Source: Candidatus Pacearchaeota archaeon (GTDB lineage: Archaea; Nanobdellota; Nanobdellia; Pacearchaeales; GW2011-AR1). Taken from it: 41,876 nt of DNA. The notes under the pieces are model-generated. The model was not told the DNA's origin. It was given only the letters and a program-made list of their open reading frames with translations, and ran no database searches. A program made the translations under genes and the position numbers. Where the stretch lies: assembly GCA_009694755.1 (NCBI GenBank), contig SICU01000003.1, positions 1-41,876 of the forward strand, in the 5' to 3' direction. This document shows, piece after piece, positions 1-41,876 of this stretch. Within the stretch, counting starts at the first letter, position 1. Each line of letters opens with the position of its first letter.

Positions 1-181
1 AGATAATCATCGTAAGAAATCCAAAAATCCATCCGAATGAATTTCCAAACATCCAAGACATCATTCCTCCAAATCCATAAGAACCTGAATTAGCTCCACA
101 AAATCCTCCAAATCCATTTGAAAACAATAAAACAAGAGAGATGACTGCAAGAATCATCCACCAATTAGTTGATTTATTCAT
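1..181 (-). CDS. Small Gly/Phe/Met-rich membrane protein, partial (runs off window start)
   Basis: Reverse translation from ATG at 181: MNKSTNWWMILAVISLVLLFSNGFGGFCGANSGSYGFGGMMSWMFGNSFGWIFGFL...; overlaps the stop of the ArsR gene by a few bases (operonic). Confidence 0.6.
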   Translation of the reverse strand, partial: MNKSTNWWMILAVISLVLLFSNGFGGFCGANSGSYGFGGMMSWMFGNSFGWIFGFLTMII

Positions 182-545
182 CTTTATCGTCCTTACCATC
201 TCTTAAAATATGGATACAATATTGTGACATATGTTTCTCAATAATTTTAAGTAAAGGAACAATAGTTTTTTCATTTAAATTATAATATCTATACTTCCCT
301 TCAATTTCCACAGTTACAAAACCACATTGTTTCAATCTAGCCAAATCATGAGAAACTGAAGTTTGATCCATACCAAGTTCAGAAATTATTTCAGAAACAT
401 TTTTTCGTTCGTGTTTAAGCAAATCGATAATCTTCAAGCGCGACTCTGAAACCAAGGTTCCAAAAAAAACTTTATAAGCTCCATACAATTCTTTATCATT
501 AAATCCTTCATCGCAACATTCTTTTAATATGGTTTTGTTTATCAT
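174..545 (-). CDS. ArsR/SmtB-type winged-helix transcriptional regulator
   Basis: SESRLKIIDLLKHERKNVSEIISELGMDQTSVSHDLARLKQCGFV is a typical ArsR HTH. Confidence 0.85.
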   Translation of the reverse strand: MINKTILKECCDEGFNDKELYGAYKVFFGTLVSESRLKIIDLLKHERKNVSEIISELGMDQTSVSHDLARLKQCGFVTVEIEGKYRYYNLNEKTIVPLLKIIEKHMSQYCIHILRDGKDDKDE

Positions 546-650
546 ATGATTAATAGATACATATATACTATTTAAATCTTTCTACAACTCAATACTTTAA
601 ATCAAAAGAGAAGATAAATTTATATTATCAATTAAATAAACCACATTACA

Positions 651-1073
651 ATGAATATTCATTCAACAAAACTCTGGGAAAATCCTAAAATAGTTTTAAC
701 AATTTTATCAAAAATATCTAAACTTGACTTAACAGTTATATTTGGAAATCCAAAAATCTATGTCTTAAAAAACAAAAATAAAATAGTCTCTTTCTCAGTA
801 ATAAAGAAACGTCATGGTTACAAAGAGCTCAAAGCAGTGTACACATATCCCGAATTCAGGAAAATGGGCTACATGTTAAAGTTATTAAGATATATATCAA
901 AAAGGCATAAAGGACTCTATCTTTTCTGCAATAGCAATTTAGAATGTTTCTACAAAAAGATAAATTTCATAAAGGTAGATAAAAAACCAACAGCTCTTGC
1001 ATGGCGTTGCACACTCTATAATACAATCATAAATCTATTTTCTAAAAAAGAATTAATTGTAATGAAACAATAA
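651..1073 (+). CDS. GNAT-like acetyltransferase (putative)
   Basis: AVYTYPEFRKMGYMLKLLRYI resembles the acetyl-CoA binding motif; C-terminal FYKKINF. Confidence 0.5.
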   Translation: MNIHSTKLWENPKIVLTILSKISKLDLTVIFGNPKIYVLKNKNKIVSFSVIKKRHGYKELKAVYTYPEFRKMGYMLKLLRYISKRHKGLYLFCNSNLECFYKKINFIKVDKKPTALAWRCTLYNTIINLFSKKELIVMKQ

Positions 1074-1074
1074 A

Positions 1075-1461
1075 TTAATCAACAACAAGAGTCCCAATAC
1101 CCATCCCCATACTACAGGAAAATGAATAAGTGCCTGTCTTAAGAGCTGGTAACACAAGAGCATCTGATTCAGATTTCAAATATTTCAAGTATTTTTTACC
1201 ATCAATATTAAAAGCAACTGAACGCAAACAACCCTTGACAGATGAGTCAGCACTTAATTTTATAGGCTTCCCAGCTTCAGCACTTACATCTTTATAATTA
1301 AGACCTTCCTGACTTAAAACAACTGTCTGCGATTCTCCATTTCCTAAAATATCTTCATCAACAATATTTCCATTAACTGAAGGCGTCAAGCCAGAAAACA
1401 TAAAAAAAGCGACGGCTACAATAATCCCAACTACTCCGAGTCCAAGCCAAGCATTATTCAT
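1075..1461 (-). CDS. Membrane-anchored cupredoxin-like domain protein
   Basis: N-terminal TM; VSAEAGKPIKLSADSSVKGCLRSVAF...LPALKTGTYSFSCSMGMGIGTLVVD resembles Cupredoxin_1-type domains of metal-handling proteins. Confidence 0.65.
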   Translation of the reverse strand: MNNAWLGLGVVGIIVAVAFFMFSGLTPSVNGNIVDEDILGNGESQTVVLSQEGLNYKDVSAEAGKPIKLSADSSVKGCLRSVAFNIDGKKYLKYLKSESDALVLPALKTGTYSFSCSMGMGIGTLVVD

Positions 1462-1492
1462 AGAATTTTGAGCTAAAACATATATTTAAACC

Positions 1493-1732
1493 TTAGGTTG
1501 AAACTAGTTTCAATCTACAGCTATCAAGATTCTTAGTAAATAGGGTAATAGAAATTGAGAGCATCGCAATATGCGACACTGACAAACCCCGTTCGATAGC
1601 AAAGCAGTTTGGCTTATCAAAACAACCAAACTCTCGCGATTGTTCTGCAAGTTTTATAGTATAATAAATAAAAATACTTCCAACCACTAAAGAAAGTATT
1701 ACTAAAATCAAGCCAATCTTTTTATTTTCCAT
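1493..1732 (-). CDS. Small membrane protein
   Basis: 79-aa ORF with N-terminal TM and two Cys (CFDKPNC). Confidence 0.45.
   Translation of the reverse strand: MENKKIGLILVILSLVVGSIFIYYTIKLAEQSREFGCFDKPNCFAIERGLSVSHIAMLSISITLFTKNLDSCRLKLVST
1498..1513. promoter_or_regulatory. Palindromic putative operator TTGAAACTAGTTTCAA
   Basis: Perfect 16-bp palindrome just upstream of a TATA-like element (TTTAAATATA on the minus strand) and the cupredoxin start at 1461; core repeated at 2499-2512. Confidence 0.65.
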
Positions 1733-1771
1733 AAAATTACAACATAATATCTACTAATATATCTTTCCCAG

Positions 1772-2461
1772 TTATCCGAACACTCCGGAACGCGGACCAA
1801 ACACCATCAACCAAGTTGTTACAGTAGTCGCAATAAAACTAAATATAATTGTGAAAAACAAATCGTTATCGTGTCGACGTCTATCAAGTTGCTTACTTTC
1901 TAAATAAAGGGTATAATTCAAAGCAATAAGAATAATTGAACAAACGAAGAAAACAATAACTGTCGCAGCACGAAGATTATCATTAAATAACATAAATGCT
2001 GTCATCGAACCCATTAAACCACCCATAAATCCAGCCATCGTCCCTTCTAAAAAGCCCATAACTCCACAAGAACATCCACCAAAAATCATTCCGAAAACAA
2101 TTCCGAAAACAATTCCGAAAACACTACCTACAAACATACCATTAGTTGAAGCAAGAAAATAACCTGGCAAAAATCCCGCAATCATTCCAATAGTCATACC
2201 AATCATCATTCCAGACATACAAGGGAACTTTCCAAAAGCTCTAACTTGCAACAAAACACCAGAAAGCAAAGCATAAGAAAGCACAGCAAAAAACAAGAAA
2301 AATCCATAATTAGACATAAAATTATCTATAAATCTAAATTTAGCAAAATATAGAAGGCCTAAAACTGCGAATGATGTAATTAAAGAAAACAAAATAGTTT
2401 TCACTAATTGAGATTCAACTCCCTTTCCATTTTTAACTTCTCGTAAAAATTCTTTTAACAT
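1772..2461 (-). CDS. Met/Gly-rich polytopic membrane protein
   Basis: Gly-zipper and Met-rich helices (MSGMMIGMTIGMIAGF...FGMIFGGCSCGVMGFLEGTMAGFMGGLMGSM). Confidence 0.6.
   Translation of the reverse strand: MLKEFLREVKNGKGVESQLVKTILFSLITSFAVLGLLYFAKFRFIDNFMSNYGFFLFFAVLSYALLSGVLLQVRAFGKFPCMSGMMIGMTIGMIAGFLPGYFLASTNGMFVGSVFGIVFGIVFGMIFGGCSCGVMGFLEGTMAGFMGGLMGSMTAFMLFNDNLRAATVIVFFVCSIILIALNYTLYLESKQLDRRRHDNDLFFTIIFSFIATTVTTWLMVFGPRSGVFG
2088..2123. repeat. 12-bp tandem repeat x3 (ATTCCGAAAACA) inside the membrane-protein gene
   Basis: Direct reading; encodes VFGI repeats on the minus strand. Confidence 0.9.
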
Positions 2462-2498
2462 AAAAAAATAACTTAACGCAAACTTATAAGTCTTTGGA

Positions 2499-2512
2499 TG
2501 AAACTAGTTTCA
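2499..2512. promoter_or_regulatory. Second copy of palindromic putative operator (TGAAACTAGTTTCA)
   Basis: Lies in the divergent intergenic region between the 2461 (-) and 2547 (+) starts; same core as 1498-1513. Confidence 0.65.
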
Positions 2513-2546
2513 ATAGGTATTTATACCCGTAATTAAATCAAAAATT

Positions 2547-3038
2547 ATGCAGATAAGACAAATTGGTTGGATAATGATTTGTATAGCAATAGTTTTAACA
2601 GGAATAGTTTTTCTTTTCAAAAGTTCAATGGAAGAATTTATTTATACAACTTGTCCTCTGTTACACAATACTGACGCGATAGATTGTCCTGCGACAAAAA
2701 CTCTAAATCAACAATCTTATTTAGCATATTTTTTAGTTTCAATAATTGCTTTAATGGGAATAGTTTTGGCAACGATTAATCCAGAACAAAAAATAATTAT
2801 CAGAACTAAACCATATCCAAAAGAGAAGATTAAATTACCAGAAATTAATGATTTAACAAACGAAGAAAAAAAATTATTTAATATAATTCAAAAAGAAAAA
2901 GCAATTTTTCAAGCAGAACTAATAGAAAAAATAAAGTTTAGCAAAGCAAAAGTCACAAGAATATTAGATAAATTAGAAAATCGTAAATTAATAGAACGCA
3001 AACGTAGAGGCTTGACAAATATAGTTGTGTTGAAATAA
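2547..3038 (+). CDS. Two-TM membrane protein with C-terminal winged-helix DNA-binding domain (membrane one-component regulator)
   Basis: Two TM segments with Cys in the outer loop (TTCPLLHNTDAIDCP); C-terminal LTNEEKKLFNIIQKEKAIFQAELIEKIKFSKAKVTRILDKLENRKLIERKRRGLTNIV. Confidence 0.65.
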   Translation: MQIRQIGWIMICIAIVLTGIVFLFKSSMEEFIYTTCPLLHNTDAIDCPATKTLNQQSYLAYFLVSIIALMGIVLATINPEQKIIIRTKPYPKEKIKLPEINDLTNEEKKLFNIIQKEKAIFQAELIEKIKFSKAKVTRILDKLENRKLIERKRRGLTNIVVLK

Positions 3039-3163
3039 AGAAATTCCTTGAATTTCTAATGTCAAAGTGTATTGCCACTTTGAACACCTCAAAGTCTAGA
3101 AAGACTTTGCAGTTTAATTTCTGGCCGATGCAGAGCATCGGGGTATTAAACCCAGAAATTAAA
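3039..3163. repeat. Multi-hairpin intergenic element, copy A
   Basis: Consecutive inverted repeats: AGAAATTC/GAATTTCT (3039-3057), CAAAGTG/CACTTTG (3063-3082), CAAAGTCT/AGACTTTG (3090-3109), TTTAATTTCTGG/CCAGAAATTAAA (3113-3163) enclosing CCGATGC/GCATCGG. Confidence 0.75.
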
Positions 3164-3200
3164 TAAAGATTAGTCTTATATACTTTCAAAAATTATAATT

Positions 3201-3431
3201 TTGACAATGAAACTCGCAAGTAAATCAAGATTTTTCACAGGAATTGTAATTCTAATAATTTTAATCGTGAGTTATTTCATAAAAATTCAAACAAACTCTG
3301 GAATGAATTATATTTCAGTAAGTAAAATTTTAAGTTTATTGATTTTTAAAAATGTTTTTTTATTAATTATTTATTTTGCAATTCCAATATTCTTAATAAT
3401 CACAGGAATTAAAAAAATCAAATTTATCTAA
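3201..3431 (+). CDS. Small membrane protein
   Basis: 76-aa ORF with two hydrophobic segments; overlaps the next gene start at 3431. Confidence 0.5.
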   Translation: MTMKLASKSRFFTGIVILIILIVSYFIKIQTNSGMNYISVSKILSLLIFKNVFLLIIYFAIPIFLIITGIKKIKFI

Positions 3432-3952
3432 TGAAAAACAAAAAAACAATTTTAACAATTTGGAAAGAAATATTTTCAAAACCGAGATATTTAATTTTAA
3501 CAATAGTAACAGCGTTAATAATGTATATCGTAACCATCATAAGTTCAGATTATTTAGAATTGAAGATAGTTTTAAAACAAAAATCAATAAATTTAATTTG
3601 GAATTTTTTTATTGGTTTCCCCACAACAATTAAGTGGTATTCGACAATTGCATTATTTTTAATTTGTATTTTATTCGGATTATTTGTTTCGTTAAATAAA
3701 TACAAGTCACGTCAAGTTACAAATCAAAAAGGCTCAATTATTGGAACAATTGGATTATTTTTAGGAATGGTTGCTCCTGGCTGTGTTACTTGTGGCATAG
3801 GACTAACATCAGTTTTAGGAATTGCAGGAATTTTAATTTATCTTCCTTTCAAAGGTTTTGAAGTTTCTATCCTGTCTATAGTACTATTAATTTGGGCAAA
3901 TTTGAAGGTATCAAAATCTTTATTAATGCCGAATATCTGTTCCATAAAATGA
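3431..3952 (+). CDS. Polytopic membrane protein with conserved-looking APGCVTCG motif
   Basis: Several TM segments; CxxC in FLGMVAPGCVTCGIGLTSVLG. Confidence 0.55.
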   Translation: MKNKKTILTIWKEIFSKPRYLILTIVTALIMYIVTIISSDYLELKIVLKQKSINLIWNFFIGFPTTIKWYSTIALFLICILFGLFVSLNKYKSRQVTNQKGSIIGTIGLFLGMVAPGCVTCGIGLTSVLGIAGILIYLPFKGFEVSILSIVLLIWANLKVSKSLLMPNICSIK

Positions 3953-3978
3953 AAGAACAATTGAAAGGAGGTTCTAAT

Positions 3979-4731
3979 ATGGAAACAACGCAAAAAAGCG
4001 ATACAATCACTATCAAAAAAGATACACTTTGGAAATATTCGACATTTATATTACTCGGAATCATTGTATTAGGCGTCGCATTCTTCGTCCTTCCTGGAAA
4101 AAGTCCAACTGGGCAAGTTATCCAACAACCAGGACAAGATTTGCCAACGGAACCAACTGCAAAAATTCAAATAAAAATTGATGACGACCCAATTAGAGGA
4201 GACAAAAAAGCAGACATTACTCTTGTAGAATTCACAGACTATGAATGCCCATTCTGTCAAAGAGCTTTTCAACAATCAATATCCAAACTTGACAAATATG
4301 TTAAAGATGGAACTTTGAGAATTGTTACAAAAGATTATCCTTTACCATTCCACCAAGAAGCACAGAAAGCAGCTGAATCTGCACATTGTGCGAGAAAACA
4401 AGGAGGCGATGCAAAATACTATGAAATGCACGACTTACTTTTCAATAATGGAGTTGTGGGCGGAGTCGCAACATTCAAAGGTTACGCTAAACAATTAAGT
4501 TTAGACACTGCTAAATTTAGCACATGCCTTGAATCAAACGAATTTGAAGACAAAGTTCAAGCAGATTTAAAATACGGCGCGCAAATTGGAGTTCAGGGAA
4601 CACCTGCATTCTTTATGAACGGTCGAATGATAAGTGGAGCTTGCCCATTGGAAACTTTTGAATCAGCATATCAAGCTGAAAAGAAAGGAGACGACTGGGC
4701 AGTCGCAAACTGTAGATTTGTCAAACTCTAA
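3979..4731 (+). CDS. DsbA-like membrane-anchored thioredoxin-fold disulfide oxidoreductase
   Basis: DITLVEFTDYECPFCQRAFQQS active site and VQGTPAFFMNG cis-Pro region; ATG at 3979 preceded by AAAGGAGG; the ORF-track start at 3892 is probably too far upstream. Confidence 0.85.
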   Translation: METTQKSDTITIKKDTLWKYSTFILLGIIVLGVAFFVLPGKSPTGQVIQQPGQDLPTEPTAKIQIKIDDDPIRGDKKADITLVEFTDYECPFCQRAFQQSISKLDKYVKDGTLRIVTKDYPLPFHQEAQKAAESAHCARKQGGDAKYYEMHDLLFNNGVVGGVATFKGYAKQLSLDTAKFSTCLESNEFEDKVQADLKYGAQIGVQGTPAFFMNGRMISGACPLETFESAYQAEKKGDDWAVANCRFVKL

Positions 4732-4809
4732 AAACAATCTTTTATTTTTATTTTATTTTTTATTATTGAAACAAATCTATATAAATAGATAAGTTAGAAG
4801 AAACATATA

Positions 4810-5075
4810 GTCTGTCAAATTTGTGGAGAGAAATCAGGATTCTATCCAATCTGTATAAAATGCAAGAATTCGGGAGATACATCTAAATGTAATGAGTGTG
4901 GGATTTGGAAAAAAGATATAACCCCGTTTTGAAAGGAAAGAACTTAAAAAGAAATTTTATTCCCAAAATAACAAAATTCTAATTGAAATTTCAGAAAAAA
5001 GACATAGAAAGACTAGATGATATCTTACCAAAAAAGTTAATGCCTTATTTACCAAAAGATTTTAACTTTGATTAA
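4810..5075 (+). pseudogene. Decayed zinc-ribbon protein gene
   Basis: Start-less VCQICGEKSGFYPICIKCKNSGDTSKCNECGIWKKDITPF*, followed in other frames by ERKELKKKFYSQNNKILIEISEK and FQKKDIERLDDILPKKLMPYLPKDFNFD*. Confidence 0.55.
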
Positions 5076-5101
5076 TATATTATAAACAGATAAATTAATT
5101 T

Positions 5102-5437
5102 CTAAGATAAAATCTTAATTAAAACATCCAAAATTTTATTGATTTTATCTTTCTTTACTTTACCAATCTTATTGATCATTAATTCTTTATCTAGTTTTAG
5201 AATATTCTCTACTTTTATACAGCAAATCGTAAATAATTTACCTTCAGCCATATCCGATATTGCAAGTGGTAGAGTGTATTTATCTCTCGAGATATTTGAG
5301 GTTACGCTAACAACTATAAAATCCTCACTACGCTCGTTAAATTCATTATTACTAATTACAATAACAGGTCTAACCTTTCTTCTAGATTGATCTGAGAAAG
5401 GAAACGAAACTAATAACAAATCTCCTTGTTCGATCAT
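5102..5437 (-). CDS. MazF/PemK-family toxin
   Basis: MIEQGDLLLVSFPFSDQSRRKVRPVIVISNNEFN... typical PemK/MazF N-terminus; internal ATG at 5437 overlaps the antitoxin stop by 4 bp. Confidence 0.85.
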   Translation of the reverse strand: MIEQGDLLLVSFPFSDQSRRKVRPVIVISNNEFNERSEDFIVVSVTSNISRDKYTLPLAISDMAEGKLFTICCIKVENILKLDKELMINKIGKVKKDKINKILDVLIKILS

Positions 5438-5661
5438 AAATATTTGCTCCATACTTCTTCATCTTTCTTATTATCCCAAATCTTAGACATGGATTTCTCA
5501 GCTAAAATCATCCAGCCTATCTTCTCTTTACGATTCTTTTCAAGTTTTTCCATAATCAAGTGCCTAATAAACTCAGACTTAGAAAGATATTTTTTCTCTT
5601 TTACAAATTTATCTAATTCCTTTGCTTCATTCTCTGCTAGTTTTATAGTTATAGTTTTCAG
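5434..5661 (-). CDS. Ribbon-helix-helix-type antitoxin (non-ATG or frame-disrupted start)
   Basis: Hand translation: (L)KTITIKLAENEAKELDKFVKEKKYLSKSEFIRHLIMEKLEKNRKEKIGWMILAEKSMSKIWDNKKDEEVWSKYL*; absent from the ORF track because it lacks ATG/GTG/TTG near the start. Confidence 0.65.
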   Translation of the reverse strand: MKTITIKLAENEAKELDKFVKEKKYLSKSEFIRHLIMEKLEKNRKEKIGWMILAEKSMSKIWDNKKDEEVWSKYL

Positions 5662-5682
5662 AGTAATCCTATAGGATTACTC
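5661..5682. promoter_or_regulatory. 22-bp perfect palindrome, putative TA autoregulatory operator
   Basis: GAGTAATCCTATAGGATTACTC overlaps the antitoxin start region, next to a TATTTAAAT TATA-like element. Confidence 0.7.
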
Positions 5683-5700
5683 ATTTAAATATTTTTTCAT

Positions 5701-6300
5701 TCATCTTTTTGTAAATATCTTAACTAAAACAAAACTAGTCAACGCAATCATAACGCCATATCCTAAAAACCACCATAAAGGGTACAAAATGCCCAAATCA
5801 AATGAAGCACAGTTATGATAAACGCAATTAACATTTTGTTCATAATTTGTTGTAAATCGTGAAACAAAAAACAAAATCACAATTTCAAAAAAACTAATTT
5901 TCCAAAAATCTTTTCTTTTCAAACCAATTAAATAAAGAGCAAAAAGAGAAAGAGGAATGTTGAATATATGTTGTAAGCTAATAATTTTACCAAATAAATC
6001 ACCAGAATCAAAGATATAATCTGCAGTTCCCCAAATGCTATAACTAGAAAATAAATAAGTAAAAAAATCAATATTCCAAATTAAATAGGGAATAATAAGA
6101 ATACAAAGCTGACTTGCGATTAACGAGCCATCACGACGAAAACAGCCAACAGCCAGTAAAATAAGCCCAATATAACTAAACCAAATAATTGGGGCAAGTC
6201 CGTCGTTAATGTGTGTCAGCGTATTAACAATCGCACCAATTCCGAAAATTAAAAAAACAATTCCGATAATCTGAACATAGCATTTTTTTGAGTCAATCAT
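5701..6300 (-). CDS. Polytopic membrane protein
   Basis: 199-aa ORF with multiple TM segments. Confidence 0.55.
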   Translation of the reverse strand: MIDSKKCYVQIIGIVFLIFGIGAIVNTLTHINDGLAPIIWFSYIGLILLAVGCFRRDGSLIASQLCILIIPYLIWNIDFFTYLFSSYSIWGTADYIFDSGDLFGKIISLQHIFNIPLSLFALYLIGLKRKDFWKISFFEIVILFFVSRFTTNYEQNVNCVYHNCASFDLGILYPLWWFLGYGVMIALTSFVLVKIFTKR

Positions 6301-6330
6301 TTCACAAATACGTGAGAATAGTTTATATTT

Positions 6331-6630
6331 TTATGCAAAAAAATAGTGCCAGATAAAAAACGCAAAAAGCAAGAGCATAGAAATCAAAATAACTAAAATA
6401 ACTTTTTTTGTTTCTTTCTGAATGTCTAAATTCTTATCTGAAAGTTTTACGAAAAAATAAATTCCAAAAAATAAAATTATAGATAACCAACTTTTAGTTG
6501 TCCAATGATGTCCGCTTATAGATTTAAGAAAATCTTTAAATCCACTTAAAAGTTCAGCAAAAATAGTTACAAGTGTAACAACAATAGTCGTAACAATTAA
6601 AGCAAGATTCATAGAACGAACACGAGTCAT
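6331..6630 (-). CDS. Small membrane protein
   Basis: 99-aa hydrophobic ORF preceded by GGAGG on the minus strand. Confidence 0.5.
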   Translation of the reverse strand: MTRVRSMNLALIVTTIVVTLVTIFAELLSGFKDFLKSISGHHWTTKSWLSIILFFGIYFFVKLSDKNLDIQKETKKVILVILISMLLLFAFFIWHYFFA

Positions 6631-6647
6631 ATAATTGCCTCCAAAGC

Positions 6648-7103
6648 CTACCTATAACCGCTTGAAATAAGATAACCTAACAAACCCATCAAAAAGCCAA
6701 TAAGTAAAATTAACAATGAAAGAATTAATATTGATTTTTGAACCGGAATATTCTTATTTTTCCCTAAAGAAGATTGGAAACCTGAAATAAGAGAATAAAC
6801 TAATATAGAAATAAATGGTAAAAACAAAAAGATGTGCTCTTTGGCTTCCATAAAAACTCCATGAATCCATGGTTGAGTTCCAAATTTTATAATTGGTTTA
6901 ATTATTGAACCATAATCTGTTAAATAATAATATCCTCCAATAATCCAAGAAGCAAAAAATAAAATCACTCCTAAAAATGCAGCAATTTTAGCACGATGCA
7001 AACGTTTTTCCGTCGGATTAAGCACCTCAATAAAAACCCATAAAAATGAAGTAATTCCTAACTATCCAAGAATTGCGTGAACACCAATTAAAGAATTTAT
7101 CAT
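6648..7103 (-). pseudogene. Polytopic membrane protein gene with in-frame amber codon near the N-terminus
   Basis: From ATG at 7103 with upstream GGAGGC: MINSLIGVHAILG*LGITSFLWVFIEVLNPTEKRLHRAKIAAFLG...; TAG at 7062-7064. The intact part is ORF 6648..7025 (GTG start). Confidence 0.55.
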
Positions 7104-7157
7104 CTGCCTCCAAAGTAGATAGCAAAACAAGATATAAACCTTTGTGATATTAATAAT

Positions 7158-7424
7158 TTATTTCTTTTTAATACTCTTATGATATTTCACAGCGTGAAAC
7201 ATCCCATAAAGTGCAACAAGAAGCCAAATAGCGTTCGTAACAAAGGAAGGATACGCCGAAACTACAAAAGTATGTCCCGCCAAAAGCAAAGAACCAATAA
7301 TATTCAACCATTGATACATTTTTGAACGTGAAGTCAAATCTTTATGAATAAGTAAAAAATAAGCAATGAGCAAAAATGCCGCACCAATCCAACCAACAAA
7401 AGTCATCACATTCATGCAAGACAA
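7158..7424 (-). CDS. CBU_0592-like small membrane protein
   Basis: VGWIGAAFLLIAYFLL...YQWLNIIGSLLLAGHTF...PSFVTNAIWLLVALYG pattern. Confidence 0.6.
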   Translation of the reverse strand: MSCMNVMTFVGWIGAAFLLIAYFLLIHKDLTSRSKMYQWLNIIGSLLLAGHTFVVSAYPSFVTNAIWLLVALYGMFHAVKYHKSIKKK

Positions 7425-7445
7425 AATTAGAAGAACTTAATAAAA

Positions 7446-8204
7446 CTACCCAAAAACATTTTTATAATTCTCTTCAATCTTTTTCTCAACTTCTTTCAAT
7501 TTCAAACCCTTAATTTCTGCAATTTTTTTGTAGCTTTCAAGAACATTAGCAGATTCATTCGGCCATTTTTTATCTGGATGTAAATAAGGTGAATCAGTTT
7601 CACAAAATAAATTTTCTATTGGAACTCGTTTAACAACATCTTGAAATTGTTCGCTGTATTTAATATTCGCAGGAATACTCAAAAACCAACCATTTTTAAC
7701 AATCCTATCAACTAATTTCATTTTCCCAGAAAAACAATGCATAATAACTTTCTTAGCTCCAATTTTTTCAAGTAACTCGATAGTTTGCAATTCGGCTTTA
7801 CGAGAATGCACGATAACAGGTTTATTCAATTTCATTCCGAGTCTAACAAATTTTTCAAAAATAATTTTCTGTTTTTCAAAAGAATCGTTTAATTCTTCGT
7901 CTTTTAAGTCAAGTCCAATTTCGCCAATAGCATAAATTTTTTTCTTATTTTTAACAATGAATTCAATTTCTTCTTCAATAACTAAATCAGTCAATTTTAA
8001 AGCATCGAGAGGATACATTCCTAAAGCCGGTTTAATTTCATCAAACTTTTTAGCGAGTTCAAGAATTTCGCGATTATGCGACGGATTTACTCCGTTGACA
8101 ACAATCGCTTCAACTTTAACTTTTCGCGCATGAGAAATCGCATCCGCGATAGAAACGCCTTCTTTTTCAAGCATATCTAAATGACAATGCGTATCTATAA
8201 ACAT
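7446..8204 (-). CDS. TatD-family metal-dependent hydrolase
   Basis: MFIDTHCHLDMLEK..., IGEIGLD, PVIVHSRKAE, MHCFSGK, CETDSPYLHP motifs; start placed at the internal Met (8204). Confidence 0.92.
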   Translation of the reverse strand: MFIDTHCHLDMLEKEGVSIADAISHARKVKVEAIVVNGVNPSHNREILELAKKFDEIKPALGMYPLDALKLTDLVIEEEIEFIVKNKKKIYAIGEIGLDLKDEELNDSFEKQKIIFEKFVRLGMKLNKPVIVHSRKAELQTIELLEKIGAKKVIMHCFSGKMKLVDRIVKNGWFLSIPANIKYSEQFQDVVKRVPIENLFCETDSPYLHPDKKWPNESANVLESYKKIAEIKGLKLKEVEKKIEENYKNVFG

Positions 8205-8318
8205 CAAAAAAATAATAGAACAAGGCACATTTAAAGGTGTGTTTTTTTGATACCAATATGTCAATATCAAGAGATACAATAGACATAAAAACCCTTATTT
8301 TCGCAAATTTATACTGAT

Positions 8319-8693
8319 ATGGACAAACTAGAAGAAATAATTAAAACGGAATCTTCGAAATATGAAGTCGGAAGACTTCAATGTGCAGAATTATTAAATC
8401 AAATAACTAGAAAAGGAAAAGAGTTGAGATTAACCGAAGAAGCACTCGCATCAAATATACGAAAAATCGTAAGTTTCACAAAATTTAGCACAAATTATTA
8501 TCAATTTCTAAGTAGAGTAAATTATTTTTATTGCAACGCAAATAACGAAATAACTGCTCAAGGAATGATTGATTCATTTCATTATACTTACAATAGCAGA
8601 AAATATACTATTAGAGGAGATAAATTTACAGAAGAAGAAATAGAATTATCTTTATCTGCTTATCGTGAAGATAATTATCTCCGCATTAATTAA
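8319..8693 (+). CDS. Hypothetical protein
   Basis: 124-aa ORF with plausible coding composition; no recognised family. Confidence 0.5.
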   Translation: MDKLEEIIKTESSKYEVGRLQCAELLNQITRKGKELRLTEEALASNIRKIVSFTKFSTNYYQFLSRVNYFYCNANNEITAQGMIDSFHYTYNSRKYTIRGDKFTEEEIELSLSAYREDNYLRIN

Positions 8694-8695
8694 AT

Positions 8696-8938
8696 TTATC
8701 TCAACTCAAAACCTTTAACCCTTGCTTCCATAAAAAGAGTTCGTGGACATTTTTTATCAGAAAAAGCACAAATAACACAACATTGCGTCAAAGGATTTTT
8801 CACATCAAAATTACATTTAGGACAAATAAAACTTTGAGGGGAAATATCAATAGAAACAATCGCTTTATTTTTTCCAGAACAAGAAGGACATTTCAAAATA
8901 ACGTTTTTAGGTATTTTTTGAATTCTTTTTTTAGCCAT
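8696..8938 (-). CDS. Small zinc-ribbon protein
   Basis: LKCPSCSGK...FICPKCNF plus CCVIC. Confidence 0.6.
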   Translation of the reverse strand: MAKKRIQKIPKNVILKCPSCSGKNKAIVSIDISPQSFICPKCNFDVKNPLTQCCVICAFSDKKCPRTLFMEARVKGFELR

Positions 8939-8965
8939 ATATTTTAAAAAAAAGAGAACTATAAA

Positions 8966-9484
8966 TTACTTTGGAAGGTTGTTTTCATCACAAACACAAT
9001 GAACTTGAGAAGTTTCCCTAACATCGCATCTCCAAGCATCGTAATTTATAGTAATTGGTATACGGGGAATTTCTATCCAATAGGTATAAGGTTCTGAAAC
9101 AAATTTACAATCTAAAGCCACATTTCCAGAACAAACATTCGGTCCAATTATTTGTGCATTAGAACTACAACCGACAACTCCAGAACAATAAGTTGAACAC
9201 TGGCTTATTGATTCTTTTATATTTTCTTTAAGAGATTCAGTACATTTATTGTTAGCAAGAACCAATACTTCATTAACTGAATAAGCTCCAATTCTTAAAA
9301 ATGTCAGTGAATTAATAAATGAAGATGGTTGAAATTTTAAAACTGAACCGCTTCCATCAACTGAAAAACTTTTAGGAGAAGGACAATTAAATAAACAAGA
9401 ACCTAAATTAAATTGTAAAAAAGAAAAAGCGATTAAAGAAACAATTAAAATTAAAAAAAATATTTTCATTGAATTTCCTCGCAA
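8966..9484 (-). CDS. Secreted Cys-rich protein, paralogue 1
   Basis: N-terminal signal/TM; core CSTYC...; C-terminal CVC. Confidence 0.65.
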   Translation of the reverse strand: MRGNSMKIFFLILIVSLIAFSFLQFNLGSCLFNCPSPKSFSVDGSGSVLKFQPSSFINSLTFLRIGAYSVNEVLVLANNKCTESLKENIKESISQCSTYCSGVVGCSSNAQIIGPNVCSGNVALDCKFVSEPYTYWIEIPRIPITINYDAWRCDVRETSQVHCVCDENNLPK

Positions 9485-9999
9485 TTACATTGAACTGTAG
9501 TTTTTGCAGTTACTACGCACACAGCAACATCGACATTCGCATTTAAATTTAAAGGAGGACTAAATTGATTTGCAATATTCACCCAATCCGCCAAAGATTG
9601 ACTTGTGGATGTGCATTTAGCAATTTTTCCGTTACAAGAATTTGGACCATCAACAGAAATAATCGACGAACAAAATGGAACCGTTCGGCAATAATTTTCA
9701 CAATCTTTATTAGCTTGTACTATTTTTTCCCCCAGCTGTCTATTACAATCATTAATTGCTTTTTTAGTAGCCATAGCTTCAGCTTCAACACTAGACATAA
9801 TAATTACGGGCAAGGGAATAAGTATACTCGCAGGAACTCCTTGAGCTTCCATTCCAGAACCAGCAGCAGTTACTGAAAAATCTTTAGGAATCGGACATGA
9901 TAAAACAAATTGAGCTTCAACACTATTTTCAAAATCAATAAAAAAATAAACAAATGCGAACAAAAATAAAACGCTAAATATTAACAAATGTTTACGCAT
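9466..9999 (-). CDS. Secreted Cys-rich protein, paralogue 2
   Basis: Signal/TM; SCPIPKDFSV as in paralogue 1 (NCPSPKSFSV); CENYC; C-terminal CNC. Confidence 0.65.
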   Translation of the reverse strand: MRKHLLIFSVLFLFAFVYFFIDFENSVEAQFVLSCPIPKDFSVTAAGSGMEAQGVPASILIPLPVIIMSSVEAEAMATKKAINDCNRQLGEKIVQANKDCENYCRTVPFCSSIISVDGPNSCNGKIAKCTSTSQSLADWVNIANQFSPPLNLNANVDVAVCVVTAKTTVQCNCEEIQ

Positions 10000-10000
10000 T

Positions 10001-10429
10001 TCAATTACCCCCGTTTTCAGAGCAGATACAAGAAAAAGTATACATTGCAGAAGCAGTGCATTCAGTTTGAGCCAAATTACAATTATAAGAAAATAAACCA
10101 GTTACGTATTTAGAAGTAGCTTTACATATAACATGTTGATTTGAAGAAGTTACAGCACCTCTACAAGTTCTATCGCATTTAACAGCATCATTCGAATAAT
10201 TGTCAATTATTTCTTCAATTACACTAGCCTTAGCTTCATCTTTTATTTGTTGTAAAGTTTGAGGAAATTGACCATTAACTCCTTGAAAAGAAGTAGACGA
10301 AACAACATATTGAGAGTTATAACTTTTTAAAATACAAGAATTTGTTTGAGCACAAGTAAACGGAACTATAAAGAAAAAAGCAAATATAAAAATTCCTAAA
10401 ACCAAAAAAGATAGTATTAATCTTGCCAT
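10001..10429 (-). CDS. Secreted Cys-rich protein, paralogue 3
   Basis: Signal/TM; CDRTC; C-terminal CIC. Confidence 0.65.
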   Translation of the reverse strand: MARLILSFLVLGIFIFAFFFIVPFTCAQTNSCILKSYNSQYVVSSTSFQGVNGQFPQTLQQIKDEAKASVIEEIIDNYSNDAVKCDRTCRGAVTSSNQHVICKATSKYVTGLFSYNCNLAQTECTASAMYTFSCICSENGGN

Positions 10430-11241
10430 CTAGTTTCCCCCATAAATTTCTTTTTTGAATCCATTAATCCTCTTTCTTGAATCAAATTCTTTTGAGCTTT
10501 AAAAATAAAATCATCTTGGGAATAAGAATTGTATTGACTAACAACTGGTTTAAGAATTTCATCTTCTAAAATTTCTCGAGAAGCATAAGCTCTTGCAGAA
10601 CCAGAAAAAGAATTATGTATCTCTGAATATCCAACTATTCCAAGTCCACTCTCAACAAAACCAACATTTTTTTCAAGGACATTATAGGCACGAACAAGAA
10701 ACTCAGGTAAAGAAAGCCCTCGTTTAATTCTCGAATCTTCAGTATTATAAATTGCAGTTAATTTATCATCGCGTTTAATTTTTGCAGTTTCCCATAAATT
10801 ATCTATTTCTTTATCAATAAGCTCGTCAATTCTAATCATACCATACACTGTCAACGGAGCAAATGGAGTCATATCTTTATTTTTTAAAGTTCGATAAGAA
10901 TCAAAATCTAAAGCAGATTTTTTAGCAACATCATAAACATCTGAAAGTTGTTTAGTATCAGTTTCCGTAATATCTCCTCTTTTTTCTAAATAAATTCGGT
11001 TACGCTCAATATACGAATCAATATCTTTATTCATCAAATCATATAATGATTTTGCACGAACATCAGCAGAAAGCCAAGCGTTAAAATCTTGCTGAATTGC
11101 TTGTTGTTCAGATGAGCTTATAGGGGTAGAATTAACGTAACTTTCTATACCTCTAACTTTTTCGTTAGATTCAGATTTATCTCCACAACCAGTAAGAAGA
11201 GTAGTAGCAAAAGCTAAGGCTAAAAGAGAAGGAGATTTCAT
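10417..11241 (-). CDS. Putative lipoprotein of unknown function
   Basis: MKSPSLLALAFATTLLTGCGDKSES lipobox-like signal; embedded in the Cys-rich operon with overlapping ends. Confidence 0.6.
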   Translation of the reverse strand: MKSPSLLALAFATTLLTGCGDKSESNEKVRGIESYVNSTPISSSEQQAIQQDFNAWLSADVRAKSLYDLMNKDIDSYIERNRIYLEKRGDITETDTKQLSDVYDVAKKSALDFDSYRTLKNKDMTPFAPLTVYGMIRIDELIDKEIDNLWETAKIKRDDKLTAIYNTEDSRIKRGLSLPEFLVRAYNVLEKNVGFVESGLGIVGYSEIHNSFSGSARAYASREILEDEILKPVVSQYNSYSQDDFIFKAQKNLIQERGLMDSKKKFMGETRWQD

Positions 11242-11690
11242 GTTAAAATTGGATGAGATGAACAAGAACAATGAAGTTTACTTGAATCTTTGACAGAACA
11301 AGAAAATCCAAGATTAGGATCCATCACACAAATAGCAGGATTAATCATTGGATCGACTAGACATTCCGTTTTAGTTGCTTTTGGAACACTAATACACTTA
11401 ACTGCAGGAGTATTTTGAGAAGCACAAAATGAACGACAATCATGAATTTTAGCAGTTAAATCTGCAACTAAATTATTTGTGCAAGAAATTGTAGCTTGAG
11501 ATACCAAAGCTTGCATATTAGTATTAAAAGCTGGTCCGATAGTTCCAACTCCCGAATACTCATATGTTTTTGTTCCGAAACAAGTTCCAGAATTAGTTGA
11601 ACCAGAGGGAACTTGAGAATTAGCAAAATCTATATTAAAAAAAACAACAGCAAAAAGCAAAACAAAAAATAAAAATAATTTATTAATCAT
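11238..11690 (-). CDS. Secreted Cys-rich protein, paralogue 4
   Basis: Signal/TM; CRSFC; C-terminal CSC. Confidence 0.65.
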   Translation of the reverse strand: MINKLFLFFVLLFAVVFFNIDFANSQVPSGSTNSGTCFGTKTYEYSGVGTIGPAFNTNMQALVSQATISCTNNLVADLTAKIHDCRSFCASQNTPAVKCISVPKATKTECLVDPMINPAICVMDPNLGFSCSVKDSSKLHCSCSSHPILT

Positions 11691-12289
11691 CGAGGTTCTT
11701 CACCAGCACAAGTGCAAGTTCCAATAACTTCTAAGGGAACTTGACAGGAATAAGAAGATAATAGTAGGGGACTGCCAGGAACAGTCACAAACGGAATAGC
11801 TAAACAATTAATTTCTGAAACAGCAGTTTTAGGAACACAAGATAAAGTCAAAGCTCCAGAACAAATAAAACTTGGAGGAGAATTATTTCTTGTACATTGT
11901 TTAACGCAAGCAAGAGCTTTAGGGGCATAATCTATAGAATTTGAATAGGCAAAAATAGCACTAGTACAAGCGTTTTGCACTTCTGTATTATAACTTGGAT
12001 TCAAAATAGCATTAGTTGGAAAATTAAGCGGATTAAAATAAAAATTAGGAGGGGGCAATCCTACACCTGAAGGAGAAATAAACGGCCACTGTCCAAGATT
12101 AGTATCTGAAATAAAAGTATGAAATGACAAACTCAATTTAGAACTCGAAGAAAGTGCAGAACATTTATTCGCAGAAACTCCAGAACCACTTCCAGAAGAT
12201 TGCGCGTATACAAAAAGACTAACGAATAAAATCAAAACTAAAAATAAACTCGAAAATAAAATAGTTCGAGAATTGAAATATAATTTCAT
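11687..12289 (-). CDS. Secreted Cys-rich protein, paralogue 5
   Basis: Signal/TM; CVKQC; C-terminal CTC. Confidence 0.65.
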   Translation of the reverse strand: MKLYFNSRTILFSSLFLVLILFVSLFVYAQSSGSGSGVSANKCSALSSSSKLSLSFHTFISDTNLGQWPFISPSGVGLPPPNFYFNPLNFPTNAILNPSYNTEVQNACTSAIFAYSNSIDYAPKALACVKQCTRNNSPPSFICSGALTLSCVPKTAVSEINCLAIPFVTVPGSPLLLSSYSCQVPLEVIGTCTCAGEEPR

Positions 12290-12368
12290 TCAAACATAAG
12301 AAATAGGAAGTATATAAATATTTAGATTAAGCTCACTATATAATGACACTAAAATGTTTCATTCAAAT

Positions 12369-12451
12369 ATGAACCTATCGAGAATACTTCAATCTCGTAA
12401 GAGTTGAAGTCACCAGAGCGACTTGTTCGCTATGAGTGCTTCGATTCTCGA
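12369..12451 (-). ncRNA. tRNA-Ala trailer element: anti-T-arm, two hairpins, copy of tRNA 3' end
   Basis: Anti-T-arm 12440-12451 is a perfect 12-nt inverted repeat of 12465-12476; hairpins at 12411-12438 and 12386-12410; 12369-12385 matches the tRNA 3' end 12456-12472 at 16/17. Confidence 0.6.
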
Positions 12452-12456
12452 AACAA

Positions 12457-12527
12457 TGGACCTATCGAGAATCGAACTCGAATCTTTCGACTGCCAGCCG
12501 AACATTCTACCATTGAACCATAAGCCC
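12457..12527 (-). tRNA. tRNA-Ala(GGC)
   Basis: Cloverleaf GGGCTTA...TTCGG CTGGCAG TCGAA...GAGTTCGATTCTC...TAGGTCC; anticodon GGC; G3-T70 pair as expected for Ala. Confidence 0.9.
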
Positions 12528-12559
12528 CATTAACTTTTTTAAAATGGAGAACTTATAAA

Positions 12560-12925
12560 TTATTCTTTCGGTAACTCACAATCAACAAAGTTACTTAATT
12601 GTTCTAAACTTAATCCGCCAGACATTTTTTTACCATCTGCAAATTTCCAAACAGGATAACTAACAATTCCTTCTTTTTTACATACTTCAGTTTGCCCATT
12701 TCCGTTGGGTAAAGAACATTCGACGTAATTAACTAAATCCCAACTACTTCCAAAAAGTTTTTTCTGCGCTTGACAATGGGGGCACCAATAAGCACCATAC
12801 ATAACCGCTTCTTCGTCAGTCAAACATTGAGCAAAATCATCATATTTCCCAGGACCAGAAGAAGCAAATAAAATAATCCCAATAACTACTAAAAATCCAA
12901 GTCCCAACCAAAAAGTCGTTTTCAT
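12560..12925 (-). CDS. Membrane-anchored thioredoxin-like protein
   Basis: MYGAYWCPHCQAQKKLFGSSW active site; VSYPVWKF. Confidence 0.8.
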   Translation of the reverse strand: MKTTFWLGLGFLVVIGIILFASSGPGKYDDFAQCLTDEEAVMYGAYWCPHCQAQKKLFGSSWDLVNYVECSLPNGNGQTEVCKKEGIVSYPVWKFADGKKMSGGLSLEQLSNFVDCELPKE

Positions 12926-12978
12926 AGAAAGTAAAATAAAAAAGATTATTTAAATCTATCAAAAACTATATTCTTAAA

Positions 12979-13278
12979 TTAAAGAATTTCACAAGTCACA
13001 GCTATAACTGTCACACAAGCAGTTGCACCTGGTTCGCAAATATTTCCATTTTCCTTAAATACTCCTCCAAGTCTTGCACAATGTTTTGCATACTCTGAAA
13101 GATTTGTTTCATCATCTATTTGATAAATTATTTTTTTAGTTTCTCCAGATGAAGAGTTATAGGTTTTCTTTATTACGATATCATCAGTATTAACAGAAAC
13201 ATCTGCACTTCTAAAATAAAAAAAAGAACCAACTATTAACAAAATCAAAACGCTTATCAAAATTATTAATTTATTCAT
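12979..13278 (-). CDS. Small secreted/anchored Cys-containing protein
   Basis: N-terminal TM; HCARLGGVFKENGNICEPGATACVTVIAVTCEIL. Confidence 0.5.
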   Translation of the reverse strand: MNKLIILISVLILLIVGSFFYFRSADVSVNTDDIVIKKTYNSSSGETKKIIYQIDDETNLSEYAKHCARLGGVFKENGNICEPGATACVTVIAVTCEIL

Positions 13279-13329
13279 AAATCAAAACAGAGAGAGGATT
13301 ATATAAATGTAGTTATAACATCAATTAAA

Positions 13330-13899
13330 ATGGAACAAACTATCATAATCGAACATTTAGAACCAAAAGTCTGGCCTTGGTGTAAAATAGAATATGAAAG
13401 CATAAGCCAAATTATACCAAAAAATAACTTGTGGTTTACCAATATACGATATGAAGAAGAATTCTTGAAGAATTTAGGAAAAGTTTCAAAGGAATCAATA
13501 ATTGACATGAAATTAGAAAAAGCATGTATCCTCGACCCAAATGCAAAAGAAACCTTGACACCAAAAGACGCAAAGCAATTCAAATATTTTATAATAGGAG
13601 GAATTTTAGGAGACTATCCTCCAAAAAAGAGAACTAAAGAAGAACTAACAGATAAGCTCCACAATATTCCAGCAAGAAACTTAGGAAAAAAACAGTTTAG
13701 CACAGATAATGCAGTTTATGTTCTTAAAAAAATAATTGACGGAACACCATTAAATAAATTACAATTTCAAAACAAAATCACAATAAAAATCAACGAAGTA
13801 GAATCAGTAGATTTACCATATTATTATCCTTTAATAAACGGAAAACCAAGAATAAGTGAAAAATTGATAACTTTTCTAAAAAATAAAAAAGATTTTTAG
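13330..13899 (+). CDS. SPOUT-type methyltransferase of the Sfm1/DUF431 type
   Basis: TIIIEHLEPKVWPWCKIEYESIS and ILDPNAKETLTPKDAKQFKYFIIGGILGDYPPKKRT resemble yeast Sfm1 signature regions. Confidence 0.7.
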   Translation: MEQTIIIEHLEPKVWPWCKIEYESISQIIPKNNLWFTNIRYEEEFLKNLGKVSKESIIDMKLEKACILDPNAKETLTPKDAKQFKYFIIGGILGDYPPKKRTKEELTDKLHNIPARNLGKKQFSTDNAVYVLKKIIDGTPLNKLQFQNKITIKINEVESVDLPYYYPLINGKPRISEKLITFLKNKKDF

Positions 13900-15095
13900 T
13901 CACAATTTCTACAAATAGTATATCTTCCTAAATTATCTTTAATCATAAATCTTTTATTTTTGAACTGTTTACATTTAACACAAGTAGCTCCACATTGTTT
14001 GCAAATCTTGCGATGAGTAACTGCACATTCTTGTTTTAAACACTGATTACAAGAAATATCTTTACAATCTTCGCATTCTGCCCCACAATCTCTACAAACA
14101 AGATGATTTCCGTTACATAAGATAATTTCTTTTAAAGGATTTTTGCATAAGTCGCATAAAGGGAAAACAAATTTATTATAGAGTGGCTCGTAAGATAATA
14201 AAACTAATCGCGTAATATTTTCATTCTTGAAAAAAACTTCAAAATTATATAATGGACATAAAATAACCGCAGTTGTTAAAAGTTTAGTATTTATTTTCAA
14301 AGAATATTTTTTTTCTTCATTATTTAATTGGAGGGCCATTTCAGATAAAAACTGATTTTTTTGAGATTCATAAACTGATAAATCGATATTTGGATTTTTT
14401 GTTTTAGCACGCACAATTTGATTTTCAATTTCTTTAACTTGTTGAGAATGATGGACGTTTATTCTCTGCACCTCTTTAGCAAGAACTTCTTCCAATTGTT
14501 TTGCAATTTCAGAAGTTCTAGAAGAAATCATTTCTTTAACTTTTAATTTTGCCACCTCATAATTTTCTCTCAAATCAGATATGTCTATTTCTTTGTTGCG
14601 CAAAGAATCAATTTTAAATTTTTTCAAATCAGGAAAAATTACAGATTTTTTATCAACAAAAACATCACTTACTAATCTGTCTTCATCATTAAGATATTTG
14701 TAAGTTGTTTGAAAAGTAAATTTAATAATTGGTTTATGAATAAGCGTATTATTTATTTTTGAAATCGTACAATTTCTCAAAAGCAAATTTGATTTAATTA
14801 AAGAATCGCTTTGTAAAGAATAAATTAATTTTTGAAGAACTGATTCTCCTGTATTATCCAAATAACTTCTCATAGTTTTAAGAAGATAACTTTCGCTCGT
14901 TATTAATTCTGTAGAATGTAATGATGAATTATTCTCAAAAATAATAGTGTATGGTTCATTTTTTCCATAAAACTTTTGAAATTTTACAGGCACTTCCGTA
15001 ACTAATAAACTCTTTTCAGATTCCACAACTTTAGCTCCTAATTCTTTGAAAAATTTGATTGTAAAAAATTTCAGTTGTTCAAAATCAGAGGTCAT
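13896..15095 (-). CDS. SNF2-associated partner protein 1: RapA-C-terminus-like region, coiled coil, C-terminal zinc ribbons
   Basis: STELITSESYLLKTMRSYL; long charged helix; CDLCKN...CRDCGAECEDC...CNQC...CKQCGATCVKC...CRNC. Confidence 0.65.
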   Translation of the reverse strand: MTSDFEQLKFFTIKFFKELGAKVVESEKSLLVTEVPVKFQKFYGKNEPYTIIFENNSSLHSTELITSESYLLKTMRSYLDNTGESVLQKLIYSLQSDSLIKSNLLLRNCTISKINNTLIHKPIIKFTFQTTYKYLNDEDRLVSDVFVDKKSVIFPDLKKFKIDSLRNKEIDISDLRENYEVAKLKVKEMISSRTSEIAKQLEEVLAKEVQRINVHHSQQVKEIENQIVRAKTKNPNIDLSVYESQKNQFLSEMALQLNNEEKKYSLKINTKLLTTAVILCPLYNFEVFFKNENITRLVLLSYEPLYNKFVFPLCDLCKNPLKEIILCNGNHLVCRDCGAECEDCKDISCNQCLKQECAVTHRKICKQCGATCVKCKQFKNKRFMIKDNLGRYTICRNCD

Positions 15096-16892
15096 TTAAA
15101 TCAAACTCACAGATTTTTGATCTAAAACTTCTGCAGTAGCCTCCTTTGACGCGTTGTATTCTTTCAATCCCTTAGAAATAATTTCACTTATTTTACTTAC
15201 ATCTTGAGCAAAAATTTCAAGATTATTTTTAGAATCAATAAACGAATTCATCAACATTTCCTCAATTTTATTCACACCATTATTTCCTTGTCCATCTAAA
15301 CCTAAATTAAATAAAATAGTCGGTAATTCTCCAATAACTAATCCAATACAGCACATTTTATTTATAATTAAATCAACAACATGTTCTTCCATTGTATCTT
15401 TTGTTGCAAGACTGTAAATGTACATATCTTTAGTTTGCCCAATTCTGTCAAGTCTACCAATGCGTTGTTCAACAGACATAGGATTCCAAGGCAAATCGTA
15501 ATTAATTAAATAATTGCAAAATTGAAAGTTTAATCCTTCCGCACCAGTTTCAGTGCTAATCATAACTTGCGCCTCTTTTTTAAATTGATTAATTCGCAAA
15601 GTTTTTTCCTCTCTTTCAAGTCCCCCAATAAATTCAACAATTTTAAGATTGTAAGGTTTGAGTTTTTCAACAATATATCTCAAAGTAGATGGATGTTTTG
15701 TATACATCAAAATTTTAGCATTTGGTTCTTCATGAAGAATTTTATCAACTATTTCAATAAGCTTTTCAATTTTCGAATCTTTCTTAAGAAGACTGTATTT
15801 TTCAATTATATCTTGAGCAAGTTGTCTTGTTTCAGCATGATACTGCTCTCCTTCGGCAATTTTAGTCAAAGATTCAACAGCAGAACGTGATGAGCTCGTA
15901 ACTTTTGGCAAAATTGCATAAATAATAAGTTTGCCTCGCAACTCATCTCCATTTGCAGAAAAATATTTAGTCTTCAATAAATCGCAAATAGAATCGTAAA
16001 TATTTTTTTCTTCTTTAGTAAGATAAACAATTTCTATTTTAGGAATTCTTTTTTTATAATCAATTCCTGTTTCATCTCTGCGTCTACGAAGCATAACTTC
16101 TTGCAACCTTTTTCTCAATTCAACAGGATTCAAAGGATATCGTTTATTTCCCCTAAACAAAAATTTCTCCCTAAATTCATTTATCGTTCCAAGATGTCCC
16201 CTTTTTAATAAATGTAATAAATTATACAATTCAAGTAAATCATTTTGAAAAGGTGTAGCAGTCAAAAGTAAAAATCTTTTTTTCTGCATTCTATCGACAA
16301 ATCTCCAACGAGTCGTATTTCGCTGTTTCAATTTATGAGCTTCATCGACAATTAAAACATCCCACGGAATATTATGCGCTTTTTCATGTCTAAACGCACC
16401 TTTCTCCCTATCAAAAGTTTTAACTCTATCAATAGAAGCAATCGCAAATTGAACATTATCCCAATCATTTTCATTTTCAATAATCTTAAAATCTAAATTA
16501 AACTTGTCATGCAATTCAGCAACCCATTGATCTACAAGCGACGGAGGTGTCAAAATTAAAGCGCGATTAACAAATCCTCTAACAATACATTCTTTAAGAA
16601 AAATCCCTGTCGTAATTGTTTTTCCCAAACCAACTTCATCAGCTAAAAGTGCAGAGCCATTCATTTCTTTTAAAATATGTAATGCTCCCGCAGATTGATA
16701 AGGTAATTGATAAGCTAAATTATGTTTAATTAAATCATAAGCAATTAATCCGGAAATTTCAGAATTAGTTTCAAGAATCGCGGCACTCGCTTTTAATTCC
16801 GCAACATCAGCCGATTCAAATTGTCGTTGTTCAACCTTATCCAAAATAAGAGAATCGTCTTCAGAAAAGGACTCATCAATAATAATCGCCAT
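15096..16892 (-). CDS. SNF2/RapA-like superfamily 2 ATPase, copy 1
   Basis: LLADEVGLGKTITTG, ILTPPSLVDQW, VDEAHKLK, LLTATPFQNDLLELYNLL, STETGAEGLNFQFC, EQRIGRLDRIGQ. Confidence 0.95.
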   Translation of the reverse strand: MAIIIDESFSEDDSLILDKVEQRQFESADVAELKASAAILETNSEISGLIAYDLIKHNLAYQLPYQSAGALHILKEMNGSALLADEVGLGKTITTGIFLKECIVRGFVNRALILTPPSLVDQWVAELHDKFNLDFKIIENENDWDNVQFAIASIDRVKTFDREKGAFRHEKAHNIPWDVLIVDEAHKLKQRNTTRWRFVDRMQKKRFLLLTATPFQNDLLELYNLLHLLKRGHLGTINEFREKFLFRGNKRYPLNPVELRKRLQEVMLRRRRDETGIDYKKRIPKIEIVYLTKEEKNIYDSICDLLKTKYFSANGDELRGKLIIYAILPKVTSSSRSAVESLTKIAEGEQYHAETRQLAQDIIEKYSLLKKDSKIEKLIEIVDKILHEEPNAKILMYTKHPSTLRYIVEKLKPYNLKIVEFIGGLEREEKTLRINQFKKEAQVMISTETGAEGLNFQFCNYLINYDLPWNPMSVEQRIGRLDRIGQTKDMYIYSLATKDTMEEHVVDLIINKMCCIGLVIGELPTILFNLGLDGQGNNGVNKIEEMLMNSFIDSKNNLEIFAQDVSKISEIISKGLKEYNASKEATAEVLDQKSVSLI

Positions 16893-16958
16893 CTACACCT
16901 CAGACAATTTCGCAGTAAAATCAGTTTTTAAGGATAGAGGTAATGAATATTACTTAAG

Positions 16959-17507
16959 CTAACCTTTCCAATTTTCTTTTAACATACCATAAGAATTAAT
17001 ATCGTGTAATTCCCCAGTAGATTTAGCTCTAGAGTTCTTTATTCGTAATCCTTCATAAATAAAACCCATTTTTTTAATCAATGAATTAGACGCTTCATTT
17101 TCAGATGCTGCAGAAATATCTATTCTTCTAAGTTTAAGTTTTTTAAAGAAAAATTCAATTATTGCTTTCAAAGATTCGCTACCATATCCATTGCGCCAAT
17201 ACTTTTCTCCAATCCAATATCCCATAGTTGCAGTTCCATTAAACTTATCAATTTTAGTTATACTTATCATTCCAATAATTCTCTTTTCATTATTTAATTC
17301 AATCCCTAACGCATAATTAACTCTTGGTTTATTTTTAGATTCGGTAATACAATGTTTGATAAAACTATCAGCATTTTTTAAAGTGTAAGGAAAAGGAACA
17401 ACCGCTAAAAATCTAGAAACATTAAGATTATTTGCATTTATCTGTATATCTTTTGCATCAGTTTTCTTCAAATCTCTTAAAATTAAACGTTTAGTTACTA
17501 TCTTCAT
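16959..17507 (-). CDS. GNAT N-acetyltransferase (RimJ/RimL-like)
   Basis: TKRLILRDLKKTDA...GYWIGEKYWRNGYGSESLKAIIEF...NEASNSLIKKMGFIYEG. Confidence 0.9.
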   Translation of the reverse strand: MKIVTKRLILRDLKKTDAKDIQINANNLNVSRFLAVVPFPYTLKNADSFIKHCITESKNKPRVNYALGIELNNEKRIIGMISITKIDKFNGTATMGYWIGEKYWRNGYGSESLKAIIEFFFKKLKLRRIDISAASENEASNSLIKKMGFIYEGLRIKNSRAKSTGELHDINSYGMLKENWKG

Positions 17508-18790
17508 TGTTTAACATTTCCAATAACTTTTTTCCCATACATATACGAAACAAGAACATCTGGAATTTTCACAGTTCCATCTTTTTGTTGATAATTCTCT
17601 AATATAGCAACCATCGCTCTTGAAGTAGCTATTGCAGTATTGTTAAGTGTATGAGGAACATATTTTTCTCCAGTTCCCGGGTCAATTCTAATTTTTAATT
17701 TGCGAGCCTGTGCGTCAGTTAAATTTGAACAAGAACCAACTTCAAAATATCCTTTTTTACGAGGAGACCACGCCTCAATATCCACTTGAATATGTTTCAA
17801 ATCTCCCAAATCTCCAGAACATATTGCTAAAACACGAACTGGAATGCCAAGCTCCTTGAAAATTTCAACAGTAATTTTTTTTAACTCTTCAAAAAATTTC
17901 ATAGATTCAGAAGGTTTGCAGACAACAACCATTTCTATCTTGTTAAACTGGTGGCTTCTGTAAATTCCTTTCTCATCAATTCCATGAGATCCAATTTCTT
18001 TTCTAAAACACATAGAATATGAATTAAATTTCAAAGGCAATTTTTTCTCTTGAATAATTGTATCAATATAACGACCAATCAGAGAATGCTCGCTCGTCCC
18101 AATCAAATACAGGTCTTCGCCTTCAATCTTATAAATCTGATTTGTCATATCGTTCAAGTCCGTTACGTTTTTAATAACATCAGAACGCAACATCAAAGGA
18201 GTTTCAACATAAGTAAATCCTTTCTGAACAAGTTTGTCTAAAACAAAACGAATTAACGCTTGATTCAACAAAGCCAAATCACCTTGCAAATAATAAAACC
18301 CGTTACCTGAAGTTTTAGCCGACGCATCAAAATCAGCAACACCCAAATTTTCTGCAATTTCTGCATGGCTTCTAACTTCAAAATCAAACTTCCTAGGTTT
18401 ACCAATAACTTCCCATTCTTTATTTTCGGAGTCATCTTTTCCAAGAGGAACATCTTTGTGCATAATATTAGGTATTTTTTTCAACATTTGAGAAATTTCA
18501 TTTTCAAATTCATACATTTGTTTTTCCAAAGATTCAATTTTTGCAGGAATTTCTCCAGCTTCTTTCAAAAGTTTTTTAACATCTTTACCTAACTTTTTTG
18601 CATCAGCAATTTCTTTAGATATTTTATTTCTACTAGAACGAATATTATCTACTTCTCCCTTCAAAGCACGCCATTTTATATCTTTAGAAATAATTTCATC
18701 AACTAATTTCAGCCTATCTTTTTTATTCTTTTTTTTAATATTTTCTTTAACTATATCGGGATTTTCGCGTAAAAACTTAATATCAAACAT
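17504..18790 (-). CDS. serS: Seryl-tRNA synthetase
   Basis: MFDIKFLRENPDIVKEN; class II motifs CFRKEIGSHGIDEKGIYRSHQFNKIEM and HTLNNTAIATSRAMVAILENYQ. Confidence 0.97.
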   Translation of the reverse strand: MFDIKFLRENPDIVKENIKKKNKKDRLKLVDEIISKDIKWRALKGEVDNIRSSRNKISKEIADAKKLGKDVKKLLKEAGEIPAKIESLEKQMYEFENEISQMLKKIPNIMHKDVPLGKDDSENKEWEVIGKPRKFDFEVRSHAEIAENLGVADFDASAKTSGNGFYYLQGDLALLNQALIRFVLDKLVQKGFTYVETPLMLRSDVIKNVTDLNDMTNQIYKIEGEDLYLIGTSEHSLIGRYIDTIIQEKKLPLKFNSYSMCFRKEIGSHGIDEKGIYRSHQFNKIEMVVVCKPSESMKFFEELKKITVEIFKELGIPVRVLAICSGDLGDLKHIQVDIEAWSPRKKGYFEVGSCSNLTDAQARKLKIRIDPGTGEKYVPHTLNNTAIATSRAMVAILENYQQKDGTVKIPDVLVSYMYGKKVIGNVKQ

Positions 18791-18926
18791 ATCTAATCAA
18801 AAAGAAAGGAGTATTTAAAATTAATTTAATGAAAGTTGAGGGTTTATTCTTTCCCCGTTTAGGACAAGTTTCATATTTTCAGCAACCCTCTCAAAACCTC
18901 AATCCGTTTAAATCTTTCTAAAACAA

Positions 18927-20297
18927 TTATCTTCGTCCGAACCTTGAACTTCCACGAGAACCGCCTCGTCCGCCACCAGAACTTTCGCCACCACCAAATC
19001 TTGAACTTCCACTTCCAAATGAACGTCCTCCACCAGAATCTCCGCGTCCGCCATCATGAGAACCACCAGAACTTCTTCCGTATGAACGAGCTCCGTCGCG
19101 AGAACCTCCAAAACGTCCTTTGCCTCCAAAAGTCAAACGTCCACGATTATCTCGATCATTAGTTTCTTCTCTAAATCTAACATGTATCGGAGCGACTTCC
19201 GGCATTTCTTGTTGAACGATAGTTAAAGACGGATCAGACAAAACTTTTCTAAAACTATCATAATCTCTCTGCGAAACTATTGTAATCGCAATTCCTTCTT
19301 TTCCAGCACGAGCAGTTCTTCCGATTCTATGAATATATTCTATGCTAGTTTTAGGAACATCGAAATTATACACGTGTGAAACATTTTTAACATCGAGCCC
19401 TCTCGCCGCAACGTCTGTGCAAACTAAAATCAAAGCTTTCGCAGAATGAAATTCTTCTAAAACGCGACTACGTTTATTTTGCGCAAGTCCTCCGTGAATT
19501 GCAATTGCATCAAGGCCGTTGCGTTCCAAATTATGAACGACATAATCCGCGTTTCTTCGAGTATTACAAAACACCATAACTAATCCTGACTTCTCTTCTT
19601 TTAACAAATGAACAAGCATCGAAAATTTCAAATTACTCGGAGTATCATAATATACTTGTTTCAGTTTTGAAGGGTCAACATAAGATTCAGACTCAATTAA
19701 AACTGGTTCTTTCATATAATGTTTCGCAATTCTTTGAATATCTGGAGAAATAGTCGCGGAAAATAAAAGAGTCTGTCTTTCTTTCGGACATTCATCAATA
19801 ATAGTAACTACATCGTCGATAAAACCCATGTCTAACATTCTGTCTGCTTCGTCTAAAACTAAAAATTTAAGACGCGATAAATCGAGAGAATCATTTCTCA
19901 AATGATCTAAAATTCTTCCAGGAGTTCCAACAACAATATCTGCATGACGAAGAGCCACTTTCTGCGGTTCAATTGAAACGCCCCCATAAATTTCGCGAAC
20001 ATCTAATTTTTTATACTGTGAAAATTTATGCAAACTCCTACCAACTTGTTCAGCTAATTCTCGAGTTGGAGTTAAAACCAATGCTTGAATTCCTTTTCCA
20101 GTAAATATTTTTTCAATTATTCCTGCACCAAATGCAAGAGTTTTTCCAGAACCTGTTGCCGAACTTCCAAGTACATCTTTTCCAGTTAAAACTAACGGAA
20201 TTGCTTTTTCCTGAATATCACTCGGTTCAGTAAAACCGATAGATTCTATAACTTTTAACATTTCGGCACTCAAGCCAAGTTTTCTAAATGATTCCAT
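18927..20297 (-). CDS. DEAD-box RNA helicase with RGG/SGGG-rich C-terminal tail
   Basis: SATGSGKT, LTPTRELAEQV, VGTPGRILDHL, LDEADRMLDMGF, SATI, HRIGRTARAG; tail RSFGSGSSRFGGGESSGGGRGGSRGSSRFGRR. Confidence 0.95.
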   Translation of the reverse strand: MESFRKLGLSAEMLKVIESIGFTEPSDIQEKAIPLVLTGKDVLGSSATGSGKTLAFGAGIIEKIFTGKGIQALVLTPTRELAEQVGRSLHKFSQYKKLDVREIYGGVSIEPQKVALRHADIVVGTPGRILDHLRNDSLDLSRLKFLVLDEADRMLDMGFIDDVVTIIDECPKERQTLLFSATISPDIQRIAKHYMKEPVLIESESYVDPSKLKQVYYDTPSNLKFSMLVHLLKEEKSGLVMVFCNTRRNADYVVHNLERNGLDAIAIHGGLAQNKRSRVLEEFHSAKALILVCTDVAARGLDVKNVSHVYNFDVPKTSIEYIHRIGRTARAGKEGIAITIVSQRDYDSFRKVLSDPSLTIVQQEMPEVAPIHVRFREETNDRDNRGRLTFGGKGRFGGSRDGARSYGRSSGGSHDGGRGDSGGGRSFGSGSSRFGGGESSGGGRGGSRGSSRFGRR

Positions 20298-20364
20298 AAA
20301 TACCTCAACAAAATACCCTTTTTAAAGTAAACTTTTTATTTTCCAACTAAATTATATTAAATTT

Positions 20365-21216
20365 TTATTTTTTCATAGATATATCTAATCGATTATATGC
20401 TAATGCAACATTCTTATCTCGAGATATTAACTCATAAATTTTTTTAGTTATATCGCTTCTTACTTTAGAAAGTTGTTGAACTGGTGCAAAAAATAAAACT
20501 TTAATTTTCATTCCATTTTCCACCATTGAAACGCGAGAAACTATCTCATTATTAATTTTTTTACTATATTCTCCTGCGAATTCCTTTGCAACCAAACAAC
20601 CGATTTCCATCGCTCTGTCTAAATTGCTGTCATATTTTACTGTGTAATTAACTTCGTCCAATACAAAATCGTGAAGAAGTGTATGATTAATTATATTCTC
20701 TTCAAAGAGTTTGTAATTAGGAATTAAAACATTTCTGCCAGAATGTTGTTCAGAGTCTATATTTCCTCCAACTTCATCAATATAAACGTGAGTCAAAGAA
20801 AGGTCATATACATCTCCTTTAATCGTTCCAATAGAAATTCTATCGCCTACTTGAAATGGTCGTTTTATCACAATCATTATCCAAGCAGCAATACCAGTAA
20901 TCGGTTTTTGTAAAGCGAAACCAATCGCAGCAGTAAGAAGCCCTGCAACAACTCCGATACCAGCCCAAGATTTAAAATAGGATAAAAAAGCAAATAAAAT
21001 AATAACCCAAGTCACAGTTATATTAATCATTCTGGAAAAAATCTTAATAGTGGAAATATGATTTTTTGACTTAGCTCGTTTAAGTAAACGTTTCTTAACA
21101 AATAATAAAATAAATTTAAAAAAAGCAATTAACACAATACAAATAATTATTATTTCTAAAATAGGCACAAATCTGGTAAAACCATTCTCAAAAACAATAA
21201 ATCCTTTAAACATCAC
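20365..21216 (-). CDS. MscS-family mechanosensitive channel
   Basis: AGLLTAAIGFALQKPITGIAAWIMIVIKRPFQVGDRISIG. Confidence 0.85.
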   Translation of the reverse strand: MMFKGFIVFENGFTRFVPILEIIIICIVLIAFFKFILLFVKKRLLKRAKSKNHISTIKIFSRMINITVTWVIILFAFLSYFKSWAGIGVVAGLLTAAIGFALQKPITGIAAWIMIVIKRPFQVGDRISIGTIKGDVYDLSLTHVYIDEVGGNIDSEQHSGRNVLIPNYKLFEENIINHTLLHDFVLDEVNYTVKYDSNLDRAMEIGCLVAKEFAGEYSKKINNEIVSRVSMVENGMKIKVLFFAPVQQLSKVRSDITKKIYELISRDKNVALAYNRLDISMKK

Positions 21217-21349
21217 AAATAAAAATCAAAGCAATATATAAACTTAATAGCTTAAAATAAAAATTCCCAACCTAAACAGAGCCTTGAGGTGTCCCTCCAG
21301 TTGAAGAAAATTAAGAACAATTAAATACAAAACAAGTTTTAAAGAATTA

Positions 21350-22399
21350 ATGAAAAAAGAGATAATTTCAATAAAAACAATTAGAATTGGAAGGAATTTA
21401 AAAGTTTATGAAAAAACAGAAAAATCTTGGAAAATATCTAAGACAATAATTCCAAAAATTGAAGAAACAATTAAATTATTTAAATCAAATAATAATTTTA
21501 AAGAATTAATCGATAAAAAAGACAAACGTTTTTTGAAAGGGCAAATTTCTCCGCAAGGACAAATTCAAGGAGCAAGAATAAACATTCTCCCAGATGGACA
21601 AAAATTAGACAAGGCGTATTCATTACTTGCCAAAAATTTAACTTTCCACGATGAATCATCCCAGAGTCATTGGGATGTAATTTATCAAAATCCTAATGGC
21701 AATTTCGCATATTGTTATAATTTAGAAAAAAAGAAAAAATCTGTAAAAAATAAATACAAAAAAGTTGAAAAATTTGAAGAAATTTATCCTGAATTAGAAA
21801 AAAATGTTGAACACGCATTAAAAGACAAAAAAGATATTTATGCAGTTCCAATGTATACATTACTAAAAACATATATGAGAATAGGAAATGAAATGTATTA
21901 TAAAACAACAGGACATAAAGGATTAACAACGCTTACAAAAAAAGATATTTTACTAGATAAAAATGAAGCGACATTTGACTATATCTCAAAAAACGGAGTT
22001 CCGATGACTATAACTCAAGAATTTCCAAAAGAATATATTCAAAGAATGAAAGAAGAAATAAAAAATAAGAAAAATTCAGATTTTATATTCACTAATAATC
22101 ACAACAAACCGCTCAAAGACACGGATTTTATGAATGCATTTGAAAATTATTGCGGGGAAAGATTTTATCCGCACATAGTTCGTTCCTTTTATGCAACAAA
22201 AAAAGCCGAAGATTTTTTAAAAAGTCATAAAAGTGCAAAAAAAGAAGAAATTAAAGAATTATTTACCGAAATAGCAGAGAAATTAGGACATAAAAAGTTC
22301 GATAAAAAACAAAATGATTGGAAAGATAATTACTCTGTAACAATCCACTATTATATTCAACCAGACTTAGTAGATAAAATACAAAGGTTAGTTAAGTAA
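21350..22399 (+). CDS. Eukaryotic-type DNA topoisomerase IB-like / tyrosine-recombinase-fold protein
   Basis: LLKTYMRIGNEMYYKTTGHKGLTTLTKKDI resembles the TopIB core; HIVRSFYATKKAEDFLK; C-terminal Tyr-rich NYSVTIHYYIQPDLV. Confidence 0.75.
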   Translation: MKKEIISIKTIRIGRNLKVYEKTEKSWKISKTIIPKIEETIKLFKSNNNFKELIDKKDKRFLKGQISPQGQIQGARINILPDGQKLDKAYSLLAKNLTFHDESSQSHWDVIYQNPNGNFAYCYNLEKKKKSVKNKYKKVEKFEEIYPELEKNVEHALKDKKDIYAVPMYTLLKTYMRIGNEMYYKTTGHKGLTTLTKKDILLDKNEATFDYISKNGVPMTITQEFPKEYIQRMKEEIKNKKNSDFIFTNNHNKPLKDTDFMNAFENYCGERFYPHIVRSFYATKKAEDFLKSHKSAKKEEIKELFTEIAEKLGHKKFDKKQNDWKDNYSVTIHYYIQPDLVDKIQRLVK

Positions 22400-22483
22400 T
22401 TTTTTATCTATTTTTATTTTGAAATCATAAGAACATCAGTTCCAAATATTAAAAATTGAAATTAGAAATTATCCTCAGAGAAT

Positions 22484-22864
22484 TTATCTATTTTCAAATT
22501 TATAATCTAAAGTATATTTATCCGAGCCAAAAATAGATAGCGCTAAAGTTGCGAAAGCAATACCAAAGTCACGAATTCCAATAGGATTAAATCCGAGAGA
22601 GAAAGCAATTCCAAATAAATGTAGCGATAAAATCAAAGCAGAAAATCGAACATATAATCCAATAATTAAAAACAATCCGAAAATAAGTTCTAAAAATCCA
22701 TTAAAAACAACTAAATTATTTGCAGTCATTCCAGAAAAAACCATAAATTCTGGAACAAATGAAGTCCAAGAATCTGGGCTATAAACTTGTTGAAATCCAA
22801 AATATAAAAATACTAAAGCCATAGAAACACGCAAAATTACAAATGCAAAATCTTTAGAATTCAT
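22484..22864 (-). CDS. DoxX-family membrane protein
   Basis: LRVSMALVFLYFGFQQ...NGFLELIFGLFLIIGLYVRFSALILSLHLFGIAFSLG...IRDFGIAFATLAL. Confidence 0.85.
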   Translation of the reverse strand: MNSKDFAFVILRVSMALVFLYFGFQQVYSPDSWTSFVPEFMVFSGMTANNLVVFNGFLELIFGLFLIIGLYVRFSALILSLHLFGIAFSLGFNPIGIRDFGIAFATLALSIFGSDKYTLDYKFENR

Positions 22865-23323
22865 TTAAATTTTCCCGACAATATCAAAATCGCCGATTAA
22901 TGTTCCAATTTTCATAAGCATATCCACTTTTTTAGTTCCATGTTTACCAACAAATGCTTGTGCAAATTTTTCAGAAGTTCCGCAAAATGGAATTATTGCC
23001 CCCGCAGAACCTGGATGTCCTGGTAAAAAGGAAGTAATATCGTAAACTTTTCCACCGTAAGCAATCCAACAATCAGAAGAAGAATTATGCATTCCAAGAC
23101 GCGAAAGAGTAATTTTTCCTAAATTTGAAGAATTTTGAATAGAAGAATTATTTTTTCCAAGATTATAATTATTTTCTGAAAAATCATCGTTATCCTCATC
23201 TTCATCGTCAAATTCTGATGAATCATCATCAAAATATAATGAACTCGAAACTGAAAGTCTAGTGAACATTGTAACTCCTAAAACAAGTAGAATAATCAAA
23301 CCAGCAAAAAATATTTTTTTCAT
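22865..23323 (-). CDS. Cytochrome b5-like heme-binding domain protein, membrane anchored
   Basis: LSRLGMHNSSSDCWIAYGGKVYDITSFLPGHPGSAGAIIPFCGTSEKFAQAFVGKHG: HPG and second His positions conserved. Confidence 0.88.
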   Translation of the reverse strand: MKKIFFAGLIILLVLGVTMFTRLSVSSSLYFDDDSSEFDDEDEDNDDFSENNYNLGKNNSSIQNSSNLGKITLSRLGMHNSSSDCWIAYGGKVYDITSFLPGHPGSAGAIIPFCGTSEKFAQAFVGKHGTKKVDMLMKIGTLIGDFDIVGKI

Positions 23324-23373
23324 AAATTATTTAAAAAACAAACTATTTAAATATACATCTCAAAAATAAATTT

Positions 23374-23826
23374 TTATTTTCTTTTTTTAGTTTTTTGTTT
23401 CTTAATTATCTCTTTTTCAACCGATTTGCCTCGTGAACCGATAAATGTAGCACTGATTAAAACTAAAATCCAAGGAATATAAGCTGTGAAAGTTTTATAA
23501 TATTCAGACATTCCTTGAATATTTTTATCTAAAATTAAAGCAATTATTATTTGTAATAAATCTAAAACAATTCCTACTAAAATAAAAGTCAAACCTAATT
23601 TCAAACCTTCGTTTAGATTTCTTTGTATTCCAACTTTTTTGAAATACCAAACTGAAGCAAATGAAGTTAATAGAACAGTTATTGCAATTGTAGAGATATA
23701 GGAAATATTTTGTAAATTCTGAGGAGAATCAAAACTTAAAAGCATAATTGTAGTTAAAATTATTCCAGTAATTAGAGTCACAATATAGAATGCAACAGCA
23801 ATTAAAATTCCTCTTTTAACATCCAT
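23374..23826 (-). CDS. Four-TM membrane protein
   Basis: 150-aa hydrophobic ORF with basic C-terminus. Confidence 0.55.
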   Translation of the reverse strand: MDVKRGILIAVAFYIVTLITGIILTTIMLLSFDSPQNLQNISYISTIAITVLLTSFASVWYFKKVGIQRNLNEGLKLGLTFILVGIVLDLLQIIIALILDKNIQGMSEYYKTFTAYIPWILVLISATFIGSRGKSVEKEIIKKQKTKKRK

Positions 23827-23897
23827 ATTATTTTTAAGTTAAAGAGGTTTTTAAGCTTTAGGTATCTTTTTAAGTCAGAGTTTAATTTCGTAAATAA

Positions 23898-23979
23898 GCC
23901 CGGATGGCACAATGGCACTGCGCTAGTCTCGAAAACTAGTTTCCTCACGGATTTCTCGGTTCGATTCCGAGTCCGGGCG
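23898..23979 (+). tRNA. tRNA-Ser(CGA)
   Basis: GCCCGGA acceptor/TCCGGGC; CTAGT CTCGAAA ACTAG anticodon arm; long variable arm; CTCGG TTCGATT CCGAG; discriminator G. Confidence 0.92.
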
Positions 23980-23995
23980 TTCCAGAATCGAGACT

Positions 23996-24985
23996 TCACA
24001 ATATCTTATCAACAACAGGGTCATAATTAAAGATTACATCTTTACATTTACTTATTGCACGTAATTGGTATATTGGATAATAAATCACTGTAACATTGAT
24101 TAAACTATTTTTTATTGAAAGAACGTGTTTTTCAACTTCATCATTAATATGAAATTTTTCTTCTGATTTTAGTCTTTCTCTATATCCTTTTTTCTCTAAC
24201 ATCTCTAATCTTTCTATTGATTCTCGAATCATTCTTTTTAGTATATTTCTATCTCTTTCATAGGCTGTATGTTTAAGCTTACTTTCAAGCATTTTTATCT
24301 TATTAGCACATGTTTCAACTTCTTCATCTTTCTCGTGAATTTGTTTATGGTAATGGTTCTTTACTCTAAATAATTCTTTTTTTATTTTTTCTTTCAGAAT
24401 TAATTTAAGTGGTATTACATCTTGGCTAACTTTTTCATTGAGCAATTCTTTTGCTTTTTTATAAAATTCCTGAATATCCATCTCTGGAAGAATATCAGCA
24501 TTACCTTTTTGAAGATTAAATTTAGATAAATCTATATCTGAATACTTTTGACTTTTAATAAGTATAGTATTTATTGTTTGTTTTTTATTATTGAGATATT
24601 GGTACTTAGATAAAAATGAGAATCTATATAAAAAACTTAATGTTTCAGAATTAATTCCTATAAACTTATATTTTATTAGATTTAACTTGCTATTGATTTT
24701 AGCTATATCTGGTTTAATGTTTATTTTCAATAAGCAAGTCAATCCTTTATCACTGAGATAATCTCTAATTGCGAGTAAAAAATAACTTCCTTGCATTATT
24801 AGTTCTGAATCTTTATATGTGTTATGAGCATTGATGTCAAAAACGAATTTATACGGTGCTTTTTTACCAATAAATTCTTCAAATTCAGTTTGAACTCCAC
24901 TAATTATTAATAAGCTACCCTTATCCTCGATTATACAATCTTTGAAAAATTCTAAAAGAAATTTCTTTGAGTTATTTTTGGCCAT
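23996..24985 (-). CDS. SNF2-associated partner protein 2, lacking the zinc-ribbon C-terminus
   Basis: Paralogous to 13896..15095 (SELIMQGSYFLLAIRDYLSDKG; VIYYPIYQLRAISKCKDVIFNYDPVVDKIL vs VILCPLYNFEVFFKNENITRLVLLSYEPLYNKFVF) but stops 16 bp from tRNA-Ser. Confidence 0.7.
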   Translation of the reverse strand: MAKNNSKKFLLEFFKDCIIEDKGSLLIISGVQTEFEEFIGKKAPYKFVFDINAHNTYKDSELIMQGSYFLLAIRDYLSDKGLTCLLKINIKPDIAKINSKLNLIKYKFIGINSETLSFLYRFSFLSKYQYLNNKKQTINTILIKSQKYSDIDLSKFNLQKGNADILPEMDIQEFYKKAKELLNEKVSQDVIPLKLILKEKIKKELFRVKNHYHKQIHEKDEEVETCANKIKMLESKLKHTAYERDRNILKRMIRESIERLEMLEKKGYRERLKSEEKFHINDEVEKHVLSIKNSLINVTVIYYPIYQLRAISKCKDVIFNYDPVVDKIL

Positions 24986-24997
24986 ATTATGAATTTA

Positions 24998-26845
24998 CTA
25001 GTCTAGTAACTCCGAAGTATACTTTTTAGTTTGTTGATAATTATCGATTCCTTTTTTTATCTCTTTGTTTACTTTATCTATATCACTAGCGAATTTGCTC
25101 AAATTATTTTTAGAATCTAAAAAAGCAGTCATAATTTTTTCTTCAAACTTAATTGAACTAGATTTTCCATTAGAGTCTAGACCCATATTAAATAAAATGA
25201 TTGGTAGTTCGCCCATAATTAGTCCAATACAGCACATTTTATTTATAATTAAATCCACTACGTGCTCTTCCATAGTATCTTTAGTAGCAAGATTATATAC
25301 AAATATATCTTTAGTCTGTCCAATTCTATCCAAACGTCCTATGCGCTGTTCAACAGTCATCGGATTCCAAGGGAGATCGTAATTGATAATATTTGAACAG
25401 AATTGCAAGTTTAATCCTTCAGAACCAGTTTCAGTACTTAGAAGAATTTGAGTCTTTTCTTTAAATTCTTTTATTCTTCTAGTTTTTTCATCAGCCGTCA
25501 AGCCTCCTTGAAACTCAGTAACTTTCATTTTACTTTTTTTTAGAATATCTGAAATATATTTTAGGGTTGCTGGATGCTTCGTGTAAATAAGTATTTTTGT
25601 CCCCTTGTCTATTTTATCTATTTCATATATTATTTTTATCAATTCTTTTAATTTGCTGTCCATTGATATATTCTTAAAATTATCAAGAATTCTCTTTGCA
25701 ATTTCAATAGTTGTTGTATGATATTTAGAATTAGATATCAAATTCTCAAGAAATTCAATTGAAGATTTTGACGAACTTGTTATTTTCGGGAGGATAACGT
25801 GGGCAGCAAGTATTGTTTTTATTGGTACACCATTGAAATCAAGATAATTATTTAATAATAAATCAACAACTTCAGCATATGTTCTTCTTTCTTCTATATC
25901 TAAATTAACTGATTGAATTATTGGAATCCGTTTCATATACTTTACCCCTACTGCTTCATCTCTACGTCTACGAATCATAACTTCAGAAAGCTTTCTTTTT
26001 AATTCCAGTGGATTGAGTGGGTGTCTTTTATCTCCATTTATTAAAAAATTTGAACGAAAATTGCTAATTGTTCCAAGATGCCCTCTTCTTAGAAGCGAGA
26101 GAAGATTATAAAGCTCAATTAAATCATTTTGAAAAGGAGTTGCAGTCAATAATAAAAGCCTTTTCTTCTGAAGTTTATCTACAAATTTCCATCTAAAAGT
26201 ATTTTTATCTTTTAGTTTATGTGCTTCATCTATTATTATAATGTCCCAATATATTTCGTGAGCTTTAGCATGTTTGAATACGTTGGTAGATGGATTGAAA
26301 TTTTTTATCTTATCCATTGAGGCTATAGCAAAATCCGTATTTTCCCATTCGCTTTCTTTATTGATTTCAGTGAAATTTAAATTAAATTTTGTAGTAAGCT
26401 CTTCTTTCCATTGTTGAACAAGAGAAGGAGGAGTTAAGATTAAAGCACGAGTTACAAAACCACGAACAATACATTCCTTTAAAACCATTCCAGCTGTAAT
26501 TGTTTTTCCAAGACCAACTTCATCAGCTAGCAATGCTCTACCATCTAAATCCCTTAAAATTTTAAGTGCTCCTTCTTGCTGATGCGGTAAGTTATAAGCA
26601 AGATTATTTTTAATTAATGGATATGAAATTAGTCCTTTTATTTCGGACTGTTTTGCTGCTTCTTCAGACTTTAGTCTAAGTTGAAATAAATTTTTTGGTT
26701 CAAATTTTTTATCTTTTATCCTCGTTATTATCTTTATTTCATTTAATACGATACTCTCAACAATCTTCAAATCTTTATCATAATATATCTTTTCTTCAAA
26801 ATTAGTGTTTTTCTCTTTCAACAAACTTTTTCTTTCAGAATTCAT
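24998..26845 (-). CDS. SNF2/RapA-like superfamily 2 ATPase, copy 2
   Basis: Same motifs as copy 1: LLADEVGLGKTITAG, ILTPPSLVQQW, IDEAHKLKDKNT, LLTATPFQNDLIELYNLLSLLRRGHLGT. Confidence 0.95.
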   Translation of the reverse strand: MNSERKSLLKEKNTNFEEKIYYDKDLKIVESIVLNEIKIITRIKDKKFEPKNLFQLRLKSEEAAKQSEIKGLISYPLIKNNLAYNLPHQQEGALKILRDLDGRALLADEVGLGKTITAGMVLKECIVRGFVTRALILTPPSLVQQWKEELTTKFNLNFTEINKESEWENTDFAIASMDKIKNFNPSTNVFKHAKAHEIYWDIIIIDEAHKLKDKNTFRWKFVDKLQKKRLLLLTATPFQNDLIELYNLLSLLRRGHLGTISNFRSNFLINGDKRHPLNPLELKRKLSEVMIRRRRDEAVGVKYMKRIPIIQSVNLDIEERRTYAEVVDLLLNNYLDFNGVPIKTILAAHVILPKITSSSKSSIEFLENLISNSKYHTTTIEIAKRILDNFKNISMDSKLKELIKIIYEIDKIDKGTKILIYTKHPATLKYISDILKKSKMKVTEFQGGLTADEKTRRIKEFKEKTQILLSTETGSEGLNLQFCSNIINYDLPWNPMTVEQRIGRLDRIGQTKDIFVYNLATKDTMEEHVVDLIINKMCCIGLIMGELPIILFNMGLDSNGKSSSIKFEEKIMTAFLDSKNNLSKFASDIDKVNKEIKKGIDNYQQTKKYTSELLD

Positions 26846-26950
26846 ATTTTTGCCTAAAGCTTTAATAGTTCTTAATCTTTGGCTTTTCTATGTTGCAAGG
26901 GTCTATGCCCATATCAAAGACTTATATTTTTGATGAATTAAGCACCAACA

Positions 26951-27034
26951 CAAAAGTCCTTCTTGTAATATCGTGGGGACTTTTGGGTGTTCAAAGTGCT
27001 CTGACGCACTTTGACATCAAACCACAAATTAAAG
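26951..27034 (-). repeat. Multi-hairpin intergenic element, copy B (inverted relative to copy A)
   Basis: Reverse complement contains ATGTCAAAGTGC-gtcaga-GCACTTTGAACACC followed by CAAAAGTCC...GGACTTTTG, matching the copy A layout. Confidence 0.65.
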
Positions 27035-27321
27035 TGTGTAGGGGTGCATCGATTTTTTGATTCTATTTTCCACGATATAACTGTTGTACTAGATATGAAA
27101 TGAATGACTGTAGGCACGGTTAAATCTGTTATACTAAATACTATCAAAACTATTGAAGTTAAGGAGAAATCTTTGGGTAGAATATTTAGTATACCTTCCG
27201 AACTGATTACAGATACTGGAAAGAATATCTTGCTTAGAGTCCCTAAAATCAACTTATTCCTAAAACTATATTAAAAAATAATTAGGCTCTAGTTTTTAAA
27301 GTATCTTAGCGTATATCGGTT

Positions 27322-27474
27322 ATGAAAAAAATGAATTGTTTTGAATGTAAGAAAGAATTTGAAACTAATTCCAACGCCCGATTTCCTCGCAAGTATTGCC
27401 CAAAATGCAGTGCAAAAAAGAAAAAACTTTGGGATAATCAGTGGAAAGTTAAATTCGAAGATTTAGACGATTAA
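27322..27474 (+). CDS. 50-aa zinc-ribbon mini-protein
   Basis: Hand translation MKKMNCFECKKEFETNSNARFPRKYCPKCSAKKKKLWDNQWKVKFEDLDD*; below the ORF-track length cutoff. Confidence 0.55.
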   Translation: MKKMNCFECKKEFETNSNARFPRKYCPKCSAKKKKLWDNQWKVKFEDLDD

Positions 27475-28063
27475 TTATTCGTTCTTTAGATTTCCGGGTT
27501 TTTCGTTTCTACTTAATTTTGCAATTGTTGAGCTTATTCTCTTTTGTTTTGTTTCTAGAAGTTTAGCTTTTATTATCTAACGAAGATATGTTCTCTTGTG
27601 AGATGGTGCTAATTTATTGAAATTTGCATTTGCTTCTTTATTATTTTCTAACGCTTTTTTTTAGGTCTTTAGGATTATCTGGATTTTTTGGGATTCCATA
27701 GTCAAGAGTTGGTTTCTTTAACCCTCCAGAATATCTTTTAATCCCTTCTGGAAAAAGTCTATTTTGTTCTTTTAAATCTTTTGCATATCTTAGAGTATTA
27801 TCACTCCATGTGCTCTTGTCTGTTCTTCTTCTGAAATTTCTAACATATTGGTTTTCATCTAATCTTTTCAAGGTTGTGTCTATCCAACCAAAGCATATAG
27901 CTTATTTCATAGAATCTAAATGAGATATTGTTCCTTTTCCAGTGTGTTTCTTATTAACTATTAATGTAATACTCTTTTCTTTGAGGTGGTTCTCTTTTAA
28001 CCAGTTGTGCCATTCTTCAATGCTGTTGCAGTGCACTGTTATTACCCCAATATTATTTTGCAT
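27475..28063 (-). pseudogene. YdeI/OmpD-associated-family protein, decayed
   Basis: MQNNIGVITVHCNSIEEWHNWLKENHLKEKSITLIVNKKHTGKGTISHLDSMK*AICFGWIDTTLKRLDENQYVRNFRRRTDKSTWS... with TAA at 27902-27904, a frameshift near 27650 and TAG at 27577-27579 before ...IIKAKLLETKQKRISSTIAKL. Confidence 0.8.
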
Positions 28064-28147
28064 AACTTTTATTGTTTAGTTATATTTAAATAACATATGC
28101 TTTTTTATAATTTATAAAGAAATATATTATTGCAATATTGATTTTTT

Positions 28148-28633
28148 TTAGGAGTATCTATTCTCTTTTACTCTTTCTTCTAAATATTTAGTAAAATCCT
28201 CTTTTAATTGTGGTAAATTTCCTTGATAAACAATAGGAATTCTCAAATTTCTTTCCCTTTTTGTTTCTCTTTCTTGTTCTCTTTCTATATTAGTGCAAAC
28301 GCTATTTTGTAAAGTGGTATGTAAAAAACAAATTATTGCAGACCTTAAAATAAAATTCCTTTTTACTTGCGAATCTTTAGGATTTTCTCCAAATATGTTT
28401 TCTAAAATTGGTTGAGGAGAGACTGATTCGTATAATTGATTTTCAGACATTAAAAAATATTCGCCGTGAACTTGCCAGTCCCCTATTAACCCTTTTTTAC
28501 TTGTTGAACTTTCCCCTCTTAAAGATATAGTTCCCCCATGATTTATTCTACCAATTAAACCTATTCTATCCCTCTCCGTACCTCTGTCTGTGTTAATAAT
28601 TCTATCAGGATATTCGCTTCTATTGTGATTCAT
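28148..28633 (-). CDS. Hypothetical charged protein
   Basis: 161-aa ORF; Arg/Glu-rich; no family recognised. Confidence 0.45.
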   Translation of the reverse strand: MNHNRSEYPDRIINTDRGTERDRIGLIGRINHGGTISLRGESSTSKKGLIGDWQVHGEYFLMSENQLYESVSPQPILENIFGENPKDSQVKRNFILRSAIICFLHTTLQNSVCTNIEREQERETKRERNLRIPIVYQGNLPQLKEDFTKYLEERVKENRYS

Positions 28634-28721
28634 TTTTCTGTTTTCTAAACTCTAATACATCATTTATAAATCTTGGGATTTACCACCAAAAAATTTTAAA
28701 TTAGAAATTTCTCAAATTTCG

Positions 28722-30767
28722 CTAATTATAATTTTGATTTTTATTTTGAAGTTTTTTCACGGCATCTAAAACTCTTAAATCTGGCGAGAGAATATAAACG
28801 TGATCGTCTTTAGACCTAACAGCACGATAAATTCTTTGAAGAAATTCCCTATGTGCTTTGTCTCTATAAAAATCCCAAAAATAATCAGGATGAGTTTTTT
28901 GCAAAATTTTCCAAAATGTATCAGACACATTAGGATTAGGATATTTTGTAAATACAACCGAATTACACATATTTCCAGGGAAATCTATTCCTCTTGAACA
29001 TTTTGTAGTAAATAATTTATTGTTCAATCCCTGTTTGAAAACTGCAACAATTTTCCCAGTTTTATCTTCTTTTTGTTGTTCTCTTAAACGTTCTTGCGAA
29101 GTCAATTCTATCAAATGATACTTCATTTTTTCTTCTTCGGTTGGCAAATCTTGAAATGCATTTACATGAATTAAAGTAGGCCTCTTTGCTTTTTCTACAA
29201 TTGTGTTTAATGCTCGAAGATAATCTTCTCTTGAATGTTGTCCTCCTGTAAAATTTGCATATTTACAATCTCTTTCTTTTCCAGTCATAGAAATTTCTAT
29301 CGCTCCTTGCTGAAGTCCTTCCGCTTCAACTATTTTGAAATTAGTTATTCCAAAAATATTTTTTAAAACATTTTCTGTGTGCAACGTTCCAGACATAAAA
29401 ATCAACGCTTTATTTTTATCTAAAAGTTCTTGAATTCTTGGACCCAAATTCGTACTCACCAATTTCACATACAAATTATCCTCTTCTTTTCTAAAAGTTG
29501 CATAAACATCTTCGGTTAAATCCGCGAAATCTCTTGCAAGTTCAAAAGCTTTACTCGCATAACTATTCTCATCTAAAAGGATTTCCGATTCAAGTTCTTT
29601 ATCTTTTTCTAATAACTTAAAAATTTTACTCAAATAAGTTTCAGAAATATTAAAAACCTGATTCTCATTTATTCCCAACGCTTTTTTATTTTTTTCTTCT
29701 AAATTTATCAAATCTAAAATTGATTTTATTGTTTCTCGCGTGTCCAAAGATTCTGGAATTATCGTGTTCAAACTATTTGCAAATCGCGTTAAATTTATTT
29801 CTTCTTGTTGAAATAATCCATCTAAAAATTCATCTGCTTCGTCAATTATTTCAATATCTGTTGCAGGTTTTCTCCCAATAGATAATTCTGCTTTGTATTT
29901 CGCTGCATTGAATATTAAAACATCTGCTTGTGTATATGCAAGATATTGGTCGTAATACGAACATCCAGATTTCCGATGATAAAAAGTGTATTCTCTTCCG
30001 TCACAACCTTCATATTTTATTTTTTTAGCATCTTTTAATTGATTTAATTCATAAGTTGATGGAACAATTGGACTCCAATAAGGATTTGCAGGAGCAATAG
30101 ATAATCTCTTTAGATGTTTATAATCTGGAACATCTCGCCCCGAAACAAATGGATTTTTCAAATAATAACTTGACAATTGATTATAATTTTTCTCACTTAT
30201 TTTTATATTTTCAGGAAGTTCTGGATTCGCACAAGAAACTCCTGGTTCAATTATCGAATCGTGATTTTCTTTTCCAGTCATCATAGCAATTTTCATTTTT
30301 TCGCCGTTTAATTTATACAGAAATTTTTTCCCAGTATAATCTTCTTCATATTGTCTTTGAAGTGCCTTTACTGGAACTATTATCGACGCTTTTCCTAATT
30401 TTCTTGCAACGTTTAAAGCAATTACGGATTTTCCCGTTCCACAAGCTCCGTGAATAAAAATTATTTTATTTCCTTTTTTTACTAAATCAACTATTTCTTT
30501 TATTACGTCTGTTTGCGTTTTCCCATTTGAAAATTTTAAAGGGGCAATTTTTCCATTCGCATCATTTAAATCCCAATAGGGATTTTCAAAAATTTGTTCT
30601 GTTTTTTTATCTTCTTTTAAAAAATCTAATTTACTTGAAGTTTTTAATCCAGTATATGACTCTGTTAAAAATCCGTCTGGTGGAATTACCGTTTCTTTTG
30701 GTTTCCAAGAATTAGTTGCGTTCGTCGTTAAACTTTGAAGTCTGCCTTGATCACCTGTAAAACTCAT
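28722..30767 (-). CDS. Rad3/DinG-like superfamily 2 helicase
   Basis: IFIHGACGTGKSVIALNVA Walker A, IIDEADEFLDG, FMSGTL, CSRGIDFPGNMCNSVVFTKYPNP; Cys residues between motifs I and II (SCANPE, GCDG, SGCSYY) could be an Fe-S cluster. Confidence 0.8.
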   Translation of the reverse strand: MSFTGDQGRLQSLTTNATNSWKPKETVIPPDGFLTESYTGLKTSSKLDFLKEDKKTEQIFENPYWDLNDANGKIAPLKFSNGKTQTDVIKEIVDLVKKGNKIIFIHGACGTGKSVIALNVARKLGKASIIVPVKALQRQYEEDYTGKKFLYKLNGEKMKIAMMTGKENHDSIIEPGVSCANPELPENIKISEKNYNQLSSYYLKNPFVSGRDVPDYKHLKRLSIAPANPYWSPIVPSTYELNQLKDAKKIKYEGCDGREYTFYHRKSGCSYYDQYLAYTQADVLIFNAAKYKAELSIGRKPATDIEIIDEADEFLDGLFQQEEINLTRFANSLNTIIPESLDTRETIKSILDLINLEEKNKKALGINENQVFNISETYLSKIFKLLEKDKELESEILLDENSYASKAFELARDFADLTEDVYATFRKEEDNLYVKLVSTNLGPRIQELLDKNKALIFMSGTLHTENVLKNIFGITNFKIVEAEGLQQGAIEISMTGKERDCKYANFTGGQHSREDYLRALNTIVEKAKRPTLIHVNAFQDLPTEEEKMKYHLIELTSQERLREQQKEDKTGKIVAVFKQGLNNKLFTTKCSRGIDFPGNMCNSVVFTKYPNPNVSDTFWKILQKTHPDYFWDFYRDKAHREFLQRIYRAVRSKDDHVYILSPDLRVLDAVKKLQNKNQNYN

Positions 30768-30976
30768 AGATTTCTATTAAGTTCATATGTTTTAAAAGGA
30801 TTTGTGCTAGAATTAATTAATCCGAGAAGCCATATACTGATTGCCATCTCTATAAACAACGGTTCCATAAAAATCGTCTGACTTCGAAAATAATGGTAAT
30901 TGATATGCTTGATTGAATATACCCGCTAACTCATTTGCAAAGGTTTTAAAGGAGTTTTCTTTTGTAAAGTATATTC

Positions 30977-31060
30977 GCGGGGATGCCAGAGTGGTCAAAT
31001 GGGACACGTTAAGGCCGTGTTAGCTTAGTGCTTTCTTAGGTTCGAATCCTAATCCCCGCA
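30977..31060 (+). tRNA. tRNA-Leu with apparent anticodon AAG
   Basis: GCGGGGA/TCCCCGC acceptor; ACACG TTAAGGC CGTGT anticodon arm (AAG at 31011-31013); variable arm AGC-TTAGT-GCT; TTAGG TTCGAAT CCTAA T-arm. Confidence 0.88.
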
Positions 31061-31078
31061 TAAAATTATATTTTAAGA

Positions 31079-31176
31079 GAGATTGAAGTAAGGATTCGAA
31101 CGTTCTTCGAAATTGAGATTTCTCGAAACTTCAAAACTAGTAAATTTTGAAGTAATCCTAATCCCTACATAAAATT
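31079..31176 (+). ncRNA. tRNA-Leu trailer element: anti-T-arm, two hairpins, copy of tRNA 3' end
   Basis: AGGATTCGAAC 31091-31101 is an inverted repeat of 31040-31050; ACTTCAAAA/TTTTGAAGT hairpin 31128-31153; 31154-31176 matches 31045-31067 at 21/23. Confidence 0.6.
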
Positions 31177-31186
31177 TTAAATTTGT

Positions 31187-32584
31187 TTAATCGATTTTTC
31201 TAAGATACGGTCCGTCTTCTCCCAAATCTTCAATAACAAAACCGCGTTCTTTAATTCTCTGACGTAAAATATCTGCCTCTGCAAACATTTTCTTTTTACG
31301 TGCTTCCTGACGTGCAACTAATAAAAGAGTAACGTCTTTCGGAATCACAACTTTTTCTTCTTTCATATCTTTAACGCCAATTCCCAAAACTCTATCAAAA
31401 TCTTCAAGTAAAGCGAGCCTTGTCCGCGTATTCATATCAGTCTCTTCCATCACTTCCCAGAAAACTTCAAGAGCTTGAGGCATATTCAAATCATTATTTA
31501 TCGCTTCAAGAAACTGTTTCTTATGATGCTCAACATCAGTATTTCCGTGATTATTTTCCTTTCTAAGTCTAATAATTTTATTCTTAATTTTCTCGTAAGC
31601 GTTCTTTGATGCGTCTAAAGCTTCCAAGCTAAATTGAAGTTGTTTCCTATATGATGTTTGTAAACACAAATAACGATAATGATAAGCAGAGTATCCCTTT
31701 TCTTCTAATTCTGAAATAGTATATAATCCTCCAGTGCTCTTACTCACTTTTTTACCATCACTATCAACTAAAAAAGCTCCATGCAACCAATAGTTGACAA
31801 ATTTCTTTCCAGTAGCACCTTCTGACTGAGCAAGCTCATTAGTGTGATGAATTGGAACATGATCTTCACCACCAGTATGAATATCGAAATGCTCTCCTAA
31901 ATATTTGATACTCATTGCTGAACACTCAATGTGCCATCCAGGGAAACCTACACCCCACGGAGAAGACCACTCTTGTTGTCTTTTCTCTTTTCCAGAGGAA
32001 AATTTCCATAATGCGAAATCAGTTTTATTCTTTTTTTCTCCAACGGCAATTCTTTTCCCAGATTCTAACCCATCTATATTCAATAAAGCCAATTTTCCAT
32101 AATTTTTAAATTTAGAAGAGTCAAAATAAATTCCATCTTCTGTTTTATAAGTAAAACCTTTCTTCTCTAATTTTTTGATTAACTCTATCTGTTCATCTAT
32201 ATGTTCTGTTGCCCAAGCCCATGTGCTTGGCTCAAGAATATTTAATTTTTTAAAGTCCTCCTTAAATATTTTAAAATAATAATTCGCAATATCTTTAGCA
32301 TTCTTTCCTTCTTTTAAAGCAGCAATTTCCATTTTATCCTCACCTTCATCTGCATCAGAAGTCAAATGCCCAACATCCGTTACATTGATTATTTGATTAA
32401 CTTTAAAGCCATTATAGATTAGAACTCTTTTCAAAATATCAGAAAACAAATAAGCTCTTAAATTACCGATATGTTGATACCAGTAAACCGTCGGCCCACA
32501 CGAATACATTCCAACCTTTCCTTTTTTAAGCGGTTTAAACTCCTCTTTCTTGCGAGTAAGCGTATTATACAAAACTAAATCCAT
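31187..32584 (-). CDS. cysS: Cysteinyl-tRNA synthetase
   Basis: [45 protein letters not shown]. Confidence 0.97.
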   Translation of the reverse strand: MDLVLYNTLTRKKEEFKPLKKGKVGMYSCGPTVYWYQHIGNLRAYLFSDILKRVLIYNGFKVNQIINVTDVGHLTSDADEGEDKMEIAALKEGKNAKDIANYYFKIFKEDFKKLNILEPSTWAWATEHIDEQIELIKKLEKKGFTYKTEDGIYFDSSKFKNYGKLALLNIDGLESGKRIAVGEKKNKTDFALWKFSSGKEKRQQEWSSPWGVGFPGWHIECSAMSIKYLGEHFDIHTGGEDHVPIHHTNELAQSEGATGKKFVNYWLHGAFLVDSDGKKVSKSTGGLYTISELEEKGYSAYHYRYLCLQTSYRKQLQFSLEALDASKNAYEKIKNKIIRLRKENNHGNTDVEHHKKQFLEAINNDLNMPQALEVFWEVMEETDMNTRTRLALLEDFDRVLGIGVKDMKEEKVVIPKDVTLLLVARQEARKKKMFAEADILRQRIKERGFVIEDLGEDGPYLRKID

Positions 32585-32622
32585 ATAGAAACAAGAAAAA
32601 TAAAGGTTATAAGAGTTTCTAA
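32400..32622. repeat. 223-bp direct repeat, copy 1 (5' part of cysS plus upstream region)
   Basis: Aligns without gaps to 34458-34680 with about 3 mismatches. Confidence 0.95.
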
Positions 32623-32655
32623 TAACGTTTTAAAACTACCAAATCTTATAAAGTT

Positions 32656-34419
32656 ATGAAAAAAGACGTGAATCCAATTACAAACACATTCAAAACAGAA
32701 TGGCAACATTTAGGAAAAAGAAAGAAAATGTTTATTTTTTACACAACTCTTTTTTTTATAGCTGGAGTTATAGACCTCATGCACCCACTTATAGTTGGAC
32801 TTATTTTTAATAAAGTTCAAGACCAGATAACTTCAGAAGCAGAACTAACCAGTTTAATATATATCATTTTTTTATTATTAGGGATTAATATTGTTTTTTG
32901 GTTAATTCATGGTTTTGCAAGAGTTCAAGAACAAAAAACTGGTTTTTTTGTAAATAGAGATTATATAAATTCAAAAATTGAAAAAGTGCTTGAACTCCCA
33001 ATAAAATGGCACAAGGACAATCATTCTGGTAGCACAATAGATAAAATAAATAGAGGCGGTTCAGCAATTAGTTCGTTTTCTCGAAACACAACTTTTGATA
33101 TATTTTATGGAATAGTAAATTTGTTTGGTTCAGTAATAATTTTATTATTTTTTGATACTCGTGCAGCAATACTGGCACTATTATTTTCAATTATTACTCT
33201 ATATTTTGTATATAAAATTGACTTAAGACTCAACAAACAATATAAAGAAATAAATAATTATGGAAACAAAGCTGCAGCAAAAATTTATGATTATATAAGT
33301 AACATTATTACAATAATTACTCTTCGTCTAAAACCAACAGTTAAAAAAGAGATTGATGATAGCATAATGGCTAGCTACAAAGTAGAAAAGAAAAATATCT
33401 TTCTAAACGAACTTAAATGGGGAACTGCGAGTATAGCAATTTCACTAATGACTGTAATTGTCTTAAGTCTTAAGGCGTACACAGATTATCATCTAAATGG
33501 TATAATAAAAATAGGAACATTATATATTTTGTACGGATACCTTGCGCAAGTTGGCCAAACATTCTACAGATTCGCTTCTTTATATGGTAGTATTGTAAGG
33601 TATAGCTCTCAAATAGAAAATGCAAGACAAATAGATGAAGAGTTTGATAAAGTAAAGATTGAAAGTTTTGACAACCTTCCAAGTAATTGGCAAGAGATAG
33701 AAATAAAGAATATTTCATTCAATCACAATAAAAAACAAGCAAAACTACATATAGACAATGCAAATATTAAGTTTAGAAAAGGTCAAAGAATAGCATTTAT
33801 TGGTACATCTGGTTCAGGCAAGAGCACCATGCTTGCTTTATTACGCGGATTAGTAAAACCAGAATCTGGAAAGGTAATTGTTAATGGAAAATACTTAGAT
33901 GAAGGACTTGATAAAATCAGAAATACAATAACACTTATTCCTCAAGACCCTGAAATATTCAATAATTCTATAGAATATAATATCACTATGGGGAGCTCAA
34001 CGGAAAAAAAGGATTTAGATAAAGCAATAGCAATGGCTCAATTTAAAGAAGTAATAAATCGCTTATCAAAGGGAATTCAAACAAACGTACTGGAAAAAGG
34101 AGTTTCTTTAAGTGGTGGAGAAAAACAGCGTTTAGCTTTAGCAAGAGGATTATTAGCAGCTAAAGACAGCGAAATAGTTCTCATGGACGAACCAACAAGC
34201 AGTGTAGACACATTAAATGAAATCAAAATATACGACCAAATCATAAAAGAATTCAAAGATAAAACAATAATCTCCGCTCTTCATAAACTTCATTTATTGA
34301 AAAAGTTTGATTATATTTACATATTTGACAAAGGAAAAATAATCGCAGAAGGAACCCTTTCAGAATTGAAAAACAAACCAATATTTGCGAGAATCTGGGA
34401 AAAGTATAATAGTAAATAA
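32656..34419 (+). CDS. ABC exporter, fused TM and ATPase domains
   Basis: FIGTSGSGKSTMLALLRGL Walker A, LSGGEKQRLALARGLL signature, IVLMDEPTSSVD Walker B; six-TM-like N-terminus. Confidence 0.95.
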   Translation: MKKDVNPITNTFKTEWQHLGKRKKMFIFYTTLFFIAGVIDLMHPLIVGLIFNKVQDQITSEAELTSLIYIIFLLLGINIVFWLIHGFARVQEQKTGFFVNRDYINSKIEKVLELPIKWHKDNHSGSTIDKINRGGSAISSFSRNTTFDIFYGIVNLFGSVIILLFFDTRAAILALLFSIITLYFVYKIDLRLNKQYKEINNYGNKAAAKIYDYISNIITIITLRLKPTVKKEIDDSIMASYKVEKKNIFLNELKWGTASIAISLMTVIVLSLKAYTDYHLNGIIKIGTLYILYGYLAQVGQTFYRFASLYGSIVRYSSQIENARQIDEEFDKVKIESFDNLPSNWQEIEIKNISFNHNKKQAKLHIDNANIKFRKGQRIAFIGTSGSGKSTMLALLRGLVKPESGKVIVNGKYLDEGLDKIRNTITLIPQDPEIFNNSIEYNITMGSSTEKKDLDKAIAMAQFKEVINRLSKGIQTNVLEKGVSLSGGEKQRLALARGLLAAKDSEIVLMDEPTSSVDTLNEIKIYDQIIKEFKDKTIISALHKLHLLKKFDYIYIFDKGKIIAEGTLSELKNKPIFARIWEKYNSK

Positions 34420-34453
34420 TTAAAGACTCTTAACAAACTCCGCCATTTCGTCT

Positions 34454-34642
34454 TTAGACTTTAAAGCCATTATAGATTAGAACTCTTTTCAAAATATCAG
34501 AAAACAAATAAGCTCTTAAATTACCAATATGTTGATACCAGTAAACCGTCGGCCCACACGAATACATTCCAACCTTTCCTTTTTTAAGAGATTTAAACTC
34601 CTCTTTCTTGCGAGTAAGCGTATTATACAAAACTAAATCCAT
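34454..34642 (-). pseudogene. Truncated cysS 5' fragment
   Basis: [62 protein letters not shown], then loss of homology. Confidence 0.9.
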
Positions 34643-34680
34643 ATAGAAACAAGAAAAATAAAGGTTATAAGAGTTTCTAA
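34458..34680. repeat. 223-bp direct repeat, copy 2 (cysS fragment)
   Basis: Near-identical to 32400-32622. Confidence 0.95.
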
Positions 34681-35618
34681 CAAAGAAGTTTAACAAAATT
34701 TCTAATTTCCTCAATATTTTTCAGTTTCATAAAATCATTTCTTGCCTGCGAAGCTCCATCAAATCCTTTCAGAAAATTCGCTCCTAAATATTTAACACGC
34801 CCCATATCAAAAACTTTATATTTTTCAGCCAAAGTAATATAATCTTGAAAAGAACTAACTCTTTCTTTTTTAGTAATCTCTTTTTCTTTTCCATTTTTCA
34901 AATATTTTAAAATCTCTCGAAATATTAAGGGATTTCCAATAGCTGCTGAAGCAATCATTGCACCATCAGCAATATCTAACATATCAGATGCAGTCTTTCC
35001 ATTTACAACTCCCCCATTCCCAACAATCGGAATTCCCACTTCGTGTTTCACGCGCGAAATCCAAGACCAATCTGGTTTTTCACTTGAACGTTGTTCAGCA
35101 GTTCGTGTATGGATTGTCAATAAATCAGCACCAGCCTTTTCAATTTTTTTAGATACTTCAAGAACATTATTATTTTTGAAGCCCAATCGAATTTTTGCAG
35201 TCACAATAAATCCTTCATTTTTCAAAACACGAATCATATCGGCAATTTTGTCAGGCGTCTTTAACAAATAACTTCCAGCTTCATTTCCAACAATTTTCGC
35301 TGAAGGACAACCACAGTTAATATCAATTAAATCGTAATTCTGCAAAACAGACAACTTACTAAATTTATTAAATTCTAAAACATTATTTCCCGTAATCTGT
35401 AAACCTAAAGGTTGGTCTAATTTTCCTCCGATAGTCATTAATTTTTTAGTAGGCTCATTTTCGTGCAAAATTGCCTTAATATAAATCATTTCCGTATAAG
35501 CCATCGCTACACCTTGTTCACGACACAGCAATCTAAAGGCACAATCTGTTACGTCAACCATCGGCGCAAGAAATAATTTATTTTTTAATTTAATATTTCC
35601 AATTTTCAAACTATTCAT
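34677..35618 (-). CDS. tRNA-dihydrouridine synthase
   Basis: [63 protein letters not shown]. Confidence 0.93.
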
Positions 35619-35667
35619 AAATAAAATGAAACACAAATCCTTAAATATGTAAGGTTTATGAAATTGT

Positions 35668-35991
35668 ATGGAAAAAGATATAGACAGAATAACAAAAAAT
35701 CAAGAAACTGATATAGTTATTCGAATAGATGATTTCGGAGGAAAGCGGGGATTGACAATAAGAGAATTCGTAAAATCAGAACGTTACACAGGTTTCACAA
35801 AAGCAGGAACAAGAATTCCGGCAGAATATTTCAAAGCATTCAAACAAGCAATTAATAGTATTAACGAAAAAGATATGACTGAAGCAGTTATAGTTCCAAC
35901 AGAACAACCAGCAACATCAAAACCAGAAACCCCTAAAGAAAAAACAAGTTCTAAAAAACCAGCAAAAAATTATGAAGAAATGGAAATGTAG
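35668..35991 (+). CDS. PC4/p15-like ssDNA-binding transcriptional coactivator-type protein
   Basis: IVIRIDDFGGKRGLTIREFVKSERYTGFTKAGTRIPAEYFKAFKQAI; Pro/Lys/Glu-rich tail. Confidence 0.6.
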   Translation: MEKDIDRITKNQETDIVIRIDDFGGKRGLTIREFVKSERYTGFTKAGTRIPAEYFKAFKQAINSINEKDMTEAVIVPTEQPATSKPETPKEKTSSKKPAKNYEEMEM

Positions 35992-36077
35992 GTATCCTTT
36001 CAAATTACAAACTTTCAACCCCACTTTGTAGGGCCTCATCGCCTAACAGCAATTATACAAAATTCTCAAGATTTCAT

Positions 36078-36335
36078 CTAACACAAATCTTTATCTTCCC
36101 GTTCATCAACCCAATCATCTCCAAAAGTCACAAATCCTGAAATTGGAACAAGTTCAACAACTTCATCACCAGAACAAGAAACAACAAAATCAATGCAAGT
36201 ATTTTCAGAACAAAAAGCTTTTGTATATGTAGAATTAAATATTAAACTAGAAGTAAAATTATTTTCAATTAGCAAAAAACCAGTAAATAACAAAATAAGA
36301 ATTAGTAAAGAGAAAACGATTTTTCTTACAAACAT
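36078..36335 (-). CDS. Small secreted/anchored Cys-containing protein
   Basis: N-terminal TM then AFCSENTCIDFVVSCSGDEVV. Confidence 0.45.
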   Translation of the reverse strand: MFVRKIVFSLLILILLFTGFLLIENNFTSSLIFNSTYTKAFCSENTCIDFVVSCSGDEVVELVPISGFVTFGDDWVDEREDKDLC

Positions 36336-36385
36336 AAAAACTCAAATCAGTTAACCTTTAAAAGTATCTCTAAACTTCAAAATAT

Positions 36386-38110
36386 ATGATACGACAGCCA
36401 ATAATTACTGTAGCAGGACACGTAGACCACGGAAAAACCTCGTTATTAGATTGTTTTAGAGGAACCTCCCTTCAAGGATTAGAAGCAGGAGGGATAACTC
36501 AGAAAATTTCTTTCACAAAATATCCATTTGAACAAATACAAAAAATGTGTCCTTTACTTGAAAAAACAAAAATCGATTTGAAAATTCCCGGATTTCTTTT
36601 CATTGACACTCCAGGACACGCAGCATTTACCAATCTTCGTAAAAGAGGAGGTTCGTTAGCAGACATTGCAATTTTAGTTGTAGACATAAAAGACGGAATC
36701 AAACCACAAACAGCAGAAGTAATTTCCATATTAAAAGCGAACAAAACTCCTTTCGTAATTGCGTTAAATAAAGTTGACACTCTTTCTGGTTGGCATAAGA
36801 AAAACACAATCAAAGAATCTATTGAAACTCTTTCAGCACATACAAAAGAAGAATTTGAAGTGTCATTAGGGACTTTTCAAGGAGCTCTTCAAAGTCAAGG
36901 ATTTGACAGCGAGTTATTTTACGAAATATCAGATTTCACAAAAAAAATAGTTATAATTCCTTGTTCAGCAAAAACAAAGGAAGGAATTCCAGAATTACTT
37001 TTCATTTTATGCGGAATTTCTCAAAGATTCCTAACAGAAAAATTAAAGTTATCTTCTGAAACAAAAGGAGTTTTATTGGAAATAAAAAAGGAGCGTTCAA
37101 TGGAAACGGCGGAAGCAATAATTTATGATGGAGTTTTAAGCGAAGGAGATGAAATAGCAATTGCGACACTTTATGGCGAACCAATAATTACCAAAATTCG
37201 AGGGATGGAAGAAGTTATTCCTCTAAGCATTAAATTCAAAGCAACAAAACAAGCGACAGCAGCAACAGGAGTAAGATTACAATTAACAAACAAAGAAGGA
37301 ATTCTTTCAGGAATGCCTTTTCAAAAAATAAATAATAATTTAGAAGAAATAAAAAAGAATTTCAAAAAAGAATTTCAAAATACGATAGTTACAGAAAAAG
37401 AAGGAATAATTGTAAAAGCAGATTCATTGGGAAGTTTAGAAGCATTACTTACTTTGTTAAAACAAGCTAACATAAATGTCGTAAAAGCAGGAATCGGCCC
37501 AATAGGAAAAACAGACTTAGTCGCGGCAAAAGCAAATTTAGAATTGAATCCTCTTAATGCAATAATTATAGGATTCAACGTTGAACAAGAAGAAGATATT
37601 CAGTTACCTAAAAACGTAAAAATAATCACGAATCAAGTTGTTTATAGATTAATAGAAAGTTTGCAAATATGGCGTCAAGAAAGGCACGCACAAATAGAAA
37701 AAAAACGACTTATGTCTCTCGCAACAATTTGTAAAATAGAAATACTTCATCAATATCAATTTAGAAATTCAAATCCTGCAATATTCGGAATAAAAGTAAT
37801 TGCAGGAGATGTAAGAAAAAATATCCCGTTAATTGATGAAACAGATGAACAAATAGCAAGAGTAAAAGCATTGCAAGAAGACAAAGAATCAGTAGAAGAA
37901 GCAACAGAAGGAAAAGAAGTTGCAATGTCTCTTCCAGGCGTTAATTTTGAACGTCAGCTTGCAGATAAAAAATATCTTTATAGTCAAATTTCAGAATCGC
38001 AATTTAAAGAATTCAAAAAAAATAAAGACCTTCTGTCAGAAAGTGAAATAAAAACATTGATGGAACTCGCAGAAATTAAAAGACGTAAGAAGTCAGACTG
38101 GGGTAAATAG
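36386..38110 (+). CDS. infB: Archaeal translation initiation factor aIF5B (IF-2 type GTPase)
   Basis: ITVAGHVDHGKTSLLDCFRGT, DTPGHAAFTNLRKRGG, ALNKVD. Confidence 0.95.
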   Translation: MIRQPIITVAGHVDHGKTSLLDCFRGTSLQGLEAGGITQKISFTKYPFEQIQKMCPLLEKTKIDLKIPGFLFIDTPGHAAFTNLRKRGGSLADIAILVVDIKDGIKPQTAEVISILKANKTPFVIALNKVDTLSGWHKKNTIKESIETLSAHTKEEFEVSLGTFQGALQSQGFDSELFYEISDFTKKIVIIPCSAKTKEGIPELLFILCGISQRFLTEKLKLSSETKGVLLEIKKERSMETAEAIIYDGVLSEGDEIAIATLYGEPIITKIRGMEEVIPLSIKFKATKQATAATGVRLQLTNKEGILSGMPFQKINNNLEEIKKNFKKEFQNTIVTEKEGIIVKADSLGSLEALLTLLKQANINVVKAGIGPIGKTDLVAAKANLELNPLNAIIIGFNVEQEEDIQLPKNVKIITNQVVYRLIESLQIWRQERHAQIEKKRLMSLATICKIEILHQYQFRNSNPAIFGIKVIAGDVRKNIPLIDETDEQIARVKALQEDKESVEEATEGKEVAMSLPGVNFERQLADKKYLYSQISESQFKEFKKNKDLLSESEIKTLMELAEIKRRKKSDWGK

Positions 38111-38114
38111 TTCA

Positions 38115-38606
38115 TTAAGTTAATCTTTCTTCAATTAGAGTATCCAAATTATATGTAAATATTCCTTTGAATTTCTCATCAGGCCATCTTAATTTTTTAT
38201 ATCCATTTTTATAAGCTTCAGTTAGGTTAGCTTTTCCAATAAGACACATATACATATCTTGAACACAGCAATCACGAGATACGCCACACAAACTTGCTTG
38301 ACTAACTCCATCTAACAGCATTTGTTCCTTAGTTAATAGAAATTGAGGTTCAGCACACATATTTCCGGAAACATAAACTAAATTATCGTGTCCAGTCAAT
38401 TCGCGAATTTTTGGAAAAATCAAAGGAGAATCAGAACTATTGCTTTCACAACCAAGAAGATAGACTAAATCTCCTCTTGCTAAGTATGTTTTCATCTCTT
38501 CAGCAATAGAATTAAACACTATTTCAAAACGATTTGCAGATGTTTTTCCCATGTCGGAAACATCCAAATAACCTATCTCGGTATGAATAACTACTAATCC
38601 TTTCAT
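38115..38606 (-). CDS. Isochorismatase-like/cysteine hydrolase-like protein (putative)
   Basis: LVVIHTEIGYLD...ASLCGVSRDCCVQDMYMCLIGK resembles the fold's GV...CV helix motif. Confidence 0.4.
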   Translation of the reverse strand: MKGLVVIHTEIGYLDVSDMGKTSANRFEIVFNSIAEEMKTYLARGDLVYLLGCESNSSDSPLIFPKIRELTGHDNLVYVSGNMCAEPQFLLTKEQMLLDGVSQASLCGVSRDCCVQDMYMCLIGKANLTEAYKNGYKKLRWPDEKFKGIFTYNLDTLIEERLT

Positions 38607-38676
38607 ATAAAAATTGATAAATAACGCTTTTTAAAGGTTTACAAAAACATAAAAACAACCTCTTCGTAAAATATTA

Positions 38677-38793
38677 ATGATAGAACTCTGGATAATAATT
38701 CTTTCAATTTTAGGTTTAGCAATAACAAGTTACATAGTAATATCGCACGCAAGAAAAAAATTGACTGGGGAAAATAAAAATTCACCGAAGTAG
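38677..38793 (+). CDS. 38-aa single-TM peptide similar to the N-terminus of the neighbouring VKOR
   Basis: Hand translation MIELWIIILSILGLAITSYIVISHARKKLTGENKNSPK*; cf. MNELWLILLSVFGLLISSYIALTRLKNKRV at 39535. Confidence 0.55.
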   Translation: MIELWIIILSILGLAITSYIVISHARKKLTGENKNSPK

Positions 38794-38802
38794 ATTGAAT
38801 TT

Positions 38803-39450
38803 TTAATATTTTTTTCTTTCTCTAAGAATTTCCAAATCGTGAATATAATGTAATCCTGAAATAGCACCAGCAACACCAATAATTAACGACAAAGGCAACG
38901 AAACATAAAACCAAATAGGATAAAATATACTCAACATTAAAGAAGGTAACGCAAATCCTTGAACAAATGTTGTAACTTTTGCAATATATCTTGTTGGAGG
39001 AAATACAGAACCGCTAAACAATCCAGCCAAAGCAAAAGGAGCAGAAATTATTTCACGAGTCATAATCAATAAAATTTGAAGTCCATGTATTGCTTCTAAT
39101 CTACCTTTAATTCCAAAAACAAAAACCAAAGTCACAGAAGTTCCAATCCACAAAAATCTATCTGCAAACATATCAGCTTTACGTCCAAAATCATTAGTTA
39201 ATTTAAACTTACGAGCAAAATATCCATCAAGCCAATCTGTAATTGCCGCAAAAGCAAAAACAGAAACGATTAAAATTATTCGACTATCTACGACAATCAT
39301 ATAAGAAATAACGAAAGTCAAGATAATTCTCGAAACGTTCAAAAAAGTAGGAAGATTTAGCATATCTTTCGGCAAATTAACATCGCCCTTAAGTTTCTTA
39401 GTTATTTCTCTAACTCTTTTTATTTTAAGATTATTTTTTGCAGTTTTCAT
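38803..39450 (-). CDS. CDP-alcohol phosphatidyltransferase family protein
   Basis: AAITDWLDGYFARKFKLTNDFGRKADMFADR motif (DG...AR...G...D...D). Confidence 0.9.
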   Translation of the reverse strand: MKTAKNNLKIKRVREITKKLKGDVNLPKDMLNLPTFLNVSRIILTFVISYMIVVDSRIILIVSVFAFAAITDWLDGYFARKFKLTNDFGRKADMFADRFLWIGTSVTLVFVFGIKGRLEAIHGLQILLIMTREIISAPFALAGLFSGSVFPPTRYIAKVTTFVQGFALPSLMLSIFYPIWFYVSLPLSLIIGVAGAISGLHYIHDLEILRERKKY

Positions 39451-39534
39451 AAAAAATAAATGTGAAACTACTTTAAATCTTTTACTATTTCTAAAGAAGT
39501 AAAGATATAAAAAGAAAATATCGTTTCAACAGCT

Positions 39535-39924
39535 ATGAATGAATTATGGTTAATTTTGCTATCAGTATTTGGATTATTAATTTCCAGTTATATCGCTCTC
39601 ACTCGTTTAAAAAATAAAAGAGTTGTGTGTCCGATAAATTCAATAAGTTGCAATAATGTTTTAGAAAGTAAATGGTCATCAACTCTTGGAATCAAAAATG
39701 ACATTTTAGGATGGATATATTATATTTCTATAATTATCGGAATAATTTTGGTAAATCAGGGATATTTTGCCATTGAAAAAATTATAATTGGAGCATCCGT
39801 AATTTCAGCGTTTTATTCTTTATTTTTAATTTTAATTCAAATAAGTATCATAAAAGAATTTTGTTTTTATTGCATTTTAACATCTATAACTAACATCGGA
39901 ATATTCGCATTATTGATACAATAA
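39535..39924 (+). CDS. Vitamin K epoxide reductase (VKOR)-family protein
   Basis: VVCPINSISCNNVLESKWSSTLGI...LGWIYY...KEFCFYCILTSI. Confidence 0.9.
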   Translation: MNELWLILLSVFGLLISSYIALTRLKNKRVVCPINSISCNNVLESKWSSTLGIKNDILGWIYYISIIIGIILVNQGYFAIEKIIIGASVISAFYSLFLILIQISIIKEFCFYCILTSITNIGIFALLIQ

Positions 39925-39959
39925 GTAAGACTTAAAAACCCCTTTTCTAACATACAAGA

Positions 39960-40397
39960 ATGTCACTTAAAGTAAACCTCTCTGAAAAGGGAAAATCTTG
40001 GAAAGTTGAATCAAATAGTGAAACAATCATTGGAAAAAAGATAGGCGACACATTTGAAGGGTTAGAAGTTTCAGAAAATCTTTCAGGATACACTCTAAAA
40101 ATCACAGGAGCAACAGATAGTTCAGGATTTCCTCACAAAGAAGGAATACAAGGTCCAGAAATGAAAAGAATAATTTTAACTTATGGTTGGGGAATGCACA
40201 AACGCCCAAGAAAAGCGGGAAAAAAAGCAAGACAAAATATTGACGGATTAAGGTTAAGAAAAACAGTAAGAGGACAACAAATTTCTGAAAAAACAGCTCA
40301 GTTAAATTGTATAATTGTAAAGCACGGCGATAAAACTTTAACAGAAATTTTCCCAGAACAAAACAAACCAAAAGAACAAGCAGTCCCTGCACAATAA
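39960..40397 (+). CDS. rps6e: Ribosomal protein S6e
   Basis: IGKKIGDTFEG...YTLKITGATDSSGFPHKEGIQG...KRPRKAGKKARQNIDGLRLRKTVRGQQIS. Confidence 0.95.
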   Translation: MSLKVNLSEKGKSWKVESNSETIIGKKIGDTFEGLEVSENLSGYTLKITGATDSSGFPHKEGIQGPEMKRIILTYGWGMHKRPRKAGKKARQNIDGLRLRKTVRGQQISEKTAQLNCIIVKHGDKTLTEIFPEQNKPKEQAVPAQ

Positions 40398-40454
40398 ATT
40401 ACTCTATAATCTACATTAGAAAAATCCTTTTAAACCCTCATTCCAAATAACTTT

Positions 40455-41630
40455 ATGCAAGAACTTGAAACATTGAACGTAATAATTGCTGGACATATTG
40501 ACCACGGAAAAACCACGTTATTATACAAATTAAGCCGTAAATGGACAGACACACATTCTGAAGAATTGAAAAGAGGAATTACTATAAAACTTGGTTACGC
40601 AGACATAGTTGTTTCAAAAGGCGAAGAATACAATATTAATAATAAAGGAACTCCTCAAAGATATATTTCATTTATAGACTCTCCGGGACACGAAATGCTG
40701 ATGGCTACAATGCTTTCTGGAGCCGCAATCGTTGACGCCGCAATTCTCGTCGTAGCCGCAAACGAAGGAATCAAACCGCAAACAAGAGAACATTTAATGG
40801 CGTTACAAGTAAAAAATTTAAAAAATATAATTATAATCCAAAATAAAATAGATTTAGTTACAAAAGAACAAGCTCTCGCAAATTACAATATGATTAGAAA
40901 AGATTTCAAAGGAACAATCGCCGAAAACGCCCCAGTGATTCCGGTTTCAGCGCAACAAGAAATAAACATTGAAAAAATATACGAAGCTCTATGCGAAATT
41001 CCAATTCCTAAAAGGGATAAATCAGACATTCCAATATTTTTAATTGCAAGGAGTTTCGACATAAACAAACCTGGAACTAAACCAAAAAATCTACACGGAA
41101 CAGTTTTAGGAGGAACATTAAAAACAGGTTCATTGAAAGTAGGAGACAGCATAGAAATAAAACCAGGTTTAATGATAAAGGAAGCAAATCAATTAAAATA
41201 TAAAACAATTTACACGAAAATTGCTTCTATTTTCAAAGGACAACATAAATTAGACGAGTTAACGCCTGGAGGAAGCGCATCGATAGAAACAGAATTAGAC
41301 ATGAGCATGGGAAAAACAGATGCATTTTCAGGATGTCTAACTTCAATAACTGGAAAACTTCCAGAGATGACTACAAAACTCAAAATTTCATACGAACTAT
41401 TTAAAGAATTTGAAGGAATGCCTCAAATAACTCCGTTAAAACCAAGCGAAACAATTATGATTTCAATAAACACTTCTGTAACTGTCGGAATGATAAATAA
41501 ACTAAATTCTAAAGAAGCGGAAATAACTCTAAAAATTCCAGTAATTCCATTCAAAAATAATAAAATCGGACTTGCAAGAAATGTAAATAATCACTGGCGA
41601 CTTATCGGACAAGGTGAAATCCTAGAATGA
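40455..41630 (+). CDS. eif2g: Translation initiation factor aIF2 gamma subunit
   Basis: VIIAGHIDHGKTTLLYKLSRKWTDTHSEELKRGITIKLGYAD; DSPGHEMLMATMLSGAAIVDAAILVVAANEG; FDINKPGTKPKNLHGTVLGGTL. Confidence 0.95.
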   Translation: MQELETLNVIIAGHIDHGKTTLLYKLSRKWTDTHSEELKRGITIKLGYADIVVSKGEEYNINNKGTPQRYISFIDSPGHEMLMATMLSGAAIVDAAILVVAANEGIKPQTREHLMALQVKNLKNIIIIQNKIDLVTKEQALANYNMIRKDFKGTIAENAPVIPVSAQQEINIEKIYEALCEIPIPKRDKSDIPIFLIARSFDINKPGTKPKNLHGTVLGGTLKTGSLKVGDSIEIKPGLMIKEANQLKYKTIYTKIASIFKGQHKLDELTPGGSASIETELDMSMGKTDAFSGCLTSITGKLPEMTTKLKISYELFKEFEGMPQITPLKPSETIMISINTSVTVGMINKLNSKEAEITLKIPVIPFKNNKIGLARNVNNHWRLIGQGEILE

Positions 41631-41876
41631 GTTTAAATGGAAAATTAGAAGAAAATATCTATGTTCGTTTAGCAACACAAATAAAAAAAAGAAACCTCAA
41701 AGAATTGTCTCTTGAAGAAAAAGAAAGAATTTGGGAAACAACTTATGATATTTTAAGAACAAGAAATTTACCTCCTTCAGACCTTATGACTCTCACAACA
41801 AATTCAAATTTTTTAAGAGACGTAGGATATGATGAGCAATTTTGGAATATTATGGGCGTCAAATTTGCTGATGCAG
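41627..41876 (+). CDS. Hypothetical protein, partial (runs off window end)
   Basis: Overlaps the eif2g stop (ATGA): MSLNGKLEENIYVRLATQIKKRNLKELSLEEKERIWETTYDILRTRN... Confidence 0.6.
   Translation, partial: MSLNGKLEENIYVRLATQIKKRNLKELSLEEKERIWETTYDILRTRNLPPSDLMTLTTNSNFLRDVGYDEQFWNIMGVKFADA

Follow-up and report, generated by a model that had tools for sequence, protein, structure and literature searches.

Hairpin-bearing units behind tRNA genes of Pacearchaeota: a possible family of gene-less mobile elements aimed at T-loops

Introduction

Integrative elements and genomic islands that occupy tRNA genes duplicate the 3′ end of the tRNA and preserve a functional tRNA (PMC8371274, PMC4383910). 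The units reported here, found behind tRNA genes of Pacearchaeota, share this feature, but they have neither integrase nor cargo, measure at most ∼240 bp with no integrase between their repeats, include native flanking sequence in the repeat, and carry an inverted copy of part of the T-arm (hereafter the anti-T-arm). Mitochondrial double-hairpin elements and yeast GC clusters are short, ORF-less, hairpin-forming and apparently mobile, with modules that merge and shuffle and with varying copy number (PMC2800124, PMC4478555). The archaeal units are likewise ORF-less repeated hairpins spread over the genome. The yeast clusters, however, are flanked by duplications of 2–3 nt, and a complement of the target gene is not reported for these mitochondrial elements (PMC2800124, PMC4478555), whereas the archaeal units stand behind tRNAs, with duplications of ∼16–50 nt and a tRNA-specific anti-T-arm. 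A third parallel may be offered by the attC arrays of integrons, archaeal ones included (PMC9668308), with folded single-strand sites in arrays, a preference for the bottom strand and a conserved extrahelical base. Unlike integrons, the archaeal units lack cassette genes and an integron integrase, are anchored on tRNAs, and show long, tRNA-specific direct repeats and both orientations.

Casposons and CRISPR arrays also duplicate their target at a fixed site, beside a tRNA or leader, and grow as arrays; the repeat of the archaeal unit, in contrast, is the tRNA end itself, and the carriers tested have no Cas1. The rtT repeats of Escherichia coli follow the tyrT tRNA gene in tandem and each reproduce its 3′ end; they occupy a single locus, and we know of no anti-T-arm family associated with them. 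IS200/IS605 and REP elements form single-strand hairpins and are guided to their target by base pairing; to our knowledge they do not duplicate it, and the Y1 transposase is missing from the unit carriers G000, G001 and G003. MITEs resemble the archaeal units in their target-site duplication, which here would take the form of direct repeats of tRNA end and flank, but the terminal inverted repeats of the archaeal units follow the host tRNA instead of being constant, and no parent transposon was identified. No description of such elements was found in open-licence papers, and on the best reading the units form an undescribed, ORF-less hairpin family directed at tRNA T-loops.

Results and Discussion

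Two complete units in one contig

The window, i.e. the whole stretch of 41,876 nucleotides analysed here, is contig C28 of a 520-kb archaeal genome that is 85% complete; its same-genus and same-family matches are Pacearchaeota MAGs. It also carries genes for archaeal aIF5B and eIF2-gamma, and for a topoisomerase-IB-like protein (PF01028, 57.8 bits; 21350–22399, plus strand). Three tRNAs were identified by ARAGORN, and a complete unit lies behind two of them, tRNA-Ala(GGC) and tRNA-Leu(AAG), with perhaps a remnant behind the third, tRNA-Ser(CGA).

The tRNA-Ala(GGC) gene (12457–12527, ARAGORN and Rfam RF00005, 61.5 bits) and its unit are read on the minus strand. The presumed target is the T-loop and 3′ T-stem strand TTCGATTCTCGA (12465–12476). 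Behind the tRNA, a spacer TTGTT (12452–12456) leads to the anti-T-arm TCGAGAATCGAA (12440–12451), which complements the host T-arm at 12 of 12 positions and of which 8 nt pair with the downstream copy as well. Hairpin 1, GCACTCATAGCGAACAAGTCGCTCTGGTGAC (12409–12439), consists of a lower stem GCAC..GTGAC with a bulged A and an upper stem CATAGCGA/TCGCTCTG, and has one internal T-C mismatch. Hairpin 2, ACTTCAACTCTTACGAGATTGAAGT (12386–12410), has arms ACTTCAACTC..GAGATTGAAGT with one bulged A, and a run of 29 nt spanning its end recurs unchanged in the unit of tRNA-Ser(GCT). The copy of the tRNA-Ala 3′ end, ATTCTCGATAGGTTCAT (12369–12385), is identical at 16 of 17 positions and starts in the second half of the T-loop, at A58. 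All the pieces listed for this locus in the initial annotation, including the perfect 12-nt complement, the two hairpins and the 16/17 copy, were found in place by sequence, ARAGORN and Rfam. The two alternative pairings that it had proposed also exist: the minimum-energy fold of tRNA-Ala plus unit joins the anti-T-arm to the real T-arm, and the unit folded alone is a three-way junction closed by 8 bp (shuffle z −3.1 to −3.4).

The other locus that had been singled out proved equally real. The tRNA-Leu(AAG) gene (30977–31060, plus strand; ARAGORN, and above the Rfam tRNA cut-off in a genome search) is followed by a unit that extends to 31169, with a spacer (31061–31090) whose first 7 nt are repeated after the copy, an anti-T-arm AGGATTCGAAC (31091–31101; R1 match 31089–31162, E 3.2e-10), hairpin 1, GTTC..GAAAC (31102–31129), hairpin 2, ACTTCAAAA..TTTTGAAGT (31128–31153), and a copy of the tRNA 3′ end, AATCCTAATCCCTACA (31154–31169), all on the plus strand. 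The possible remnant, for which the evidence is weak, would be an anti-T-arm, AGAATCGA (23984–23991, plus strand), 4 nt behind tRNA-Ser(CGA) and with no copy behind it.

Occurrence across tRNA genes and genomes

The same plan, in the order native spacer, anti-T-arm, hairpin 1, hairpin 2 and copy of the tRNA 3′ end, is seen at roughly half of those tRNA genes in this genome that have sequence behind them, and the copy starts mostly in the second half of the T-loop. Examples are the genes for Ser(TGA), Ser(GCT), Leu(CAA), Leu(TAA), Gln(CTG), Gln(TTG), Phe, His, Gly(CCC), Lys and Arg. Tandem arrays also occur: perfect tandem units measure 81–89 bp, with two behind Leu(TAA) and two of 81 bp behind Gln(CTG), while Ser(GCT) has two units with different cores, and truncation is frequent among distal units. 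Three further genomes of the genus show the plan at lower density. In the four same-genus genomes together, 38 of 123 tRNAs (31%) are followed, at a distance of no more than 260 nt, by a copy of their own 3′ end (15 nt, at most 2 mismatches), compared to 78 of 14,825 mismatched pairs of tRNA and downstream sequence (0.5%), and the copies are therefore not due to chance. None of the 11 tRNAs checked in G004, a same-family genome without model matches, has such a copy.

A covariance model built from 16 units found relatives in 27 of 189 genomes and 13 of 88 genera of the family. In other genera these lie mostly within ∼20 bases behind tRNAs and have the right copy and anti-T-arm. The initial annotation would have been refuted by a lack of similar layouts behind other tRNAs or by substitutions that break the pairings with no compensation; the outcome was the opposite, as the layout first remarked upon at tRNA-Ala is family-wide behind other tRNAs, with stems that covary. 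A phylum-wide search gave matches almost only in this family, with one match in another family, behind tRNA-Met and with the complete plan. A few relatives are intergenic with no recognisable tRNA, and their closing stems differ (L148, L151, L156, L158, L160). Matches to the unit pattern in public genomes are Pacearchaeota MAGs and one archaeal record. The catalogue comprises 62 distinct units of 65–239 nt, canonical ones being 80–110 nt, which is too short for an ordinary gene. Presence is patchy even inside one genus. The carrier genomes are incomplete MAGs (62–94% complete). Some contigs end at units, and an assembly artefact was ruled out since different units recur in independent MAGs.

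Individual loci show further arrangements. In another genus, the region between the 16S and 23S rRNA genes contains a tRNA-Ala followed by a unit (L145, 1242–1395), which is, given this position, probably transcribed. On contig C4 of G000, tRNA-Gln(CTG) is found twice, 0.9 kb apart, with the same unit behind both copies and a small membrane-protein-like ORF between them (L136, 1940–3030). An orphan tRNA 3′ half, CCGGGTTCGATTCCCGGCCGGCGCA, precedes two units in L150 (from ∼1475–1499 onward), and its 5′ half is not visible in the 900 bases upstream.

Shared, shuffled and inverted cores

Units behind unrelated tRNAs have core sequences in common. Those of Gln(CTG) and Leu(TAA) share 44 identical nt, next to which the bases differ (C..G versus G..C), each fitting its own tRNA. 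Besides the 29 nt shared with Ser(GCT), the Ala unit has 23 nt of a different part in common with Ser(TGA), which argues that the hairpins shuffle as modules. A 24-nt piece is common to Leu(CAA) and Phe in inverted orientation, and the entire core is inverted in the Phe and His units. On this sequence comparison the core appears to be mobile. The initial annotation had put forward two readings, and one of them, an element that enters at tRNA 3′ ends and restores them, finds support in the many tRNAs hit and in cores that are invertible and common to unrelated tRNAs, as well as in tandem and decaying arrays and in direct repeats that continue beyond the tRNA and take in part of the flank.

Another repeated hairpin, TTTCATACTCCGCAGCGAG..GAGTATGAAA, is frequent behind tRNAs of the genus (L008, ∼1655–1746; L089, L115 and L117 in G001/G003) and one Gln(TTG) unit uses it as its core. 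The same tRNA-end copy, without the canonical hairpins, accompanies a second type of core, TTGACTCATAGAAC..AAGTTGTA (L095, L098, L100 and L104 in G002; L085 and L092 in G003).

Fit of the anti-T-arm to its host and duplication of the flank

The anti-T-arm follows the T-arm of its own tRNA. Position 57 of the T-loop, a G in some tRNAs and an A in others, has its complement in the anti-T-arm in 47 of 48 units, a figure tilted somewhat toward agreement by the choice of the best-matching placement in each unit; position 57 is present in the downstream copy of 13 of the 48 only. A rare C55 in the T-loop of tRNA-Lys of G003 is mirrored in the anti-T-arm. From inside to outside, the T-stem positions match in 40, 38, 29, 20 and 9 of 41 units, the outermost being at chance level, and no sign was seen that the copy decays faster in its acceptor part than in its T-stem part. 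Such a match could have arisen by T-loop-guided insertion with later improvement, by copying from the tRNA, or by maintenance under selection.

The direct repeat also extends past the tRNA end, with a mean leading identity of 2.9 nt, against 1.3 nt in shuffled sequence (truncated tandem copies are included and partly raise this value), and a clear flank duplication of ∼36 nt is present in L191, from another family. Target-site duplication is read here from these direct repeats of tRNA end and flank, and close strains yielded no unambiguous pair of orthologous sites, one empty and one filled. In the genus of G173, where an empty site was searched for, the intergenic region is not conserved. G173 itself, the one genome that came near to such a case, has an intron-bearing tRNA-Arg with no unit, and 1.35 units with the 3′ end of this tRNA elsewhere, inverted, beside the same 36-nt flank (L152, 1471–1600; L226, ∼480–670). 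With unit and flank on another contig in inverted order, the arrangement is ambiguous and may represent a strain variant, a rearrangement or a misassembly. L152 had been considered as an insertion in a non-tRNA target and was dropped as such, being a displaced piece of the tRNA-Arg unit.

Structure, covariation and strand bias

Aligned with one another, 26 canonical units drawn from several genera gave a three-way junction. Anti-T-arm and copy form its closing stem, the lower stem of hairpin 1 is GNNC/GNNAC with a bulged A, and hairpin 2 completes the junction; the bulged base is conserved in most units. Two-sided changes occur in 17 of 27 pairs, and the covariation score is 0.342, compared to 0.140 for shuffled alignments and at most 0.092 with partners slid. 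Covariation of the closing stem partly reflects just the fact that both its arms match the tRNA, while hairpins 1 and 2 covary independently. No Rfam family, the rtT RNA included, was matched by the units (cmscan).

Mismatches in the hairpins, counted on the tRNA-sense strand, are A-C in 40 cases and G-T in 15. When folded as DNA, 26 of 32 units are more stable on their bottom strand, and those that depart from this rule include the two with an inverted core; the effect is moderate, and the units are related and not independent. This bias points away from sense RNA and towards a possible role of the bottom strand, as in integron attC sites.

Candidate enzymes and alternative origins

Reverse transcriptase, Cas1 and Y1 transposase were each considered as the engine and rejected, all three being absent from the carriers G000, G001 and G003. 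Cas1 is absent from all nine carrier genomes tested. Reverse transcriptase is also lacking in G061, G092 and G071 and is present in G002, G058 and G082; the Y1 transposase is lacking in others as well and is present in G002 and G092. A dedicated integrase was likewise discarded, as G000 and G003 have, among tyrosine recombinases, nothing beyond a topoisomerase-IB-like protein and XerA. In G000 the identification as XerA was tested, the recombinase scoring 262 bits with NF040815 (cut-off 220) and 208.8 with TIGR02249, under the cut-off of 265. XerA is a mere candidate because it occurs in genomes without units too, and the search gave no enzyme linked to the units.

The near-solitary position of XerA nevertheless invites comparison with integrons, in which the T-arm would be the double-stranded attachment site, the folded unit an attC-like site, and the cassette nothing but a recombination site on which XerA acts. 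The T-loop between its T-stem strands looks like a 7-bp overlap bordered by core arms, much as the anticodon loop does elsewhere (PMC8371274), and the arrays, the 11-nt inverted repeat, the conserved extrahelical base and the bottom-strand bias all recall attC. Still, there is no integron integrase here, the protein being an archaeal XerA that falls below the integron-integrase cut-off and that unit-free genomes also possess; cores lie in both orientations; and the direct repeats run into the native flank, which a tyrosine recombinase with an overlap of 6–8 bp would not duplicate by itself. We regard this explanation as unlikely.

The other reading offered in the initial annotation was a tRNA-maturation switch with the copy as decoy. 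The unit would be co-transcribed with the tRNA and act in cis as RNA, its anti-T-arm either blocking the T-arm or pairing with the decoy copy. Parts of this stand: RNA folding predicts the disruptive pairing of anti-T-arm and T-arm in 32 of 37 units, the anti-T-arm exactly complements the T-loop of its tRNA, also at bases not contained in the copy, the stems covary, and the unit between the 16S and 23S rRNA genes is probably transcribed. A switch of this kind would accord poorly with patchy presence within one genus, inverted cores, sites with no recognisable tRNA, the excess of A-C instead of G-U mismatches on the sense strand, and a tRNA that is followed by tandem copies with different cores; moreover, the predicted effect would damage many tRNAs together. 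An RNA switch fits these data less well than an insertion element, and we think it improbable.

Homing endonucleases raise a further issue. LAGLIDADG matches, inteins included, were obtained in 8 of 9 carriers and 2 of 7 other genomes. Free-standing LAGLIDADG genes run up to or into the 5′ end of same-strand tRNA genes for Glu, Arg, Ile and Gln (L183, 1438–2355; L186, 1369–2217; L187, 1429–2082; L103, ∼7296–7523), and such genes converge on a tRNA in L150 and, probably, on two in L078. Cutting of T-loops, e.g. by these endonucleases beside tRNAs, might have been followed by template-switching repair that duplicated the tRNA end, inverted a piece of the T-arm and captured hairpins, and a comparable break/capture origin has been proposed for mitochondrial hairpin elements. 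The adjoining LAGLIDADG genes in several carriers, the inverted T-arm copies and the variable length of the duplication would suit such events, but the unit-rich G000 has no significant LAGLIDADG match and random capture would not be expected to yield a covarying core of such uniformity, which makes this origin quite doubtful. Finally, although copies of tRNA 3′ ends are the usual scar of islands in tRNA genes (PMC8371274, PMC4383910), it is scarcely credible that the units are direct repeats left by deleted islands once integrated in tRNA genes, as one covarying core is found behind more than 10 different tRNAs, in tandem and with tRNA-specific anti-T-arms.

Proposed mode of insertion

We consider it somewhat more probable than not that the tRNA-Ala feature is one insertion of a non-autonomous, ORF-less, structured family of mobile elements of Pacearchaeota that is aimed at the T-loops of tRNA genes. 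Under this insertion model the mobile part would be the two-hairpin core of ∼50–65 nt. It would enter beside the tRNA gene and duplicate a sequence that begins in the T-loop (in most cases at A58), runs to the tRNA end and continues for a variable length into the flank, with the real tRNA kept intact and the copy of its 3′ end closing the far side. The near side would be the inverted copy, i.e. the anti-T-arm, of ∼11 nt of host T-loop and T-stem, able to pair either with the downstream copy, closing the folded element, or with the T-arm of the tRNA. Repeated insertion and unequal recombination between copies might then produce tandem arrays that decay distally.

As to how such a core might move, we suggest that the active form may be the folded bottom strand, as single-stranded DNA or as its transcript, and that the anti-T-arm may serve as guide to T-loops. 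The enzyme would act in trans; XerA is the obvious host candidate, and nothing ties it to the element. It is tempting to speculate on a gene-less mobile system in which a folded hairpin strand finds its site by pairing of anti-T-arm and T-loop, re-fits its guide to each tRNA, duplicates the tRNA 3′ end and so spares the host, and grows arrays with host enzymes only, a proposal that we advance tentatively and that in this full form is more apt to be wrong than right.

Units of this kind are easily taken for assembly noise. The genomes of Pacearchaeota are near the lower size limit, and yet an appreciable fraction of their tRNA genes carries such cassettes. If the units act as RNA, they would constitute a widespread device of tRNA control in archaea. 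If they move, they would be among the smallest mobile elements known, would show that one of the most conserved loops in biology can be used as a landing site with no lethal effect on the host, and would raise the question of what moves a gene-free DNA of 80 bases.
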